DNA of 64,000 bases from Mesorhizobium sp. 65-26 (GTDB lineage: Bacteria; Pseudomonadota; Alphaproteobacteria; Rhizobiales; Rhizobiaceae). The first letter of the stretch is position 1. Each line of letters opens with the position of its first letter. The translations under genes and the position numbers were made by a program. Positions 1 through 64,000 of the stretch are shown piece by piece. The DNA lies in the NCBI GenBank assembly GCA_001899205.1, contig MKVL01000010.1, positions 203,885-267,884 on the forward strand, given 5' to 3'. Below the pieces are notes generated by a model, which was not told where the DNA came from, ran no database searches, and saw only the letters and a program-made list of their open reading frames with translations.

Positions 1-835
1 CATAGCGTTCGACGAAGAAATAGTAGGGCTTGTCGCGCGATATGCCCTTGCCGCCGTACATTTCGACCGAGGTCGGCAGCCGGTTGCCGGCCTGCAGCAT
101 GCCGTCGGCGCCATGCACCTCGATGCGCTGGTCGTAGCCATAGGCGGCCCTGACGCTGTTGTTGATGTGGCACTGCCGGCCGGACGCGGTTCGCAGGATG
201 AACATCGCCGTATCGTAGTCGCCGAGCTTCCTGTATTGCGGCGCCACCAGCGAGGAGCCGGTCGCGAACAGCTCGACAGGTTCCTCGTCGAGCAGGTTCC
301 GCGCCATGTCGAAGTCGTGAATCGTCATTTCGCGAAAGACGCCCCCGCCGCCGGCCAGTGCGTCCTCGGTTTCGGGCTCTGGGTCGCGGCTGGTGATGAT
401 GACCTGCTCGACCGCGCCGATCTCGCCGCCGGCGAGGCGCTCCTTCAGCGACCGGAAGCTCGGATCGAAGCGGCGGTTGAAGCCGATCTGGAACGGGACG
501 CCCGCTTTCTCGACCGCTGCCAGGCACTCGTCGGTGCGCTTGAGGTCGAGATCGATCGGCTTCTCGCAGAAGATCGCCTTGCCGTTCGCTGCCGCGGCCA
601 TGGCGAGGTCGGCATGGGTGCGTGTCGCCGAGGCGATAAAGACCATTTTCACCGACGGATCGTTCATCACAGTCCCGGTGTCGGCGATCTCGGCGCCGGT
701 GACGGCGGCGACCTCGGCGGCGGCTGTGCGATTGGGGTCGACGATGTAGCGCAGCCGCACCCTTGGGTGGCGCGCGAGATTGCCCGCATGCACACGGCCG
801 ATCAGCCCCACCCCGAACAGACAAACATCCATCAT
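1..835 (-). CDS. Gfo/Idh/MocA family dehydrogenase (inositol 2-dehydrogenase-like), C-terminus cut by window edge
   Basis: Predicted NAD(P)-dependent sugar or cyclitol dehydrogenase. The visible 278 codons start with a Rossmann motif GVGLIG at residues 8-13 and contain the family EKP motif (CEKPID, E91-P93), whose Lys is catalytic in this family. The C-terminal part of the sugar-binding domain runs past base 1. The start is the first of two adjacent ATG codons, preceded by an AGGAAAG ribosome site. It is the last gene of a leftward operon, 60 bp after an ABC permease and in the same operon as an IolE-like dehydratase, which favours myo-inositol or a related cyclitol as substrate. The exact substrate cannot be read from the sequence. 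Confidence 0.85.
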   Translation of the reverse strand, partial: MMDVCLFGVGLIGRVHAGNLARHPRVRLRYIVDPNRTAAAEVAAVTGAEIADTGTVMNDPSVKMVFIASATRTHADLAMAAAANGKAIFCEKPIDLDLKRTDECLAAVEKAGVPFQIGFNRRFDPSFRSLKERLAGGEIGAVEQVIITSRDPEPETEDALAGGGGVFREMTIHDFDMARNLLDEEPVELFATGSSLVAPQYRKLGDYDTAMFILRTASGRQCHINNSVRAAYGYDQRIEVHGADGMLQAGNRLPTSVEMYGGKGISRDKPYYFFVERY

Positions 836-895
836 GCGTTCGACTTTCCTGTCAGGCCGCGCCTTCGCGGGACGGCCGGTTTGCCTGAGCGGCGT

Positions 896-1714
896 TCATT
901 TCACCGCGCCCATGGTGAGTCCTCGCACCAGATGGCGCTGCACCAGGAGCGCGAAGAAGACGATCGGCAGCGCGCCGATGACGCCGGCCGCCGCCATAGA
1001 GGCCCAGTCCGTGTCGATGCGGCCGATCAGCGTCGCGGTGCCGCGCGGCATCGTCATGGCACGGGGCGTCGCCGTCAGCGCCAGCGCGAAGAGAAACTCG
1101 TTGAAGGTCACCAGCACCGCGAAAATGGCGGTCGCCGCGAGCCCTGGCGCGGCCAGCGGCAGCGTGATGCGGCGGAAGGCGCCGAAGCGCGAATCGCCGT
1201 CGACCATCGCGGCTTCCTCGAGATCGACGGGGATCTCGCGGAAGAAGCTCTCCATCATCCAGACGCAGAAGGTGACGTTGAAGGCGGTGTAGGTTGCGAT
1301 CAGGCCGAGCCAACTGTCGAGCAGGCCGAGGCTGAGCATCAGCAGATAGACGGGGATCAGTATGACGACCGGCGGGATGATGCGCAGCGTCAAGAGGAAC
1401 AGGCCGACCTTGCGCTCCGCGGCGAAAGGCAGGCGGAACCTGGCGATCGCATAGGCGCCCATCGCGCCGACGATGAGCGCGATGGCGACGGAGAAGAAGG
1501 TCACCACGAGCGAATTGGTGAGATAGGAACCGAACTGCTTTTCGGTGAACAACCTGATGTAGTTGTCCAGCGTCGGCACGTGCGGATAGAGCGTGCCTTC
1601 CTGCGTGATCTCGCGGTTGGACTTGAGCGAGGTCGAGACCAGCCAGTAGATCGGCAGCAGCACGACCGCCAGGATGAAGACTGTTGTGAGGATACGGGCA
1701 AGGCGACTGCTCAT
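896..1714 (-). CDS. Carbohydrate ABC transporter permease (MalG type, CUT1)
   Basis: Inner-membrane permease of 272 residues, normal for MalG-like subunits. It has an N-terminal membrane segment (about residues 8-28), further hydrophobic segments, and the cytoplasmic EAA loop (EEAAMVDGDSRFGAFRRITLP) that docks on the ATPase. Its ATG overlaps the stop of the upstream permease by four bases (ATGA), so the two are translationally coupled. With the partner permease, binding protein and ATPase upstream it completes a CUT1-type sugar importer. The longer open frame upstream of this ATG is the shadow of the partner permease. Confidence 0.93.
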   Translation of the reverse strand: MSSRLARILTTVFILAVVLLPIYWLVSTSLKSNREITQEGTLYPHVPTLDNYIRLFTEKQFGSYLTNSLVVTFFSVAIALIVGAMGAYAIARFRLPFAAERKVGLFLLTLRIIPPVVILIPVYLLMLSLGLLDSWLGLIATYTAFNVTFCVWMMESFFREIPVDLEEAAMVDGDSRFGAFRRITLPLAAPGLAATAIFAVLVTFNEFLFALALTATPRAMTMPRGTATLIGRIDTDWASMAAAGVIGALPIVFFALLVQRHLVRGLTMGAVK

Positions 1715-2616
1715 GACGCGTCGATCCTGCGCAGCAGCCTGATGGCGCTGAAGGCGAGCGCGAGCACGACAAGGCCGATCGTCACGAACAACGCCGCCGC
1801 ATATCCGGTCTGCTGGAACTTGAAGGCGGTGTCGTAGCCGTAGATCGAGATCAGCCTCGTGGCCTCGCCCGGCCCGCCGCGGGTCAGCACGAAGACCTGG
1901 TCGAAGGTGCCGAAGGCATCGATGGCCCTGAGCACGATCGCCACCGCCAGCACCGGTCGCATCATCGGGAACGTGAGATCGGCAAAGACGCGCCAGGCGC
2001 CGGCGCCGTCGACGCGCGCCGCCTCGAACGGCTCGTGCGGCAGCGATTGAAGTCCCGCGAGCAGGATCAGGAACATCAGCGGCGTCCACTCCCAGACGTC
2101 GAGCACGACGAGGCCGATGAAGGCGTTGAGCGGGTTGCCGAGGATCTGCACCTCGCCGCCGCCCATGGCGTTCGAGAGCGCCGTCAGCATGCCGGCGTCG
2201 CTGGCGTAGATCAGGCGGAAAACAATGGCGACGACGACCGGCGTGATCACCATCGGAATGATGAGCACCGTGCGCAGCAACCTGATGCCGCGGAATTCGT
2301 GCAGGCAAAACAGGGCCAGCGCGAAGCCCAGTACCGCCTCGAAGGACACCGACAGCGCGACGAACTTCACGGTCACCCAGAGCGCGTTGAGGAACTGCGC
2401 ATCGCTCCACAGGTGCAGATAGTTCTGGAAGCCGGCGTCGGCGACCGGTGAGCCATAGCGATAGACCCTGGTGCTGGCGCGCAGGCCGTCCCAGAGCGGG
2501 TAGACGAGCACGCCGAGCACGATCATCAGGCCCGGCGCCAGCATGAGATATGGGAGGGCGAGGTCGAGCCCCGCCCCCTGCAGGCGATACCTGCGTGCCT
2601 GCGTCGCGCCTTGCAT
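1711..2616 (-). CDS. Carbohydrate ABC transporter permease (MalF/UgpA type, CUT1)
   Basis: First membrane subunit of the importer, 301 residues. It has a long N-terminal membrane segment (about 18-42), further hydrophobic segments, and an EAA-type loop (FEAARVDGAGAWRVFADLTFP). Its ATG overlaps the binding-protein stop codon (TGATG) and its own stop overlaps the next permease, so binding protein, MalF-like and MalG-like subunits are coupled. This is the standard CUT1 arrangement; the ligand is inferred from the IolE-like and dehydrogenase neighbours. Confidence 0.93.
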   Translation of the reverse strand: MQGATQARRYRLQGAGLDLALPYLMLAPGLMIVLGVLVYPLWDGLRASTRVYRYGSPVADAGFQNYLHLWSDAQFLNALWVTVKFVALSVSFEAVLGFALALFCLHEFRGIRLLRTVLIIPMVITPVVVAIVFRLIYASDAGMLTALSNAMGGGEVQILGNPLNAFIGLVVLDVWEWTPLMFLILLAGLQSLPHEPFEAARVDGAGAWRVFADLTFPMMRPVLAVAIVLRAIDAFGTFDQVFVLTRGGPGEATRLISIYGYDTAFKFQQTGYAAALFVTIGLVVLALAFSAIRLLRRIDAS

Positions 2617-3929
2617 CAGTAGTAACCGGCCGTGGTCAGATAATCCTTGACCTGCTTGGCCGCATTGTCCAACGCCGCGCCGCCGCCCGAGCCTGCCTGC
2701 AGCGCCTTGTTGAGCTCGATGCCGAGCAGTTCCTCAACCTTGGCCCAGTCTGGCGTGCGGGGTCTCGGCAGCGCGCCGGCGTCGAGTTGCTGCAGGGCGA
2801 CCGGGATCAGCCGGTTGCCGGGCTTGGCGATGCCGAAGGCGCTGCGCTTGACCGGGATCGAGCCCGCTTCCGAGAGCTTGGCCTGGGTTTCGGCGCTGAC
2901 GTACCATTTCAGGAACTCGATCGAGTTCGCCTTGTTGGGCGCCGACTTCGGCACGCCGGCAATGAAGATGCCCATCTGGGCAATCGCCGACTGCTGCTTG
3001 GGCACGACGCCGAAATCGAGCTTGCCCGCCACCTTGGTCTGGGTGGGATCGTCCGCCTTCAGCGCGTTGCCCGAATACTGGATGATGGCGCCGGCCTCTC
3101 CGCCGAGGATCGCCGCGCCCTCCTGGTCGGAGTCGAACTCGACCACGCCGCTCGGCGCGTTCTGCTTCATCGCGCCGACGAAGAAATCGGCGGAGGCCTT
3201 GCCTTCGGCGGAATTGAAGATCGGGTTCCACTTGTCGTCGAAGAAGGAGCCGCCGAACGACAGGAAGATCGGGTACCAACTGGTGACGATCGGGTTACCG
3301 GAGACACCCCGGAAGACGACCGGGTACTTGATCTTGCCGGCGGCGACGCCTTCCTTGCCCTTGGCGATCACCTCGTCCCAGGTCTTGGGCGCGCCGTTGG
3401 CGAAGACATCGTTGCGATAGGTAAGGGTCTGCAGGTCGCCGACGAAGGGCACGCAGATCAGCGTGGGCTTGGCATTCTCGAAGCCCTTGACGCGCGGTCC
3501 CTTCTGCGGCGGCCAGTAGCCCATGTCGATCATCGAGCCGATCCAGTCCTTGTCGGAGGCGTCTATGCCGCCGGCGCCGAGGTCCTCGAGCACGTTGGCG
3601 GCGCCGAACTGCGGCACCCAGGGATCGTCGAGCAGATAGAGGTCGTACTGGCCGGCGCCGCTATGGGCGTCGGCGAACCACTTCTCCAGCGTCACGCCGT
3701 ACTCATCCTCGAGGAACTCGATGTCGAAGCCCTGCTCCTTCGCCAGTGGGATGATCTTTTCCTTGAACGGCGTCAGCCCGCCATCGGCGAAGGCGCCGAT
3801 GATGACCTTCTTGGCGGCGGCGCGCGCCGGCATCGGCAAGCCGAGCGTGGTGAGGGCGGTGGTGGCGAGCGCCAGGCCAAGCCCGCCCTTGATGACGGAG
3901 CGGCGAGTAAGTCTGCTGGAATGCATCAT
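2616..3929 (-). CDS. Tat-exported sugar ABC transporter substrate-binding protein (CUT1)
   Basis: Periplasmic solute-binding protein of 437 residues, of the extracellular solute-binding protein family 1. The N-terminus has a twin-arginine signal (LTRRSVIKGG, then a hydrophobic stretch and an AxA-type cleavage site near residue 35), so it is probably exported folded. The start is the first of two adjacent ATGs, with a GGGAGAG ribosome site. The start codons overlap the stop of the upstream ATPase, continuing the tightly packed operon. It determines the substrate of the importer; the context suggests a cyclitol or polyol. Confidence 0.92.
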   Translation of the reverse strand: MMHSSRLTRRSVIKGGLGLALATTALTTLGLPMPARAAAKKVIIGAFADGGLTPFKEKIIPLAKEQGFDIEFLEDEYGVTLEKWFADAHSGAGQYDLYLLDDPWVPQFGAANVLEDLGAGGIDASDKDWIGSMIDMGYWPPQKGPRVKGFENAKPTLICVPFVGDLQTLTYRNDVFANGAPKTWDEVIAKGKEGVAAGKIKYPVVFRGVSGNPIVTSWYPIFLSFGGSFFDDKWNPIFNSAEGKASADFFVGAMKQNAPSGVVEFDSDQEGAAILGGEAGAIIQYSGNALKADDPTQTKVAGKLDFGVVPKQQSAIAQMGIFIAGVPKSAPNKANSIEFLKWYVSAETQAKLSEAGSIPVKRSAFGIAKPGNRLIPVALQQLDAGALPRPRTPDWAKVEELLGIELNKALQAGSGGGAALDNAAKQVKDYLTTAGYY

Positions 3930-5023
3930 TTCACTCTCCCATTGTTGTTGACCCTGTGGACGGCGGTAAGGCCGGCCGAATTGAAGAAACAGGCGTTCGC
4001 CGGGTCGAAGGTGACGCCGATGCTCTCGCCGACCGCGCCCCTGAAATCGCGGCCGGCCCGTACCGAGACGTTGCCGCCTTCGAGGCGGACATTGACCAGC
4101 GTCTCGTTGCCCATGGGTTCGACGACATAGATCTCGCCGGGCAGGGCGCCCGGTTCGCCAGGTTGGGCTACGCTGCAGTCTTCCGGACGCAGCCCGATCT
4201 CCACGATCCCGGCCAGCCGGCACGCAGTGAGCCGCGTCTGCTCCAGTGGCACGATGCTGGCAGCGACCATCACGCCTTGTTCGCTCAGCGCGGCCGGCAG
4301 GATGTTCATCGGCGGATTGCCGACGAAGGTGGCCACGAAGCGGTTTGCGGGGCGGTCATAGATGTCTATGGGTGGTGCCATCTGCTGCAGGTCGCCGCCA
4401 TGCATGACGGCGACGAGGTCCGCCATCGTCAAGGCTTCGACCTGGTCGTGAGTGACGTAGATGGTGGTGGCGCTGAGGCGCTGGCAGAGCCGCTTGATCT
4501 CGCCGCGCATGGTGAGCCGCAGCCGCGCGTCGAGATTGGACAGGGGTTCGTCCATCAGGAAGGCCGCCGGGTCGCGCACGATGGCGCGGGCCAGCGCCAC
4601 GCGCTGGCGCTGGCCGCCGGAGAGCTGGCGTGGCCGGCGGTCGAGCAGATGGCCGATTTCGAGGATCGCGGCGACCTCGCCGATCTTGGCTTTCCGCTCG
4701 GCCTCCGACGTGCCACGGATCCATAGTGGATAGCCGATGTTTTCGGCGACCGTCATCTGCGGATAGAGCGCGTAGCTTTGGAACACCATGGCGATGTCGC
4801 GGTCGCGCGGCTGCAGCCGGGTGACGTCGCGCTCGCCGATGAAGACCTTGCCGGCTGTCGGCATGTCGAGCCCGGCCAGGATGCGCAGCGCGGTCGTCTT
4901 GCCGCAGCCGGAAGGGCCGAGGAGGGCGAGGAACTTGTGGTCCGGCACGGCCAGGTCGAGCGATCGCAACACGTTGAGCGCGCCGAAATTCTTGACCACG
5001 TTCTTGAAGACTACCGAACCCAT
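3926..5023 (-). CDS. Sugar ABC transporter ATP-binding protein (UgpC/MalK type)
   Basis: ATPase subunit of 365 residues that powers the importer encoded downstream. Walker A is GPSGCGKTT (residues 36-44), the Q-loop lies in VFQSYALYP, the signature is LSGGQRQR and Walker B is FLMDEP followed by the D-loop and a switch His (VTHDQ). The C-terminal about 130 residues form the OB-fold/TOBE extension seen in MalK/UgpC proteins. It starts 23 bp after the IolE-like gene and overlaps the binding-protein start. Confidence 0.95.
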   Translation of the reverse strand: MGSVVFKNVVKNFGALNVLRSLDLAVPDHKFLALLGPSGCGKTTALRILAGLDMPTAGKVFIGERDVTRLQPRDRDIAMVFQSYALYPQMTVAENIGYPLWIRGTSEAERKAKIGEVAAILEIGHLLDRRPRQLSGGQRQRVALARAIVRDPAAFLMDEPLSNLDARLRLTMRGEIKRLCQRLSATTIYVTHDQVEALTMADLVAVMHGGDLQQMAPPIDIYDRPANRFVATFVGNPPMNILPAALSEQGVMVAASIVPLEQTRLTACRLAGIVEIGLRPEDCSVAQPGEPGALPGEIYVVEPMGNETLVNVRLEGGNVSVRAGRDFRGAVGESIGVTFDPANACFFNSAGLTAVHRVNNNGRVK

Positions 5024-5046
5024 CCCGCCAGCGCCCCCCGCCTGCC

Positions 5047-5958
5047 TCAAGCTCTGCGCTCGTGCACGTAGAAACCGGCATCTTGCGCCAGCGTCTTCAG
5101 ATTGCGATAGCCCATCGTCGCGTAGGTCAAGGGGTGGGCCTTGGCCGGGTCCTGTTCGGCTTCCACCACCAGCCAGCCGGAATAGCCCTTGTCGGCCAGG
5201 ATTGCGAGCAGTGTCGGATAATCGATCGCGCCGTCGCCCGGCACGGTGAAGATGCCTTCCATCACCGCGCCCATGAAGCTCATGTCGCTGGCGCGCGCTT
5301 TCTTCAGCATCGCCGGGCGCACATCCTTGCAGTGGACGTGGACGACGCGGCCGACATGCCGGCGCAGGAGTTGCTCCGGATCGCCGCCGGAGAAGGCGCA
5401 ATGGCCGGTGTCGTAGAGCAGGCCCACCGCCTCGCCGGTGGTTTCCATCAGCCTGTCGATCTCGGCGTCCGTCTCGACGATCGTGCCCATATGGTGGTGG
5501 AAGGCCATGCCCACGCCGAAATCGGCGAAGCACTCGGCCAGCCGGGTGATCTTTTGCCCGTAGGGCTTCCATTCGTCGGCCGCGAGCGTTGGCCGCTGCG
5601 AGATCGGGTCGTGGATGGCGCCATGGCGGCCGCGCGAGGTGTCGGCATAGACGACGTGGCTGGCGCCGAGGTCGCGCAGCAACGTCAGGTGCGGGCGGAT
5701 CGCCTCGAACTCCTCGTCGACCTCCTTCTCGCAGATGCGGCCGTCGAACCAGCCGGAGACCAGCGCCAACCCGTAATGGTCGAGGATGGGGCCGAGCGCG
5801 CGGCTGTCGCGCGGGAACTTGCCGCCAAGCTCGGTGCCGGCATAGCCTGCCTCGGCCGTTTCGCCGAGGCAGGTCTCGAGCGGCGTGTCGCCGCCCAGTT
5901 CCGGCACGTCGTCATTGGTCCAGGTGATCGGGTTGATGCCAAGTCGAACTGTGGTCAT
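5047..5958 (-). CDS. iolE: Sugar phosphate isomerase/epimerase, IolE-like myo-inosose-2 dehydratase
   Basis: TIM-barrel enzyme of 303 residues, the usual length of IolE. IolE removes water from 2-keto-myo-inositol (myo-inosose) in inositol breakdown. Seen in the sequence: an N-terminal strand with NPITWTNDDVP, the metal-site segments MAFHHHMGT and YDTGHCAFSGG, and a C-terminal VEAEQDP stretch, all matching the IolE group. It is the first gene of the leftward operon with a CUT1 importer and a Gfo/Idh/MocA dehydrogenase, which could make its substrate. The rest of the iol pathway (IolB, C, D) is not in the window, so related cyclitols are also possible. Confidence 0.82.
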   Translation of the reverse strand: MTTVRLGINPITWTNDDVPELGGDTPLETCLGETAEAGYAGTELGGKFPRDSRALGPILDHYGLALVSGWFDGRICEKEVDEEFEAIRPHLTLLRDLGASHVVYADTSRGRHGAIHDPISQRPTLAADEWKPYGQKITRLAECFADFGVGMAFHHHMGTIVETDAEIDRLMETTGEAVGLLYDTGHCAFSGGDPEQLLRRHVGRVVHVHCKDVRPAMLKKARASDMSFMGAVMEGIFTVPGDGAIDYPTLLAILADKGYSGWLVVEAEQDPAKAHPLTYATMGYRNLKTLAQDAGFYVHERRA

Positions 5959-6509
5959 TGCTCGCTTTCCACCCGCGACCATGCGGCGGCGGGTTGCACG
6001 TTTCCGGGAGAAAATGACTGCTGGCACGCGGCCTGGCGCTGAAATTCCTGCCGGCCCTTCCGGTGCCGCGACGTCCTCCCAACGCCTCGCACCGCTGTCT
6101 TGCAGGGAGAAGTCTAGCCGGCTCTGTCTCCATCGCGAGGGCCAGTTTTGCGAAGAATGAAGGAACCAGTTGTGTCTCTTGCCGGCTATGGCAGGATGGG
6201 AAGAGGACAATGGGCGGTGTTGCATATGGAAGAGTTGAGGTGCGTTGCCGGGCTTGAGCGTCCAGTGTTCGCGCGAGGCACCCCCCTCTGTCCTACCGGA
6301 CATCTCCCCTGCAAAGAGGAAGATTGGCAGCTCCGCCGCCAAGGCTTTTCCTGCGACGTTGGCGATTGGCGAAAGCGATGGCGACATCTGATCTCCCCCC
6401 TTGCGGGGGAGATGGCCGTCAGGCCAGAGGGGGGCGGGCGGGAACTCCACGCTGCAAAGCGAGCTCTTTGGGAGCTTCCGTCGCCAGCAGGGTGCGGAGG
6501 CTAACACCC
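5959..6509. other. Divergent intergenic region, iolE operon / MocR regulator
   Basis: A 551-base non-coding stretch between the leftward inositol-type operon and the rightward MocR regulator. It must hold both promoters. About 150 bases of it are a long inverted-repeat element (6281-6434). I could not assign a convincing -35/-10 pair or a MocR operator. No supported gene is seen here. Confidence 0.6.
6281..6434. repeat. Rhizobial-type palindromic intergenic element (family A)
   Basis: Two 29-base arms in inverted orientation at 6281-6309 and 6406-6434 match at 25 of 29 positions. Each arm runs from CCCCCCTCTG to CATCTCCCC. They flank about 96 bases of spacer. Long GC-rich intergenic mosaic elements of this style are common in Mesorhizobium-like genomes. 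It lies between two divergent genes, so it is not a simple terminator. Confidence 0.7.
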
Positions 6510-7982
6510 ATGCACCGTCGTCCCAAGCGACAGGCCTTCCCGCTCGACATGCTGGCGGTGGACCGGCAGAGCGGCGAGCATCTTTCGCGCCAGCTCTATC
6601 ACGGGCTGGTCGCCATCATCCGCAACCGCTCGCTGGCGCCGGGCTCGGAACTGCCCTCGACGCGGTCGCTGGCGGCCGAGCTCGGCCTTGGCCGCAATAC
6701 CATCGTGTCGGCCTACGACCAGTTGATCACCGAGGGCTATCTTGCCAACCGCCAGGGCGCGCGGCCGGTGATCGTCGACTTGCCGGACGGGCCGCGCGAG
6801 ACGCCGCCGGAGGAGCCGCCGGTGCCGCTGCGCGCGCCCTCAAGGCGCGGCGAGGAACTGCTCAGCCAGCACTGCCATCACGGTACAGCCGGGCGGTTCG
6901 CTTTCCACCCGGGCATGCCGGACGCGGCGAGCTTCCCCTTCGGCGTCTGGGGCCGGCTGGTGGCGCGGCGCGCAAGCCACGGCGGCGAAACGTTGTTCGG
7001 CACCTATGACGTCACCGGTCATCCGGCCCTGAAGGAGGCGATCGCCGGCTATCTCTTCTCGGCGCGCGGCGTTCGCTGCCGGCCGGAGCAGATCGTCATC
7101 ACCACCGGCGCGCAGGCCGCCTTCGACCTTCTGGCGCGCCTGCTGCTCGACCCCGGCGACACGGTGTGGATGGAGGAACCGGGCTATTACGGCGCCAAGG
7201 CCGCCTTCACCGTGGCGGGCGCCCGCATCGTGCCAATCCCCGTCGACCAGGAGCGTGGCTGGCGGCTCGACCCGCCCGACGTCGCGCCGCGCCTGATCTA
7301 TGTGACGCCGGCCTGCCAGCATCCGCTCGGCATCACCATGCGCATGGAGGAGCGGCTACGCCTGCTCGATATCGCCGGGACCGGCAACAGCTGGGTGATC
7401 GAGGACGATTTCGACGGCGAATACCGCTTTCAGGGCAGGCCGGTGCCGGCGATCCAGAGCATGGACCGGTCCGGTTGCGTGATCTATGTCGGCACCTTCG
7501 CCAAGCTGCTGTTCCCGGCACTGCGCGTGGGCTTCATGGTGCTGCCGCCGGAACTGGCCGGCCGTATCGGCAACGCGCTTTCCACCACCGGCCAGTTCGC
7601 GCCGCTGGTGCTGCAGGCGGCACTCGCCGATTTCATCACCGAAGGCCATATGAGCCGGCACCTGAAGCGTATGCGCCGCATCTACGCCCAGCGCCGCCAG
7701 CTTTTCCGCGACATCGTCGCGGAACGACTGCGCGACGAGATCACGCTTTCCCCGGCCGAGGCCGGCATCCAGGTGGTGGGCTACCTCAGGCCCGGCATAG
7801 ACGACATCAAGGTCAGCCAGGCCGCGGCGCGAAAGGCTATCAACGTTTCGCCCCTGTCGAAATACTTCCAGGAGACGGCGGCCACGCAAGGGTTGGTGCT
7901 GGGCTATGCGGCCTGTGACGCCGCGCAGACGCGGGACGGGGTGGAGAGATTGGCGGCGGCGATCCGCGAGACGCTGGGATGA
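6510..7982 (+). CDS. MocR/PdxR-type GntR regulator with aminotransferase domain
   Basis: Regulator of 490 residues with an N-terminal GntR winged helix (about 25-90, including SRQLYHGL and LPSTRSLAAELGLGRNTI) joined to a fold-type I aminotransferase domain (about 130-490). The PLP lysine is kept at K332 (GTFAKLLFPALR), so it probably binds pyridoxal phosphate as an effector or cofactor. The ATG at 6510 follows a CGGAGG ribosome site. It is divergent from the inositol-type operon and may control it, although MocR proteins often regulate amino-acid, taurine, GABA or vitamin B6 genes. The target is unproven. Confidence 0.9.
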   Translation: MHRRPKRQAFPLDMLAVDRQSGEHLSRQLYHGLVAIIRNRSLAPGSELPSTRSLAAELGLGRNTIVSAYDQLITEGYLANRQGARPVIVDLPDGPRETPPEEPPVPLRAPSRRGEELLSQHCHHGTAGRFAFHPGMPDAASFPFGVWGRLVARRASHGGETLFGTYDVTGHPALKEAIAGYLFSARGVRCRPEQIVITTGAQAAFDLLARLLLDPGDTVWMEEPGYYGAKAAFTVAGARIVPIPVDQERGWRLDPPDVAPRLIYVTPACQHPLGITMRMEERLRLLDIAGTGNSWVIEDDFDGEYRFQGRPVPAIQSMDRSGCVIYVGTFAKLLFPALRVGFMVLPPELAGRIGNALSTTGQFAPLVLQAALADFITEGHMSRHLKRMRRIYAQRRQLFRDIVAERLRDEITLSPAEAGIQVVGYLRPGIDDIKVSQAAARKAINVSPLSKYFQETAATQGLVLGYAACDAAQTRDGVERLAAAIRETLG

Positions 7983-8055
7983 TGGGGCGGGCCGGTGCTT
8001 CGCGTTGAATTGGCTTTCCAGGCTGGCGCTTATTCCGCCGTGTCGCCGGCAGCTT

Positions 8056-8784
8056 CTACCCCGAAATAGCCTTCGCGCCCTCGATCAGTTGGGCGGCGAT
8101 GACTGGGACCTGGTCCTGGGGGAGGTCGGCGGCGGGCACGACGATGACGAGGCTGCCCAGGATGCGTTTTTCGGAGTTGAAGATGGGGGCGGCGATGCCG
8201 GCGTTGCGGCTGTCGACCTCGCCGGCGGAGTAGGAATAGCCCTGCTGGCGGATGGCCTTCAGCGTCTTGCGGAAGCTTGCCCAGTCGTTGCCCAGTCCGG
8301 CGGCGGCTATTTCGGCGGCGTTGGCCAGCATCAGGCTGCGCAGCCTGTGGTCGGGCAGGTGCGCAAGGATCGCCTTGCCGGCGGCGCCGCGCAGCAGCGG
8401 CATCGGTCTGCCGCGATCGTAGCTGGTCAGCACGGTGCGGTCGGGCCAGGCCTGGGCGATGCAGACGACGTTCTTGCCGTAATAGGCGCACACCATCAGG
8501 TTGCCCTTCACCCGCGTGATCAGGTCGTCCATCACGTCGCCGGCGCGGTGCAGCAGCGGGTCGTTGAGGCGAATCTGGCGGTCGAGCTGGATGATGCGGG
8601 AGCCCAGCGTGAAGCCGCGCTGGATGTCGGGCGCGATCAGGCCCGCCGTGCTCAGCGTCTTCAGATAGCGATAGGCGGTCGGCACCGAACAGTTCAGCTC
8701 GGCCGCGATCTCCTCCGCCGTGAGCGCGGTGCGGTCGCCGTCAAACAGGTCGAAGATGGCGAGCATGCGCGCGAGGCTGTCCAT
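8056..8784 (-). CDS. IclR family transcriptional regulator
   Basis: DNA-binding regulator of 242 residues, near the family norm of about 250. The N-terminal winged helix covers about residues 1-65 (LTAEEIAAELNCSVPTAYRYLKTL) and the C-terminal effector domain about 75-240. It lies next to, and on the same strand as, an SDR gene, beyond which a CUT2 sugar operon starts divergently. The two divergent promoters share the same operator-like sequence, making this protein the most likely binder. IclR proteins usually sense small organic acids or sugar-acid intermediates. Confidence 0.92.
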   Translation of the reverse strand: MDSLARMLAIFDLFDGDRTALTAEEIAAELNCSVPTAYRYLKTLSTAGLIAPDIQRGFTLGSRIIQLDRQIRLNDPLLHRAGDVMDDLITRVKGNLMVCAYYGKNVVCIAQAWPDRTVLTSYDRGRPMPLLRGAAGKAILAHLPDHRLRSLMLANAAEIAAAGLGNDWASFRKTLKAIRQQGYSYSAGEVDSRNAGIAAPIFNSEKRILGSLVIVVPAADLPQDQVPVIAAQLIEGAKAISG

Positions 8785-8857
8785 GGATGGGCCGAACTCC
8801 TGTCTGGCGCCCGGGGCGGAGGGAAATGGTCCCTCCCGGCCTCAAGGCCCACTTCAG

Positions 8858-8926
8858 TCTAGAGCGATTCCAGCGAAAAAAGGAATCGCCGTCACCGTCT
8901 CTATCTCTTTGTTTTTACGCAATTCC
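8858..8926. repeat. Short intergenic repeat with hairpin (rhizobial 'AGAGCG...ACGCAATTCC' type)
   Basis: The stretch from TCTAGAGCG to TTTTTACGCAATTCC resembles a very widespread rhizobial intergenic sequence, recognised from memory. It contains an 8-bp stem GCGATTCC (8864-8871) and GGAATCGC (8882-8889) around an A-rich loop. It lies downstream of the leftward SDR gene (ends 9046) and upstream of the IclR gene, so it could also act as a terminator or processing site between them. Confidence 0.5.
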
Positions 8927-9045
8927 CTGGGGGATTGCCTGGTGCGCTTGCGCCTGCTGGAACCGGTGCGGCGGCGCAAATCCCTGTTTCTCGCGAGTGC
9001 CGCCGTGCGGACCGGTGTCCGCGACGCCCTGCTTCCAGCCGGGCT

Positions 9046-9810
9046 TCAATGGATGTGCATGCCCCCATTGATGTCGATGGCGCTGCCGGTGATGTAACCC
9101 GACAGCGGCGAGGCGAGGAACAGGCAGACATTGGCGACGTCCTTTGGCGCGCCGAAGCGGCCGAGCGGGATGCCTTCCAGGAAGCGGCGCTGCGTGGCCT
9201 CGTCGAAGGCTGTGGCGTTCATCTGGGTGATGATGATGCCGGGATTGACGCAGTTGACCCGGATGCCGCGGGGACCGAGCTCGCGCGCCATGCTCTTGGC
9301 CAGCGCCAGCACACCACCCTTGGAGGCCGCGTAGTGCGGCCCGCCCAGCAGGCCGCCGCCGCGCTGCGCCGCGATCGAGGCGAGGCAGATGATGGCGCCG
9401 CCATCCTCCATGAGCGGGATCGCCGCCTGCGCCATGTTCAGCATGCCGCGCAGATTGATGTCGAGCGTCGCGTCCCAGTCGTCGTCGGAGATGTCGAGCA
9501 GCTTGCGCGCCTGGGCGATGCCGGCATTGTTGACCAGGATGTCGAGCCGGCCGAACTCGACGATGGCGCGTTCCACGATTGCGGCGAGCGCCGCCTTGTC
9601 GCGCACGTCGGCGGCCATCCCCAGCGCGCGCGGGCCGCCCAGCGCGGGGTGGTCCGAGGCGATCGCGGCGGCGGCCGTCTCGCAGGCGGCCGCGTCGAGG
9701 TCGACGATCACGACACGGGCGCCGGAAGCCGCGAAGGCGCGCGCCACGGCATAGCCTATGCCGGCCGGATGAGCCGCGCCGGTCACGATGGCAACTTTTC
9801 CGTCGAGCAT
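9046..9810 (-). CDS. SDR family NAD(P)-dependent oxidoreductase
   Basis: Classical short-chain dehydrogenase of 254 residues. It has the nucleotide-binding TGxxxxxGIG segment (TGAAHPAGIG, slightly longer than the usual glycine motif), NNAG, and the catalytic YxxxK (YAASKGG). A GGAGAAAAA ribosome site precedes the ATG at 9810. It is transcribed away from the CUT2 sugar importer from a promoter that mirrors the importer's promoter, so it is probably the first oxidation step (aldose or sugar-alcohol dehydrogenase) on the imported substrate. The substrate is not determined. Confidence 0.9.
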   Translation of the reverse strand: MLDGKVAIVTGAAHPAGIGYAVARAFAASGARVVIVDLDAAACETAAAAIASDHPALGGPRALGMAADVRDKAALAAIVERAIVEFGRLDILVNNAGIAQARKLLDISDDDWDATLDINLRGMLNMAQAAIPLMEDGGAIICLASIAAQRGGGLLGGPHYAASKGGVLALAKSMARELGPRGIRVNCVNPGIIITQMNATAFDEATQRRFLEGIPLGRFGAPKDVANVCLFLASPLSGYITGSAIDINGGMHIH

Positions 9811-9831
9811 TTTTTCTCCAATTTGTAATTT

Positions 9832-9850
9832 CTCATAATACGATAATTGT
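9832..9850 (-). promoter_or_regulatory. Operator-like site at the SDR promoter
   Basis: The block CTCATAATACGATAATT occurs here and, with two mismatches and in opposite orientation, at 10049-10065. It overlaps the predicted -10 element of the leftward SDR promoter, so a bound repressor would block transcription. The adjacent IclR protein is the natural candidate. Confidence 0.6.
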
Positions 9851-9869
9851 TGAAAACAATGGCTGTCAA
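9840..9869 (-). promoter_or_regulatory. Predicted sigma-70 promoter for the leftward SDR
   Basis: Reading leftward, TTGACA (9869-9864), an 18-base spacer and TATCGT (9845-9840) form a -35/-10 pair. It would give a leader of roughly 20-25 bases to the ATG at 9810. The pair, its spacer length and its GC prefix are identical to those of the rightward promoter at 10026-10055. Confidence 0.6.
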
Positions 9870-9935
9870 GCGTGGCTTAGAGGCCAAATCACAGGATCCT
9901 GATCACGCGGGAGGTGATTCATCATTTCCCCTTAA

Positions 9936-9957
9936 ACATATGAAATATAACATATGT
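9936..9957. promoter_or_regulatory. Inverted repeat ACATATG-N8-CATATGT in the divergent promoter region
   Basis: A perfect 7-base inverted repeat with an A/T spacer lies about midway between the two divergent promoters (9840-9869 and 10026-10055). It could be an additional regulator site. It does not share sequence with the -10-overlapping operators, so a second factor, or coincidence in AT-rich DNA, is possible. Confidence 0.4.
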
Positions 9958-10025
9958 ATGCGGTTTTTAGCCTTCCGTGGTTTCTGGTCGCATGGGCTGT
10001 CGGTGGCTGGCGTGATCGCAGGCGC

Positions 10026-10055
10026 TTGACAATCAAAAATTCAGTGAATTATCGT
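10026..10055 (+). promoter_or_regulatory. Predicted sigma-70 promoter for the CUT2 sugar operon
   Basis: TTGACA (10026-10031), an 18-base spacer and TATCGT (10050-10055) lie 42 bases upstream of the binding-protein ATG at 10097. The -10 is weak (4 of 6 matches) and embedded in the operator at 10047-10067. Confidence 0.6.
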
Positions 10056-10067
10056 AATGTGAGAATT
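10047..10067 (+). promoter_or_regulatory. Operator-like palindrome at the CUT2 promoter
   Basis: A 21-base imperfect palindrome bounded by AATT at both ends covers the predicted -10. Its core matches the site at 9832-9850 in 17 of 19 positions when reverse-complemented (TTCTCAnAnTACGATAATT). The repetition at both divergent promoters indicates shared control of import and oxidation. Confidence 0.6.
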
Positions 10068-10096
10068 GATTGAATTCTTGCGACAGGGAGGAATGC

Positions 10097-11359
10097 ATGT
10101 CCGACAAGGAATTGAACATTGTTGCAACGCTGCACGCGCTGGAGGAGGGCGTAGGCCGCCGCACCTTCATGAAGCTGATGGGGGCAGCCGGCATTTCGCT
10201 GGCGATGACGCCGGCGGTGACGCGCCTGGCCGAAGCCGCCACCGTCATCCGCGGCAAGATCGCCAACCAGGTCTCGACCCCGTCCAACGACTACTGGTCG
10301 GTGTGGACGCGCGCCTTCGGTGCCGCCGCCGAGTCGCTCGGCCTCGAGAAGCAGGAGCTGTTCCATCAGAACGACACCGCGCGGCAGCTGTCGCAGGTGC
10401 GCAGCCTGCCGGCGAGCTCGGCCAAGATGCTGATCGGCTGCGTGGAGCCGGCCGGCTCGCTGCCGACCGTGGCCAAATTCTGCCAGGAAAACTCCATCCA
10501 CTACGTGCCGAGCTGGGAATCGCCGGCCTGGTTCACCCCGCCCGACATCGGCGATTTCTACGTCTCCTTCGTCACGCCCAACTCGGTCGAGGGCGCCTAT
10601 GAAGTCGCCAAGGCGCTGTTCCAGAGCGTTGGCGGCGAGGGCAAGATCGTCCACATCGCCGGCCTCGCCACGCCGACCGATTCCTATCGCACGGCCGGCC
10701 TCATGCAGGCGGCCAAGGAATTCCCCGGCATCAAGATCGTCGGCGGGCTGCATGCCAACTGGGATCGCGAGCAGGCGCGCAAGGTGATGCTCTCCATGGT
10801 CACCGCGCATCCCGACATGAAGGGCGTGTTCGCGCAGAACGACAACATGGCGCTGGGTGTGCTTTCGGTGTTGCGCGAGCGCAACCTGAAGAACGTCAAG
10901 GTGTCCGGCGTCGACGGCCTGCCGGAGGGCCTGCGCGAAGTGGCAAAGGGCGAGCAAATGGTCGCCACCCACACCTCGCTGCCGCCTTACGGCGCTGGCT
11001 TCACCGCGGTGCTTGCCTTCGACGCGCTCAACGGCTGGAAGCCTACGTTGGGCGAGCGGCTGCTGTTCACCGGCTCGGCGCTGGCGACGGCCGAGAATTC
11101 CGGGCGCATCGAGAAGGCAATCTACGGCGAGGGCTCCAAGCCCTTCGACTGGGCGCTGATGAGCCGCACGCTGAACCCGGAGACCTGGGATCCGCAGAAC
11201 AAGATCACCGCGATCGAGCCGGAGACCTATTGGGGTCCGTTCCCGGACGGCAAGGAGCGTCTCAACGCCGCCTATGCGGGCGCCAGGGACAAGGGCGAGT
11301 TCTCCAAGGTCGATGCGCTCTATGCCGCGCATTACAAGACCGGCCCGGTCAAGGCCTGA
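10097..11359 (+). CDS. Tat-exported sugar ABC transporter substrate-binding protein (CUT2, ribose/xylose type)
   Basis: Periplasmic binding protein of 420 residues, longer than RbsB-like proteins (about 300). A twin-arginine signal (GRRTFMKLMGAAG) lies around residues 19-45 after an N-terminal lead. The following domain has the two-lobe periplasmic-binding fold typical of sugar-binding Peripla_BP_4 proteins (FAQNDNMALGVLSVLRE and VDGLPEGL segments). The ATG at 10097 follows AGGGAGGA; the ATG at 10093 is in another frame. It is the first gene of an operon with a two-domain ATPase and one permease. Confidence 0.92.
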   Translation: MSDKELNIVATLHALEEGVGRRTFMKLMGAAGISLAMTPAVTRLAEAATVIRGKIANQVSTPSNDYWSVWTRAFGAAAESLGLEKQELFHQNDTARQLSQVRSLPASSAKMLIGCVEPAGSLPTVAKFCQENSIHYVPSWESPAWFTPPDIGDFYVSFVTPNSVEGAYEVAKALFQSVGGEGKIVHIAGLATPTDSYRTAGLMQAAKEFPGIKIVGGLHANWDREQARKVMLSMVTAHPDMKGVFAQNDNMALGVLSVLRERNLKNVKVSGVDGLPEGLREVAKGEQMVATHTSLPPYGAGFTAVLAFDALNGWKPTLGERLLFTGSALATAENSGRIEKAIYGEGSKPFDWALMSRTLNPETWDPQNKITAIEPETYWGPFPDGKERLNAAYAGARDKGEFSKVDALYAAHYKTGPVKA

Positions 11360-11383
11360 GCCCGGGCACGACAGACAGCATCG

Positions 11384-12910
11384 ATGAACACGGTCGTTCC
11401 GGCACTCGCGCTGAGCGGTGTCAGCAAACACTATGGTCCGGTGGCGGCGCTGCGCGCCGTCGACCTGACCCTGGCGCGGCACAGCGTGCTGGGCCTGGTC
11501 GGCGAGAACGGTGCCGGCAAGTCGACGCTGATCTCCATCATCAACGGAACCGTCCTCCCGACGGACGGCGAACTCAGGGTCAACGGCGTCGCCGTCACCC
11601 CGGGTTCGCCGGCTGATGCCGCGCGCGCCGGCATCGCCACCGTGTTCCAGGAGCAGGGACTGATCTCCAATCTGCACGTCTTCGAGAACATGCTGCTCGG
11701 CCGCGAGGCGGGCTTCTCGCGCGCCGGCATACTCGGCCGCTCGGCCATGGTCGGGCTCGCCCGCGACGTGCTGTCCGAACTCGGCATTGCCATCGACCCG
11801 CTGGCGGTGACGGGCGAGCTTGCTTTCGGCGAACGCCAGCTGGTCGAGATCGCCAAGGCCTTCGCTCTTGGCCGCATCTATCCGGTGGAGCCGATCGTGC
11901 TGCTCGACGAGCCGACCAGCGCGCTGTCGGACAAGGAAACGCAGATCCTGTTCAACTCCATCCGCCGTTGGCGCGAGAAGGCCTCGATCATCCTGGTCTC
12001 GCACCGGCTGTCCGACGTCTTCGCCGTCTGCGACCACGTCACCGCGCTCAAGGACGGCACGGTCAATGGCCACTGGGCGGTGGCCGACGCCACGCCTGAC
12101 ATGCTGCACGAGGCGATCGTCGGCCGGCCGCGCTCCGCCGGCTACTACAAGGAGGCCGAGCAGCGCGAGGATCTGGGCGAAGTACTGCTCGACATCCGCT
12201 CGGTCTCGGTGCCGGGGCAGTTGCGCGAGGTGTCGCTGTCGGTACGGGCGGGCGAGATCGTCGGCATCGCAGGCGTGCTGGGGTCCGGCAAGACGGTGCT
12301 CGCCAACGCCATAACCGGCGCGGTGCGGCCGGCGAGCGGCGAGATCCGCGTCGGCGGCAAGGCGCTGAAGCCGGGCTCGCGCGCCGATGCGCTGGCCGCC
12401 GATGTCGGCTTCGTGCCGGCCGAGCGCAACATAGCCGGGGTCATCGGCATGCATTCCATAGAATGGAACATGACGCTGCCGTCGATACGCTCGTTCCGCG
12501 TGGCCGGGCTGCCGTTCCTTTCCGGCAGCCGGCAGGCCAGCGTCACCGATGGCTGGATCGCGCGGCTGCGCGTGCGCACCCCCGGCCGTGCCGTGCAGAT
12601 CCGCAACCTTTCAGGCGGCAACGCGCAGAAGGTGGTGTTCGCCAAGTGGCTGGCACGCGGCATCAAGGTGTTCGTGCTCGACGACCCGGGCCGCGGCCTC
12701 GATGTCGGGGCCAAGGAGGAGATCTACGTGCTGCTGCGCGACCTTGCCCGGCAGGGCGTCGCCATCGTGCTGGTCTCCGACAACCTGCCCGAGATCATCG
12801 GCCTGTCCAACCGCATCATCACGCTGAGGTCGGGCGCGATCTCGGCCGAGATCAACGCGCCGGCCAACGACAAGCCGGCCGAGACGGCCGTCGTGCCGCA
12901 TATGGTTTGA
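11384..12910 (+). CDS. Sugar ABC transporter ATP-binding protein, tandem ATPase (RbsA/XylG type)
   Basis: 508 residues, the normal size of CUT2 ATPases with two fused ABC domains. The first domain has a standard Walker A (GENGAGKST), a signature region FGERQLVEIAKA and Walker B LLDEPTSALS. The second has the degenerate Walker A typical of the family (GVLGSGKTV), signature LSGGNAQK and VLDDPGRGLDVGAK. It works with the binding protein just upstream (25 bp) and the permease 5 bp downstream. Confidence 0.95.
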   Translation: MNTVVPALALSGVSKHYGPVAALRAVDLTLARHSVLGLVGENGAGKSTLISIINGTVLPTDGELRVNGVAVTPGSPADAARAGIATVFQEQGLISNLHVFENMLLGREAGFSRAGILGRSAMVGLARDVLSELGIAIDPLAVTGELAFGERQLVEIAKAFALGRIYPVEPIVLLDEPTSALSDKETQILFNSIRRWREKASIILVSHRLSDVFAVCDHVTALKDGTVNGHWAVADATPDMLHEAIVGRPRSAGYYKEAEQREDLGEVLLDIRSVSVPGQLREVSLSVRAGEIVGIAGVLGSGKTVLANAITGAVRPASGEIRVGGKALKPGSRADALAADVGFVPAERNIAGVIGMHSIEWNMTLPSIRSFRVAGLPFLSGSRQASVTDGWIARLRVRTPGRAVQIRNLSGGNAQKVVFAKWLARGIKVFVLDDPGRGLDVGAKEEIYVLLRDLARQGVAIVLVSDNLPEIIGLSNRIITLRSGAISAEINAPANDKPAETAVVPHMV

Positions 12911-12915
12911 GGAAG

Positions 12916-13911
12916 ATGGAAGCCAAATTGTCCCAGTCCGCAACCACGGCCATGCCGCCGGCATGGCGCCAGTGGATCGCCAAGCACGCGATCGCGCTTT
13001 ATCCGGTGCTGGTCATCCTGGCGCTGGTGGTGTTCTTCGCCGTGCAGAACCCCAACTTCGCCACCTTCGACAATGCCATGAACATCGGCCGGCAGTCCTC
13101 GGTGCTGCTGCTGGTGGCGCTGGCCGGCACGATGGTGATCATGATCGGCTCGATCGACCTTTCGGTGGGCTCGATCGTCACGCTCGCCGGCATCGTCGCC
13201 GCGCTCACCATCGATTCCGCCGGGCCGGTCGTGGCGATCCTCGCCGGCATAGGCACCGGCCTCGTCGTCGGGCTGATCAACGGCGTGACGCTGATCTCGC
13301 TGAAAGTGCCGTCCTTCCTGGTCACGCTCGGCATGCTGTCGATCCTGTCGGGCATCGCAAACATGATCTGCGGCGGCGCCTCCATCATGTTCATGGACCT
13401 CAGCCTGACCAACTTCGTCAACGCCGAGCTCATCCCCGGCCTGCCGACCATCATCCTGGTGGCGCTGCTCAGCGCCGCGGCGCTCACCTTCATCGCCTTC
13501 AAGACTGTGCTGGGTCGCTACCTCTTCGCTATCGGCGGTGGCGAGATCGTTGCCGCCAATTCCGGTGTTCCGGTCAACCGCTACAAGGTCTACGCCTTCA
13601 TGCTGTCCGGGGCGCTGTGCGGCCTGGCCGGCGTGCTGCTCACCGCGCAGGTGGGCGCCGGAACGCCGGCGGCGGGTGCCAACATGCTGCTTGATTCTAT
13701 CGCGGCCATCGTCATGGGCGGCACGGCGCTGTCGGGCGGCATCGGCGGGCCGCAGCGCACCATCCTCGGCGTGCTGGTCATCGCCATCCTGTCCAACGGC
13801 ATGGACGTCACCGAGGTCAGCAGCTTCACCCAGGAGATCGTCAAGGGCCTCGTCATCATCCTGGCGGTGGCCTCGACCATCGACCGCAAGAAATATCCCT
13901 TCATCAAGTGA
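12916..13911 (+). CDS. Sugar ABC transporter permease (RbsC type, CUT2)
   Basis: Polytopic inner-membrane protein of 331 residues matching RbsC/XylH permeases. Family segments include MIGSIDLSVGSIVTLAG in the N-terminal half and a glycine-rich IVMGGTALSGGIGG stretch near residues 255-280. The ATG follows GAGGAAG, 5 bases after the ATPase stop. A longer upstream frame is open only because it overlaps the ATPase gene. It completes a one-permease CUT2 importer. Confidence 0.94.
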   Translation: MEAKLSQSATTAMPPAWRQWIAKHAIALYPVLVILALVVFFAVQNPNFATFDNAMNIGRQSSVLLLVALAGTMVIMIGSIDLSVGSIVTLAGIVAALTIDSAGPVVAILAGIGTGLVVGLINGVTLISLKVPSFLVTLGMLSILSGIANMICGGASIMFMDLSLTNFVNAELIPGLPTIILVALLSAAALTFIAFKTVLGRYLFAIGGGEIVAANSGVPVNRYKVYAFMLSGALCGLAGVLLTAQVGAGTPAAGANMLLDSIAAIVMGGTALSGGIGGPQRTILGVLVIAILSNGMDVTEVSSFTQEIVKGLVIILAVASTIDRKKYPFIK

Positions 13912-13954
13912 TCGCCGGGCGAGGTCCCGCGAAGCAGAACCACAAGGAGCAGAC

Positions 13955-14380
13955 ATGAGCGCCAAGCTTGTCCCCGTCGTCACCCGCAAGGACCACGAGC
14001 ATGCCGGCACCGGACAGTCGGGCGGCGCGGTGCGCATTTCCGGCGTGAGCCCTCAGCACACGCCGGCGACCAAGATCTGGTTCGGCAAGGTCTCCAACAA
14101 GCCCGGCTACCGCTCGCTGCCGCATCACCATGGCGACGCCGAGACCGGCGGCTATGTGTTCAAGGGCAAGGGCCGGATCTATTTCGGCGAGAACTACGCC
14201 GAATATCTCGACATGGACGAGGGCGACTTCGTCTTCGTGCCGCCGCACATGCCGCATGTCGAGGTCAACATGAGCACGACCGAAGACCTGGTCTGGCTCA
14301 CAGCGCGCACGCCCGACAACATCGTGGTCAACCTGCCGGATGTCGACGATACCACCCTCGTTGGCTATAGGCGCGCCTGA
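13955..14380 (+). CDS. Small cupin-domain protein
   Basis: 141-residue single-domain cupin. It has the first cupin motif with clustered histidines (LPHHHGDAETGGYVFKGKG) and the second motif GDFVFVPPHMPHVEVN. Metal-binding His and Glu residues are present, so an isomerase, epimerase or lyase role on the imported sugar or its acid is plausible. An AAGGAG ribosome site precedes it. Its position between importer and hydrolases implies a catabolic role, but the reaction is unknown. Confidence 0.85.
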   Translation: MSAKLVPVVTRKDHEHAGTGQSGGAVRISGVSPQHTPATKIWFGKVSNKPGYRSLPHHHGDAETGGYVFKGKGRIYFGENYAEYLDMDEGDFVFVPPHMPHVEVNMSTTEDLVWLTARTPDNIVVNLPDVDDTTLVGYRRA

Positions 14381-14409
14381 AGAAAGAGCCCCGTTCGGGA
14401 GGAAGACAC

Positions 14410-15198
14410 ATGACTGATATCCGCCTCTACATGTTCGATACCGGCATCCTCAAATGCAAGTATCACGACATCTACCTGAACCAGGGCGGGGATTCCGATT
14501 TCGAGATCCCGGTTCCGTTTTATTTCATCACGCATCCCAAGGGGAACGTGATCATCGACGGCGGCACCCCGGTGGAATGCGCCACCGACGCCAAGGGCCA
14601 CTGGGGCAAGGTGGCCGAGTTCTTCACTCCGGTGCTGACGCCCGAACAGGGCTGCGTGGCGCAGATCGAGAAGCTCGGCTTCACGGTCGACAGCGTGAAG
14701 AATGTCGTGCTCTCGCACCTGCATCTCGACCATGTCGGCGCCGTCGGCCGCTTCCCCAACGCCACCCATGTCGTGCAGCGCATCGAATATGAATACGCCT
14801 TCACGCCGGACTGGTTCGCCAACCTCGCCTATGTGCGCAAGGACTTCGACCGGCCGGGCCTGAAATGGCTGATACTCGAGGACGCCTGGGGCGATTTCTA
14901 CGACCTCTATGGCGACGGCTCGATCATCCTGATCCGCTCGCCAGGCCACACGATCGGCCACCAGTCGATCCTGGTGCGCACGTCCAGCGGCCAATCGGTG
15001 CTGCTGGCGGTCGATGCCGCCGACACGCTCGATCATTGGGAGGAGCGCGCGCTGCCCGGCGCGCTGCATTCGACCATCGATTCCGTTCGTTCGGTGAAGA
15101 AGCTGCGCGCCGTGCAGGAAAAGACCGGCGCGCTGGTCGTGGCCGGCCATGACGGCCCGCAATGGGCTACGCTGAAGAAGGCGCCCGATTTCTACTGA
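14410..15198 (+). CDS. Metallo-beta-lactamase-fold hydrolase (lactonase-like, AttM/AiiB group)
   Basis: 262-residue MBL-fold enzyme of the N-acyl homoserine lactonase family. The zinc motif HLHLDHVG is complete (H103, H105, D107, H108) and later ligands are visible in SPGHTIGH and in the VAGHDGP segment. The family opens lactones. Here it lies inside a sugar catabolic operon between a cupin and a fumarylacetoacetase-family hydrolase, so a sugar lactone is a more likely substrate than a quorum signal. No signal peptide is seen, so it acts in the cytoplasm. Confidence 0.85.
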   Translation: MTDIRLYMFDTGILKCKYHDIYLNQGGDSDFEIPVPFYFITHPKGNVIIDGGTPVECATDAKGHWGKVAEFFTPVLTPEQGCVAQIEKLGFTVDSVKNVVLSHLHLDHVGAVGRFPNATHVVQRIEYEYAFTPDWFANLAYVRKDFDRPGLKWLILEDAWGDFYDLYGDGSIILIRSPGHTIGHQSILVRTSSGQSVLLAVDAADTLDHWEERALPGALHSTIDSVRSVKKLRAVQEKTGALVVAGHDGPQWATLKKAPDFY

Positions 15199-15245
15199 GA
15201 CAGGCAGGGCGGGCCGCAAGGCCCCTCCGACAACGAGGACATGAC

Positions 15246-16094
15246 ATGAAGCTTCTGCGTTTCGGCCCGATCGGGCAGGAAAAGCCCGGCCTGCTCGACG
15301 GGCAGGGCACGCTGCGCGATCTTTCCGGCGTGGTCGCCGACATCGCCGGCGAGGTGCTGGGCGATGCCGGGCTGGCGCGGCTCGCCGCGCTCGACACGTC
15401 GACGCTGCCGTCGGTCGAGGGCAATCCGCGCATCGGCGCCTGCGTCGGCGAGGTCGGCAAGATGATCTGCGTCGGGCTGAACTATGCCGACCACGCGAAG
15501 GAGACCGGCAAGGAGCCGCCGGCCGAGCCGATCCTGTTCATGAAGGCGACGACGGCGCTCTGCGGCCCGAACGACGACATCGAGATCCCCAGGGGCTCCC
15601 TGAAGACGGACTGGGAAGTCGAGCTCGGCGTCGTCATCGGCAAACGCGCCAAATACGTTGCCGAAGCCGATGCGCTTGGCCATGTCGCCGGTTACTGTGT
15701 GGTCAACGACGTGTCCGAGCGCGCCTTCCAGTCGGAGCGCGGCGGGCAGTGGACCAAGGGCAAGAGCCACGACACGTTCGGCCCGATCGGTCCGTGGCTG
15801 GTGACGCGCGACGAGGTCGCCGACCCGCAGGCGGTGGGCCTGTGGCTGGAGGTGGATGGCGTCAGCCGGCAGAACGGCTCGACCCGAACCATGATCTTCG
15901 GCGTCGCCCATCTGGTCAGCTACATCAGCCAGTTCATGACGCTGGAACCGGGCGACATCATCGCCACCGGCACGCCGCCCGGCGTCGGGCTCGGCCAGAA
16001 GCCGCCGGTGTTCCTCAAGGTTGGCCAGAGCATGCGGCTCGGCATCCAGGGGCTGGGCATCCAGACACAGCGCACCGTCGCGGCGCGGGCCTGA
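15246..16094 (+). CDS. Fumarylacetoacetate hydrolase family protein (2,4-diketo-3-deoxy-fuconate/rhamnonate hydrolase-like)
   Basis: 282-residue hydrolase with the catalytic-domain landmarks ICVGLNYADHAKE, FMKATTALCG, the metal-binding EVELGVVIG and ATGTPPGVGLGQKPPVFLKVG. These are characteristic of the group that cleaves 2,4-diketo-3-deoxy sugar acids in the non-phosphorylative L-fucose/L-rhamnose route, often annotated as ureidoglycolate lyase. The neighbouring SDR (16173-16955) could supply the diketo substrate. The substrate assignment is by family and context. Confidence 0.88.
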   Translation: MKLLRFGPIGQEKPGLLDGQGTLRDLSGVVADIAGEVLGDAGLARLAALDTSTLPSVEGNPRIGACVGEVGKMICVGLNYADHAKETGKEPPAEPILFMKATTALCGPNDDIEIPRGSLKTDWEVELGVVIGKRAKYVAEADALGHVAGYCVVNDVSERAFQSERGGQWTKGKSHDTFGPIGPWLVTRDEVADPQAVGLWLEVDGVSRQNGSTRTMIFGVAHLVSYISQFMTLEPGDIIATGTPPGVGLGQKPPVFLKVGQSMRLGIQGLGIQTQRTVAARA

Positions 16095-16172
16095 ACGATA
16101 AAGACCACCGCGCCCGGTGGTCCCGGCGAAAAGCACGGACGCGCGGGCGCGCAGAAAGCAGGAAGAATACCC

Positions 16173-16955
16173 ATGGCAAATCTGAAGGACCGCGTCGCCA
16201 TCGTCACCGGCGGCAGCCGGGGGCAGGGCGAGGCGGAAGCGCGGCTCCTGGCCGAGGCTGGCGCGGCCGTCATGGTGTGCGACGTGCTGGAGGCGGAAGG
16301 CGAGGCGCTGGCCGGAGCGCTGCGGGCGCAAGGCCACGAGGCACGCTTCCTGACGCTCGACGTGTCCAGCGGGGAAAGCTGGAAGAATGCCATCGAGGCG
16401 GTGCGTGGCTGGAAGGGCAGGCTCGACGTGCTGGTCAACAACGCCGGCATCATCAACCGCAAATCGCTCAATGACACGCCGCTCGAGGCCTGGGAACGGC
16501 TGATCGGCATCAACCTCACCGGCACCTTCCTCGGCATCCAGGCGGCGGCGCCGCTGATGCGCGAGAACGGCGGCGGCAGCATCGTCAACATCTCGTCCAA
16601 CAGCGCCTTCTCCGGCCATTACGACCCGGCCTACACGGCCAGCAAATGGGGCGTGCGCGGGCTGACCCGCACGGCGGCGATGGAATATGTTTCCTGGGGT
16701 ATACGGGTGAACAGCGTCTGTCCGGGCCTGATCGTCACCGGTCTCAACGCCAACGCGCCGCATCTGCAGCCGATGATCGGGCTGACGCCGATGAAGCGCA
16801 GTGGCACGCCGGAGGAGGTCGCCAAGCTGGTGTTGTTCCTGGCCGGCGAGGATTCCAGCTTCATCACCGGCGAGGATTTCCTTATCGACGGCGGCTTCAC
16901 GTCGGGCGCTGGCTATCGCCGCGTCGCCGTGGAAACCGGGCTCTACGAGAGCTGA
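16173..16955 (+). CDS. SDR family NAD(P)-dependent oxidoreductase (2-keto-3-deoxy-sugar-acid dehydrogenase-like)
   Basis: 260-residue classical SDR with TGGSRGQGEA (residues about 11-20), NNAGI and the YTASK active site. It is the last gene of the CUT2 operon, directly after the FAH-family hydrolase. In the known L-2-keto-3-deoxyfuconate route an SDR oxidises C4 of the keto-deoxy acid before the FAH enzyme cleaves it, which fits this order. The ATG lies after a short leader with AGGAAG. Confidence 0.9.
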   Translation: MANLKDRVAIVTGGSRGQGEAEARLLAEAGAAVMVCDVLEAEGEALAGALRAQGHEARFLTLDVSSGESWKNAIEAVRGWKGRLDVLVNNAGIINRKSLNDTPLEAWERLIGINLTGTFLGIQAAAPLMRENGGGSIVNISSNSAFSGHYDPAYTASKWGVRGLTRTAAMEYVSWGIRVNSVCPGLIVTGLNANAPHLQPMIGLTPMKRSGTPEEVAKLVLFLAGEDSSFITGEDFLIDGGFTSGAGYRRVAVETGLYES

Positions 16956-17121
16956 GTATCCGTGGAAGGCCGTCGGCCTTTCGACGCTTCCTGAGATCTG
17001 TTCCATCCTGATCTTGCTCGGGGCGGGCCGCATGGCCCGCCCCGATGCATTTCGGGCGGCGAAGCCGTGGCGCAACCGGAAGGCAACGCCGATGGATCGC
17101 GGGGGTGTGCGTCGCGGCTGC

Positions 17122-17173
17122 TTGACGTTTGATCAATCGCTGATACGTTATTTGCGAATTTTGTTCGTAAATA
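17122..17173 (+). promoter_or_regulatory. Candidate promoter and operator-like motif before the arginase-family gene
   Basis: TTGACG (17122-17127) and CGTTAT (17146-17151) with an 18-base spacer form a possible promoter. Just downstream TTGTTCGTAAATA (17161-17173) closely matches TTGTTCGTTTATA at 18898-18910 in the XRE-cupin/binding-protein intergenic region. The shared 13-mer may be a site for the XRE-cupin regulator. Confidence 0.4.
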
Positions 17174-17183
17174 CGGAACCGAC

Positions 17184-18218
17184 ATGACTGAGATCGAAGC
17201 CGATACCGTGGACTGGGCCGCCGCGCGCAAGGAGATGGAGCGCTGGTACTGGTGGGGCATCCCCACCTTCTTCCGCGCGCCCTGGAACGAGGAGCCGGGG
17301 GCGGGCGAGATCGCCGTGCTCGGCGTCCCGCACTCGTCGGGCAACGGCTCGACCGAGCGCGACCAGCATCTCGGCCCGCGCGCCGTGCGCCATGTCTCGG
17401 CGCTCTACCGGCGCGGCCATGGCCGCTTCGGCTTCGTGCCCTGGGACGTCTGCAACGTCGTCGACGCCGGCGACGTGCCGCTGCCGGAAGCGATGGTGAA
17501 CGACACCAGCGTGCGCCACATCGAGCTCTACGCGAAGCGCTTCGCCGCGGCCGGCACTCGCCTGGTGTCGATCGGCGGCGACCATTCGATCACCGGGCCG
17601 CTGCTCAAGGCGGTGGCCGGGCCGGGGTCGCCGATGACGGATGGCAAGCCGGTGGCGCTGGTGCATTTCGATTCCCACACCGACAGCTACCACCATTTGC
17701 CGCACTGGCTGGGCAACCGCCGCTCGGCGGCGCACTGGAGCAGCTATACTGCCACAGAGGGCAATGTCGATCCCACGCGCTCCTCGCAGATCGGCATCCG
17801 TCCGAACGTCGGCACGCCGGGTTCGCGCAACACCAGCGAAGAACTGGGCTACCGGGTCATCGGCATGGACGAGATCGAGCGTGACGGCTGGGAGAAAGTG
17901 GCAAGCCAGGTGCGCGCCCGCGTCGGTGACGCGCCGGTCTACATCACTTTCGACCTCGACGTGCTCGACCCGGCCGACGCGCCGGGCGTGTCCAACATCG
18001 AGCCTGGTTATCCCGGCCTCCGGATCGGCGACGCGGTGCGCATCCTGCAGAGCCTGCGCGGCCTCAACATCGTCGGTGGCGACATCGTCTGCCTGATGCC
18101 GACCAAGGACAGCCCCAACCAGATCACCGCGATGAACGCCATGGTCGTGGCCTTCGAGATGATCTGCCTGATGGCGGATCGCATGCGGAGCGACAAGCCG
18201 GAACACAGGCCGGCGTGA
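17184..18218 (+). CDS. Arginase/agmatinase (ureohydrolase) family protein
   Basis: 344-residue ureohydrolase with all six expected manganese ligands: H134 in GGDHS, D163/H165/D167 in DSHTD, and D257/D259 in FDLDVLDP. The family hydrolyses guanidino compounds (arginine, agmatine, guanidinobutyrate and others), releasing urea. It is somewhat longer than typical agmatinases (about 310), with an extended N-terminus rich in Trp. Neighbours are an XRE-cupin regulator, amino-acid-type importer subunits and an FAD/GcvT demethylase. That suggests a methylated or guanidino nitrogen compound as substrate. Confidence 0.88.
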   Translation: MTEIEADTVDWAAARKEMERWYWWGIPTFFRAPWNEEPGAGEIAVLGVPHSSGNGSTERDQHLGPRAVRHVSALYRRGHGRFGFVPWDVCNVVDAGDVPLPEAMVNDTSVRHIELYAKRFAAAGTRLVSIGGDHSITGPLLKAVAGPGSPMTDGKPVALVHFDSHTDSYHHLPHWLGNRRSAAHWSSYTATEGNVDPTRSSQIGIRPNVGTPGSRNTSEELGYRVIGMDEIERDGWEKVASQVRARVGDAPVYITFDLDVLDPADAPGVSNIEPGYPGLRIGDAVRILQSLRGLNIVGGDIVCLMPTKDSPNQITAMNAMVVAFEMICLMADRMRSDKPEHRPA

Positions 18219-18253
18219 GGCGCCCCGGCGCCGTGCCTTGCCGCGCGCCGCCG

Positions 18254-18826
18254 TCAACGAGGCGGCGGCGTCAGCACGAACAGCGCCTTGGCGGGCTCGG
18301 TCGCGGACGCGTTGGCGAAAGTGTGGGCGCGGCGCGGATCGAAGGCGATCGAGTCGCCCGTGCCGAGCTCATGGGTGGTGTCCTCCACCACGATGCGGAT
18401 CGCGCCTTCCAGCACGAAGACGAACTCTTCCTCGCAGGCCAGCGTGTAGAGTTTTTCGCCGCCGGTGCCGCCGGGCTCGATGTCGGAAAAGATCACCTGC
18501 AGCCGCTTCGCCTCGGCCGGCGAGATGAGATAGTCGGAAACCCCGGTGCCGCCGAAGCGGATCGGCGGGCGGTCGTTGGCGCGCACGACGCCCGAGCGCG
18601 CCGGCGTGAACAGGTCGCCCACCGGCAGCGCCAGCACCTCGCAAAGGCGCACCAGCGAGGCGACCGAAGGCGAGGTCTTGTCGCGCTCGATGTCGCTCAG
18701 GAAGCTCTTCGTCAGGTCGGCGGCGCCGGCGACCTCGTCCAGCGTCATGTCGAGATCGCGCCGTCGCGCGCGCAGCAGCCTGCCGATGTTGGGTGCGGGG
18801 CGCCGGCTGGATGGAGAATCTGACAC
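18254..18826 (-). CDS. XRE family regulator with C-terminal cupin domain
   Basis: 190-residue regulator with an N-terminal helix-turn-helix (about 14-70; LRARRRDLDMTLDEVAGAADLTKSFLSDIERDKTSPS) and a cupin sensor domain (about 85-188). The GTG start at 18826 is chosen because a clear GGAGGT ribosome site lies 7 bases upstream, while the longer open frame has none. Proteins of this build (PuuR-like) often control polyamine or amino-acid catabolism. That fits the ureohydrolase convergent with it and the divergent importer. Confidence 0.88.
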   Translation of the reverse strand: MSDSPSSRRPAPNIGRLLRARRRDLDMTLDEVAGAADLTKSFLSDIERDKTSPSVASLVRLCEVLALPVGDLFTPARSGVVRANDRPPIRFGGTGVSDYLISPAEAKRLQVIFSDIEPGGTGGEKLYTLACEEEFVFVLEGAIRIVVEDTTHELGTGDSIAFDPRRAHTFANASATEPAKALFVLTPPPR

Positions 18827-18897
18827 GAACGCTACCTCCGATTCGAGCTGTTCCAAAGCACTATGCCACAGCTTTAGCCGGCAAGGCGCGTTTGAGA

Positions 18898-18910
18898 TTG
18901 TTCGTTTATA
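18898..18910. promoter_or_regulatory. Operator-like motif shared with the arginase-family promoter
   Basis: TTGTTCGTTTATA matches 17161-17173 in 11 of 13 positions. Here it overlaps an inverted pair TTCGT-N5-GCGAA between the regulator and the divergent binding-protein gene. Autoregulation plus control of the importer is the simple reading. Confidence 0.4.
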
Positions 18911-18989
18911 GCGAATTATGTTGACTATGTAAGAACTATAGGCAAGCCTGATGGAAGGCCGCCAAGAGCCCGAAACCCAGAGGTGAACC

Positions 18990-19787
18990 ATGTCCAGAAA
19001 ACTGATCTGCCTTCTCGCCCTTCTCGTCGCCACGCCCGCCATGGCCGAGGGACCGGGCTTCATCGCCGGCGGCAAGCTGCAGGCCTGCGTCGACCCGACC
19101 TTCCCGCCGATGGAGTTCGTCAAGACGCCGGGCCAGCCGCCGGTCGGCATCGACGTCGATGTCATCAAGGCGCTCGCCGCGCACTGGAAGGTCGACGCCA
19201 ACATCACCGCCATGGACTTCAACGGCCTGCTGCCGGGCCTGGAATCCAAGCGCTGCGACATCGTCATCAGCGGCGCGCTCCTCAAGCCGGAGCGGCTGGA
19301 GAAGTTCAGCGGCGTTCCCTACCTGAAGACCGGCGTCGTCATGATCGGCAAGGCCGACGACGGCACTGCCTACAAGAGCTACGAGGATTTCTCCGGCAAG
19401 GTCGTCGCGGTGCAGAGCGGCACCGCCTACATCGACCTTCTGAACAAGGTGAATGATGACCTCGCCAAGGCCGGCCGCGACAAGATCATCCTGCAGACCT
19501 ATCCCAAGCAGACCGACGCCATCCAGCAGGTGATGGTCGGGCGCGCCATCGGCACGATCAGCCAGGACACCGAATTCGCCTATCGCGACCTGCAGCAGCC
19601 GGGCGAACTGAAGATCCTCTATTCCGCCGGCGCCGCCGACCAGTACGCGGCCTATTTCCGCAAGGACGCCGCCGATCAGGCAGCCGTGACCGACGCCGTC
19701 AAGGCGCTGATGGCCAACGGCACGATGAAGACCATCGCGGAGCAGTGGAAGCTGCCGCCCTCGACCGTGACGGGCGTCGGCGAATAG
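18990..19787 (+). CDS. Amino-acid-type ABC transporter substrate-binding protein (PBPb/SBP family 3)
   Basis: 265-residue periplasmic protein with a Sec signal peptide (MSRKLICLLALLVATPAMAE, cleavage near residue 19). The mature part has the family 3 fold: an N-terminal strand with CVDPTFPPMEF, GIDVDVIKALA, and MDFNGLLPGLESKRCDIVISG. Ligands of this family are polar amino acids, opines and related nitrogen compounds. It is followed 18 bp later by its permease. Confidence 0.92.
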   Translation: MSRKLICLLALLVATPAMAEGPGFIAGGKLQACVDPTFPPMEFVKTPGQPPVGIDVDVIKALAAHWKVDANITAMDFNGLLPGLESKRCDIVISGALLKPERLEKFSGVPYLKTGVVMIGKADDGTAYKSYEDFSGKVVAVQSGTAYIDLLNKVNDDLAKAGRDKIILQTYPKQTDAIQQVMVGRAIGTISQDTEFAYRDLQQPGELKILYSAGAADQYAAYFRKDAADQAAVTDAVKALMANGTMKTIAEQWKLPPSTVTGVGE

Positions 19788-19805
19788 TCAGCGCAAGAGG
19801 CCGCG

Positions 19806-20516
19806 GTGAGCTTCAATACGGATCTGTTCTGGTCGGCGCTTTTTTCCGCGACCTTCTTCCAGGCCGCGCTGGTCGCGCTGGCTCTGACAATCCTTGCCCA
19901 TGCGGCGGCGATCCTGTTGTCGCTGCCGCTGGCGCTGGCGCTCGATGGCAAGCGCGCCTGGCTGCGCTGGGCGGCGACCGCCTATGTCGGCCTGTTCCGC
20001 GCCTTGCCGGCGCTGCTTCTGCTGCTCTTCGTCTGGAACGGACTGCCGCAGATATCGCCGGTCTTCCGCGAACCCTGGTTCTCGCCCTTCATCGCCGCCT
20101 TCGTGGCGCTGACGCTGAACGAGGCGGCCTACCAGGTGGAGATCAACCGCGCGGCGCTCAGCGCCGTGGACGGCGGACAATACCAGGCGGGCGCGGCACT
20201 CGGCCTGCGCAAGCCGCAAGTGTTCTTCCTGATCGCCGTGCCGCAGGCGCTGCGCGTCGCGCTGCCGCCGACGGTCAACGAGTTCATCAGCCTCTTGAAG
20301 ACCACGTCGCTCGCCTCGGTCATCTCGCTGACCGAGCTGATGGCGGTGACCCAGCAGAGCGTCGCCTCGTCGTTCCGCTACGCGGAGTACTACGCCGTCG
20401 CCTCCATCTACTATCTCGCCATGGTCTATGCGCTGATGTTCCTGCAGAAGCGCTTCGAACGGCGCTTTGCCTGGGCCAAGCCGCGCGACCATGCCGCCGG
20501 CGCGCCGCACGGCTGA
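19806..20516 (+). CDS. Amino-acid ABC transporter permease (HisM/GlnP type)
   Basis: 236-residue membrane protein with several hydrophobic segments, an LFRALPALLLLLFVWNGLP segment and an EAA-like loop (YQAGAALGLRKPQVFFLIAVPQALR) for the ATPase. The start is a GTG after AAGAGG. It follows the binding protein directly, but no ATPase gene of this importer is present. An ATPase encoded elsewhere must energise it, or the transporter is incomplete. Confidence 0.9.
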   Translation: MSFNTDLFWSALFSATFFQAALVALALTILAHAAAILLSLPLALALDGKRAWLRWAATAYVGLFRALPALLLLLFVWNGLPQISPVFREPWFSPFIAAFVALTLNEAAYQVEINRAALSAVDGGQYQAGAALGLRKPQVFFLIAVPQALRVALPPTVNEFISLLKTTSLASVISLTELMAVTQQSVASSFRYAEYYAVASIYYLAMVYALMFLQKRFERRFAWAKPRDHAAGAPHG

Positions 20517-20564
20517 CGCGGCGGCGCCGCGACCACAGAAATCCTGACATCGAGGAGCCCAAAG

Positions 20565-23030
20565 GTGACGGATACGACCTCCAACCATTTTCCCGATCGC
20601 GCCGACGTGGTGATCGTCGGCGGCGGCGTGGCCGGCTGTTCCATTGCCTACCACCTGACCAAGCTCGGCATCACCGACGTGGTGCTGTGCGAGCGCAAGC
20701 AGCTCACCTGCGGCACGACATGGCATGCGGCGGGGCTGGTCACGCAATTGCGCGCCACGCGCCAGATGACGGAGCTGGCGAAATACACGGGCGAACTCTT
20801 CGCCAGCCTGGAGGAGGAGACGGGGCAGGCGACCGGCTTCATGCGGCGCGGTTCGCTGCGTGTCGCGCGCACCGAGGCACGGCTGGAGGAACTCGCGCGC
20901 GGCGCCTCGATGGGCCGCAATTTCGGTCTGCCGGTGGAAAAGGTCAGCCCCGGCGAGATCAAGGAACGCTGGTCGCCGATCGACCTCGACGGCATCGTCG
21001 GCGGCTTCTGGTTCCCGCATGACGGGCAGGTCAATCCGGCCGACGTGACCATGGCCTACGCCAGGGGCGCGCGCATGCGCGGCGGCAGGATCTTCGAGAA
21101 CACGAAGGTTGAGAAGATCCTGGTCGAGAATGGCCGCGCCGTCGGCGTCGTCACCGACAAGGGCGAGATTCGCGCCTCGCGGGTGGTGATCTGCGGCGGC
21201 ATGTGGTCGCGCGATCTCGCCGCCACCGCTGGCGTCACGCTACCGCTGCACGCGGCCGAGCATTTCTACATCGTCACCGAGACCATCCCCGAGCTGCCGC
21301 GCAACCTGCCTGTGCTGTTCATGGGCGACGAGTGCGCCTACTACAAGGAGGATGCCGGCAAGCTGTTGCTCGGCTGCTTCGAGCCCAACGCCAAGCCGTG
21401 GGGCCACAAGGGCATTCCCGAGGATTTCTGCTTCGATTCCCTGCCGGAGGATTTCGAGCATTTCGAGCCGATCCTGGAGATGGCGACCAAGCGCGTGCCG
21501 TTGCTGGCCGAGGCCGGCATCAAGCTGTTCTTCAACGGCCCGGAGAGCTTCACGCCCGACGACCGCTATCTGATCGGCGAGACGTCGGAGGTCGGCGGGC
21601 TGTTCTGCGCCTGCGGCTTCAACTCGATCGGCATCCTGTCGTCGGGCGGCGTCGGCAAGGCGCTGTCGGAATGGATCCGCGACGGCCGCCCGCCGGTCGA
21701 TCTCGCCGACGTCGACGTGCGCCGCACCGTCTCCTTCCAGTCGAACAAGAGCTATCTTTACGATCGCACCACGGAGACGCTCGGCCTGCTGTTCGACATG
21801 CACTGGCCTTACCGGCAGTTCGAGACGGCGCGCGGCATCAGGCGCAGCCCCTTCCACGACCGGTTGCTCGCCGAGGGCGCCTTCATGACAGAGGCTGCCG
21901 GCTTCGAACGGCCGGGCTTCTTCGCGGGCAGGGGCGTGACGCCCGAGATCGAATATTCCTACGGCCGGCAGAACTGGTTCGACCTCGCCGGCGCCGAATG
22001 CCGCAACACGGCCGAGAACGTGACACTGTTCGACCATTCCTGCTTCGTCAAATACGAGGTGGAGGGGCGCGACGCGGTGAAGGTGCTGAACCGCATCTGC
22101 GCCAACGACATCGACGTGCCGGTCGGCCGCGTCGTCTACACGCAATGGCTGAACGAGCTCGGTGGCATCGAGGCCGACGTGACGGTGACGCGGCTTTCGC
22201 CCTCCACCTTCATGGTCGTGACGATCGCGGTGTCGCAGCGGCGCGACCTGACCTGGCTCACGCGGCATATCCCCGGGGATGCGCATGTCTTCGTGCGCGA
22301 CGTCACCTCTGGCCTGCCGATGCTGGCGCTGATGGGGCCGAAGGCGCGCGACCTGCTCAAGGCTGTCTCGCCCGACGATTTCTCCGATGCAGGCTTTCCG
22401 TTCGGCACCAGCCGCGAGATCGACCTCGGCTACGCCCGCGTGCGCGCCAGCCGGCTGACCTTCGTCGGCGAAATGGGGTGGGAGCTCTACATGCCGGCGG
22501 AGTTCGCCGGCCATGTCTTCGACAGGCTGGTCGAGGCGGGCGCCGCCTTCGGGCTGCGCCATGGCGGCTATTTCGCCATCAACTCGCTGCGCATGGAGAA
22601 GGGCTATCGCCACTGGGGCCACGATATAGGCGAGGAGGATTCGCCGCTGCAGGGTGGCCTTGGCTTCGCGGTGGCCTTCGACAAGCCGGGCGGCTTTATC
22701 GGGCGCGAGGCGCTGCTGCGCCAGAAGGAAGCCGGTCCGATACGCCGCCGGCTGGTGCAGTTGCGGCTGGAAGACGAGGCGGCGCCGTTGCTCTACCACC
22801 ACGAGCCGGTCTGGCGCGACGGGCGCATCATCGGCTCGGTCACTTCGGGGGCCTATGGCCACCGCATCGGCGCTTCGCTCGGCATGGCCTATGTCGAGTG
22901 CGCCGAGGGCGTCGCCGACGCCTATCTCGCCGCGATGCCGCTGGAGGTGGAGATCGCCTGGAAACGCTATCCGGCACGCGCCCAGCTCAGGGGCTGGTAC
23001 GATCCGAAGGGCGAGCGGCTGAAGGGCTAG
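20565..23030 (+). CDS. FAD-dependent dehydrogenase fused to GcvT-like domain (dimethylglycine/sarcosine dehydrogenase family)
   Basis: 821-residue two-part enzyme. Residues about 10-380 form a DAO-type FAD domain starting with the dinucleotide motif VIVGGGVAGCSIAYHL. From about 430 to the end follow the FAO-M and GcvT/aminomethyltransferase domains (LFDHSCFVKYEVEGRDAVKVLNRICAND and GEMGWELYMP). The family removes N-methyl groups oxidatively and passes them to tetrahydrofolate. The GTG start has AGGAGCCCAAAG upstream. With the upstream importer and ureohydrolase it suggests catabolism of an N-methylated nitrogen compound. Confidence 0.93.
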   Translation: MTDTTSNHFPDRADVVIVGGGVAGCSIAYHLTKLGITDVVLCERKQLTCGTTWHAAGLVTQLRATRQMTELAKYTGELFASLEEETGQATGFMRRGSLRVARTEARLEELARGASMGRNFGLPVEKVSPGEIKERWSPIDLDGIVGGFWFPHDGQVNPADVTMAYARGARMRGGRIFENTKVEKILVENGRAVGVVTDKGEIRASRVVICGGMWSRDLAATAGVTLPLHAAEHFYIVTETIPELPRNLPVLFMGDECAYYKEDAGKLLLGCFEPNAKPWGHKGIPEDFCFDSLPEDFEHFEPILEMATKRVPLLAEAGIKLFFNGPESFTPDDRYLIGETSEVGGLFCACGFNSIGILSSGGVGKALSEWIRDGRPPVDLADVDVRRTVSFQSNKSYLYDRTTETLGLLFDMHWPYRQFETARGIRRSPFHDRLLAEGAFMTEAAGFERPGFFAGRGVTPEIEYSYGRQNWFDLAGAECRNTAENVTLFDHSCFVKYEVEGRDAVKVLNRICANDIDVPVGRVVYTQWLNELGGIEADVTVTRLSPSTFMVVTIAVSQRRDLTWLTRHIPGDAHVFVRDVTSGLPMLALMGPKARDLLKAVSPDDFSDAGFPFGTSREIDLGYARVRASRLTFVGEMGWELYMPAEFAGHVFDRLVEAGAAFGLRHGGYFAINSLRMEKGYRHWGHDIGEEDSPLQGGLGFAVAFDKPGGFIGREALLRQKEAGPIRRRLVQLRLEDEAAPLLYHHEPVWRDGRIIGSVTSGAYGHRIGASLGMAYVECAEGVADAYLAAMPLEVEIAWKRYPARAQLRGWYDPKGERLKG

Positions 23031-23180
23031 GGCGCTCCCGGCCACGGGTTGGCGAGCCTGCTCATCCTTTGCCGGAGAATCTCCGGGCGACCGCAAGCCG
23101 TTGTTCCAGCTTGCGATTTACGCAGGAGTCTGGCGCGCTATCCATGCCGATAGGAGCGCGGCCGTTGCGTTCGGGTGGTC

Positions 23181-23630
23181 TCAGCGGACGACCAGAACCG
23201 GGATCTCGGTCAGCGACAGCACTTCGGCCGTCTGGCTGCCCAGCAGCAGCCGGCCGAGGCCGCGGCGACCGTGGGAGGCCATGACGATGAGATCGCAGCC
23301 ATCGCTGCGGGCGAGGTCGAGGATCGCCTCGGCGGGCGTCCTGTTCTCGATGTGCAGGGTCTTGGCGCTTACGCCCTGTTCGGCTGCGGCGGCCTTGCAG
23401 CTGTCGAGAACCTCGCGTGCATACTGGCGCGCGCCCTCTTCATAGGCGACCAGTTCGTCGCCGGCCGCGTAGCCGGCCATGGCGCCGCCCCAGGCGAGAA
23501 TAGGGAAGGGTTCGGAGACGTTGACGAAGGTGACGGCCGCGCCGAGACCCTTGGCCAGTGCGAGTCCGTGCGCGACGCCCTTCTTGGCGAGTTCCGAGCC
23601 GTCCGTGGCGATCAGCAGATGCTTGTACAT
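23181..23630 (-). CDS. Universal stress protein (UspA family)
   Basis: 149-residue single-domain Usp with the N-terminal LLIATDGSELAKKG and the C-terminal nucleotide-binding pattern MASHGRRGLGRLLLGSQT, so it is of the ATP-binding type. It is cytoplasmic, monocistronic and divergent from the mntP region. Its target process is unknown. Confidence 0.92.
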   Translation of the reverse strand: MYKHLLIATDGSELAKKGVAHGLALAKGLGAAVTFVNVSEPFPILAWGGAMAGYAAGDELVAYEEGARQYAREVLDSCKAAAAEQGVSAKTLHIENRTPAEAILDLARSDGCDLIVMASHGRRGLGRLLLGSQTAEVLSLTEIPVLVVR

Positions 23631-23863
23631 GATGACGATCCCTCAATGCGCGGGACGCACGATGCGCCCCTGGTGTGGCGGGAGCCTGTTCAGGCCAACC
23701 TCGATATAGTCACCTTACGCCGCCGACCACAGGGCTACCTTGATCTGGATCAACGCCATCCGGCGATTGGCCCGCAACGTGCCGGCCGGTGCGGACATCC
23801 GAATGGCGGAGCAGGCTCCGGCAATACGCCCCCTGGTTGGCTTTCGTGTGCCGCCTGAGAAGT

Positions 23864-23877
23864 ATAGCCTAGGCTAT
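23864..23877. promoter_or_regulatory. MntR-box-like palindrome ATAGCCTAGGCTAT
   Basis: A perfect 14-bp palindrome about 240 bases upstream of mntP. Its arms and spacing (ATAGC-N4-GCTAT) match the core of the E. coli MntR operator as I recall it. AT-rich promoter-like DNA follows. Together with the riboswitch this suggests both transcriptional and RNA-level manganese control. Confidence 0.5.
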
Positions 23878-23944
23878 GCCATTGAATTTAATTGGATTTT
23901 TTATCCTTCCGGATTGACTCCGCTTCGGAGCACGGTTATCTCGC

Positions 23945-24055
23945 GGCCATCGGGGAGTAGCCACCGTCCGCGTGACGGGGCCGCGTCAACATGCTCGCGA
24001 GACATCGCGTGGCGCGGCCGTCCGGATTCGTCCGGACCGGCAAGACCGTGGTGAG
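23945..24055 (+). promoter_or_regulatory. yybP-ykoY manganese riboswitch
   Basis: The two conserved loops of the Mn2+ aptamer are present in order: GGGGAGTAG (23952-23960) and GGCAAGACC (24039-24047). Flanking GCCA-T-CGG (23946-23953) and CCGTGGT (24046-24052) can pair as the closing stem with one bulge. A distal hairpin has a perfect 7-bp stem with TTCG loop (24020-24037). The aptamer lies 62 bases before mntP, the classic target of this riboswitch class, and would switch expression on at high manganese. Confidence 0.82.
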
Positions 24056-24116
24056 GATCGGCCATCGGACAGGCCGCTCGCGATCACCCGGTCCATGTCC
24101 CCTGAGAGTTATTGCC

Positions 24117-24680
24117 ATGTCGCCGTTTTCGATCGCCATCCTGGCCATAGGCATGTCCGTCGACGCGCTGATCGCCTCCATCGGGCAAGGGGCGGGGGCC
24201 GCGCGCCCGTCCTGGGGCCAGGCGCTGAAAACCGGCGCGGTGTTCGGCTTCGTCGAGACGCTGACGCCGCTGCTCGGCTGGCTGATGGGCGTCGCCGCCA
24301 GTCAGTATGTCCAGCACATCGACCACTGGATCGCCTTCGTGCTGCTCGGCGGTGTCGGCGGACGCATGGCGTTGCACGCCTTCCAGCGCGACGCGGCCGT
24401 GCCCGCCGCTCCGGCCGGCCGCTCGCCGATGACGCTGGTCGCCACCGCGATCGGCACCAGCATCGATGCCATGGCCGTCGGCGTGTCGCTGGCCTTCCTC
24501 GAGGTCAACATCGTGGTGATCGCGCTGGCCATCGGCGCTGCGACGACGCTGATGTCCACCGGCGGCGTGCTGGCGGGACGTTTCCTCGGCGCGCGCTTCG
24601 GGCGCTATGCGGAAATCGTCGGCGGGCTGGCGCTGATCGGCCTCGGCGTCTCCATTCTCCACGAACACCTCACGGCTTGA
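24117..24680 (+). CDS. mntP: MntP-type manganese efflux pump
   Basis: 187-residue six-segment membrane protein exporting Mn2+ from the cytoplasm. It has the two inverted MntP signatures: [14 protein letters not shown] in segment 1 and [16 protein letters not shown] in the second half, each with the conserved Asp. The length matches E. coli MntP (188). The upstream manganese riboswitch strongly supports the assignment. The ATG follows GAGAG. Confidence 0.93.
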
Positions 24681-24762
24681 CGCGACGGCGCGAAAACCGC
24701 TTCGCGCCTGGCCGCTCGCTGCTGTAGCTTGCCGCCGGACATTGCCAGCGAAAGGCCACCGG

Positions 24763-25344
24763 ATGAGCAGCGCGTTCCCCACGATCCACCTTGTGCGCCA
24801 TGGCGAGACGGCGTGGAGCCTGTCCGGCCAGCACACCGGCCGCACAGACATGCCGCTGACGCCGGCCGGTGAGGCGGCGGCGCGCGGCGTAGCCGACCGT
24901 CTGAAAGGCCTGTCGTTCTCCGGCGTGTGGTCGAGCCCTTCGCAGCGCGCCTGGCGCACCTGCGAGCTTGCCGGTTTCGGCGCCGGCGCCATCCGCAAGG
25001 ACGACCTGCAGGAATGGGACTATGGCGCCTATGAGGGGCTGACGACCAGGCAGATCCTGGCCGAGCGCCCCGGCTGGACCGTGTTCCGCGACGGCTGCCC
25101 GGGTGGCGAGAGCACGGCCGATGTCGGCGCCCGGGCCGACAGGATCATCGCCGCGCTGCGTGCCGCCAATGCCGACATGCTGATCTTTTCCAGCGCGCAT
25201 TTCCTGCGCGTTCTGGCCGCTCGCTGGCTCGGCCTGCCGCCGCAAGGCGGCGCGCTGTTCGTGCTCGACACGACCAGCATAAGCGTGCTTGGTTACGAGC
25301 ACGACCTCAGTGAGCCGGTCATCCGCCGGTGGAACCAGAAATAG
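24763..25344 (+). CDS. Histidine phosphatase family protein (phosphoglycerate mutase-like)
   Basis: 193-residue phosphatase of the RHG superfamily. The catalytic LVRHGET is at about residues 9-15, the acid residue lies in EWDYGAYEG and the second catalytic His in FSSAHFLRVL. The family acts on phospho-sugars and other small phosphoesters; the substrate is unknown. The ATG at 24763 is preferred over an upstream TTG, as the conserved domain begins right after it. Confidence 0.88.
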   Translation: MSSAFPTIHLVRHGETAWSLSGQHTGRTDMPLTPAGEAAARGVADRLKGLSFSGVWSSPSQRAWRTCELAGFGAGAIRKDDLQEWDYGAYEGLTTRQILAERPGWTVFRDGCPGGESTADVGARADRIIAALRAANADMLIFSSAHFLRVLAARWLGLPPQGGALFVLDTTSISVLGYEHDLSEPVIRRWNQK

Positions 25345-25359
25345 CGCCGGCGCCGCGCC

Positions 25360-25767
25360 TCAGGCGTAGCGGCTGAACTTGCGGATCGCCTCCGAGGTGA
25401 CCGGCGTGAAGAAGTTCACCAGGTTGCCGTCAGGGTCGCGGAACAGCAGCGAACGGTTGCCCCACGGCATCGTCGTCGGCTCCTGCACGACCTTGCCGGC
25501 GACGAGGTCGGAAAGCCTGCTGAACTCCTCGTCGACATCGTCGACGCGGAACTCGATGATGGCGGTGTGGTTGTCCGCCGGGCGGGCGATGTCGTCGCCG
25601 AACAGCAGAAGCGTGCGCGTGCCGCCGATGGCCAGCGTGCAGGCCGGCGTCGAAAGTTCGGCGAAGTCCTCCGTGTACATGGTCGCGGGCAGGCCCATGA
25701 CCCGCTCGTAGAAGCGCACGAGGCGCTGGACGTCTGCTGTGATGATCCGGACGGACACGAAGTTCAT
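25360..25767 (-). CDS. VOC (glyoxalase/bleomycin-resistance) family protein
   Basis: 135-residue single-domain vicinal-oxygen-chelate protein, convergent with the phosphatase gene. It shows the beta-alpha-beta pattern with FYERVMGLPATM at the start and FRDPDGNLVNFFTPV at the end. Such proteins are metal-dependent lyases, dioxygenases or binding proteins; the function here is unknown. An AGGGAGC ribosome site supports the ATG. Confidence 0.85.
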   Translation of the reverse strand: MNFVSVRIITADVQRLVRFYERVMGLPATMYTEDFAELSTPACTLAIGGTRTLLLFGDDIARPADNHTAIIEFRVDDVDEEFSRLSDLVAGKVVQEPTTMPWGNRSLLFRDPDGNLVNFFTPVTSEAIRKFSRYA

Positions 25768-25986
25768 CGCATGGCTCCCTGCTTGCCGGAGCCGCGCCGG
25801 CTCCATCGTCCATGCATAGACCAGCCGTCCTGACAGCTTGCCGTCAGCAGCGCGCGGATGACGGGGACAGCAGCGCTCCCTGATAACCATGAATTGATAG
25901 GCCGGAATGACCGCGATCATGGAGAGTTGTCAGGGGCTGTCATACAACCATGGCGGGGATTTTCACGGGAATGGAGGGCAATCGGC

Positions 25987-26400
25987 ATGGAATACCGCCT
26001 GACGGGTGTTGCTATCGCGCTTGTTTTTCTGGGACTGGGCGCGGAGCCGGCCGCCGCATTCGGCAACTCGAAAACCTATGAAAAGACGGCGTTGTCCGGG
26101 AAGGAGATATTCCTCTACGGCGGATCGACGCTCAATCCCGACTGCTCGAAGGCAGGCAAGGACGATGTGAGGGCGGTTGCCGGACCGAGCCATGGCAGGG
26201 TCTCCATCGTCAATGCGCAGACCTACGTGCACTATGGCAAGGGCGACGCCCGAGCGAAATGCAATTCCCGCAAGGTGGACGGCATCAAGGTGCTGTATCG
26301 CTCAAAGCCCGGTTTCAAGGGGCAGGACCAGGTTGTCCTTTCCATCCATACATATTTTGGCGGAGCTTACCGCGCCGTCATCGACATCAACGTCGAGTAG
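25987..26400 (+). CDS. Secreted hypothetical protein
   Basis: 137 residues with a Sec-type signal peptide (hydrophobic 6-24, cleavage near AAA-F25). The mature part is small and basic, has two cysteines (DCSKAG and KCNSRKVDG) that could form a disulfide, and ends in beta-rich sequence (QDQVVLSIHTYFGGAYRAVIDINVE). It resembles Ig-like fold proteins seen in rhizobia but I do not recognise a family. It is monocistronic, convergent with the pseudouridine synthase. Confidence 0.7.
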   Translation: MEYRLTGVAIALVFLGLGAEPAAAFGNSKTYEKTALSGKEIFLYGGSTLNPDCSKAGKDDVRAVAGPSHGRVSIVNAQTYVHYGKGDARAKCNSRKVDGIKVLYRSKPGFKGQDQVVLSIHTYFGGAYRAVIDINVE

Positions 26401-26412
26401 GGTGGCTGCCGC

Positions 26413-27252
26413 TCAGCCAGCCAGCAGCGCCAGCTCTTCTGCTGTCAGGTGACGGGCCGTGCCCTTGGCGAGGTCGCCGAGCGGCAGCGCGCCGATGGCG
26501 ATGCGGATGAGCCGCAGCACGTCGATCCCGTGGGCTGCGAGCAGGCGGCGGATGTGGCGGTTGCGGCCCTCGTCCAGAACGATCTCCAGCCAGGCGGTGC
26601 GGCCGCCGCTGCGCACAAGCTCGACCGAAAGCGCCTTCAGCGTCTCGCCGTCGACGATGGCGCCGGCGCGCAGGTTTTCCAGCATCGCGGCGTCGGGCGC
26701 CGCCGCGACCTGCACGTGGTAGGTTTTCGGCAGATGCGAGGCTGGGTCCATCAGGCGGTTGGCGAAGCGCGTGTCGTTGGTCATCAGCAGCAGGCCTTCG
26801 CTGGCCTTGTCCAGCCTTCCGACCGGCGAGACGAAGGGCAGATCGAGTCCTTCGAGGCACGCATAGACGGTGGCGCGCGCCTCGGGATCATCGCGGGTGG
26901 TGACCACGCCGCGCGGCTTGTTGAGCATGAGATAGACCTTGCTCTCGGCGGCGACGCGCTGGCCGTCGACGGAGATCGCGTCCCGGTCGGGATCGACGCG
27001 CAGCGTTGCGTCGCGCGCCACCTTGCCGCTAACGCTGACGCGGCCCTCGGCGATCAGTGCGTCGGCCTGCGTGCGCGAACAGTAGCCGAGCTTCGACAGC
27101 GCCCGGTTCAGGCTGACACCGCTTCCGGACGCTTTGGCGCGGGAACTGGCGCTTGCGAGGTCCCCGGCCTGGACACGGTTAGCGCCGGCCTGGGCACGGC
27201 TAGCGCCCACCCGAACAGGCTTGCCTCCGTCTCGTCCGCGTCTGGGTGCCAT
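26413..27252 (-). CDS. Pseudouridine synthase, RsuA/RluB family
   Basis: 279-residue RNA-modifying enzyme. After a low-complexity basic leader (about 1-45) comes an S4 RNA-binding domain (LNRALSKLGYCSRTQADALIAEGRVSVSG). The catalytic domain follows, with VGRLDKASEGLLLMTND, where the Asp is catalytic, and ends in EGRNRHIRRL. It probably acts on 23S or 16S rRNA. The ATG at 27252 is the start most compatible with the family, though the charged leader makes it uncertain. Confidence 0.9.
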   Translation of the reverse strand: MAPRRGRDGGKPVRVGASRAQAGANRVQAGDLASASSRAKASGSGVSLNRALSKLGYCSRTQADALIAEGRVSVSGKVARDATLRVDPDRDAISVDGQRVAAESKVYLMLNKPRGVVTTRDDPEARATVYACLEGLDLPFVSPVGRLDKASEGLLLMTNDTRFANRLMDPASHLPKTYHVQVAAAPDAAMLENLRAGAIVDGETLKALSVELVRSGGRTAWLEIVLDEGRNRHIRRLLAAHGIDVLRLIRIAIGALPLGDLAKGTARHLTAEELALLAG

Positions 27253-27352
27253 TCCACCGTCGTGCCGTTTCGTTTCGCGTGGTTGATGGCACGGGCGGCG
27301 TGGCCGGCGCAAGGCGGGGAGACGGGGTGTCCGACCCCGCCGCCTTGCTGAT

Positions 27353-27424
27353 GGCCTGTCTCAGGCGGCTGGCCTGCCTCAGGCGGCTGGCCTGCCTCAG
27401 GCGGCTGGCCTGCCTCAGGCGGCG
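27353..27424. repeat. Four tandem copies of an 18-bp unit at the aldo/keto reductase stop codon
   Basis: The unit GGCCTGCCTCAGGCGGCT occurs at 27353-27370 (one mismatch), 27371-27388, 27389-27406 and 27407-27424 (last base differs). On the minus strand the unit contains the reductase's terminal Ala codons and TGA stop, so the 3' end of the gene has been multiplied three times downstream. Each unit can form a small GCCTGAGGC hairpin. Confidence 0.9.
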
Positions 27425-28296
27425 GCCTTTTCGCCGGCGATGCCGTTCAGCACCGCCATCTCGTCATCGGGCAGTTCCAGTTCGGCGGCCGCGAGGTTCT
27501 CCCTGAGATGGCCGACCGACGAGGTGCCTGGAATGAGCAGGATATTCGGTGCGCGGCGCAGCAGCCAGGCGAGCGCCACCTGCATCGGGCTGGCTTCCAG
27601 CCGGCCGGCGACTTGCGACAGCGTGTCCGACTGGAGCGGGCTGAAGCCGCCGAGAGGGAAGAACGGCACGTAAGCGGTGCCCTGGGCGGCCAACTCGTCG
27701 ATCAGCGCGTCGTCCTCGCGATGCGCCAGGTTGTAGTGGTTCTGCACGCAGACGATCTCGGCCATGCGGCGGCCCTCGGCGATCTGGGCGCGGGTGACGT
27801 TGGACAGGCCGATATGGCGCACCAGGCCCTCGCGCTGCAGTTCGGCCAGCGCGGTCAGCGGCTCCTCGATGGAACCTTCGGCCGGGCCGTGGACGCCGAA
27901 GATCGCACGCAGGTTGACCACCTCGATCGCGTCGAGGCCGAGATTGCGCAGATTGTCGTGCACCGCCTGCCGCAATTCGCGTGGCGTCATGGCCGGCAGC
28001 CATGCCGCCTTGTGGTCGCGCCGCGCGCCGATCTTGGTCACGATGGTGAGGCCGTCGGGGTAGGGGTGCAGCGCCTCGCGGATGATCTTGTTGGTCACGT
28101 GCGGGCCGTAGAAATCGCTGGTGTCGATGTGGTCGACGCCACTCGCCAGCGCCTCGCGCAACACAGCGAGCGCGCCGTCATGGTCCTTCGGCGGGCCGTA
28201 TACGCCGGGTCCGGCGAGCTGCATGGCGCCGTAGCCCAGGCGCTTCACGGCGCGGTCACCAAGCCTGTAGGTTCCGGCCTTGCTGATGTCGGTCAT
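27415..28296 (-). CDS. Aldo/keto reductase
   Basis: 293-residue NADPH-dependent oxidoreductase. The AKR landmarks are present: the N-terminal strand with LGYGAMQLAGPGVYG, VDHIDTSDFYGPHVTN (Asp and Tyr of the catalytic tetrad), TIVTKIG (Lys) and a C-terminal LLIPGTSSVGHLRENL cofactor motif. The ATG at 28296 has a GAGGAGACGAGG ribosome site. A LysR regulator starts 95 bp away on the opposite strand and probably controls it. Confidence 0.93.
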   Translation of the reverse strand: MTDISKAGTYRLGDRAVKRLGYGAMQLAGPGVYGPPKDHDGALAVLREALASGVDHIDTSDFYGPHVTNKIIREALHPYPDGLTIVTKIGARRDHKAAWLPAMTPRELRQAVHDNLRNLGLDAIEVVNLRAIFGVHGPAEGSIEEPLTALAELQREGLVRHIGLSNVTRAQIAEGRRMAEIVCVQNHYNLAHREDDALIDELAAQGTAYVPFFPLGGFSPLQSDTLSQVAGRLEASPMQVALAWLLRRAPNILLIPGTSSVGHLRENLAAAELELPDDEMAVLNGIAGEKAAA

Positions 28297-28391
28297 GTCC
28301 TCGTCTCCTCTGTGGATGCGGCCAATGTAGACACCACGCGCCTGCGCGATAATATGATGCAATCGAAACAGCCTGTGCGGAAAGGCGAACA

Positions 28392-29297
28392 ATGGCAACG
28401 GATCTCGGCGACCTGTCGGCCTTCGTGGCGGTGGCGCGCGCCGGCGGTTTTCGCGAGGCGGCGCGGACGATGGGCGTCAGCGCGTCCAGCCTCAGCGAGA
28501 CGGTGCGGCGACTGGAAGGCGCGCTTGGCGTGCGGCTGCTCAACCGCACGACACGCAGTGTCGCGCCCACCGAGGCGGGCGCCCGGCTGCTGGAACGGCT
28601 CGCGCCGGCGCTGGGCGAGGTCGAGGCGGCGCTTGACCTTGTCGAGGATTTTCGCGGCCGCCCCGCGGGCACGCTGCGTCTCAACGTGCCGGTGGCGGCG
28701 GCGCGGCTGGTGCTGCCGCGCCTGGTGCCGGCTTTCCTGGAAGCTTATCCGGAGATACGCCTGGAAATCACCGCGGAGGACAGTTTCGTCGATCTGCTGG
28801 CGGCCGGCTGCGATGCCGGCATCCGCTATGACGAGCGGCTGGAGCAGGACATGATCGCGGTGCCGATCGGTCCACGCCGGCAGCGCTTCGCCTCCGCCGC
28901 CTCGCGCGCCTATCTCGACCGCCACGGCCGGCCCGGCCATCCGCGCGACCTGCTTGGCCATGCCTGTCTGCGCGGGCGCTTTTCCAGCGGCGCCATGACC
29001 GCCTGGGAATTCGAACGCGATGGCGAGGTGGTGAAGGTGGATCCGATGGGTCCGCTGCTGGTCAGCACCGGCACGGCAAGCGACCTCGCCGTCCAGGCGG
29101 CCATCGCCGGCACCGGCATCGTCTCACTGTTCGAGGACTGGCTGCGGCCCTATTTCGACAGCGGCGCTCTGGAACCGGTGCTGGAACCCTGGTGGCAGTT
29201 GTTCTCCGGCCCGTTCCTGTACTATCCTGGCCGCCGTCTCATGCCGGCTCCGCTGCGTGCCTTCGTCGACTTCGCCAGCGCGCGGCGCTGGGAGTGA
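28392..29297 (+). CDS. LysR family transcriptional regulator
   Basis: 301-residue LysR regulator: winged HTH in residues 1-60 (FVAVARAGGFREAARTMGVSASSLSETVRRLE) and a two-lobe effector domain from about 90. It belongs to the common AKR/oxidoreductase-linked group (RTTRSVAPTEAGARLLERL). Divergence from the aldo/keto reductase with a 95-bp gap is the classic LysR-target layout. Confidence 0.93.
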   Translation: MATDLGDLSAFVAVARAGGFREAARTMGVSASSLSETVRRLEGALGVRLLNRTTRSVAPTEAGARLLERLAPALGEVEAALDLVEDFRGRPAGTLRLNVPVAAARLVLPRLVPAFLEAYPEIRLEITAEDSFVDLLAAGCDAGIRYDERLEQDMIAVPIGPRRQRFASAASRAYLDRHGRPGHPRDLLGHACLRGRFSSGAMTAWEFERDGEVVKVDPMGPLLVSTGTASDLAVQAAIAGTGIVSLFEDWLRPYFDSGALEPVLEPWWQLFSGPFLYYPGRRLMPAPLRAFVDFASARRWE

Positions 29298-29435
29298 TCT
29301 TGCCCTTGCGCTGGGGAGTTTGCGCTGATCTCCCCCATTTGGGGTATGTCGTCATTCGCCTGTTAAGGGCATTCTCCATGTGTCGTGCAAGGGTAGGGGT
29401 ACTTTGGCACGACGATGGATCGTGGCCGGGGGGCG

Positions 29436-29690
29436 ATGACAATGAAGAAGACCAATCTCGCGGAAGCGCTGTTTCCAGAGAAGGCGCGTGGCGCGGTCCG
29501 GCCCGAGAGCCGGTTCCGCGACGGACGCCGATGGGAGAACGATGTCCTGGCGCTGGCCGATGGCCGCAGATTCCGGTTCGCGCCCGACGCACGCCTGCAC
29601 GAGCTTCGCGCCGACGAGAAGGTGACGATCACCTTCGATCGCGCGGCCGGCGTGTTCGTGGTCGGACGCGGCCCGCGCAAGGCGCGCTGA
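29436..29690 (+). CDS. Small hypothetical protein
   Basis: 84-residue basic protein of unknown function (MTMKKTNLAEALFPEKARG at the start). It is predicted cytoplasmic with no membrane segment. The C-terminal half has a strand-rich pattern (DGRRFRFAPDARLHELRADEKVTITFD). The start at 29436 is chosen because GGGGGGC lies just upstream; ATGs at 29415 and 29442 are in the same frame. Confidence 0.55.
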   Translation: MTMKKTNLAEALFPEKARGAVRPESRFRDGRRWENDVLALADGRRFRFAPDARLHELRADEKVTITFDRAAGVFVVGRGPRKAR

Positions 29691-29727
29691 CGGGAGCGAT
29701 CACCGCAAGTCGGAATCGCCGTGCTCC

Positions 29728-30171
29728 CTAGAATTTGCGCGGGTCGATGCCCTTGGTTCCCGGCCCGTAGGGGCTGGGATAGATCTCACCGATGGTCATC
29801 AACTCGATCTCGCCGTCGAGCGTCGAGCCGATGATGGCGACATCGGGGTCGTCGCAGCAGAACTCCCAGATGACCTGGCGACATTCAGCGCAGGGCACGC
29901 CCGAATAGGGGCCGTGGCATACGATGGCGTCGATCTGGCGTTCGCCGGCAGCGGCCATGGCCATGACGGCGTTGCGCTCGGCATGAACGGATTGCTGCAA
30001 CGTCACCACCTCGACATTGCAGGCGGCGAAGACGCGGCCCGAGCGTGTGCGCACGGCCGAGCCGACCTTATGGTTCGAATAGGGCGTGTAGGCGTTCTCG
30101 CGCGCAGCGGCGGCAGCCTCCACGAGCTGGCGGTCGGCTGCCGGCAACTGGTCCAGGGTGGTCTTCCTCAT
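29728..30171 (-). CDS. cdd: Cytidine deaminase
   Basis: 147-residue CDA of the small tetrameric type. The zinc motifs are HAERNAV (His/Cys ligand and catalytic Glu) and PCAECRQVIWEFC (two Cys ligands). The N-terminal substrate loop YTPYSNHKVGSAV is also typical. It converts cytidine and deoxycytidine to uridine. It lies 83 bp downstream of a solute symporter on the same strand, suggesting uptake and salvage of nucleosides. A GGGAGAG ribosome site supports the ATG. Confidence 0.93.
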   Translation of the reverse strand: MRKTTLDQLPAADRQLVEAAAAARENAYTPYSNHKVGSAVRTRSGRVFAACNVEVVTLQQSVHAERNAVMAMAAAGERQIDAIVCHGPYSGVPCAECRQVIWEFCCDDPDVAIIGSTLDGEIELMTIGEIYPSPYGPGTKGIDPRKF

Positions 30172-30254
30172 CGGTCTCTCCCGGTCTGGCGGCCCCTCCC
30201 GAATTGATTCAGGACGGGACCGCATGTGATTGGTTTTCCGTAGGTCTTGCCGGC

Positions 30255-31634
30255 TCAGGCGGGCTGGCGCGCCGGCCGGGCGAAGAGCCCGGCGGCGAAA
30301 GGCAGCGCCGACAGAACAAAGCCGACCAGCGAGGCGGGGATGCCGCCCGGCTCGCCCATCAGCACCAGGATCGCCGTTGAGACGGCGCCGATGACGATAG
30401 TGGCCAGCATCGACCAGGCCGGTATGCGCCAGCCGAAAGTGGCCGACAGGACCGGCAGCAGCAGGCCCGGCACATAGACCGAGAAGCCAAGCATCAGGAT
30501 GGTGACGATGCCGGGCACCGACAGCGCGACGACCAGCGCCGCGAGGCCCAGCACGAGCAGCAGCACGCGGCTGGTCCACAGCCGCTCACGGTCACCGGCA
30601 TGCGGGCGCAGCCGCGAGATGATGTCACGCTGCAAGGTGGTGGCGGTGATCAGCAGCGTGGTGCTGGCCGTCGACATGGCGACCGCAAGGAAGGCCGCCA
30701 CCAGGATACCGATCACGCCGGTGGGCAGCAATTGCACCATCAGGTCGGGCATGGCGTTGACCGGATTGGTGTCGGCCGGCAGCAGCGCTTTCGCCGCGAT
30801 GCCGAGGAAGGTGAGGATGACACCGAAGACGGCCATCAGCACGAAGCCATTGATGAGGCCGCGCCGTGCCGTCTCGGGCGAGTCGGCCGAAAAGACGCGC
30901 TGGAAGCCGATCGTGTCGATGAAGCCGGCCGGCAGCAGCAGGAACCAGACGAACAGCGTCGAGGGCGGTACGTTGGCGAACAGGTTGTAGAAGCCCGGTA
31001 TGTCGCGGGTCGCCTCATAGACATGCGGCACGCCGGGTCCGAAGACGACGAAGAGCGGCGCAACGATGCCGATGACGACGAGGAAGATCACCGCCTGCAG
31101 CACGTCGGTCGCCACCACGGCGAGGAAGCCGCCGAGCATGGTGTAGACGATGACCACCAGGAAGGCGACGACCGCGCCGGTTCTGGGATCCATGCCCGAG
31201 AACAGCGTGAACACCATCGAGATACCGAACACCTGGGCGGCGGCCCAGGCCAGGTAGTTCCAGCTCGTCACCAGCGAGGCGGCGACGCGCACCGAACCCG
31301 GATATTCCTCGGCGACGATGTCGGGCGTCGTCACATGCATGCGCTGGCGCACGGTGCGGGCCAGGAACATGCCCATGAACAACAGGCCGATAGGGAAGGT
31401 GAACCACCACCACGTGCCCGAAATGCCGTAGCGCACCACCATTTCAGGCGTGCCGAACAGGCCGGCTAGCCCGGTCCAGGAGGCAAAGGCGGAAATGGTC
31501 AGCCAGAGCGGCCCCATGCGGCGGCCGGCGACGATGTAGTCCTCCTCGGTGCGGATCGAGCGGGCGAAGAACAGCCCTATGGCGGTGACCACCACCAGAT
31601 AGAGGACGACGATTGCGATATCGAAACTTCCCAT
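30255..31634 (-). CDS. Sodium:solute symporter family transporter
   Basis: 459-residue polytopic membrane protein of the SSS family, with many hydrophobic segments beginning at residue 4. Family segments include EDYIVAGRRMGPLWLTISAFASW near the N-terminus and AAFLAVAMSTASTTLLITATT in the middle. The start at 31634 has AGGGGAAAAGAGA upstream. The ligand is unknown; the cytidine deaminase downstream and the divergent SAH-hydrolase-like gene make a nucleoside or purine-type compound plausible. Confidence 0.9.
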   Translation of the reverse strand: MGSFDIAIVVLYLVVVTAIGLFFARSIRTEEDYIVAGRRMGPLWLTISAFASWTGLAGLFGTPEMVVRYGISGTWWWFTFPIGLLFMGMFLARTVRQRMHVTTPDIVAEEYPGSVRVAASLVTSWNYLAWAAAQVFGISMVFTLFSGMDPRTGAVVAFLVVIVYTMLGGFLAVVATDVLQAVIFLVVIGIVAPLFVVFGPGVPHVYEATRDIPGFYNLFANVPPSTLFVWFLLLPAGFIDTIGFQRVFSADSPETARRGLINGFVLMAVFGVILTFLGIAAKALLPADTNPVNAMPDLMVQLLPTGVIGILVAAFLAVAMSTASTTLLITATTLQRDIISRLRPHAGDRERLWTSRVLLLVLGLAALVVALSVPGIVTILMLGFSVYVPGLLLPVLSATFGWRIPAWSMLATIVIGAVSTAILVLMGEPGGIPASLVGFVLSALPFAAGLFARPARQPA

Positions 31635-31745
31635 TCTCTTTTCCCCTGATTTCGACAGGCCGGGTGCGCGCCGCGGCTCCGTGACGCGCTCGCCTTTCCG
31701 CATCCCCTCTCGGCGCGGGGCTTGACGACCCTTCGATGAATTTGT

Positions 31746-31772
31746 CACATGCAAAAAAGTTTTTTGCAAGTG
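31746..31772. promoter_or_regulatory. 27-bp palindromic operator between symporter and SAH-hydrolase-like gene
   Basis: A nearly perfect palindrome: 9-base arms TGCAAAAAA (31750-31758) and TTTTTTGCA (31760-31768) around a single G, extended outward by CAC/GTG after one mismatch. It lies just downstream of a TTGACG (31722-31727), where the rightward -10 would be. It is positioned to repress both divergent genes; the IclR regulator at 33063 is the likely binder. Confidence 0.65.
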
Positions 31773-31813
31773 CTGATAGAGACTGCACCAAAATCAACCG
31801 AGTGGAGGCGTCG

Positions 31814-33013
31814 ATGACCCAATTCCCCGAGACGGCGACGGCCGCGCTGGCAGCCGCCGGTGGCGCGCGTGTCGCCTGGATCCGTTCGCGCATGGCGCTG
31901 CTTGCGGCGCTGCGCGAGGAATTCCGCCGCGAGCGGCCCTTCGCAGGGCGGCGCATCGGTGTGTCGCTGCATATCGAGCCGAAGACGGCGGTGCTGCTCG
32001 AAGTGCTGGCCGAGGGCGGCGCCGAGATCGTCGGCACCGGCAATCACGGCTCGACGCAGGACGATATCGTCGCCTTCCTGCGCGGGCAGGGCATCGGGGT
32101 GTTCGGCAGCCGCGCCGACACGCTGGACGACCACCATGCCAATCTCGCGCGGGTGCTCGACGCCAGGCCCGACATTCTGCTCGACAATGGCGCGGACCTT
32201 GCCGCCGGCACCGTGGAGCGCGGTACGGCGGGCGCCATCATCGGCGGCACGGAGGAGACCACTTCGGGCGGCGACCGGCTGCGCGGGGAGCTCATGGGCA
32301 AGGTGCCGTTCCCCTCCATCGTCATCAACGACAGTCCGCTCAAGGCGATCGGCGAGAACAAGCACGCTGTCGGCCAGTCGGTGGTGGAGAGCTTCATGCG
32401 CATCACCAACCTCATGGTGCCGGGCCGCCGATTCTGCGTCGTCGGCTATGGCTGGTGCGGGCGCGGCATCGCGCAATACCTACGTGCGCTCGGCGGGCGG
32501 GTCGCCATTGTCGAGGTCGACGAGATCAAGGCGCTGGAGGCCGCGCTCGACGGCTACCGCGTCGCGCCGCTCGCCGATCTCGCGCCGTGGGCGGAGGTCT
32601 TCATCACCGCCACGGGGCGCCCGGGCGTGCTGCCGGCCGAGGCCATCGGCGCCATGGCCGATGGCGCGGTGCTGGCCAATTCCGGGCATTTCTCCTGGGA
32701 GATCGACGTCGATGGGCTGCGGTCAATGACCCGCGCGGAGACCGATCTCGACGGCACGCTGCGGCGCTTCGACCTCGCCAATGGACGCCATGTCGTGCTT
32801 GTCGCCGACGGGCGCATGTTCAACCTCGCGGGCGTCGCGCCGAAGGGCAACTCGATCGAATCCATGGATATCGGCTTCATGCTGCAGGCGCTGTCGCTGC
32901 AGAGGGTGGCGCTGTCGGCCGCCGGCCTCGCACCTGGCGCGCAGCCGGTGCCCGACGACATCAACCGGCGCATCGCCCGCGCCATGCTGGCCGCCATGGG
33001 CGCGGCGCGCTGA
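31814..33013 (+). CDS. S-adenosylhomocysteine hydrolase-like protein (divergent)
   Basis: 399 residues, shorter than canonical bacterial AHCY (about 430-470). It keeps the NAD motif GYGWCGRG, the gate-like NSGHFSWEID segment and the NDSPLK lysine (K177, the AHCY active-site Lys). The aspartate that follows in canonical enzymes is Glu here (E181), and the usual C-terminal Lys/Tyr-rich NAD-binding tail is absent. This suggests an altered substrate such as another nucleoside thioether or a methylated nucleoside. GTGGAGG precedes the ATG. It forms a cluster with an IclR regulator, symporter and cytidine deaminase rather than methionine-cycle genes. Confidence 0.8.
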   Translation: MTQFPETATAALAAAGGARVAWIRSRMALLAALREEFRRERPFAGRRIGVSLHIEPKTAVLLEVLAEGGAEIVGTGNHGSTQDDIVAFLRGQGIGVFGSRADTLDDHHANLARVLDARPDILLDNGADLAAGTVERGTAGAIIGGTEETTSGGDRLRGELMGKVPFPSIVINDSPLKAIGENKHAVGQSVVESFMRITNLMVPGRRFCVVGYGWCGRGIAQYLRALGGRVAIVEVDEIKALEAALDGYRVAPLADLAPWAEVFITATGRPGVLPAEAIGAMADGAVLANSGHFSWEIDVDGLRSMTRAETDLDGTLRRFDLANGRHVVLVADGRMFNLAGVAPKGNSIESMDIGFMLQALSLQRVALSAAGLAPGAQPVPDDINRRIARAMLAAMGAAR

Positions 33014-33062
33014 TTGTGCTACTGCGCATCCTCGATCGGTCGCCGGGGAAGGATTGCGGAGC

Positions 33063-33842
33063 ATGGCGGGCAAGGGCGGCGCGGAAGCGCCGGACTATTC
33101 GGTTCCTGCGCTGGAGAAGGCGTTCGACGTCATCGAACTGCTGGCCGGCCAGAAGGAAGGGCTGAATCAGGGGCAGATTTCCGAGGCGGTGGGCCGCTCG
33201 ATCCACCAGATCTACCGCGTGCTGCAGGCGCTGGAGCGACGTGGCTACATCTTCCGCGACCGACCGGCGGGGCTCTACTACCTGTCGACGCGCATGTTCG
33301 AGCTGGCGCATCGGCACGAGCCGCTGCGCGGACTGGAACAGGCGGCGCTGCCTTCGATGCGGCGCCTGTCCGATGTCATCCGCCAGTCCTGCAACCTGGG
33401 CATCCACAATGCCGGCCGGGTGCTGATCCTGGCGCAGGTGGAAAGCCCGGCGGCCTTCGGCTTCCGGGTGCGCGTCGGCGCGGAGTTCCCGCTGTTCGGC
33501 ACCGCCACCGGCCGCACGCTGATGGCCTTCCAGCCAGAGGACGTGGCCGACAGGTGGCTGGAAGCCGGCGAGGCCGGAGACGAGGCGGCTCGGATCCGGA
33601 CCGCCCTTGCCGGCATCCGCGCGACGGGCCATGCCGAGGTCGCCGATGCGCAGCAGCCTGGCGTCACGGATCTCGCCTTTCCCGTGCTGGGGCCATTCGG
33701 CGCGGCGGTCGCGGCGCTGACCGTGCCTTACATCGCCACCACCTACAGCACGCTCGACCTCGCCACCGTGCGGCGCCAAGCGGCGGATGCCGCAAACGAG
33801 ATCGGCGCGGTCTTGGCCGGAGCCGGCCAGCCGTCCCCCTGA
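33063..33842 (+). CDS. IclR family transcriptional regulator
   Basis: 259-residue IclR protein: winged helix in about 12-75 (LEKAFDVIELLAGQKEGLNQGQISEAVGRSIHQIYRVLQAL) and an effector-binding domain to the end. The ATG follows GCGGAG. It is 49 bp after the SAH-hydrolase-like gene, so it is probably in the same transcript and could bind the palindrome at 31746-31772 to control the nucleoside-type locus. Confidence 0.92.
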   Translation: MAGKGGAEAPDYSVPALEKAFDVIELLAGQKEGLNQGQISEAVGRSIHQIYRVLQALERRGYIFRDRPAGLYYLSTRMFELAHRHEPLRGLEQAALPSMRRLSDVIRQSCNLGIHNAGRVLILAQVESPAAFGFRVRVGAEFPLFGTATGRTLMAFQPEDVADRWLEAGEAGDEAARIRTALAGIRATGHAEVADAQQPGVTDLAFPVLGPFGAAVAALTVPYIATTYSTLDLATVRRQAADAANEIGAVLAGAGQPSP

Positions 33843-33999
33843 GGACAAGGCGGTTCGGACGCGATCGCGGCCTTGACCCAGGCCGTCATAGACGGAATGC
33901 TCGGCCCTTTCGCGGAGAGGTCGGATTCGACTAGGCCGCGAAGGAATCGGGGCCGTCGCGGGGGAAAGCGGCGGCCACGGCGGCAGGGGTAGATCAACA

Positions 34000-34761
34000 T
34001 TGACGAACGATCCTGAAACGATCGAATCCGGCACCATGCCGGTGGCCAGCCTTGGGCGTAGCGATCGCGACCAGATGTTTTCGCTCTACGAGACCTATTA
34101 CGACGCCACGCATCGCGATCGTTTCGAGAGCGACCTTGCCGAGAAGGACGCGGTCGTCGTCATCCGGCGCAAGGAGGCGATCATAGGCTTTTCCACCTTC
34201 CTGGTGAGGGAGCAGCGCATAGACGGCCAGCCGATCCACTATCTGTTTTCCGGCGACACCGTGCTGCATTCGGCGAGCTGGGGCGACCCGGTGCTGCTGC
34301 GCGCATGGTTCCGCGCCGCCGGCGCCGTCAAGGCCAGGATCGGCGAGGACAGGCTGTTCTGGTTCTCGATCATGATGGGCCATCGCACCTTCCGCATCCT
34401 GCCCAACTTCTTTCGCGAGTTCGTTCCGGCGATCGATCCGCTCGAGCATTCGACAAGTCCCGCCCGGCCTGGTGTGGCGCGGCTGGAGCGTATCCGAAAC
34501 GCCATCGCCAAGGCGCGCTATGGCGCGCATTTCGACCCGGCCACCGGGCTCATCGACTTCGGACCCTCGCAGGGGCATCTGCGGCAGGAATGGGCGGGCG
34601 TGGAGGAAACGGCGACGCGCAACCGCTTCGCGGCCTTCTTCCTGCGGGCCAATCCGCATCACTACCGGGGTGTCGAACTCGCCTGCCTGGCTGAGTTCGA
34701 CACCGCCAACCTCAAGCGCTACGGCGCCACCAGCTTCGCCGAGGGATTGAGCGGTGGCTAG
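34000..34761 (+). CDS. GNAT-like acyltransferase of unknown substrate
   Basis: 253-residue protein whose N-terminal half (about 15-150) has a GNAT-like strand/helix pattern (FSLYETYYDATHRDRFESDLAEKDAVVVIRR, then IIGFSTFLV), while the C-terminal 100 residues are unassigned. Its last 8 bases overlap the GH3 gene, so the two products probably work together. The start is uncertain: TTG at 34000 with a weak AGGGG upstream, or ATG at 34036. The function is inferred from fold and context only. Confidence 0.65.
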   Translation: MTNDPETIESGTMPVASLGRSDRDQMFSLYETYYDATHRDRFESDLAEKDAVVVIRRKEAIIGFSTFLVREQRIDGQPIHYLFSGDTVLHSASWGDPVLLRAWFRAAGAVKARIGEDRLFWFSIMMGHRTFRILPNFFREFVPAIDPLEHSTSPARPGVARLERIRNAIAKARYGAHFDPATGLIDFGPSQGHLRQEWAGVEETATRNRFAAFFLRANPHHYRGVELACLAEFDTANLKRYGATSFAEGLSGG

Positions 34762-36373
34762 AGTGGGCGACGGCGCCAGCCCGTCGCCGGGGCGCGTCGA
34801 AGCGGCATGGACGCGCATCGCGGAAGGTGCGGCGGCGGCCGATAACCGTTTCGCTACACGGCTCGGCGACGTCGAGGCGGCGCAGCGCGCTACCCTTTCC
34901 GGGCTGCTCGCCGACAATGCCGGCACCGTGTTCGGTGGGGAGCATGGCTTTTCCGGCATCGGCTCGGCCGAAATCTTCCGGGAGCGCGTGCCGATCTCCG
35001 GCTACAACGGCTTCAAGCCCTATGTTGAGCGGCTGATCGCAGGCGAGGCGGGCGTGCTGACCAGCGAGCCGGTGCGCTTCCTGGAACAGACCGGCGGCTC
35101 CTCCGGCGGCTCGAAATACATTCCCTACACCGACAGCAGCCTGCGGGCCTTCACCGACTGCCTGCATCCGTGGCTCGCCGACCTCATCCGGCGCCGGCCC
35201 GGCGTGACGCGCGGCCATGCCTATTTCGCGCTGAGCCCGGTCGGCCGTTCTCTTGAGGCGCGTGTCGGCGGCCACCGCCTGGGCAGTCCGGTGCCCTTTG
35301 CCTATTTCGGGGCGCTGCGCGACAGCCTGATCGAATTGTCGGCGGTGCCGATGGAATTGCGGCTGCTGGCCGACTTCGAGACCTGGCAGCGGCGCACCTG
35401 CCTCGACCTGCTGGCGGCGGAGGACCTTGCGCTGATCTGGGTGTGGAGCCCAACCTATCTGACCGAGTTGTTGCGCGCCATGCGCCGCGACGCCGCCAGC
35501 CTGCTTCCAGAGCTGGCGATGCGGCTCGCTGCCGTCCAGCCCTCCGATGCGGTCCGGCGTCGCATCGCCGCGTTGGAGACCGCGCTCGGCGGGGCCGGCC
35601 CGCTCGGCGCCCTGTGGCCGAGGCTCGACACGATAAGCTGCTGGACCGATGCCGCGAGCAAGGGGTTCGCCGACGAGATCAGAGCGCTGTTTCCGGGCGT
35701 CTTCATCCAGTCGAAGGGCCTGATGTCGACAGAAGCCGCCGTCTCGTTCCCTTACGGCGAAGGGCCGGGCTGTCTTCTGGCGGCCGGCAGCGGCTTCTTC
35801 GAGTTCATCGATGCCTCGGGCGCCGGTCGTTTTGCGTGGCAGATCGAGGCCGGCCAGACCTACCGGCTCATCGTCACCACAGCCGCCGGTCTCTACCGCT
35901 ACGACACGCACGATATGGTGGAGGTGACCGGCTTCACCGGCGACACGCCGCGCTTGCGCTTTCTCGGCCGCGAAGGGCTGGTGTCGGATCTGTGCGGCGA
36001 AAAGCTGACCGAGCCCTTCGTGGCAAGCTGCCTCGGCGAAGTGGGATTGGCAGGCGAGCCCTACGCGCTGCTCGTGGCGACATCGGCGCCGCGCCCGGGT
36101 TATCGCCTCTATGTCGAGGCGGGGCCGGCGGGCATCGATGCCGACCTGCTCGGCCCAAGCCTGGACCGGGCGCTCTCGGCCAACCCGCAATATGAATATG
36201 CCCGTCGGATCGGCCAGCTCGACCCGTTGCGGGCAAAGACGGTCGTCGATCTCTACGGACGGCTGAAGCGCCACCGCCTGCGGGCCGGCATGAGCATCGC
36301 CGGTATGAAGGCCCCGGTGCTGATCGGCAACGCCGATGCCGGGCTGGTGTCGGCGTTCGAGACGGACAGCTGA
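34754..36373 (+). CDS. GH3 family acyl-acid amido synthetase (auxin-responsive GH3-like)
   Basis: 539-residue enzyme of the GH3 branch of acyl-adenylate enzymes. The three nucleotide-binding motifs are visible: TGGSSGGSKYIPY from residue 113, the middle SKGLMSTEAAVSFPY, and GLYRYDTHDMVEVTGF. Plant GH3 proteins adenylate a carboxylic acid (such as indole-acetate or jasmonate) and couple it to an amino acid. Bacterial members are sparse and mostly uncharacterised. It starts with GTG, overlapping the GNAT-like gene, and a convergent P450 follows. The product is probably an amide conjugate. Confidence 0.85.
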   Translation: MARVGDGASPSPGRVEAAWTRIAEGAAAADNRFATRLGDVEAAQRATLSGLLADNAGTVFGGEHGFSGIGSAEIFRERVPISGYNGFKPYVERLIAGEAGVLTSEPVRFLEQTGGSSGGSKYIPYTDSSLRAFTDCLHPWLADLIRRRPGVTRGHAYFALSPVGRSLEARVGGHRLGSPVPFAYFGALRDSLIELSAVPMELRLLADFETWQRRTCLDLLAAEDLALIWVWSPTYLTELLRAMRRDAASLLPELAMRLAAVQPSDAVRRRIAALETALGGAGPLGALWPRLDTISCWTDAASKGFADEIRALFPGVFIQSKGLMSTEAAVSFPYGEGPGCLLAAGSGFFEFIDASGAGRFAWQIEAGQTYRLIVTTAAGLYRYDTHDMVEVTGFTGDTPRLRFLGREGLVSDLCGEKLTEPFVASCLGEVGLAGEPYALLVATSAPRPGYRLYVEAGPAGIDADLLGPSLDRALSANPQYEYARRIGQLDPLRAKTVVDLYGRLKRHRLRAGMSIAGMKAPVLIGNADAGLVSAFETDS

Positions 36374-36469
36374 GCCGCCGGGCCGCAGCCGGTTGGGCGT
36401 TCCGGCTCACGACCTGATTCAAGCGGCCGTGCCAAGCCTTTGTTCTCGATGGGCCAATGCCGTCAGGCG

Positions 36470-37681
36470 TCACGCGGGGCTGGCTCTCAGCACGAGACGG
36501 TCGAGGCCACGGATCGAGGAATTGTCCATCCAGTCGGCGGCGACCGGCTCGATCGCCCGCCAGCGGTCGAGCAGCGCGCTCAGCACCATGGCGCCCTCCA
36601 TCTCGGCCAGAGCGCGGCCGATGCAGACATGAGCGCCACGGCCGAAGGCGAGGTTCTGCCGTCCGGCCCGGCCGAGGTCGAAGCGCGCCGGATCGGCGAA
36701 CTGCGCGGGGTCGCGGTTGGCGGCGCCGATCAGGAGCACGATCAGGCTGCCCGCCTCGATGCTCTCGCCAGCAAGCTCGACCGGCCTCAGCGGCCATCGG
36801 CAGATCTTCTGCACCGGGCTTTCCAGCCGTAGTGTCTCGGCGATGGCGGCCGTAACCAGCCGCCTGTCGGCACCGAGCGCGCGCCATGCCTCCGGTGTTT
36901 GGGCGAGATGATGCAGCATGTTGCCAAGCAGGTGCACGGTGGTTTCGTGGCCGGCGAAGGCGAGGAAAGCGAGGTTGCGCCCGGCGACCTCTATGCCGAG
37001 CGCCTCGACGAGGCCGGGCAGGCCGGCCAGCAGCGGCGGCAGGTCACCATCGGCGAGCAGGCGCCGCGCCAGTCCGGTGAAATAGTCCGACATCGCCTCG
37101 ATCGCGTCCGGCCCGCCGCTGAAAGCATCGTCGAAGCCGGTATCGAGTATGGCGCGGACCGAGGCCGACCAGCCGCGCAGCAACGGCATGTCGGTGGCGG
37201 GCACGCCGAGCAGGCGACAGATGACCTGTTCGGGCACGGCGCGGGTGAAAGCGGCGACGACGTCGATCTCGCCCTCCGTCTGGACATTGGCGACGAAGGC
37301 GTCGACGGCCTCGGCGACGACCGGCCGCAACGCGGCGATGCCCTTGCCGACGAAGGGCTGTTGCAGGGACTGGCGGATGGCGGCATGCGCCTCGCCTTCC
37401 TGGTACATCAGCCAGTCGTGCAGCGCGGTCCGCTCGAGCATGGCGCCGTCGCCCGGCGGCACATGCGAGAGGGCACGATCGGCGAGCCCGGCCGACACAA
37501 GGTCGTAGCGGCTGACATAGACATCGTCCCACGGCGCGCGCCAGACCGGCGCCAGCGCGCGCATCTCGTCATGGATTGCGTGGATATCCGAGGCGCCCCG
37601 GAAGAAACCGGCACGGACCCCTTGCCAGTCGCGTGCCGCAAGGTCATGCCTGCCATTGGTCGAGGGAAAGTCGCCATGCAT
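36470..37681 (-). CDS. Cytochrome P450
   Basis: 403-residue soluble bacterial P450. It has the I-helix oxygen-activation motif AFAGHETT, the K-helix ETLRLE (ExxR) and the heme loop FGRGAHVCIGRAL with the axial ligand C353. The length is normal and no membrane anchor is seen. The gene faces the GH3 gene (96 bp between stops) and starts 68 bp from the divergent ATP-grasp-like gene. It may oxidise the acid substrate or the amide product of the GH3 enzyme. No ferredoxin or reductase gene is nearby. Confidence 0.94.
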   Translation of the reverse strand: MHGDFPSTNGRHDLAARDWQGVRAGFFRGASDIHAIHDEMRALAPVWRAPWDDVYVSRYDLVSAGLADRALSHVPPGDGAMLERTALHDWLMYQEGEAHAAIRQSLQQPFVGKGIAALRPVVAEAVDAFVANVQTEGEIDVVAAFTRAVPEQVICRLLGVPATDMPLLRGWSASVRAILDTGFDDAFSGGPDAIEAMSDYFTGLARRLLADGDLPPLLAGLPGLVEALGIEVAGRNLAFLAFAGHETTVHLLGNMLHHLAQTPEAWRALGADRRLVTAAIAETLRLESPVQKICRWPLRPVELAGESIEAGSLIVLLIGAANRDPAQFADPARFDLGRAGRQNLAFGRGAHVCIGRALAEMEGAMVLSALLDRWRAIEPVAADWMDNSSIRGLDRLVLRASPA

Positions 37682-37749
37682 CGTCTTGTAAACAACCCCG
37701 TTTCTGCCGGCGGCACGCGCGTCGCGGCATGTCGCGCCAAGATCGATCC

Positions 37750-38814
37750 ATGACAGAAGCCACCCCAGGACCGATCTACTATCTGTGCACCGGGCGACAT
37801 GCTTACACGATGGGCGTGTTCCTTGGCTATTACGAGCATGGCCTGGGCGATGTTGTGCGCATCATTCCCTATGATCAGGTGGCGCGGCTCGGCACGGTCG
37901 CGCCGGGCGCGTTCATCTTCACCGACTTCGAAAGGCTGACGCGGGGGGAGCGCGAGGCGGCGATCGCGCTGTACCGGTCCATTGCCGGGCAGAGGCCGGA
38001 CCTGCCGCTGCTCAATGACCCGGCGACCGCGCCCAGCCGCTTCGAGCTTCTGAAGCGCCTCAACGCCGCCGGCCTCAACGCTTTCGACGTGCACAGGCTG
38101 GGCGACCGGGCCTCGATCCGACGCTTCCCCGTGTTCGTGCGCTGGGAGAGCCGGCACGATCCGCCGTTGACCGGTTTGCTCGAGAATGCCGATGCGCTGG
38201 AGCGGGCGATCGCCGCGCTGCCGAGGGCCGTGCGCGACAATCCCGACCTGATGATCGTCGAATATGGCGCCGCTCCGTCGGCCGACGGGCGCTTCCGCAA
38301 ATATTCCGCCTACCGCGTCGGCGACACCATCTATCCCCAGCACTGCTTCATCAATCCGAGCTGGTATATCAAGTTTCCCAGCACGCGCTTCACCGAAGCC
38401 GATCGCGCCGAAAGCCGCGCCTATGTCGAGGATAACCCGCATGCCGGGCAGATCCGCGCCGTCTTCGACCTGGCCGGCCTCGGCTATGGCCGCATCGACT
38501 ACGGGCTGGTCGATGGCCGGGTGCAGACTTTCGAGATCAACAACAATCCGACCGTCCTGGCGCGGCCGCCCGGCTGGGAGGCCGGCGTGAACTACAGCCG
38601 CTACGCCGACATGCATGCCGCCGCCCTGCGGGCGCTGATGCGGCCAGCCGGCGGCGTGCCCTTGCGCCTCGGCGGCGGCAGCCTTGCGGTCGATGCCGTG
38701 CATGCTAGCGCCATGCGCGCGGTGCGCCGCCGCATCGCGCTGTTCAGGCTGCGGCGAAGCCTGTCGATCAAGACGCTGAAGAAACGGCTCGCCGCCCGCT
38801 TCGGCGGCGCCTGA
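37750..38814 (+). CDS. ATP-grasp-like protein of unknown function
   Basis: 354 residues. A central/C-terminal ATP-grasp-like region contains RFPVFVRWESRHD, LMIVEYG and the metal-binding pattern FEINNNPT (E262, N264), resembling the E-x-N-x-NP motif of carboxylate-amine ligases. The C-terminal tail is basic and probably helical (RRRIALFRLRRSLSIKTLKKRL). The N-terminus (YYLCTGRHAYTMGVFLGYYEHG) is unassigned. Divergent from the P450 gene, it may provide a second amide- or ester-forming step in the same pathway. Confidence 0.6.
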   Translation: MTEATPGPIYYLCTGRHAYTMGVFLGYYEHGLGDVVRIIPYDQVARLGTVAPGAFIFTDFERLTRGEREAAIALYRSIAGQRPDLPLLNDPATAPSRFELLKRLNAAGLNAFDVHRLGDRASIRRFPVFVRWESRHDPPLTGLLENADALERAIAALPRAVRDNPDLMIVEYGAAPSADGRFRKYSAYRVGDTIYPQHCFINPSWYIKFPSTRFTEADRAESRAYVEDNPHAGQIRAVFDLAGLGYGRIDYGLVDGRVQTFEINNNPTVLARPPGWEAGVNYSRYADMHAAALRALMRPAGGVPLRLGGGSLAVDAVHASAMRAVRRRIALFRLRRSLSIKTLKKRLAARFGGA

Positions 38815-38890
38815 CCAGTCGCGCGCCAGAACGACTCTTGCCATGCGACTGGCGGGACGGCAGAAGCGCGCCATGCCGACGGAGCCATGC

Positions 38891-39362
38891 ATGCTAATCG
38901 AGACCTGGCGAGGCGACCGCGCCGCGCTGTTGCCGCTGTTCGAACTGGCCGACGATTCACCCGCGCAGGTCGCGGCTTACATCGGACTTGGCGAGGTGCT
39001 GGTGGCGCTGGAGGCGGCGGGCTCCGATGTCCTCGGCCACCTGCAACTCGTCGGCGATGGCGAGGCGCTCGAGTTGAAGAGCATGGCGGTGATCGCGGCG
39101 CGCCGGGGCGAAGGCATCGGCCGCGCGCTCGTCGAGGCGGCAATCGCTGGCTGCCGCGCGCGTGGCGCCTGACCGTCTCCACCGCGGCTGCCGACACCGG
39201 CAACCTGCGTTTCTACCAGCGCCAGGGCTTCCGCATGCTGCGCATCGTGCGCGACGCCTTCGGTCCAGCGACGGATACGCGGCGGACCTGCCGGTGGAGG
39301 GCATTCCGCTGCGCGACCAGGTGGTGCTCGACCTCGACCTGTGCGCGCAGCCTTCGGGATAA
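38891..39362 (+). pseudogene. GNAT N-acetyltransferase, broken by two frameshifts
   Basis: Three consecutive frames together encode one GNAT protein of about 157 residues. Frame 1 gives MLIETWRGDRAALLPLFEL through the acetyl-CoA loop RRGEGIGRALVEAAIAGCRARGA (to about 39170). Frame 2 gives LTVSTAAADTGNLRFYQRQGFRMLRIVRDAFGPA. Frame 3 gives DGYAADLPVEGIPLRDQVVLDLDL to the stop at 39362. Each join needs one base more than is present, near 39170 (a C run, GCC/TGACC) and near 39270. The sequence is otherwise well preserved, so this is a recent pseudogene or two sequencing errors. Confidence 0.75.
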
Positions 39363-39406
39363 ATCCAGGCACCAGCCACTGGATCACGAGAGCGTGATCG
39401 CTTTTC

Positions 39407-39436
39407 GGGAATAAACTGGCCGCCGCGCGGGTCTTT
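39407..39436 (+). promoter_or_regulatory. Candidate ECF sigma promoter (GGGAATAAAC -35)
   Basis: GGGAATAAAC at 39407-39416, followed after a GC-rich spacer by GTCTTT (39431-39436), lies about 40 bases upstream of the first gene of the ECF operon. The -35 resembles ECF-type GGAAT-led promoters and would fit autoregulation. The -10 is tentative. Confidence 0.35.
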
Positions 39437-39474
39437 CCGGCAGACGCCACTTCCGGCGTCGCTGGGAGATCAAC

Positions 39475-40425
39475 ATGACCCACCACCACGACAATGACGG
39501 CGGCGACGGCATCACCCGACGCCACGCGCTGGAATGCATGATCTGGGCCGGCACCGGCGTGCTGTGGACCCTTTCGGGCGGCGTGCCCGTATCGCTCAAC
39601 CTGCTCGGCGCCGCGCAGGCCGCCGAGGCGATGACCAACGGCTTCACCTTCCTGCAGATTTCCGACAGCCATATCGGCTTCGACAAGGCCGCCAACCCGC
39701 ATGCCATCGACACGCTGAAGGAGGCGATGGGCAAGATCCAGGCGCTGCCGCAGAAGCCATCCTTCCTGATCCACACCGGCGACATCACCCATCTGTCGAA
39801 GCCGGCGCAGTTCGACAACGCGGCGCAGATCATCGGCGGCGCCGGGTTCGACGTGCATTATGTGCCGGGCGAGCACGACCTGATCGACGACGCCAACGGC
39901 CAGGCCTATCTCGACCGCTACGGCAAGGGCACCAAGGGCGCCGGCTGGTATTCCTTCGACCAGAACGGCGTCCACTTTGTTGGCCTGGTCAATGTCGTCA
40001 ACCTCAAGGCCGGCGGGCTCGGCAACCTCGGCGGCGAGCAGCTCGCCTGGCTGGCCGACGACCTCAAGGCGGTGAGCGATTCCACGCCGATCGTCGTCTT
40101 CGCCCACATTCCGCTGTGGGCCGTCTATCTCGAATGGGGCTGGGGCACCGACGACGCCGCGCAGGCGCTGGCCATGCTCAAGCGCTTCGGCTCGGTGACC
40201 GTGCTCAACGGCCACATCCACCAGATCATGCAGAAGGTGGAGGGCAACGTAACCTTCCACACCGCGCGCTCGACGGCCTTCCCGCAGCCGGCGCCGGGCA
40301 CGGCGGCCTCGCCCGGCCCGATGACCGTGCCGGCGGGCCAGCTTCGCGGGCTGCTCGGCACCAGCAGCGTCATGGTCAAGCAGGGCGGGCAGGAGCTTGC
40401 CATCATCGATTCCACCCTGGCCTAG
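39475..40425 (+). CDS. Tat-exported metallophosphoesterase
   Basis: 316-residue phosphoesterase with a twin-arginine-type leader (ITRRHALECMIWAG followed by a hydrophobic segment to about 48). The calcineurin-like motifs appear in order: SDSHIG, HTGDITH, GEHD (where GNHD is usual), FAHIPL and NGHIHQ. It probably acts in the periplasm on a phosphoester. First gene of an operon with a cupredoxin, an ECF sigma factor and an anti-sigma factor, it may be part of the regulon. Confidence 0.9.
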   Translation: MTHHHDNDGGDGITRRHALECMIWAGTGVLWTLSGGVPVSLNLLGAAQAAEAMTNGFTFLQISDSHIGFDKAANPHAIDTLKEAMGKIQALPQKPSFLIHTGDITHLSKPAQFDNAAQIIGGAGFDVHYVPGEHDLIDDANGQAYLDRYGKGTKGAGWYSFDQNGVHFVGLVNVVNLKAGGLGNLGGEQLAWLADDLKAVSDSTPIVVFAHIPLWAVYLEWGWGTDDAAQALAMLKRFGSVTVLNGHIHQIMQKVEGNVTFHTARSTAFPQPAPGTAASPGPMTVPAGQLRGLLGTSSVMVKQGGQELAIIDSTLA

Positions 40426-40441
40426 AGCCGGATCCGGCTCT
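40424..40441. repeat. Perfect 18-bp palindrome between metallophosphoesterase and cupredoxin genes
   Basis: AGAGCCGGATCCGGCTCT begins at the metallophosphoesterase stop codon and is fully self-complementary. It could be an mRNA-processing or attenuating element within the operon, or a protein site; no U-run follows, so it is not a standard terminator. Confidence 0.5.
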
Positions 40442-40465
40442 CAATCAAAGAGATAGGGCACGACA

Positions 40466-40810
40466 ATGATCTGCATGCGCATGCCGGCCAGACAGATGGC
40501 CATGATGCTGAGCGCCTTCACCCTCGCAACGGCCGCTCCCGCGCCGCTGAGGGCGGCCGACGCGCCGATGGTGACGATCGAGAATTTCGCCTTCACGCCG
40601 CAGGTGCTGACGGTGAAGCCCGGCACCACGGTGACCTTCCGCAACGACGACGACATTCCCCATCTCGTCGTCGCCAACGACAACTCGTTCCGCTCCAAGG
40701 CGCTTGACACCGGTGACACCTATGCCTTCACCTTCACCAAGGCCGGCGACTTTGCCTATTACTGCGGGCTTCACCCGCATATGCAGGGAAAGATCGTCGT
40801 CGCCCCGTGA
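40466..40810 (+). CDS. Periplasmic cupredoxin (amicyanin/pseudoazurin-like)
   Basis: 114-residue blue-copper protein with a signal peptide (hydrophobic about 12-28, cleavage near residue 31). The type-1 copper ligands are complete: H66 (IPHLV) and C100, H103 and M106 in YYCGLHPHM, with amicyanin-like spacing. It would carry electrons in the periplasm or bind copper. It lies between the metallophosphoesterase and the ECF sigma gene, suggesting an envelope redox or copper stress regulon. Confidence 0.92.
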   Translation: MICMRMPARQMAMMLSAFTLATAAPAPLRAADAPMVTIENFAFTPQVLTVKPGTTVTFRNDDDIPHLVVANDNSFRSKALDTGDTYAFTFTKAGDFAYYCGLHPHMQGKIVVAP

Positions 40811-40844
40811 GGGCGTGCCCGGAGTGCCACGCGATGGAGCCGAG

Positions 40845-41429
40845 TTGAACGAGACGAGCGCCCGGGCCGGCGGTTCCCCGCCGGCCGGTGACGGACTGGC
40901 GCGGGCCGACCGCTTCAGCCAGGTGGTGCTGCCGTATCTCGCGGACGCGCTGTCCCTGGCGCGCTGGTTGACGGGCAATGCCGCCGATGCCGAGGACGTG
41001 GTCCAGGAGGCCTGCATCAAGGCGCATGCCGGCATCGCCGGCTATGCCGGCGGCAATGCCAGGGCCTGGCTGCTGACCATCGTGCGCAACACCGCCTATT
41101 CGTGGATGGCGCGCAACCGCCCGCGCGCGGTGATGGCCGTCGGCGATCTAGCCGACCTCGACGAGGTGACGGCGGTGCACGGCGGCGTGGTCGACATGGG
41201 TGAGGGACCGGAGGCCGGGCTGATCGCCAGGGCCAATGCCGCGGCGCTCGAGGCGGCAATCGCGGCGCTGCCACAACCATTTCGCGAGACGCTGGTGCTG
41301 CGCGACATAAACGGCCTCAGCTATCGCGAGATATCGGACATGCTCACCGTGCCGATCGGCACGGTAATGTCGCGGCTGGCCCGCGCGCGCGGCCTGCTGA
41401 TGTCGGAACTTGGAGAACGCCATGCATGA
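40845..41429 (+). CDS. ECF-type RNA polymerase sigma factor
   Basis: About 194 residues with region 2 (LPYLADALSLARWLTGNAADAEDVVQEACIKAH) and region 4 (LPQPFRETLVLRDINGLSYREISDMLTVPIGTVMSRLARAR). No ATG fits; TTG at 40845 is chosen because GGAGC lies 5 bases before it and the conserved region begins shortly after. Its stop overlaps the start of the anti-sigma gene by 8 bases. It probably directs transcription of its own operon. Confidence 0.9.
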   Translation: MNETSARAGGSPPAGDGLARADRFSQVVLPYLADALSLARWLTGNAADAEDVVQEACIKAHAGIAGYAGGNARAWLLTIVRNTAYSWMARNRPRAVMAVGDLADLDEVTAVHGGVVDMGEGPEAGLIARANAAALEAAIAALPQPFRETLVLRDINGLSYREISDMLTVPIGTVMSRLARARGLLMSELGERHA

Positions 41430-42306
41430 TGACGGACTGCCGCGCGACGCCGAAGGCATGCGGCTGATGCTCAACGCGCTGGTCGATGGCGAGCTCGATG
41501 CCGCCGCCGCGCTGGCCGTCGAGCGGCGCATCGCCGCCGACCCGGCGCTGGCGGCCGAGCATGGCCGGCTGGTGGCGCTGCGTGGCGCGTTCGCCCGCCT
41601 GCCGGCCCAGATGCCGAGCGACGATTTCCTGGCGCGCATCGCCGCCATTGGGCGGGCCGAGGCGGCTGGCGCCGTCCCGGTAGCGTCTGACGAAGTCCGC
41701 CCCACGCAGCCGCTTGCGCAGCCGCAGGCCGGCGCAAGGCGGCCGGCGAGCGCGGCGCGCGGCGGCGCGTGGCGTCTGACGGCGCGTCGCTTCGGCGGGC
41801 AGGACTGGCGGGCCCTGGCGGCCTCGATGGTGGTGGGCGCGGTGCTGGCCAGCGGCGCCACGCAATGGCTGATGGTGGCCGGCGCGCCCGACAGCCTGGC
41901 CGTGGCCGTCGCCGACGGGCACCGGCGCAGCCTGCTTGCCGCAAGCCCGATCGACATCGTCTCGACCGACCGCCACACAGTGAAGCCCTGGCTGGACGCC
42001 AGGGTAGGGCTTTCGCCGCCGGCGCCCGACCTCGCGCAGGACGGCTTCACCCTCATCGGCGGCCGCGTGGAGGTGGTGGCGAACCGCGCCGTGCCGGCGC
42101 TGGTCTATCGCCATCGCGAGCATCTCATCACGGTGGTGGCGGTGCCGCAGGACAAGGGCGGCGTAGTCGCGCCGGCCGACCTCTCGGCGGAAGGTTTCTC
42201 AATGGTGAAGTGGAGCGACGGCGCCTTCGGCTATTTCGCCATCTCCGACATGGAGCGCCCCGAACTCGACGACTTCGTCGGCCGCTTCCGCGCCGCTGCG
42301 CGCTGA
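41422..42306 (+). CDS. Transmembrane anti-sigma factor
   Basis: 294 residues. The cytoplasmic N-terminal domain (about 1-70; MLNALVDGELDAAAALAVERRIAADPALA) matches anti-sigma proteins that clasp ECF factors. One transmembrane helix lies around residues 131-151 (LAASMVVGAVLASGATQWLM), followed by a periplasmic domain of about 140 residues. The usual HxxxCxxC zinc motif is absent. It is coupled by overlap to the sigma gene. The periplasmic domain probably senses the signal. Confidence 0.9.
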   Translation: MHDDGLPRDAEGMRLMLNALVDGELDAAAALAVERRIAADPALAAEHGRLVALRGAFARLPAQMPSDDFLARIAAIGRAEAAGAVPVASDEVRPTQPLAQPQAGARRPASAARGGAWRLTARRFGGQDWRALAASMVVGAVLASGATQWLMVAGAPDSLAVAVADGHRRSLLAASPIDIVSTDRHTVKPWLDARVGLSPPAPDLAQDGFTLIGGRVEVVANRAVPALVYRHREHLITVVAVPQDKGGVVAPADLSAEGFSMVKWSDGAFGYFAISDMERPELDDFVGRFRAAAR

Positions 42307-42344
42307 CAGGCTCGCGCCTCCGGGGCCTGCCGGGAAGTTGCGCT

Positions 42345-42719
42345 TTATGCCGCCTCGCGTTGCCACAGGCGCTGGCCATGGCGGCGGAAGAAGCGCGCCA
42401 CCAGAAGCTGGCGCCGGGCGCGGGCAAGATCGCCCTGGGACCGCTCCCGCCGCCAGCGCGGCATGGCGCGCCAGAAGGTGAGGAAGCGCCGGGCATCCTC
42501 AATCGCCTCGTCGATCGACAGAGCGGGGCCGAGCGCCGCCAGCACGAGAGCCGGTGATGGCTTCAGCGCGTCGACCATAGCCTTGCGGCGATCGTGGCCT
42601 TGCCGGGCCTGGCGGATGCCCTCGGCCCGGATCGCCGCGAAGCTTTCGATGAGCGCTGGACTGTCGCCGGCATAGCCGTTGGCGCGGGCAAAGGCGGCGG
42701 CAGTCCGATCTGTCGTCAT
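42345..42719 (-). CDS. Hypothetical protein
   Basis: 124-residue, Arg/Ala-rich, predicted helical cytoplasmic protein (start MTTDRTAAAFARANGYAGDSP). I do not recognise a family. A strong GAGGGGGG ribosome site supports the ATG at 42719. It is divergent from the 97-residue zinc-finger-like gene, and the intervening DNA carries the operator shared with the S24-type repressor gene at 43418, so it may be under that repressor's control. Confidence 0.65.
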   Translation of the reverse strand: MTTDRTAAAFARANGYAGDSPALIESFAAIRAEGIRQARQGHDRRKAMVDALKPSPALVLAALGPALSIDEAIEDARRFLTFWRAMPRWRRERSQGDLARARRQLLVARFFRRHGQRLWQREAA

Positions 42720-42767
42720 GAAGTCCCCCCTCGGTCGGCATCCGGTGACGGATGTCAGCTTTCACAT

Positions 42768-42788
42768 ATATAAGTATAACTCAAAAAT
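42768..42788. promoter_or_regulatory. Operator shared with the XRE-S24 repressor promoter
   Basis: A 21-base AT-rich block ending AAGTATAACTCAAAAAT matches the reverse complement of 44170-44190 in 20 of 21 positions. It contains a -10-like TATAAC (42775-42780). The surrounding DNA is GC-rich, so the match is not compositional. It probably binds the XRE-S24 regulator. Confidence 0.7.
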
Positions 42789-42892
42789 CATAAAAGAAAA
42801 ACTCTTGGGAAAGTTTGAGGATGGCGACTCGACTCTTCGTTGCAAACACAGGAATATGAGAACAAAGCAGAAACAAATCAGGCGGAGGGGCA

Positions 42893-43186
42893 ATGGCATT
42901 GCCGGGCAGGGAACCAACGATCGCCCATGTGGCGTCGATCGCCGTGGAGTGCGCCGATTGCGGCCGCAACAGATGGTGGCGGCCCGATCAGCTCCGGCGC
43001 TTCGGGGTCAACGGCCAGACGCCGTTGTCGGCGCTGGCAGGTCGCATCGTGTGTTCGGCCTGTCGCGCCGAGGGATTGCCGGGCGCTGCCGTGTCGATCC
43101 AGGCGGCCTTCCTCGACGATCGCGCCAGGCATCATGCCGAAGCGCTGAAGCTGCCGGGCGACGCGGTGCCGAGAAGGCGGGCCTGA
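42893..43186 (+). CDS. Small protein with paired CxxC (zinc-ribbon-like) motifs
   Basis: 97 residues: CADCGRNRWWRPDQL near residues 20-34 and CSAC near 54-57 make a possible four-cysteine zinc site. The C-terminal part is helical and basic. GGAGGGG lies upstream of the ATG. It is predicted cytoplasmic, with a DNA- or protein-binding role by analogy only. Its promoter region contains the repressor operator at 42768-42788. Confidence 0.7.
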   Translation: MALPGREPTIAHVASIAVECADCGRNRWWRPDQLRRFGVNGQTPLSALAGRIVCSACRAEGLPGAAVSIQAAFLDDRARHHAEALKLPGDAVPRRRA

Positions 43187-43239
43187 CGGGAATGTGAAGT
43201 GGACCTCGGAGGTTGGCGGCGGGCAGTCACCTGTGTGCT

Positions 43240-43389
43240 CCCTCTCCGTCGCCGCCGCGTGGCGCCACCTCTCCCCACTTTCGTGAGGGTGAGGAAGTGC
43301 CAATCGCGAATGGCGCAGCGTTGAAAAGCTTGGGTTCCTCGCCCCATGGGGTGGGGAGAGGTGGCTCGGCGAAGCCGAGACGGAGAGGG
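43240..43389. repeat. Palindromic intergenic element (family B) between convergent genes
   Basis: Inverted arms of 38 bases at 43240-43277 and 43352-43389. Each arm runs from CCCTCTCCGTC to CCACCTCTCCCCA on its own strand. They flank about 74 bases. The element separates two genes that converge on it, so it may serve as a bidirectional terminator. Related elements are at 45436-45520 and 48346-48483. Confidence 0.75.
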
Positions 43390-43417
43390 GCTCTGGCCAG
43401 CCCTCGCGGGCTGATCC

Positions 43418-44131
43418 TCAGTAGCCCAGCAGTTCCTTCAGCGGGATGACGCGGAAGATGTTCTTGATGGCGTAACGGTTGAAGGTGATGGTCTTGGGCG
43501 GGTTGTACTGCTCGACCACCAGTTCGGCCGCGGTGCGGCGCACCAGCTTCTTGATGAAGGCCTTGCCGTTGCGCTCGCCCTCCTCGGGGAAGGTCTCGAT
43601 CACCACATGGTCGCCGGGCACGGCGTCGCGGCCGCCGCAATAGAGCATTTCGCCCGGTTCGTAGCGCGGCATCATGGAATCGGACAGCACGTGCAGCGCA
43701 AAGACGTTGCGCAGGTGGCGGATCCCCGGCGGGCGCTGCACATAGCCGGCAGGCTCGCCGTTGAAGGTGAAGTCGCCATCGTCGCCGCCGACGGCGGCGC
43801 CAAGCAGCTCGATGTCTGTCGGCCCGACGGGCAGGGGGGCGGCGTCAGTGACGACCTCTGCATCGGCGACCGGGCCGGCGTTTTCCAGGAAGACGACCTC
43901 GCCGCGGCCGAGCGCCACCGGGTCGACGCGCAGGAAGGCGGCGGTCTTCAGCAGGTTCTCGGTCTTGGGCAGGTTGCGTCCGGTTTCCCAGTTGCCGACG
44001 GCGGCGACATCGGTCTCGTTGTGCTCGGCGATCTGGCGCATGACCATGCCGCGCTGCTTGCGCGCCTGGCGGATCGCCGCGCCGACCTTGATCGCGAGAG
44101 GGGTCTTCGTCATGGCACCCATCTGAGACAT
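43418..44131 (-). CDS. XRE family repressor with S24 peptidase-like domain
   Basis: 237 residues: an XRE helix-turn-helix (about 12-70; IRQARKQRGMVMRQIAEHNETDVAAVGNWETGRNLPK) and a C-terminal S24/LexA-like domain with the serine in LSDSMMPRYEPGE and a candidate lysine in GKAFIKKL. Such proteins are phage CI-like repressors that may be inactivated by self-cleavage on DNA damage. I see no typical Ala-Gly cleavage site, so cleavage is unproven. Three in-frame ATGs (44131, 44122, 44113) leave the exact start open. Its promoter carries the operator also found at 42768. Confidence 0.85.
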   Translation of the reverse strand: MSQMGAMTKTPLAIKVGAAIRQARKQRGMVMRQIAEHNETDVAAVGNWETGRNLPKTENLLKTAAFLRVDPVALGRGEVVFLENAGPVADAEVVTDAAPLPVGPTDIELLGAAVGGDDGDFTFNGEPAGYVQRPPGIRHLRNVFALHVLSDSMMPRYEPGEMLYCGGRDAVPGDHVVIETFPEEGERNGKAFIKKLVRRTAAELVVEQYNPPKTITFNRYAIKNIFRVIPLKELLGY

Positions 44132-44720
44132 CAGCCGTGGTTTCGTCTACTGAAGTTTCGCTTGCATCAATTTTTGAGTTATGCTTATATCTTGTCATGC
44201 AAGTCAAGCCCCACATCCTTTTCGCCGTCGATGCCGCCGCTGAAGGCGGCGCGCCCGTCGTCGGTCAACTTCCGTCCCGGCCGTCCTCCTCCCCGGCCGG
44301 GACGATGCCCGAGGCGCGTGCCTCGGAGCCGGTCCGCTTGTCTGCGGCCGGCACGGCCGGAGCCGTTGTCGGCTCCGGCCACGGTTTTTGCGGCCGGGCC
44401 AGTCCGACGGAAGGGCACCCAGCCCGGTCGGCAATGCGTACGCAGGACGGGACGATGATCGCTCTCGACCGGCGCACGGGCTGGGCGGTTTCGGCCGCCA
44501 CGCGCGCCGCTGCCGAGGCGGGAGACGGATTGAAATCGAACCGGCCTGAAATCGTCCGGCCCTAGGACAGAGCGCCGCCTGCACTGAGCGGCCCGGCCAA
44601 TCGGCCGGACGCCAGACAAAGACGAAACACCGAAACGGCCCGCGCCGGCAGCACCGGCGCGCCGAACCTTCGCGGCCATGGTCGCGGGGCCGGCTGGGCC
44701 ATGCCTGAACGGAGCCGGGA
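44132..44720. other. Intergenic region between XRE-S24 repressor and GcrA-like gene
   Basis: 589 bases. The first 70 hold the repressor's own promoter and operator. The remainder is GC-rich and contains open frames on both strands (for example 44197-44565 rightward) that lack ribosome sites and recognisable protein sequence. I call no gene here, but a small rapidly evolving protein cannot be excluded. Confidence 0.5.
44170..44190. promoter_or_regulatory. Autoregulatory operator of the XRE-S24 repressor
   Basis: Begins ATTTTTGAGTTATG and is the near-exact reverse complement of 42768-42788. Reading leftward it overlaps the probable -10 (CATAAC), 18 bases after TTGACT. Binding here would give negative autoregulation. 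Confidence 0.7.
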
Positions 44721-45368
44721 ATGAGTGCCTATCGCGAGACCGAATTGCAGGAAATTGCCCGCTGGCTGGGCGAGGGGCTGTCCGCGTCGGGCATCGCGTC
44801 GGCGCTTGGTACGCTGCGCGGCAGCCCCGTCTCGCGCAGCGCCATCATCGGCATCGTCCATCGCGACGCGACGCTCAGCGCAATCGGCTTTGCCAAGAAG
44901 CAGGGCCGGCCCTGCGCGGACAAGGCGACCGTCGAGAAGATCCGTCCGGCACGCAAGCCGTGCGTCGCGAAGGAAAAGACCGCTGCCGCTGGCAAAGGCA
45001 TGACGGCCCGTGCCCCGCACGCGAAGCCGGCGCCCGCCCGCGCCGCCCCGCCGCGCGCTGGAGAGCGCGCGAAAGTGACCGTGCGCCGGGCGCGCCAGCC
45101 TCACGGCGTGGCGATGCGCTTCATCGATTGCCTGTTCGGCCGCTGCCGCGCGCCGCTGGACATGACGTTTCCCGAAAACCCCGAGGACCACGCCCCGGGC
45201 GGCCGGCCAGGCGCAGAGATGCTGTGCTGCGGGATGCGCACCAGGGGGCTGAAAAGCTACTGCGCCTATCATCAGGCGCGTTTCTTCCGACCCGCGCCTG
45301 AGGAGGAAATGCCGGAATTGCGGCGATCCTTGCCGCCGGCGGAGCGCTGGAAGGAGTACCAGCGGTGA
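44721..45368 (+). CDS. GcrA-like cell-cycle regulator family protein (divergent)
   Basis: 215 residues. The N-terminus resembles the GcrA DNA-binding domain (WLGEGLSASGIASALG, SAIIGIVHR), with an insert between its helices. A long basic Ala/Pro/Lys linker (about 75-125) follows. The C-terminus has the cysteine pattern CLFGRCRAPLD, MLCCGM and SYCAYHQARFF, like the GcrA sigma-70-interacting domain. GcrA co-activates transcription at CcrM-methylated GANTC promoters in alphaproteobacteria. This is an unusual paralogue, not the main GcrA. A GGAGCCGGGA ribosome site precedes it. Confidence 0.78.
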   Translation: MSAYRETELQEIARWLGEGLSASGIASALGTLRGSPVSRSAIIGIVHRDATLSAIGFAKKQGRPCADKATVEKIRPARKPCVAKEKTAAAGKGMTARAPHAKPAPARAAPPRAGERAKVTVRRARQPHGVAMRFIDCLFGRCRAPLDMTFPENPEDHAPGGRPGAEMLCCGMRTRGLKSYCAYHQARFFRPAPEEEMPELRRSLPPAERWKEYQR

Positions 45369-45435
45369 GGGCGTGTCTCCATGCTCGCCGGCGGATTCCG
45401 CCTGCCGGCAAGGCAGGACAATCGCATATGGGGTT

Positions 45436-45520
45436 CCCCCACTCCGTCACCGCTACGCGGTGCCACCTCTCCCCCGTCGTTCGGGGGAGAGGTGGCCGGC
45501 AAAGCCGACCGGCGTGGGGG
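45436..45520. repeat. Single large hairpin element (family B) between convergent genes
   Basis: Arms at 45436-45475 and 45483-45520 are separated by only 7 bases, so the transcript would fold into one long hairpin. Each arm runs from CCCCCAC to GCCACCTCTCCCCC on its strand. It sits between the ends of the GcrA-like gene and the leftward DUF982 gene. Confidence 0.78.
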
Positions 45521-45601
45521 TCGTACCCAGATGCGATTGTCCTGACCGACAAAGCTGCGATTGCCGATGATCCCTCCGGGATCGGGGCGAGCGCGCCTAC
45601 C

Positions 45602-45907
45602 TCATTTCGGGATCGTACGCCCGACCTTTGGCTGACGGCTCTGGATCGGCCGCGCGTCGAGCATCATGGGTTCGGTGCTGGAAACAAGAATGCCGGTGAC
45701 GCGCGCGAAGCCGGTGAAGGCCTTGAAGGCATCGGCCTCGGAGATCTGCGCCGTCATGGCGGCGGCGCAGGCGCTGAGCGCGCTGCGATAGACGTGGCCG
45801 CGCCTTTCCAGCGGCCAGCGCTGCAGGAAATCGACGGCGGAAGCGACGGTCTCGATGGTCTCGACCTCCCCATCCAGATTGACCTTGATCGAACGCCCGC
45901 ATTTCAT
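45602..45907 (-). CDS. DUF982 domain-containing protein
   Basis: 101 residues matching the DUF982 pattern common in rhizobia: an N-terminal strand with IETVASAVDFLQRWPLERRGHVYRSALSACAAAM, then AFKAFTGFARVTGI. The function is unknown; copies are numerous in these genomes. The ATG at 45907 is used. A GTG at 45916 with GAAAGG upstream is an alternative. Confidence 0.8.
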   Translation of the reverse strand: MKCGRSIKVNLDGEVETIETVASAVDFLQRWPLERRGHVYRSALSACAAAMTAQISEADAFKAFTGFARVTGILVSSTEPMMLDARPIQSRQPKVGRTIPK

Positions 45908-46247
45908 CGTGCCCACGGCGCTTGCCTTTCCCTGACGAGGGCGGTTCGCGCCGATGCGTCGAACCGCTTCCTGTTTTGCGCGCCGTTGTCCGGGCTTGGA
46001 CGGTCCTCGATGCCGGCCACCCGAGGCTTCCGGCACGATGCCCGGCCGGCTGCACACGCAGCCGCGCGGCGCGAAATCGTCGGGCTAAACGCGCGAATGG
46101 CCGTGCCGGTTGCATCATTTCGGTGGTGCTGCCGCGGCGACCGGCTGCCGGATAGCGCGGCGATAAGCGAGCGCCCCTTCAGGCAACGCTACGTCTCCGA
46201 CTTCGTCGGTGCTTCCGGAACGCCCACTTCACACTCAAGGAGCCCTC
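45908..46247. other. Intergenic region, no feature recognised
   Basis: 340 bases between divergently read DUF982 and DUF6456-like genes. GC-rich, without a convincing promoter, repeat or gene. Confidence 0.5.
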
Positions 46248-46838
46248 ATGCCCCGCAAAACCTCGAAGAAGCCGCAGCCGCCGAAACTGCCGAAGGGCGA
46301 GGCCGAGCAGGTGCGAATCCGCCGCGAGATCGGCCATGATTTCGCGCTGCGGGAGGACGGTTTCGGCCGTCAGCGGCTCACCGCCGGTACGGCGGAAGCG
46401 CGCCGCGTCTACGACGTGTCGAATGGCGGCTACACGTCCACCGGCGGCGTGGTTCGCCTGCGCAATGTCGACCCACTGACCGGCATCACCTCGCTCACCC
46501 GCCAGCAGCGCGAGGCTGGCCAACGCTTCCGTGACGATTTCGAGCGCGCATCGCGCCAGGGCCTGCAACCGCAATCCTGGAGCGAACGCGTCGACACCGG
46601 CCCGGCCCGCAGCGGCGACCCCACCATCTCAGCCGGTCGCGCCCACGCCCACGCCACCGCCGCGCTCGCGCACTGGGAGGTGGCCGCCATCGTGCGCGGC
46701 GTGTGCCTCGAGGGCCAGTCGGTGAAGGCGCTCGCCGAGCGCACCGGCGAAGGGCGCGACGTGGTGGTGAAGATGCTGAAGATCGGGCTGGATCTGCTGG
46801 CGGTGCACTATGGGATGTTGGGGCGGAAGGCGGGGTGA
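46248..46838 (+). CDS. DUF6456-like hypothetical protein
   Basis: 196 residues. A basic N-terminus (MPRKTSKKPQPPKLPKG) precedes a region with SLTRQQREAGQRFRDDFERA, like the alphaproteobacterial DUF6456 group. The C-terminal helices (WEVAAIVRGVCLEGQSVKALAERTGEGRDVVVKMLKIGLDLLAVHYG) look like a helix-turn-helix. It may bind DNA. The start has AAGGAG 6 bases upstream. The family assignment is from memory of the pattern and moderately secure. Confidence 0.7.
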   Translation: MPRKTSKKPQPPKLPKGEAEQVRIRREIGHDFALREDGFGRQRLTAGTAEARRVYDVSNGGYTSTGGVVRLRNVDPLTGITSLTRQQREAGQRFRDDFERASRQGLQPQSWSERVDTGPARSGDPTISAGRAHAHATAALAHWEVAAIVRGVCLEGQSVKALAERTGEGRDVVVKMLKIGLDLLAVHYGMLGRKAG

Positions 46839-46889
46839 GGGATAGGCTGTTGTAGGTAGCAGGCGCTTGGTTCTGCCCTTCATCCGCCC

Positions 46890-46942
46890 TTCTCCCCGTC
46901 CTTATTAGGGGGAGAAATGCCCGGCAAGGCAGTGAGGGACAG
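46890..46942. repeat. Half copy of palindromic intergenic element (family C)
   Basis: TCTCCCCGT, a short A/T loop and GGGGGAGAAATGCCCGGCA, then AGTGAGGGAC, match the right arm of the complete element at 59966-60142. Only one arm is present. It lies between the convergent ends of the DUF6456-like and DUF763 genes and its inner hairpin may terminate transcription. Confidence 0.6.
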
Positions 46943-47004
46943 CGCTGACCTGGAGGCTATCTGGGCGAGCGCCTCGATCACCATTCTTCGACGGCATTTA
47001 CCCT

Positions 47005-48246
47005 TCACTTTCTCTCTGGCGGCGGCTCCCACCCGAACACGCTCCGTCCGCCCAACAGATGCGACTGGTCCATCTCGCCGGCCACGATCTCCTTCAGGCT
47101 CGGTCCCGTGGCGTAGCGCTCCATCCGGCGTGACTCGCCGTCCAGCCGTCGCAGCGCTTCCAGCTCCTCGCCGCGCCCGAGTTTCGCTTTGCTCACCGCC
47201 GACTTCAGCACCGCGATGGTCTCGTCATAGACTTTCAGCGGCACGGGGAAGGGGTGGCGGTCCTTGCCGCCGTGGGCGAGCGAGAAGCGCGCCGGGTCGG
47301 AGAAGCGGTAGGGCGCGCCGTGCAACACTTCCGAAACCATGGCCAGAGCCCGCACCGTGCGCGGGCCGACGCCGGGGACAAGCAGCAGTTCGGGAAAATC
47401 CTTCGGGCCGCTCTCGATGGCCGAGGCGATGTTGCCGTGCAGGCGGCGCATGACGATGTCGCTCTCGCGCACGTCGTGATGCGCGGGCATGACGAGGTTG
47501 GGCAGCAGTGGCTGCGCGGCGGGTTCAGGTTCCGGACGCGGCTCCAGCACGGCAAGCTCGGCCAGGATCTTTTCCGGGCTCATGGTCTTGAGCAGCGCGA
47601 CCTGGCCGCCGCGTGCTTTCTCGGCGCGATGGTCGGTTAGGTTGACGATCTCGCCCTGACGCTCGCCCTCGATCGCCGCATGCGGCTGGTCGACGAAGCT
47701 TGTCAGCCCTTCGGACAGCCAGTGGTAGCGACGCGCCTGGCGGGCGTCGCCGTTCATGCCCTGCTGCACCACCACCCAGCACCCGTCATCGGTGACGATG
47801 AAGCCGTGCAAATAGAGGTCGTAGCCGTCCTGCACGGCGGCGCTGTCGACCTTGGCGACGAGGCGGCTGGCGGTGGCCAGGGCGTCGCCATCCAGCCCGA
47901 CGCGGTCGCCGATCGCCAGCAGTTCGCCAGGCGTCTTGCGCGAATGCGCGCCTCGCCCGCCGCAGACATGGATGCCGAGCTCGCCGGCCATCGGGTTGAG
48001 CCCCCGCTTCAGCGCGCCGATGACAGAGGTGGTGATGCCGGAGGAATGCCAGTCCATGCCCATCACGGCGCCGAAGGACTGGAACCAGAAGGGATGCGCC
48101 AGGCGCCGCAAGAGCTCGTCGCGGCCGTAATGGTGAATGATGGCTTCGCACAGCACCGCGCCGAGCTTCGTCATGCGCTCGCCCAGCCATTTCGGAACCC
48201 GCCCGCCATGCAGCGGCAGGTCGGCGCTGCCGCTTCGCTGCGTCAC
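47005..48246 (-). CDS. DUF763 domain-containing protein
   Basis: 413 residues matching DUF763. The N-terminus has SADLPLHGGRVPKWLGERM, then GMDWHSSGITTSVIGALKRGL and GGRGAHSRKTPGEL. A central helix-hairpin-helix-like segment (LLLVPGVGPRTVRALAMVSEVLHG, about residues 280-305) suggests DNA binding. DUF763 is best known from archaea and thermophiles and has no established function. It is on the opposite strand, about 3 kb from the ligD-ku locus, so a DNA-repair link is an inference. Confidence 0.88.
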   Translation of the reverse strand: MTQRSGSADLPLHGGRVPKWLGERMTKLGAVLCEAIIHHYGRDELLRRLAHPFWFQSFGAVMGMDWHSSGITTSVIGALKRGLNPMAGELGIHVCGGRGAHSRKTPGELLAIGDRVGLDGDALATASRLVAKVDSAAVQDGYDLYLHGFIVTDDGCWVVVQQGMNGDARQARRYHWLSEGLTSFVDQPHAAIEGERQGEIVNLTDHRAEKARGGQVALLKTMSPEKILAELAVLEPRPEPEPAAQPLLPNLVMPAHHDVRESDIVMRRLHGNIASAIESGPKDFPELLLVPGVGPRTVRALAMVSEVLHGAPYRFSDPARFSLAHGGKDRHPFPVPLKVYDETIAVLKSAVSKAKLGRGEELEALRRLDGESRRMERYATGPSLKEIVAGEMDQSHLLGGRSVFGWEPPPERK

Positions 48247-48345
48247 GTCTCTTTCTCCTTGGGTGCCGACTTAGATGGCATTTTCGGGCGGATTTGCAAG
48301 CGCGACGCTGGTGTCTCGGGCGGGCAATCGCGCAGGGGAGCACGA

Positions 48346-48483
48346 CCCCCGCTCCGTCCGCTGCGCGGACACTTCTCCCCCGGACGACGGGGGAGAGGAA
48401 AGGCGCGAGCTCGCAGAACCAGGCTCCCTTCCTCTCCCTCGGGAGGGGAGAGGTGGCGCCGCGCAGCGGCGACGGAGTGGGGG
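48346..48483. repeat. Palindromic intergenic element (family B)
   Basis: Inverted arms at 48346-48380 (CCCCCGCTCCGTC...) and 48445-48483 (...GACGGAGTGGGGG), with additional short GGGGGAGAGG/CCTCTCCC pairs inside. It is the same family as 43240-43389 and 45436-45520 but lies between two leftward genes, downstream of the first His-rich peptide gene and upstream of DUF763. Confidence 0.72.
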
Positions 48484-48528
48484 ATCGCCCTATACGATTG
48501 CCCTGGCCGCAAGAGAGAAGCGCGGCGT

Positions 48529-48867
48529 TTACCTGCACACCCTCACGCGTTCCGCCACGCGGTGGTGATGGCGCCAGTGCGTCACGTGTTCCAGCCGGCA
48601 GTGGCGGTGATGGTGGCTGTAGTAGGTCTGGGGGTAGCCGATGACGACGCTGCTGTCATATTCGTCGTAGTACGGGCCACCATAGTCGTAGCGGGGAGCA
48701 CCGAAATAGGGGCCGTATACCGGCACCGGGCTGTCGTCGTAGAAATCGCCGAAGGGGCCGAAACCGAAATAGCTGCCGACGCCCATGTAGACATGCGCAT
48801 CCGCGGGCGAAACCATCGCCGCCGCCGAGGCGAGGGCGATAACCGAGGCAAGCACGAGCTTTCTCAT
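48529..48867 (-). CDS. Secreted His/Tyr-rich peptide, paralogue 1
   Basis: 112 residues with a Sec signal peptide (MRKLVLASVIALASAAAMVSPADA). The mature chain is rich in Tyr, Gly, Asp and Pro and ends in a conserved motif with HCR, VTHWRHHHRV and a final RVRVCR. The clustered His and paired Cys suggest metal binding or an exposed disulfide loop. GAGGAGG precedes the ATG. It is one of three tandem paralogues. Confidence 0.8.
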   Translation of the reverse strand: MRKLVLASVIALASAAAMVSPADAHVYMGVGSYFGFGPFGDFYDDSPVPVYGPYFGAPRYDYGGPYYDEYDSSVVIGYPQTYYSHHHRHCRLEHVTHWRHHHRVAERVRVCR

Positions 48868-49101
48868 GGCAAACCTCCTCCTGAAGGTTTTCGCCATACT
48901 AACGCTTCTGAAGGCGAAACGCTTCCCCATCGCGGGGTGTTCACGCAAAGATCAGCAGGATTTGAAGGCGGAGCGCATCCCGCGGCGACGCCGATCGACG
49001 AGGCGAGACGTCCTCGCGCTGAATGATACGAAACTGGCCGCGCCGGCCCGGTATGCTCAGGCAGGCGCGGCCAGTCTCAGTTGATGTCGCAATGGCGCGG
49101 C

Positions 49102-49404
49102 CTAGCCGCAGACGCGCACCCTTTCGACCACGCGGTGATGGTGGCGCCAATGCGTTACCCATTCTGTCCGGCAATGGTGCCGGTGACGCATCATGTAGCC
49201 GCCGCCGTAGTCGTCGTCATTGTAGACGTGCCGGTAGTAGCGATGCGGGTAATACGGGCCATAGTCATCGCGGTAGTAATCGTCTCCGTAATAACCGTCG
49301 TCGTAACCGGTGCCGATGCCGATCGTGACACCGGCATTGGCGGGTACGATCATCGCGGTCGCCGAGGCGACGGCGATCATCGAAGCGAGCAGGAGCTTCT
49401 TCAT
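49102..49404 (-). CDS. Secreted His/Tyr-rich peptide, paralogue 2
   Basis: 100 residues: a signal peptide (MKKLLLASMIAVASATAMIVPANA), a mature chain with an acidic Tyr/Asp-rich stretch (about 35-65), and the shared C-terminus HHCRTEWVTHWRHHHRV...VRVCG. The signal peptide is nearly identical to that of paralogue 3 although the middle differs, so the middle evolves faster than the ends. GGAGG precedes the start. Confidence 0.82.
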   Translation of the reverse strand: MKKLLLASMIAVASATAMIVPANAGVTIGIGTGYDDGYYGDDYYRDDYGPYYPHRYYRHVYNDDDYGGGYMMRHRHHCRTEWVTHWRHHHRVVERVRVCG

Positions 49405-49576
49405 CGCAGCCTCCTTTAGGTTGTGCTTATAAAACGCTCTGGCCGGGCGGGTGTTCCCGGGAAATTCAGAAGGCGGCGACAGGCAGGAGAATGGTGTATT
49501 GGCGCGCCGGCCGGCCTATCTTCGGATGGATGACGCAAAGGCCAATGGGGCCGCCGTGGGCAAGGGAGCCTGGAGA

Positions 49577-49774
49577 ATGGGCGATTTCGACACGCATATA
49601 GCATGGCTGCGCAGCCGCCAGGCCATCGCGGAACAGGATATCCAGGACTATATGGCGGGCGCCACCCACCTCATCGGCGGCATGGACTTCACCGAGTCCT
49701 TCGTGGCGCGGGCGCAATCGGACATCAAGGAGTTCAAGGCCCTCATCGCGGTTTGCGAGGCGCATAACCGATAG
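49577..49774 (+). CDS. Small hypothetical protein
   Basis: 65 residues, acidic and predicted helical (start MGDFDTHIAWLRSRQAIAEQ), without a signal peptide. It lies on the opposite strand between two His-rich peptide genes. A GGAGCC lies 8 bases upstream of the ATG. I recognise no family. Confidence 0.6.
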   Translation: MGDFDTHIAWLRSRQAIAEQDIQDYMAGATHLIGGMDFTESFVARAQSDIKEFKALIAVCEAHNR

Positions 49775-49865
49775 GTTGCCTCCAAGAGGCAAGAGCGTTC
49801 AGCCCCACTACAAAAGCGGCAGGGCATCAGTGCCCTGCCGCGATCTGCTCCGTGGGCTGGACCGA

Positions 49866-50153
49866 TCAGCCGCAGACACGCACCTTCTCGACCACGCGGT
49901 GGTGGTGACGCCAATGCGTCACCCATTCTGTGCGGCAGTGGCGGCGCTGCCCCCAATGATGCCCGCGGTCGTGACGGTATTCGCGATCGCGCCGGTCGTA
50001 GCGGTCGTCATGCGAGCGCCGGTGGTGCCGGTAATAGTTGTCATTGTAGGAACTGTCGTCACCCACGCCGATGGTGACGCTGGCGGCGCCGGCCGGGGCG
50101 ATCGCGACCATCGAGGCGACGGCGATCATCGAAGCAAGCAGCAGCTTTCTCAT
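49866..50153 (-). CDS. Secreted His/Arg-rich peptide, paralogue 3
   Basis: 95 residues: a signal peptide (MRKLLLASMIAVASMVAIAPAGA), a middle rich in His, Arg, Asp and Tyr, and the conserved C-terminal block RRHCRTEWVTHWRHHHRV...VRVCG. Compared with paralogues 1 and 2 the middle has swapped Tyr/Gly for His/Arg. GGAGG precedes the ATG. Confidence 0.82.
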   Translation of the reverse strand: MRKLLLASMIAVASMVAIAPAGAASVTIGVGDDSSYNDNYYRHHRRSHDDRYDRRDREYRHDRGHHWGQRRHCRTEWVTHWRHHHRVVEKVRVCG

Positions 50154-50502
50154 GGAAACCTCCTAGGGATCGGTAGAGATTGGCCCTTCGCCAACAGTAA
50201 CGAGTGGGGGCGGTCGCTGTTCCGATAAAAAAACATGTAGGGAAGGCGGAACAATGTGATCAGGCTGTTTTCAGGGTAATCCAGCAGTGAGCGGCCAGCG
50301 CCGTGGAAGCGCGATAAGAGCCGCTGTTTGTTCTCGACGTTTTCTATCACGACCGCGTCAAATGAAGAGGGCAGTTTCGCGCGGCATGATGCTCGTCACG
50401 GTTCCGCCCTCACAATATGGCGGCGTTGGATGTCGCGAGCCCGCGCGCATGACGCCGCGAAGGCGGACTATCAGGGGCGGCAAACCAGTGCAGGAGAAAT
50501 CG
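50154..50502. other. Intergenic region, no gene recognised
   Basis: 349 bases between the divergent paralogue 3 and cupin genes. It is AT-richer around 50225-50275 and should contain both promoters, but no clear -35/-10 pair, repeat or structured element was identified. Confidence 0.5.
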
Positions 50503-50856
50503 ATGACCAGAAAGACCATCCTCAAATTCGGCGCCGTCGAGCATGCCGAGGCCGGCGACCTGCCGGGCTGGATCGTGGTCGAGGGCCGTCCCACGATGCA
50601 GACCGCGGTGCAGCATACGACGGCCGATGGCAAGGTCATGTCGGGCACATGGCGCGCGACGCCCGGCACCTACCACGCCACCTACACTGACTATGAGTTC
50701 GTCCACATGATCGCCGGCCGCATCATCATCACGCCCGATGGCGGCGAACCGGTCGAGGTCGGCCCTGGCGACGCCTTCGTGGTCGAGGCCGACTTCAAGG
50801 GCACCTGGAAGATCGTTGAGCCGGTGACGAAGCACTTCGTCGTCAAGGTCGACTGA
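50503..50856 (+). CDS. Cupin (DUF861/cupin_3) protein
   Basis: 117-residue single-domain cupin (TYTDYEFVHMIAGRIIITPDGGEPVEVGPGDAFVVEADFKGTWKIVE) of the type often paired with ureidoglycolate or other amino-acid-type catabolic enzymes. It is short and monocistronic here. CAGGAG precedes the ATG. The catalytic role is unknown; the canonical metal His cluster is incomplete (one His in motif 1). Confidence 0.82.
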   Translation: MTRKTILKFGAVEHAEAGDLPGWIVVEGRPTMQTAVQHTTADGKVMSGTWRATPGTYHATYTDYEFVHMIAGRIIITPDGGEPVEVGPGDAFVVEADFKGTWKIVEPVTKHFVVKVD

Positions 50857-51021
50857 GCAGGACAAGCCGCCCGCGCGCCGGGCGGTGCGCATTCGCAAGC
50901 GGCCCCCTCCCAGGAGAGGGCCGCCAGCACCGAATTTGACAGCAGGGCCGCTCTTCGCCATCCTTGTGGCCAGTCGCCGTGCGGCCTCTCCCACGGCCGG
51001 GCGACGCGAGGGCCAGTGCGC

Positions 51022-51246
51022 ATGACCACTCCCGCCAGCAGCCAGAACACCAAGCGCGCCGCGGTCAGGAAGGCGCTCGACAGCCACAAGGTCTACGTCA
51101 GCGCGCAGCGCTTTTCCGGCGGCAGCTATCAGGCCCGCGTGCTGGTCGACGGCGAAGCCTATTGGGTCGACGAATTCCGGCTCTCCCAGCTCCGGCAGGG
51201 GCTTACGCCCGCCGAGCTCGAACTGACGCCGGCCGCCGACGATTGA
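51022..51246 (+). CDS. Small hypothetical protein
   Basis: 74 residues with a basic N-terminus and a beta-rich middle (KVYVSAQRFSGGSYQARVLVDGEAYWVDEFRLSQLRQGL). No signal peptide or recognisable family. The ATG at 51022 is in frame with a GTG at 51016. It precedes ligD by 239 bp, separated by a repeat element. Confidence 0.6.
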   Translation: MTTPASSQNTKRAAVRKALDSHKVYVSAQRFSGGSYQARVLVDGEAYWVDEFRLSQLRQGLTPAELELTPAADD

Positions 51247-51258
51247 GGGTGGTTGCTT

Positions 51259-51414
51259 CGTCATCCCAGGGCGGAGCAGGAGCAAAGCTCCGTCGCGGAG
51301 ACCCTGGGACCCATGCCGTGACGTCGACGCGTCGGGGCGGTCCAGGTTCTGGCTGGCCGCGCTTTTCGACGGAGGTCACGGCATGGATCCTCGGGTCAAG
51401 CCCGAGGATGACGA
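51259..51414. repeat. Palindromic intergenic element (family D, CGTCATCCC type)
   Basis: CGTCATCCC... starts at 51259 and ...GGATGACGA ends at 51414. The inner blocks CCCATGCCGTGAC (51309-51321) and GTCACGGCATGG (51375-51386) are inverted copies. It resembles a rhizobial intergenic repeat that recurs between genes. It separates ligD from the small gene upstream. Confidence 0.65.
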
Positions 51415-51485
51415 CCGCGTGGGTGTCGGGGTGCGAAGGAACGCGGTCTTCGTCGTTCTCCATTCCACCCTCCGAGGCCTGACGC

Positions 51486-53981
51486 ATGCCGCCCTCCAAG
51501 CTCAAATCCTACCGCGCCAAGCGCGAGTTCAGCCGGACGCCCGAGCCGGCGGGCGGGCTCGGTGGCGAGGGCGGCAACCGCTTCGTCGTGCACAAGCATC
51601 ACGCCACTGCCGATCACTACGACCTGCGGCTGGAAGTGGGCGGCGTGCTGAAGAGCTGGGCGGTGCCGCGCGGGCCCTCGCTCAATCCCGCCGACAAGAA
51701 GCTGGCGGTCGAGACCGAGGACCACCCGGTCGAGTATATCGACTTCGAGGGCGTCATCCCCGAGGGCGAATATGGCGGCGGGCCGATGATCGTGTGGGAC
51801 ACCGGCACCTGGGCGCCGATGGACGATGTCGAAAAGAGCCTGCGGACCGGCGCCTTCAAGTTCCGGCTGGCCGGGCAGAAGCTGAATGGCGGCTGGATGC
51901 TGACCAGGCTGAAGCCCAAGCCCGGCGAGGACGAGCACAAGAAGAACTGGCTGCTCTTCAAGGAGCGCGACCTTGCCGCCGACACCAAGCTCGATATCCT
52001 CGAGGCACGGCCGGAAAGCGTAAAATCGGGCCGCCGCATCGAGGAACTGGCGGCGCCGGCGAAGAAGCCGGAGCGGCTGCCGCCCAGGCGCGGCTCGCTG
52101 AAACCCGGCACCTTGCCCGGGGCCGCCAAGGCCGATCCGCCTGCCCGCATCGAGCCGCAGCTCGCCACCCAGGCGCCGAAGCCGCCGGGCGGTGACGAGC
52201 CCGCGGAGCGCACCGGCGAACGCTGGCTGCACGAGATCAAGTTCGACGGCTATCGCACCATGGCGCATGTCGTCGATGGCGAGGTGCGGCTCATCACGCG
52301 CGCGGGCATCGACTGGACGAAGCGCTATGGCGATCTTCCGCAGGCCTTTTCGCGCCTGCCGGTGGGCCAGGCGATCATCGACGGCGAGATCGTCGTGCTC
52401 GACGACAAGGGCATCTCGCGTTTCGCGCTGCTGCAGGACGCGCTGTCGGCCGGTGCCGGCTCGAAGCTGCATTTCTACGCTTTCGATCTTCTCCATCTCG
52501 ACGGTTGGGACCTGCGCAAGGCGCCGCTCGGGAAGCGCAAGGCACTGCTTGCCGAGCTGCTCGCGGGGCTCGGCCCAAGCTCGGCCATCCAGTACAGCGA
52601 CCATGTCGAGGGTGACGGACAGGGGCTTTTCGACCAGGCCTCGGACCACGGGCTGGAGGGCGTCGTCTCCAAGCGCGCCGACGCGGTCTATATGAGCGGC
52701 CGCAGCAAGAGCTGGACCAAGGCCAAGGCGCCGAAAACCGATGATTTCATTATCGCCGGCTATACGGTGTCGGAGCAGGCGGAGGGGCTGGCGGCGCTGG
52801 GCATGGCCGAATTCGTCGACGGCGAACTGCACTATCGGGGCAAGGTCGGTACCGGCTTCGATGCCCAGATGGCGGCGGAACTGCTCACAAGGCTGGAGCG
52901 GATGACGGCGGGCGCCACGCCGCCGGAGGGCGTGCCGCGCGAAATCATGCGCGAGATGCACTGGGTAAAGCCGCTGCTGTCGGCGCGCATCCGCTATGCC
53001 AACCGCACCGCGGACAATTCGCTGCGCCACGGCGTGTTTCGCGGCCTGCGCGATGTGGGCGGGCTCACCACGCCGGTCCCGGTCAAGCGCAAGCGGCTGA
53101 TCGCCGAATCCGATCTCGCCACCATCTGGGTGACCAATCCGGAACGTCGGCTGTTCGGCAAGACCGGACCCACAAAACTCGACATCGCCGTCTATTACGC
53201 GCTGGTCGGCGACTTCATGCTGCCGCACATCATCGGCCGGCCTGTGTCGCTGGTGCGTTGCCCTACCGGCAGGCCGCAGGACTGTTTCTTCCAGCGCCAC
53301 GCCTTCACCGGCATGCCGCCCTCGGTGGCGGTGTTTGAAAGCACCAATTCGGAAGGCGAGACGAAGACCTATCTCTCGGTCGAGGACGCCAAGGGCTATC
53401 TGGCGCTGGCGCAGTTCGGCGTCGTGGAATTCCACACCTGGGGCACGCATCGCCAGAAGCTCGACAGACCCGACCAGATCGTCTTCGACCTCGATCCGGG
53501 CGAGGGGATTTCCTGGCGCGAGGTGGTGGAGGCGGCCGTCCACATCAGGGGTGGGCTGGAGAGCCTTGGGCTGGTGCCGTTCGCCAAGACGTCGGGCGGC
53601 AAGGGCATCCACATCACCGTGCCGGTAACACGCAAGCAGAACTGGAAGAAGCTGCACCAGGTATCGAGCGCCATTTCCACCTTGCTGGCTGCAAGCGCGC
53701 CCGACACCTTCACCACCACCATGGGCAAGGAAAACCGCAAGAAGCGCATCTTCATCGATTTCCACCGCAACGCACGCGGCCACACCTCCGCCGCCCCCTA
53801 TTCGCTGCGCGCCCGCACCAACCTGCCGGCCTCGACACCGCTGAGCTGGACGGATCTGGAAGCGATCGACGCGCCGGAGGACCTCAACTACGCCTCGCTA
53901 CCGGGCCTGCTGGAGACATCGGGAGATCCGTGGGCGGACATCGACGAGGCGGCAAGGGATCTGCCGGTGCTTGAGCGCTAG
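51486..53981 (+). CDS. ligD: ATP-dependent DNA ligase LigD (phosphoesterase-ligase-polymerase)
   Basis: 831-residue multidomain end-joining enzyme. Residues about 10-170 are the 3'-phosphoesterase (HKHHATADHYDLRLE). About 215-510 are the ligase with the nucleotidyl lysine K252 in EIKFDGYR. About 545-820 are the archaeo-eukaryotic primase-type polymerase with D668-x-D670 in FDLDPG and TSGGKGIHI. The order PE-Lig-Pol is the one common in rhizobia (Mycobacterium has Pol-PE-Lig). It repairs double-strand breaks with Ku, encoded 210 bp downstream. Confidence 0.96.
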   Translation: MPPSKLKSYRAKREFSRTPEPAGGLGGEGGNRFVVHKHHATADHYDLRLEVGGVLKSWAVPRGPSLNPADKKLAVETEDHPVEYIDFEGVIPEGEYGGGPMIVWDTGTWAPMDDVEKSLRTGAFKFRLAGQKLNGGWMLTRLKPKPGEDEHKKNWLLFKERDLAADTKLDILEARPESVKSGRRIEELAAPAKKPERLPPRRGSLKPGTLPGAAKADPPARIEPQLATQAPKPPGGDEPAERTGERWLHEIKFDGYRTMAHVVDGEVRLITRAGIDWTKRYGDLPQAFSRLPVGQAIIDGEIVVLDDKGISRFALLQDALSAGAGSKLHFYAFDLLHLDGWDLRKAPLGKRKALLAELLAGLGPSSAIQYSDHVEGDGQGLFDQASDHGLEGVVSKRADAVYMSGRSKSWTKAKAPKTDDFIIAGYTVSEQAEGLAALGMAEFVDGELHYRGKVGTGFDAQMAAELLTRLERMTAGATPPEGVPREIMREMHWVKPLLSARIRYANRTADNSLRHGVFRGLRDVGGLTTPVPVKRKRLIAESDLATIWVTNPERRLFGKTGPTKLDIAVYYALVGDFMLPHIIGRPVSLVRCPTGRPQDCFFQRHAFTGMPPSVAVFESTNSEGETKTYLSVEDAKGYLALAQFGVVEFHTWGTHRQKLDRPDQIVFDLDPGEGISWREVVEAAVHIRGGLESLGLVPFAKTSGGKGIHITVPVTRKQNWKKLHQVSSAISTLLAASAPDTFTTTMGKENRKKRIFIDFHRNARGHTSAAPYSLRARTNLPASTPLSWTDLEAIDAPEDLNYASLPGLLETSGDPWADIDEAARDLPVLER

Positions 53982-54191
53982 TTCCTCCCCCGCTCTCCGG
54001 GGCGAAGGAGGGCAGCGCCCATCGACGCTTTCTACAATTTGAATTATTCTTCGACCCGCCCCAAAAAACACTTCGCTAGGAATTCGGCTGTAAGATGAGG
54101 GGTCTGTGTAGGATTTCCACGGCGCCAATCGTCCTCCGGACGAAAAAGGCGCTGCAATAACTGTCAGTGCATGGCCGCGTAGGAGTTTGTC

Positions 54192-55103
54192 ATGGCGCCC
54201 AGGGCAAGTTGGAAAGGTTACCTCAAGCTCAGCCTCGTCAGCTGTCCGGTCCGGCTCTATCCGGCCACCAGCGCCAGCGAGCGCATCTCATTCAATCAGC
54301 TGCACAAGAAGACGCACAACCGCATCAACATGAAGCCGGTCGACCCCGAACTTGGGCTGGTCGAGCGCTCGGACCTCGTCAAGGGCTACGAGTACGAGGA
54401 CAAGCAATACATCATCATCGATGATGCCGACCTCGACGCGGTGCGCATCGAATCCAACCACACGATGAACATCGAGGCCTTCGTCGACGAAGGCGAGGTG
54501 GATGTCATCTACCAGGATTCGCCCTATTATCTCGCCCCGGACGGCGCCATGGCGGAGGAAACCTTCGCGGTGCTGCGCGAGGCTATGCGCTCGTCCGGCA
54601 AGCTCGCCATCGCGCGACTGGTGCTGTCCAGCCGAGAGCGCGTGGTGACGATCGGCGCGCGCGAGAACGGCATGTTCGTGTGCACCTTGAGGAACCCCAA
54701 CGAAGTGCGCGGCACAGCTGAGTATTTCGGCAACATTCCGGCCGGCAAGCCGGATCCGGAAATGCTGGAACTCGCCCAGGCGCTGATCAAGCAGAAGGAA
54801 ACCCACTTCGATCCGAAGAACTACGAGGATCGCTATGAAGTGGCGCTGATGGCCATGATCCGCGAGAAGCTCAAAGGACACAAGCCGATCATCGCGGCGG
54901 CGCCCGAGCGCGGCAATGTCATCAACCTCATGGATGCGCTGAAGGCCAGCCTGTCGCAGTCGGCCAAGCCGCCCGCCAAGTCCAAGAGCAAGGCCGACGA
55001 GGCGGCGAAACCGGCCGCCAGGAAGGCCGCGGCCGGCGGCGGAGCCGCCGAGAACCCGCTCAAGGCCAGTCTGCTGAAGGCGGTCGCCAAGAGCAAGAAG
55101 TAA
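54192..55103 (+). CDS. ku: Non-homologous end-joining protein Ku
   Basis: 303-residue bacterial Ku. The Ku core is seen in WKGYLKLSLVSCPVRLYPATSASERISFNQLHKKTHNRI and KGYEYEDKQYIIIDDADLDAV, and the C-terminal 60 residues are a basic Ala/Pro/Lys tail that may bind DNA or LigD. The ring-forming homodimer binds DNA ends and recruits LigD. AGGAG precedes the ATG. Confidence 0.96.
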   Translation: MAPRASWKGYLKLSLVSCPVRLYPATSASERISFNQLHKKTHNRINMKPVDPELGLVERSDLVKGYEYEDKQYIIIDDADLDAVRIESNHTMNIEAFVDEGEVDVIYQDSPYYLAPDGAMAEETFAVLREAMRSSGKLAIARLVLSSRERVVTIGARENGMFVCTLRNPNEVRGTAEYFGNIPAGKPDPEMLELAQALIKQKETHFDPKNYEDRYEVALMAMIREKLKGHKPIIAAAPERGNVINLMDALKASLSQSAKPPAKSKSKADEAAKPAARKAAAGGGAAENPLKASLLKAVAKSKK

Positions 55104-55116
55104 GGAACAGCGGCGC

Positions 55117-56220
55117 GTGATCGTTCCCGGCACGGTCATAGGCACTGTCGGGGCGCTGGCCGCGTTTCCGCTGCGGCTCGCCCAGCGCGAGGTGGAGCGC
55201 CGCCATGCCGAGCTCCGGCGCGGCATCACCAGGCGTACCTCGCATGTGCTGTTCGGCCGTACGCTGCTGGCCAGGGTGGGGCTGGCAAAGGCCGGCGAGG
55301 CCGAAATCGCGCGCCGCGCCAGGGCAGAGCGCGCGGCCGGGCGGACACTGGTCAGCGAGAACGGCTTCCTGCGCCTGCTTGGCCTGATGAAGGCGCCGGA
55401 GGCGTCGTCCCTGTCCCGGCAATCGCTGATCGACCAGTCCGGGCTTGCCGCCGACGATCTCGACCTGCTCAGCCTGTTCGACGCCTTCGAGCATGACGGC
55501 GAACCCTATTCCTTCCGCGATCTCATCCTGGCGAGGAAATATGCCGGGCTGATCGCGGGCGGCGCGAGCTGGGGGGCCATCGCGCGCTCCGTGCACCGCT
55601 CCGGCCCGGTCGCCTCGCTGACGGCCAAGTCGCTCGCCGTCGGCTCGCGGCATGGCCGGTCCGACGCCATCTACCTCGATGGCGGCGACAGCGAGCTCGA
55701 CGGCCAGTTGCTGTTCGACCTCGGGGCGCCGGAAGACGACGGGCTGGAGGAGCTGTTCGCCGAGGCGGAAGGCGCGGAGGAGCAAGGGCGCCACGACGAC
55801 GCGGCCGCCCTCTACCAGCACTGCCTGGCGATCGACCCCAAGGATGCGATCGCCGCCTTCAACCGCGCCAACTGCCTGCGGGGCGCGGGCCGCGTGGCGG
55901 AAGCCGCGCACGACTATGCCCGCGCGATCAAGCTCGATCCCGGCTTCGTGGAGGCCTGGTTCAACCTCGCCGGCCTGATGAGCGACGAAGGCAAGGTGGC
56001 CTCGGCGCGCAGGCACCTGCAGAAGGCGATCCTTCTCGACAAGGCCTATGCCGACCCGGTCTTCAACCTGGCGCGGCTTGAGTTCGACGCCGGCAACATG
56101 GCGGAGGCGCGCCGGCTGTGGACGCGCTATCTGGAACTCGACGCCGAATCCGAATGGGCGCGCACGGCGCAAAAGGGGATCCAGTTCGTGGATCTCCACA
56201 TGGCGCGCACGGCCGGCTGA
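55117..56220 (+). CDS. HTH/TPR protein linked to ku
   Basis: 367 residues. The central part (about 100-165; SRQSLIDQSGLAADDLDLLSLFDAFE, YSFRDLILARKYAGLIAGGASWGAIARSVH) resembles a MerR-like winged helix. Three to four TPR repeats cover about 220-350. The first 90 residues include RRTSHVLFGRTLL and GRTLVSENGFLRLL, weakly reminiscent of a BRCT domain. It starts with GTG 13 bases after the ku stop, so it is probably cotranscribed and may act in end joining or its regulation. No function is established. Confidence 0.75.
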   Translation: MIVPGTVIGTVGALAAFPLRLAQREVERRHAELRRGITRRTSHVLFGRTLLARVGLAKAGEAEIARRARAERAAGRTLVSENGFLRLLGLMKAPEASSLSRQSLIDQSGLAADDLDLLSLFDAFEHDGEPYSFRDLILARKYAGLIAGGASWGAIARSVHRSGPVASLTAKSLAVGSRHGRSDAIYLDGGDSELDGQLLFDLGAPEDDGLEELFAEAEGAEEQGRHDDAAALYQHCLAIDPKDAIAAFNRANCLRGAGRVAEAAHDYARAIKLDPGFVEAWFNLAGLMSDEGKVASARRHLQKAILLDKAYADPVFNLARLEFDAGNMAEARRLWTRYLELDAESEWARTAQKGIQFVDLHMARTAG

Positions 56221-56421
56221 CGGCACCAGCGCCGCCGCTTTCCGATCCGGAAATCGTCAGAAGCGCTCTCGATCATGCATTGTGATTGTTCGTTTGCGAA
56301 AATCCTGTCGCCGAACTTCAGTAATTCCTAAAATACATGCCCAGTAATTCACCGGCGTGTCTTTCCCGTCACTTCGCCCGGATTCTGGGGTATTCCGGCC
56401 TTCCTCGCCCGGACATTGCTT

Positions 56422-56449
56422 TTGCAATTGCCTGAAGGAGCGTTATTCT
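56422..56449 (+). promoter_or_regulatory. Candidate promoter of glycosyltransferase gene
   Basis: TTGCAA (56422-56427), a 16-base spacer and TATTCT (56444-56449) lie 45 bases before the GTG start at 56494. The elements are moderate matches and the call is tentative. Confidence 0.35.
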
Positions 56450-56493
56450 GACGATAAGTTCGGCGGAGAACGGCCAGGCGAGAGACGGGGCTC

Positions 56494-57420
56494 GTGAGCG
56501 TAAGCGTCATCATACCGGCACACAATGCTGGAAGCACCATTGCCGCGACGCTGGCGTCGCTGCGCAGCGAGGCGGATGCGATCGGCGAAATTCTCGTGGT
56601 CGACGACAGTTCGTCGGATGACACCGCCATGGTGGCGCTGAAGGCGGCGCTCGAAATCACGCCCAATGCGCGCGTCCTGAGGGCAAGCTGCCGCGATGCC
56701 GGCGGGGCGAGGAATCTCGCGCTCGCCGAGGCTTCCTGTCCCTGGATCTACCTTATCGATGCCGACGACCTGCATTTGCCGGGCGGCTTGAGCGCCATGC
56801 TCAAAAAGGCCCGCGCCGGCGCCGACCTCGTCGTCGGCGGTTCGCTGCGTCGGGTCGACGGCGAGGACCGCAAGGTGAAGTTTTCCTCCGGCCTTGGCCG
56901 TGACGCGATCTCCAACGCCATGATGTACCTCAAGGGGCAGGTCAGTTCGATCGCCGTCGGCGGCGCATTGTTTTCGCGGCGGGTCATGGGCGGAGACCGC
57001 TTTCCGACGGGGCTCGCCTATGACGAGGATACTCTGTTCTGGGTGCGGCTGATCAGCCGCGCGTCGATGGCTTTCGTGGATCGACCGGTGATGATCTACC
57101 AGGTCTGCACCCAGCGTTCGGACGATCGCTTCCTGGCCAAGCCGGCACGGCATTTCCTGGCCTGGCGCCGCGAGCTTCGTCGCCTTTCGGATTGTGGTAT
57201 CCCGAGCGCCGCGCTCAAGGCGCGCGAGGGCATCGTCGCTCTCAAGATCGCAAGGGTTCACTACGCCGTTGGCGATCTCAGGAATGCCGCGCGCTTCCTG
57301 ACCGTGGCGTCGGCGGCGCCGAAATCGCCCTCCGACGCGTGGCGCTGCATGCGCTACTCGCTGAAACTCCTCGCACGCGGGCGAGGGGCGTTGGGCAAGA
57401 TGAACCTGCAAGGCGCCTAG
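56494..57420 (+). CDS. Family 2 glycosyltransferase
   Basis: 308-residue GT-A fold enzyme. The N-terminus has VIIPAHNAGSTIAATLASL, the nucleotide-binding VVDDSSSDD, and IDADDLHLPGG as the DxD region. The donor and acceptor are unknown. The GTG start is chosen because the GT2 domain starts right at it. Two further glycosyltransferase-like genes follow, suggesting assembly of a surface polysaccharide or glycolipid. Confidence 0.9.
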   Translation: MSVSVIIPAHNAGSTIAATLASLRSEADAIGEILVVDDSSSDDTAMVALKAALEITPNARVLRASCRDAGGARNLALAEASCPWIYLIDADDLHLPGGLSAMLKKARAGADLVVGGSLRRVDGEDRKVKFSSGLGRDAISNAMMYLKGQVSSIAVGGALFSRRVMGGDRFPTGLAYDEDTLFWVRLISRASMAFVDRPVMIYQVCTQRSDDRFLAKPARHFLAWRRELRRLSDCGIPSAALKAREGIVALKIARVHYAVGDLRNAARFLTVASAAPKSPSDAWRCMRYSLKLLARGRGALGKMNLQGA

Positions 57421-57510
57421 AGTGGGATGACGTCAGGCCGAGACGACGTGAAATCCGAATCCGTTTCTCAATCAAGAGATTGATCATGACGTCGTCCGGA
57501 GGCCGCTCCT
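57419..57510. repeat. Degenerate rhizobial intergenic repeat
   Basis: The stretch from AGAGTGGGATGACGTCAGG to GATTGATCATGACGTCGTCC resembles a degenerate copy of a very common rhizobial repeat (a GGGATGA block and GATCATGA block separated by AT-richer DNA). GATGACGTC/CATGACGTC occurs twice. It separates two glycosyltransferase genes. Confidence 0.45.
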
Positions 57511-57532
57511 CGCTTTGCGGCATCACGTACTG

Positions 57533-58402
57533 ATGCCGCAACCGCCCGCGCTCGCCGTCGTGGTGATCGGATACCGCGCGCCCGAAACGCTTCTGGACGC
57601 CGTGCGCTCGCTGTTGGCGCAGGACGTGCCCCTGGAGATCGTTGTCGTCAATTCCGGCGGCGGTGGCATTTCGCGACAACTAAGCGAGGCGAGGCTCGAC
57701 GTTGCCACCTTCGAATTCGAGGAGCGCCTGCTGGTCGGCGCGGCGCGCAATCGCGGCATCGAGGCGACACAAGCGCCTTTCGTCGCCTTTCTCGCCGACG
57801 ACTGCCTTGCCTGTCCCGGTTGGGCCCGTCGCCGGCTTGAGTGGCATCTGGCAGGCCACGCCACGGTGGCGAGCGCTGTCGTCAACAGCGATCCCGGCAG
57901 CCATGCGGCCTGGGCCGCGCATCTGACGATGTATATGCGCCGGCTGCCGGAATTGCCCGAGAAGGAGGCGTTGCGCTACGGCGTCTCGTTCGACCGCAGG
58001 CTTTTCGCGGCGCATGGCATGTTCGATGAGCGGAGATCCAGCGGAGAGGATACGGAGTTCCTGGCGCGCCTGGGTCCGGAACTGGTGCCGGTGTGGGATT
58101 CGCGCATCCGCACCGTCCACCGCAACACCGCGACGCTGAAGGCGCTTATGGCCGATCAGGCCCGGCGCGGCTTTCGCTATGGCGCGCATCTCGCGGCGCG
58201 CTCCGGCCATGGTCCGTGGCGGGCCTTCCGCGCCGTGTTTCATGACCGGCGCCACATCGCCCGGTTCGTCGAGCTGGGGCTCGCCGGGGACGACCGCGAA
58301 CGCGCCCGCAAGGCTGTGCCGCTCGCCAAGCTGTCGCTGTTCGTCAATGCTTCCGGCGCGGCGCTGGGCGCCATTCGCTCGGGCAGGGCACGGACGCGAT
58401 GA
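57533..58402 (+). CDS. Glycosyltransferase family 2-like protein
   Basis: 289 residues. The N-terminus LAVVVIGYRAPETLLDAVRSLLAQ and VVVNSGGGG match GT2 enzymes, with FLADDCLACPGWA as the DxD-like metal site. The C-terminal third is basic and helical. The ATG at 57533 is used; an in-frame TTG lies at 57515. Its last four bases (ATGA) overlap the next gene, so the two are translationally coupled. Confidence 0.85.
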   Translation: MPQPPALAVVVIGYRAPETLLDAVRSLLAQDVPLEIVVVNSGGGGISRQLSEARLDVATFEFEERLLVGAARNRGIEATQAPFVAFLADDCLACPGWARRRLEWHLAGHATVASAVVNSDPGSHAAWAAHLTMYMRRLPELPEKEALRYGVSFDRRLFAAHGMFDERRSSGEDTEFLARLGPELVPVWDSRIRTVHRNTATLKALMADQARRGFRYGAHLAARSGHGPWRAFRAVFHDRRHIARFVELGLAGDDRERARKAVPLAKLSLFVNASGAALGAIRSGRARTR

Positions 58403-59166
58403 TTTCGAGCCACATCAAGCCGGCGCGCTGGCGACGGACGCGGTGGGGGGCCACGCGCAAGCGGCTGCTCGCGGTGTTCAGCTATCGCTACGACGCCCAG
58501 CTGGTGCCGGACCTGCTCGCCAACATCGATCCTGTCGTCGACGGCTGGATCGCCTTCGACGACAGGGCCGCCAGCGGTGTCTTCAGCAGCGAGCCGGCGC
58601 GCCGGCGGGCGTTGCTTGGCGCGGCCTGCGACGCAGGAGCGAACTGGATACTCGCGATCGACCCGGACGAGCGGCTGGAGCGTGGGGTGGCTGACGCCGT
58701 TGGCCGGCTGATGGCCACCTCGCGCAGGAGGAAGGCCTGGGGCTTTCACTGCCGGGAAATGTACACGCCGGATGCCTACAGGGTTGACGGGGTTTGGGGC
58801 GACAAGGTTCAGCACAGGCTTTTCAGCGCCTATGATGCGGCTGAATATCAGTCCGCTGACCTGCATGGCCAATGGTTTCCGCCATCCGGCGGCTTCGCGT
58901 TGCGCCACTGCGGGCTCAATCTTTACCACCTCAAGATGATCGAGCCGCGCCGCAGGGCCGGCCGGCGCGACATCTACAACCATCTCGACCCCAGGAGGGA
59001 TTTCCAGCCTATCGGCTATGACTATCTCACTGACGAGGCGGGCGTCCGGCTGGAGACCATCGCGCGCGGCCGGGAATATCACCCGCCCCATGTCGACGAT
59101 GGCGGCATGTGGATGGCCGACCTCGCTGGCGAAGGCAGCGCGTGTTTTTCGCCCGACCGTTCATGA
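58399..59166 (+). CDS. Glycosyltransferase-like protein
   Basis: 255 residues. A GT2-like core is visible in RLLAVFSYRYDAQLVPDLLANIDPVVDGWIAFDD and IDPDERLERG, but the domain is shorter than usual. It probably acts with the preceding enzyme, whose gene it overlaps by four bases. Acceptor and donor are not inferable. Confidence 0.78.
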   Translation: MISSHIKPARWRRTRWGATRKRLLAVFSYRYDAQLVPDLLANIDPVVDGWIAFDDRAASGVFSSEPARRRALLGAACDAGANWILAIDPDERLERGVADAVGRLMATSRRRKAWGFHCREMYTPDAYRVDGVWGDKVQHRLFSAYDAAEYQSADLHGQWFPPSGGFALRHCGLNLYHLKMIEPRRRAGRRDIYNHLDPRRDFQPIGYDYLTDEAGVRLETIARGREYHPPHVDDGGMWMADLAGEGSACFSPDRS

Positions 59167-59286
59167 TATTCTGTGTTGGAGCAATCACCGCCGCGGCAGG
59201 CCGCGTCACGTTTCACCCGGAGTAGTGGCGCAAGGAGGTTCGCGGCTCTAGAGTGATCTATCACTGTACCGGGACTCCGCAGCCTG

Positions 59287-59928
59287 ATGGCCACCAGCTT
59301 CCTCTTCGACGGCGATGACACCGCTCCCGTCACCATCCTGCTTGCCCATGGCGCTGGCGCGTCGATGGACTCGCCCTCGATGACCGCCACCGCCAAGGCT
59401 CTCGCGGCCGCGGGCTTCCAGGTCGCGCGCTTCGAGTTCCACTATATGGCGGCGCGCCGCTACGGCCACCGCAAGCCGCCGCCGCGCGCCGAGACGGTGA
59501 ACCCGGAATATGTGAAGGCGATCGCCGATCTCAGGGCGAGAGGCGTAACCGGCAAGCTGATCATCGGCGGCAAGTCGATGGGCGGCCGCGTCGCTTCCAT
59601 GGTAGCCGACGAGATGTTCTCCAAGGGCGAGATATCAGGGCTGGTCTGCCTCGGCTACCCGTTCCATCCACCGGCCAAACCCGAGCAATTGCGGACCAGG
59701 CATCTTATCGACCTCAAGACGCCGACGCTGATTTTTCAAGGCACCCGGGACGAGTTCGGTACCAAGGACGAGGTGGCGGGCTACGGGCTGTCGAACGCAA
59801 TCGAGGTGGTCTGGCTTGAGGACGGCGATCACGACCTCAAGCCGCGCAAGGCGATCTCGGGCTTCTCGACGGCGGATCATCTGAAGACGGTGGCGGCGAC
59901 GGTGAAGGTGTGGGCTGAACCGCTGTAG
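59287..59928 (+). CDS. Alpha/beta hydrolase (TEX30/KANL3-like family)
   Basis: 213-residue hydrolase with the oxyanion segment LLAHGAGASMDSP, the nucleophile elbow GGKSMGGR, an acid in FQGTRDEFG and a catalytic His in EDGDHDLKP. This pattern matches the dienelactone-hydrolase-like TEX30 group. The substrate is unknown. The ATG has only a weak ribosome site. Confidence 0.88.
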   Translation: MATSFLFDGDDTAPVTILLAHGAGASMDSPSMTATAKALAAAGFQVARFEFHYMAARRYGHRKPPPRAETVNPEYVKAIADLRARGVTGKLIIGGKSMGGRVASMVADEMFSKGEISGLVCLGYPFHPPAKPEQLRTRHLIDLKTPTLIFQGTRDEFGTKDEVAGYGLSNAIEVVWLEDGDHDLKPRKAISGFSTADHLKTVAATVKVWAEPL

Positions 59929-60235
59929 TCTTAACGCCCTGCTTTCCGCCTCCTGTGACGTCGGCGCTGCCCCTCACCTGCCTGCCGGCATCCTCTCCCC
60001 GTATAGTGACGGGGAGAGGGGGCGCCCTCAGCGGTGATTTCGCCAATCTCCAACGCTGCAAGAACGGCGCCGAGGCTGCGGTCAGCCCTTTCTCCCCGTC
60101 ACTATACGGGGAGAAATGTCCGGCAGGACAATGAGGGGCGGCGCCCACACTGGCGTATTTGGCTGCCTGGGTGTCGATCGGTCTTGGGCGGCCACCCTCT
60201 TGCGACCCGCTCCGCCTTCCTGCTTCATACCCCAA
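59929..60235. other. Intergenic region dominated by palindromic element
   Basis: 307 bases between the alpha/beta hydrolase and exonuclease III genes, of which 177 belong to the inverted repeat at 59966-60142. The 90 bases after it must carry the exonuclease leader; no clear promoter was found. Confidence 0.6.
59966..60142. repeat. Complete palindromic intergenic element (family C) with 52-base arms
   Basis: Arms at 59966-60017 and 60091-60142 match inverted at 42 of 52 positions. Each arm carries its own perfect hairpin CTCCCCGTATAGTGACGGGG or its complement, giving a cloverleaf-like fold. The innermost 24 bases of the arms are identical. A half copy lies at 46890-46942. Confidence 0.82.
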
Positions 60236-61006
60236 ATGAAACTCGCCAGCTTCAACATCAACAACGTCAACAGCCGGCTGGAAAACCTCCTGGCCTGGCT
60301 CGCCGCCGCGAAACCCGATGTCGTCTGCCTGCAGGAGCTCAAGGCGCGCGACACGCAGTTTCCGCTCACCCGGCTGGCCAAGGCCGGCTACGGCGCGGTG
60401 TGGAAGGGCGAGGCGACATGGAACGGCGTGGCGATCCTGGCCCGCGGCGCCGAGCCGGTGCTGACGCGCGACGTGCTGCCCGGCGACGAGGACGACCGCC
60501 AGGCGCGCTACATCGAGGCGGCGGTGGACGGTGTCATCATCGGCTGCCTCTACGCGCCCAACGGCAATCCGCAGCCGGGCCCGAAATTCCAGTACAAGCT
60601 CGCCTGGCACGAGCGCTTCGCCGCGCATGCGGCCGAACTGCTCGCCACCGGCCTCCCGGTGGCGCTGGCCGGCGACTACAACATCGTGCCCGAGCCGCGC
60701 GACATCTATCCGACCCGCTCCTATGACGAAAACGCGCTGGTGCAGCCCGAAAGCCGCGCCGCCTTCGCCGCGCTGATCGAGCTGGGCTGGACGGATGCGC
60801 TGAGGAAGAAGCACCCGAAGGAGACGCTCTACACCTTCTGGGATTACCGCCGGAACCGCTGGCCGCGCGACGCCGGCCTCAGGCTCGATCATATCCTGCT
60901 GTCCAAGGCGCTCGCGCGCAAGCTCAGGGCGGCTGGCATCGATCGCTATGTTCGGGGCGAGGACGGCGCCAGCGATCACGCGCCGGTGTGGGTGGAACTG
61001 GGGTAG
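60236..61006 (+). CDS. xthA: Exodeoxyribonuclease III
   Basis: 256-residue endonuclease/exonuclease/phosphatase fold enzyme. It shows KLASFNINNVNSRL, the metal-binding CLQELKARD, the YAPNG loop, GDYNIVP and the terminal GASDHAPVWVEL, all standard for ExoIII. It cleaves at abasic sites and trims 3' ends in base-excision repair. The ATG at 60236 starts exactly at the conserved domain. Confidence 0.94.
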   Translation: MKLASFNINNVNSRLENLLAWLAAAKPDVVCLQELKARDTQFPLTRLAKAGYGAVWKGEATWNGVAILARGAEPVLTRDVLPGDEDDRQARYIEAAVDGVIIGCLYAPNGNPQPGPKFQYKLAWHERFAAHAAELLATGLPVALAGDYNIVPEPRDIYPTRSYDENALVQPESRAAFAALIELGWTDALRKKHPKETLYTFWDYRRNRWPRDAGLRLDHILLSKALARKLRAAGIDRYVRGEDGASDHAPVWVELG

Positions 61007-61030
61007 AGGCAGCGATTACTCAAGCCGAGC

Positions 61031-61747
61031 TCAGGTCACCTGCAGCACCTTGCCGGTGTCGAGCTGGCGCACGAAATCCACGCGATCGCCGTTCCAGTGG
61101 TAGCAATAGTGGCGGCCCTGGACGGGAATGGGGATGATGTCGGGCCAGAAGATGCCGATGCAGCGGCCGCCATCGAGCCGCACGCTGGCCCAGGTCAGGC
61201 CATCGCTGCCCGCCGCGCGCAGCGCCTTGCCGGCGGCCTGAGAGGCGGCATAGTCAACGGTGTCGAGCACGCCGGGCACGGCGTCGACATCATCGAGGTC
61301 ATGGTCGACGGCGCCCACCAGCACGCGGAAATCGGCCGTCCAGCCGGGCTCTTCATTGGTGGCGCGCATAAATTTGGCATGGTGGTGGATGGTTTCGGCC
61401 AGCGCCACCTCCTCGCTGTCGCCGGCATAGTAGATGCCGTAGGTGCCATCGGAGAAGCGTCCCGGCCGTGCGGGCGAGCAATGCACGAAGGGCGCCATCA
61501 GCAGGCTGGCGCCGAGGCCGGAAATCCGGCGCGCCGCCGGCACCTTGCCGAGATCGCCGATCTCGAAGCGGATGCGCGGATTGGTCTTTTCCTCCACCGA
61601 TGCCAGCGCTTCCCAGTCGCGCGGGTCGGCGATGTCCTCGAACAGGTCGATCGGCGGGTGGATGGAGCGGATGATGCGGAAGGTCCGCGGCCAGGATACG
61701 CGGCGCCGCACGGCAAGGGCGGTGTATGCTTGAACAGGATCGGACAT
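61031..61747 (-). CDS. RES domain toxin (NAD+ phosphorylase family)
   Basis: 238 residues with the RES fold: FRIIRSIHPPIDLFEDI at the N-terminus, FSDGTYGIYYAGDSEEVALAETIHH (Arg/Glu region) and a downstream conserved segment. RES toxins such as MbcT degrade NAD+. The antitoxin gene lies upstream in the same direction. A GGAAAGAG site precedes the ATG at 61747; the open frame continues upstream but lacks family sequence. Confidence 0.88.
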   Translation of the reverse strand: MSDPVQAYTALAVRRRVSWPRTFRIIRSIHPPIDLFEDIADPRDWEALASVEEKTNPRIRFEIGDLGKVPAARRISGLGASLLMAPFVHCSPARPGRFSDGTYGIYYAGDSEEVALAETIHHHAKFMRATNEEPGWTADFRVLVGAVDHDLDDVDAVPGVLDTVDYAASQAAGKALRAAGSDGLTWASVRLDGGRCIGIFWPDIIPIPVQGRHYCYHWNGDRVDFVRQLDTGKVLQVT

Positions 61748-61811
61748 GCCGCTCTTTCCGTCGATGTTGCGGGAGGTGGCCGGGAAACCGGAGCTTGGGG
61801 CAGCCTCTTGG

Positions 61812-61883
61812 GGAGAGTTTACTTTTCCGCAAGCGCCGAGTTTGCAACGGCATCGGCTGCGGACGGGAAAAATAAACTGTCTC
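61812..61883. promoter_or_regulatory. Inverted repeat in the gap between antitoxin and toxin genes
   Basis: AGTTTACTTTTCC (about 61816-61828) and GGGAAAAATAAACT (about 61865-61878) are near-perfect inverted copies separated by about 36 bases. The 157-bp gap is unusual for this toxin-antitoxin family. The repeat may be an operator or a structured RNA element giving the toxin a separate control. Confidence 0.5.
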
Positions 61884-61904
61884 CGGGTCCTTCCGAGGCT
61901 AGCC

Positions 61905-62315
61905 TCACCAGGCGCCGCGTTCCGCGTCGATCCAGTCGCGCATGGCGGCAAGGTCCGACATTTCGCCGCGCAGCATCATGTCGAGCGCCGAACGGCCGTC
62001 GAACGCGGTGTTGGGTTTGCGGATCCATTGGTAGCCGCGCGCCGGCTCCTTGAAGAGGTAGCGCAGGCCCTTGTGGATGCCCATCAAATGCGCCATGCGC
62101 ATCCTGAGGTCGCGGTCGATGCGACCGAAGCCGCCATCCTTCCAACGTGCCCAAGTGCGCGGCGAGAGCCCGCCAAGCAAGGTGCAGGCCTCGGCGTCGC
62201 TCAGCCCCCAGGCCTTGAACAGGTTCACCGTAGCGCGCGCCAGCGCGCCGGCCTCGGCGTCTGTGATGGCCGCACCCGAGGCGGCCGGCGTAACGACAAT
62301 CGGTTCGAGCAACAT
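61905..62315 (-). CDS. Xre/MbcA/ParS family antitoxin
   Basis: 136 residues with an Xre-like HTH in the middle (LFKAWGLSDAEACTLLGGLSPRTWARWKDGG) and the C-terminal toxin-binding half (RMAHLMGIHKGLRYLF, GYQWIRKPNTAFDGRSALDMMLRGE). GAGGTG precedes the ATG at 62315. It neutralises the RES toxin encoded downstream and probably represses the operon. Confidence 0.9.
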   Translation of the reverse strand: MLLEPIVVTPAASGAAITDAEAGALARATVNLFKAWGLSDAEACTLLGGLSPRTWARWKDGGFGRIDRDLRMRMAHLMGIHKGLRYLFKEPARGYQWIRKPNTAFDGRSALDMMLRGEMSDLAAMRDWIDAERGAW

Positions 62316-62521
62316 GGAGCACCTCACAATCTGGCAAAAATATAGCAATGAATTGCCAAATGGCAAGAGTGGTGGCCCTGGTGCGTTGAAGTGATGGGCT
62401 TCTCGGTCCTCGCGGGCGACGAGGGCACTTCGCTCACGGCGAAGCTGTTTCCCTCCTTTGCCGCATTGACCTTGGGCGACTGGGCGGCGACGACTGATGG
62501 CTCCATCGCGAAAGGCATATC

Positions 62522-63712
62522 GTGCAACAGTTCCTCAATGCCAGACTGGCCGACGGCACGCTCGCCGATCTCAGCGTCAGCAATGGGCGCTTCAGCGCCA
62601 TCACGTCGGCCGGTGACGGGACGCGCGCCGCCTCGGCGGTCGACCTCGACGGCTGGCTGGTGGTGCCAGCCTTCGTCGAGGGCCATGTCCATCTCGACAC
62701 GTCCTTCTATGGCGACGCCTGGCGCCCGCACATGCCCTGCGCCAACGGCTTCGACGTGCGCGAGCGCGTCGCCTTCCAGGCGCGCAACCTCGCGGCCGCG
62801 GCGCCGATGGCCGAGCGCGCGCGCAACCAGCTCGAGCTCTGCCTCGGCAATGGCAGCCTCTCGATGCGCAGCCATGTCATGGTCAGCGCCGATGTCGGGC
62901 TGAAGCATGTGGAATGCATCCTCGCCGTGCGCGAGGAGTATCGCGACTGGATCGACATCCAGCTCGTCGCCTTCCCGCAGAGCGGCATCCTTTCCTCTCC
63001 CGGGACGTCGGAACTGATGGACGAGGCGCTGAAGATGGGCTGCGACCTTGTCGGCGGACTCGATCCGGCAAGCTTCGACGGCGATGTGAAGGGACATCTC
63101 GACGCGGTGTTCGGCCTTGCTGAAAAGCACGGCGCCGGCATCGACATCCATCTGCACGATGGCGGCTCGCTCGGTCTGTTCGAGATCGGGGAGATCGTCG
63201 CGCGGACCAAGGCGTCGGGCATGGTCGGCAAGGTCGCCGTCAGCCATGCCTATGCGCTGGGCGAGGTCGAGCCGGATGCGCTCGCCAGGGCGGCTGACGG
63301 TCTCGCCGCCGCCAGTGTCGCCATCATGACCAACGCGCCGGGCAGTCACGCTTTTCCGCCGGTCGCAGCGCTGCGCGCCGCCGGCGTCACGGTGTTCGGC
63401 GGTTCAGACAACATCCGCGATTCCTGGTGGCCTTACGGCGATGGCGACATGCTCAACCGCGCCAACATGATCGGCTATCGCTCGGGTTTCTACGAGGACC
63501 GGGAACTGGAGGATGCCTTCGATGTCGTCACCCATACCGGGGCAACGGCGCTCGGCCTGGAAGGCTATGGCCTCGTGCCCGGCGCCAGGGCCGACTTCGT
63601 GGCGCTGAAAGCAGCGCATGTGCCGGAGGCGGTCGTGGCGGTGCCGAGGGAGCGCGCTGTCTATCGCGCGGGCCGGCTGGTGGCGCGGGACGGCAAGCTG
63701 CTCGGCCGATAG
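62522..63712 (+). CDS. Amidohydrolase, cytosine deaminase-like
   Basis: 396-residue amidohydrolase with the metal-binding EGHVHLD, RSHVMVSADVG, IDIHLHDGG, KVAVSHAYALG and GSDNIRDSWWPYG motifs characteristic of the CodA/AtzC group. It probably deaminates cytosine or another pyrimidine/triazine-like ring. The GTG start at 62522 is used because the conserved N-terminus begins there. It is monocistronic and could feed pyrimidine salvage. Confidence 0.88.
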   Translation: MQQFLNARLADGTLADLSVSNGRFSAITSAGDGTRAASAVDLDGWLVVPAFVEGHVHLDTSFYGDAWRPHMPCANGFDVRERVAFQARNLAAAAPMAERARNQLELCLGNGSLSMRSHVMVSADVGLKHVECILAVREEYRDWIDIQLVAFPQSGILSSPGTSELMDEALKMGCDLVGGLDPASFDGDVKGHLDAVFGLAEKHGAGIDIHLHDGGSLGLFEIGEIVARTKASGMVGKVAVSHAYALGEVEPDALARAADGLAAASVAIMTNAPGSHAFPPVAALRAAGVTVFGGSDNIRDSWWPYGDGDMLNRANMIGYRSGFYEDRELEDAFDVVTHTGATALGLEGYGLVPGARADFVALKAAHVPEAVVAVPRERAVYRAGRLVARDGKLLGR

Positions 63713-63777
63713 ACAGTCTGCATCACCGGGCAGCGATATCGGTGCCCGTGCACTTTTGGCCCGCACAGCTTGGCCCT

Positions 63778-64000
63778 TCAGCCCGGCAAAGTGATCTCGC
63801 GGCTGAGCTTCACCAGTTCGCCGCGCGTGTGCTGGCCGGTCTTTTCGAAGACCCGCAGCAGGTGCGTACGCACCGTGCTCGGCGCGACGCCCAGCGTTTC
63901 GGCGATGCGGGCGGTCGGTTCGCCGGCGACGACCAGTTCGAAGACGCGCTGTTCGGCCGGCGTCAATTCGTAGAGCAGCCGCAGGGCATCGGCGGGCATT
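63778..64000 (-). CDS. LuxR-type response regulator or regulator, C-terminal HTH only (cut by window edge)
   Basis: The last 73 codons are visible and hold a complete LuxR HTH (LTPAEQRVFELVVAGEPTARIAETLGVAPSTVRTHLLRVFEKTGQHTRGELVKL). The upstream part is beyond base 64000, so receiver, autoinducer or other sensor domains are unknown. Confidence 0.82.
   Translation of the reverse strand, partial: MPADALRLLYELTPAEQRVFELVVAGEPTARIAETLGVAPSTVRTHLLRVFEKTGQHTRGELVKLSREITLPG

Follow-up and report, generated by a model that had tools for sequence, protein, structure and literature searches.

Four neighbouring genes at positions 34000–38814 of a 64,000-nucleotide stretch of Mesorhizobium sp. 65-26 DNA (hereafter, the window) raise the question of whether they act together and, if so, what they make. 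A sequence-only reading had described them as a GNAT-like gene, a GH3 gene, a convergent P450 and a divergent ATP-grasp-like gene that could form a small pathway; all four are confirmed as open reading frames. The analysis indicates that this set, present in some root-associated bacteria, probably makes or caps a small molecule of amide type. The features are as follows:

34000..34761, plus strand: GNAT1, GNAT-fold acyltransferase-like gene, 253 aa, TTG start from the ORF call (an in-frame ATG at 34036 is a possible alternative start)
34754..36373, plus strand: GH3 adenylate-forming amide synthetase-like gene, 539 aa, GTG start, 8-base overlap with GNAT1, assigned by Pfam and PDB matches
35090..35131, plus strand: GH3 nucleotide motif I region, TGGSSGGSKYIPYT, residues 113–126, aligned with plant GH3
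35714..35737, plus strand: GH3 nucleotide motif II region, KGLMSTEA, residues 321–328, with residues invariant in bacterial rows
35888..35923, plus strand: GH3 nucleotide motif III region, GLYRYDTHDMVE, residues 379–390, aligned with plant GH3
36470..37681, minus strand: cytochrome P450, 403 aa, convergent with GH3, assigned by Pfam p450 and the FGRGAHVCIG heme loop
37682..37749, no strand: divergent gap of 68 bases from P450 start to ATP-grasp start, by coordinates
37750..38814, plus strand: ATP-grasp-like ligase, 354 aa, divergent from P450, start set by comparison with 8 relatives

The four genes are arranged convergently and divergently and are therefore not one operon. By coordinates, the GNAT1 stop and the GH3 start overlap by 8 bases here and by 11 bases in 8/8 relatives, whose start codons were chosen in this analysis and six of which were read as sequence. 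The divergent gap measures 65–77 bases in the 8 GH3-bearing relatives, again with start codons chosen in this analysis, and comparison of their sequences showed little conservation and no clear common site. A wider unit was considered and rejected; the upstream genes (AHCY-like, IclR and transporter) and the downstream genes (metallophosphoesterase, cupredoxin-like and sigma-factor) are single-member clusters among the compared loci, and the unit is thus bounded at 34000 and 38814. Gene calls outside the window were made with custom scripts, not a standard gene finder. Of 7 family matches obtained in one of the searches, two are weak and partial.

GNAT1, GH3, P450 and ATP-grasp are a real unit, inherited together. 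Among 146 Mesorhizobium genomes, GNAT1, P450 (E ≤ 1e-100) and ATP-grasp (above 500 bits) occur in the same 16 and are neighbours in every one, and GNAT1 is present in 17. The conserved neighbourhood in relatives on which the pathway proposal depended was thus found, and the proposal gained support from it, with the full order GNAT1–GH3–P450 (reverse)–ATP-grasp kept in 9/146 genomes, the present one and 8 more of the genus, although these genome counts are not phylogenetically independent. As a set of four, the genes are kept together in those 9 genomes, but GH3 is not invariant: it is the variable member, in 9/16 cassettes and missing from 7/16. GH3 as such occurs in 10/146 genomes, with one copy cut short, and the other 136 give no match at E ≤ 0.001. 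A sulfotransferase gene adjoins GNAT1 in six of the seven cassettes without GH3, one cassette of the 16 has neither gene, and none of the 16 has both. The constant core is therefore GNAT1, P450 and ATP-grasp, and GH3 and the sulfotransferase are alternative members that never occur together. Mapped onto the tree of the core genes, the state of each cassette (GH3, sulfotransferase or neither) requires three changes, one of which is a loss in locus L112, so at least two switches between GH3 and sulfotransferase have taken place; the GNAT1 of L112 was missed by the script gene caller and shown by tblastn. All four genes are under purifying selection, with dN/dS ≤ 0.33 for each (9 GH3-bearing sequences, finite pairs only). 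The flanking genes vary between strains around the cassette; no further gene is common to all 16 loci, and the commonest others are found in 13 and 12. In a draw of 397 genomes of the order, which contains few members of the genus, ATP-grasp matches at E ≤ 1e-60 came from this genome and from a genus mate, with a single weaker match besides and no others.

The GH3 protein matches Pfam GH3, GH3_M and GH3_C (N-terminal, central and C-terminal) at 118.3, 65.7 and 27.0 bits, respectively, against a curated cut-off of 23.6 for each. Its matches among solved structures include JAR1, GH3.8 and GH3.6, and all ten are plant proteins by name. Residues 113–126, 321–328 and 379–390 are presumably the regions of nucleotide motifs I, II and III of the family. 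T113, G115, K121, P124 and T126 in the first region, K321, G322, L323, T326 and E327 in the second, and G379, L380, Y381, R382, Y383 and D387 in the third are invariant in 12 rows; HMMER gave no alignment of the motif II region with plant proteins, and its conservation is known from bacterial rows only. The protein resembles the plant GH3 amido synthetases (JAR1, GH3.8 and GH3.12) in having all three Pfam GH3 domains and in the alignment of the motif I and III regions, so that the check on ATP-binding residues left the pathway proposal standing, but it is a distant relative (best phmmer E 1e-21; profile E 3e-28), and much of the middle of the protein stays unaligned. An ATP-dependent, amide-forming activity is predicted for it.

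For GNAT1, the structure model has the GNAT fold (pLDDT 93.5), while no Pfam or NCBIfam family was matched. The P450 scores 95.5 bits with Pfam p450 against a cut-off of 22.8, and its FGRGAHVCIG heme-cysteine loop is identical in 9/9 rows; its best PDB matches are 3ejb (biotin-biosynthesis P450-like) and PikC, among many similar scores. The gene at 37750..38814 has no Pfam match, and the profiles of its product and of GNAT1 gave only noise against solved structures. Its structure model is of low confidence (pLDDT 58), with ATP-grasp proteins (ITPK1, RimK and Ddl) as weak top matches at TM below 0.4. EINxNP-type residues, a hallmark of ATP-grasp proteins and here EINNNP, are kept in 9 divergent rows; on motifs and model together, the gene is a putative ATP-grasp-like ligase.

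Outside Mesorhizobium, GNAT1 and GH3 are partners in many other bacteria, with varying companions. A total of 294 GH3 relatives were confirmed, and the loci of the best 80 were compared. Of the 50 GH3 loci flanked by 5 kb or more on each side (30/80 loci with shorter flanks being left out), 49 contain a GNAT1 gene, which lies within 300 bases in 39; it is absent from 3 of the 73 loci having at least 1 kb upstream, one of the three being that of Eikenella, with nearly 10 kb on both sides. In a phylum draw of 349 genomes, GNAT1 was found in 6, each time adjoining a GH3 gene, two of the six being this genome and a genus mate; no GNAT1 match was obtained in 2 of the 8 GH3-bearing genomes of this draw, in which the matches listed for the GNAT1 and GH3 searches name the same genomes. 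Among the best 80 of 294, the 74 non-Mesorhizobium loci contain no match to the window's P450 or ATP-grasp. The distant pairs often belong to larger clusters, which include genes for B12-binding radical-SAM enzymes or Rieske and desaturase genes; these labels are tblastn matches to a few query genes, that of L034 as radical-SAM being one remote match, and L063, L071, L093 and L095, labelled radical-SAM, have a Rieske match too. The GNAT1–GH3–GNATB clusters (for example L042 Zhengella, L083 Citrobacter and L035 Planktothricoides) share homologous GNAT1 and GH3 genes with the window, for the most part near each other and on one strand, but contain GNATB, radical-SAM, AurF-like, Rieske or desaturase genes and lack its P450 and ATP-grasp. 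Loci L119–L124 of other Mesorhizobium strains have a homologous ATP-grasp (39–43%) transcribed away from a GNAT gene and a P450, whereas their GNAT belongs to a different type (weak Pfam GNAT matches), the P450 is only 29–37% identical, and no GH3 match was found in them. The literature accessible to the search gave nothing on GNAT1–GH3 clusters or the four-gene cassette.

The preferred reading, to which we give about an even chance, is that the four genes form a biosynthetic cassette and make a small molecule or lipid of amide type, with capping either through amide formation by GH3 or through sulfation. The ATP-grasp enzyme would join a carboxylate and an amine, GNAT1 would transfer an acyl group, and the P450 would oxidise the product with redox partners encoded elsewhere in the genome. 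GH3 would adenylate a carboxylate at the expense of ATP and then form an amide with an amine, presumably an amino acid; this would be the capping step, for which the sister cassettes would substitute sulfation by the sulfotransferase. This capping role is drawn from one observation, the exchange between GH3 and sulfotransferase; GH3 could act early instead, and the sulfotransferase cassettes could yield something else. Because the pair persists while the rest changes, GNAT1 and GH3 most likely use the same intermediate, in other bacteria too; however, GNAT1 occurs without GH3 in 7/16 genus cassettes, and the idea that they always act jointly is therefore weakened. A wider proposal, held tentatively and at somewhat less than an even chance, is that GNAT1–GH3 is a two-enzyme module of many phyla combined with exchangeable oxidising sets, namely B12-binding radical-SAM, Rieske oxygenase with desaturases (both in some loci) or, in Mesorhizobium, P450 with ATP-grasp, where the GH3 half may be swapped for a sulfotransferase, so that one scaffold would end with an amide or a sulfate. 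If this module reading is true, its products would be amide metabolites or lipids of a class that is both new and widespread.

Bacterial GH3 proteins, which the sequence-only reading had held to be scarce, are in fact numerous, with more than 7500 bacterial hits given in the OlsH paper (PMC12493201). OlsH, the lyso-ornithine lipid synthetase of Singulisphaera acidiphila, forms N-acyl ornithine, which shows the reaction type of a bacterial GH3 (PMC12493201), and this was the only bacterial GH3 function found in the literature searched; another paper, PMC8841776, was discarded, since GH3 there denotes a glycoside hydrolase. Like the protein studied here, OlsH is a GH3-type adenylating enzyme with reported nucleotide motifs and lies in an operon with other enzymes, but its partners are an N-methyltransferase and an alpha/beta hydrolase (PMC12493201), whereas here they are GNAT1, P450 and ATP-grasp. 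In the Pfam scan, none of the four cassette genes matched an OlsI-type alpha/beta hydrolase family, GNAT1 and ATP-grasp matching no family at all. It is accordingly conceivable, if unlikely, that GH3 joins a fatty acid to an amino acid as OlsH does and that GNAT1 and P450 tailor the N-acyl amino acid into a membrane lipid or signal. Fatty-acid-desaturase matches in 39/80 GH3 loci (hand count, many loci short, best 80 of 294), PAP2-like genes in several GH3 loci and the biotin-biosynthesis (fatty-acyl) type of the top PDB match of the P450 profile, with its many similar scores, are consistent with a lipid. However, GH3 scores 36 bits with the OlsH model against the NCBIfam NF052613 equivalog cut-off of 620, and membership was rejected; desaturase, PAP2 and GNATB matches are absent from the 6 named Mesorhizobium loci searched; a search of the window's genome for GNATB homologues came back empty, which alone proves nothing; and the ornithine-lipid route described for S. 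meliloti and several alphaproteobacteria is OlsBA (PMC12493201). The GH3 of the window represents a different branch than OlsH, with a near-constant GNAT partner across many phyla, and Mesorhizobium offers a compact four-gene version together with natural GH3-less and sulfotransferase-bearing sister cassettes, so the role of other bacterial GH3s becomes directly testable.

The alternation of GH3 and sulfotransferase round a single P450–GNAT1 core, and the sporadic occurrence of the cassette (16/146), would also suit a conjugation or detoxification system, in which the P450 oxidises an outside compound that is then conjugated with an amino acid by GH3, sulfated by the sulfotransferase or acylated by GNAT1. 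We rate this a rather poor prospect: detoxification has no obvious need for an ATP-grasp gene of its own that is inherited with the rest, L119–L124 repeat the three gene types with a GNAT of another sort, the distant GNAT1–GH3 pairs sit in multi-gene clusters of biosynthetic look, and the next commonest genes reach 13 and 12 of the 16 loci, none being in all.

A plant hormone such as auxin or jasmonate as substrate, or a rhizobial signal as product, had been suggested, and oxidation and conjugation of a plant hormone, or a plant-directed signal, would agree with the Mesorhizobium hosts, with some distant loci from plant-linked Pseudomonas and Burkholderia species, and with nearest solved structures that are plant GH3s of that activity; all ten solved matches are plant proteins, so this last match says nothing on substrate. 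In the tree, by contrast, the nearest GH3s outside Mesorhizobium are those of Neisseria elongata and Eikenella, after which come bacteria of many habitats, including planctomycetes, verrucomicrobia, enterobacteria and Ruminococcus (best 80 of 294), and most of the genus (136/146) lacks a GH3 match. No feature examined gives direct support to the hormone proposal, which is very improbable and was set aside as the main reading. That the genes are chance neighbours, as the use of both strands and the differing flanks might suggest, has next to no probability and is refuted by co-occurrence, the order being kept in 9 genomes and the core in 16/16 holders against changing flanks.

Among 72,556 plasmid records, GH3 matches occurred in 10, all below 60% identity, and ATP-grasp matches in 2; no record is in both lists, and therefore none has the cassette within these thresholds. 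Four of the 12 matches were inspected individually. The Streptomyces GH3 among the plasmid matches sits in a polyketide cluster of another kind.

The window represents 64 kb of a 6.84 Mb genome, and the cassette genes within it, all of them open reading frames, are as follows.

34000-34761, GNAT-like gene (GNAT1), ORF call
34754-36373, GH3, ORF call
36470-37681, strand opposite to GH3, P450, ORF call
37750-38814, ATP-grasp-like gene, start set by comparison with relatives

The GH3 protein passes all three Pfam GH3 models and retrieves plant GH3 structures from a search of solved structures, and the P450 heme loop is intact in 9/9 rows. GNAT1 gave no family match; its predicted model (pLDDT 93.5) has a GNAT fold, SGDT is the sole invariant run of four across 61 rows, and the canonical CoA loop is not obvious in its sequence. 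The gene at 37750-38814 is likely an ATP-grasp gene, a less firm call than those for the other cassette genes.

Among 146 Mesorhizobium genomes, matches to GH3 occur in 10, to P450 in 16 (E <= 1e-100), to ATP-grasp in 16 above 500 bits (39 at E <= 0.001), and to GNAT1 in 17. GNAT1, P450 and ATP-grasp form a unit: the same 16 genomes hold all three, and according to match coordinates the three genes adjoin each other in 16/16. The seventeenth GNAT1 belongs to genome G425, where a cassette remnant consists of GNAT1 and a GH3 whose homology ends about halfway; no P450 or ATP-grasp homologue was found beside this truncated GH3. Among the best 80 of 294 GH3 relatives, the cassette is present in six loci, all from Mesorhizobium. 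Across the 15 other loci, the core genes are 57-77% identical to those of the window, with order unchanged, and among nine GH3-bearing sequences dN/dS does not exceed 0.28 for GNAT1 (34 finite of 36 pairs), 0.25 for GH3, 0.30 for P450 and 0.33 for ATP-grasp; together, these sequence comparisons indicate that the cassette genes are selected, working genes. No non-core gene is common to the fetched flanks of all 16 loci, where pseudouridine-synthase-like (13/16), phosphoglycerate-mutase-like (12/16) and LysR-like regulator (6/16) genes, named from sequence, were found. By eye, a TTGAAC-like element of varying fit lies about 70 bases before GNAT1 in eight GH3-bearing relatives (L016-L023) and is not evident in the window.

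Beside this constant core, GH3 alternates with a sulfotransferase gene. GH3 is missing between GNAT1 and P450 in 7 of the 16 cassette loci, and six of these seven (L113-L118) carry an extra gene immediately upstream of GNAT1 and in the same orientation; of its six copies, the two that were tested match Pfam Sulfotransfer_3 (70 and 63 bits), and the remaining four fall in the same BLAST cluster. The seventh locus, L112, has neither gene in the cassette, and in the window's genome that sulfotransferase has no more than a weak, partial match (E 1.5e-4). When the labels are mapped on a tree built from the three core proteins, GH3 requires three changes, sulfotransferase two, and all labels jointly three, one of which is the loss in L112; therefore, GH3 and sulfotransferase were exchanged at least twice on this tree.

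GNAT1 also accompanies GH3 beyond the genus. Scanning a single genome for each species yielded 294 GH3 relatives, and GNAT1 was found in 73 of the best 80 loci; within these 80, it was present in 49/50 loci flanked by 5 kb or more on each side, lying no more than 300 bases from GH3 in 39/50, and GNATB, another GNAT-like gene, was present in 41/44 equally flanked loci outside Mesorhizobium. In a phylum draw of 349 genomes, GNAT1 occurs in six and GH3 in eight; all six GNAT1 genes adjoin GH3, two of them being from this genome and a genus mate. In one context, the pair lies near B12-binding radical-SAM genes, commonly accompanied by membrane and AurF-like genes, and in another near a Rieske oxygenase, frequently together with a large RnfD/FG-GAP protein; both kinds of match coincide in four loci, many clusters include fatty-acid desaturase or PAP2-like genes, and a Citrobacter portucalensis plasmid provides an annotated example. 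Several phyla have clusters that combine GNAT1, GNATB and GH3 with several B12-binding radical-SAM genes (for instance L042:9342-19754, L040, L053, L083 and L108), and such clusters often include membrane and AurF-like genes too. A quick GH3 tree of 81 rows, built without bootstrap, contains 40 rows whose gene context is labelled radical-SAM, 24 labelled Rieske, 7 labelled P450/ATP-grasp and 10 labelled other. The seven P450/ATP-grasp rows group in a single clade (SH-aLRT 100), and the sequences closest to that clade are from Neisseria elongata and Eikenella (99). The Neisseria elongata set comprises GH3, Rieske, a small membrane protein and GNAT1; no GNAT1 was found near GH3 in Eikenella.

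The enzyme families of the cassette are already known. According to PMC12493201, GH3 enzymes, including plant GH3 and the lyso-ornithine lipid synthetase OlsH, adenylate an acid and then pass it to an amine, and further studies of other bacterial GH3-like proteins are called for there. For the cassette chemistry, we infer every step and the order of steps; GH3 would cap the molecule. In our literature searches, neither the Mesorhizobium cassette nor the GNAT-GH3 pair was described, and the GH3-radical-SAM cluster was neither described nor named; papers or preprints beyond these searches could describe them. The cassette is accordingly filed as a new gene setting for GH3-type amide synthesis.

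Fifteen genomes of the genus hold ATP-grasp homologues of the next-lower score class, at about 215-280 bits. In 6/6 of the loci examined from these 15 (L119-L124), the ATP-grasp gene diverges from a different kind of GNAT gene and from a P450 that shares 29-37% identity with that of the window; therefore, the combination of ATP-grasp, GNAT and P450 types is found more than once, and these loci are a second, parallel trio in Mesorhizobium. More distant ATP-grasp homologues lie among polysaccharide-type genes (L111, by annotation) or adjoin an Acetyltransf_6 gene (L125, by Pfam; L127 and L128 resemble it), and that of Deinococcus (L110) has neither kind of neighbour; these surroundings hint at ligation chemistry, not decisively.

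In the window, a small GNAT gene at 38843-39414 is apparently frameshifted, its N-terminal half being an ORF to 39172 and the apparent remainder lying in another frame. At 29728-33842, a cytidine-deaminase-like gene (by eye), a sodium/solute symporter, an adenosylhomocysteinase-like gene and an IclR regulator adjoin one another and may serve to take up and break down nucleosides; the last three of these four have no counterpart beside other cassettes. At 39475-42306, a metallophosphoesterase, a cupredoxin-like gene (by eye), an ECF sigma factor and a possible anti-sigma gene lie in a row.
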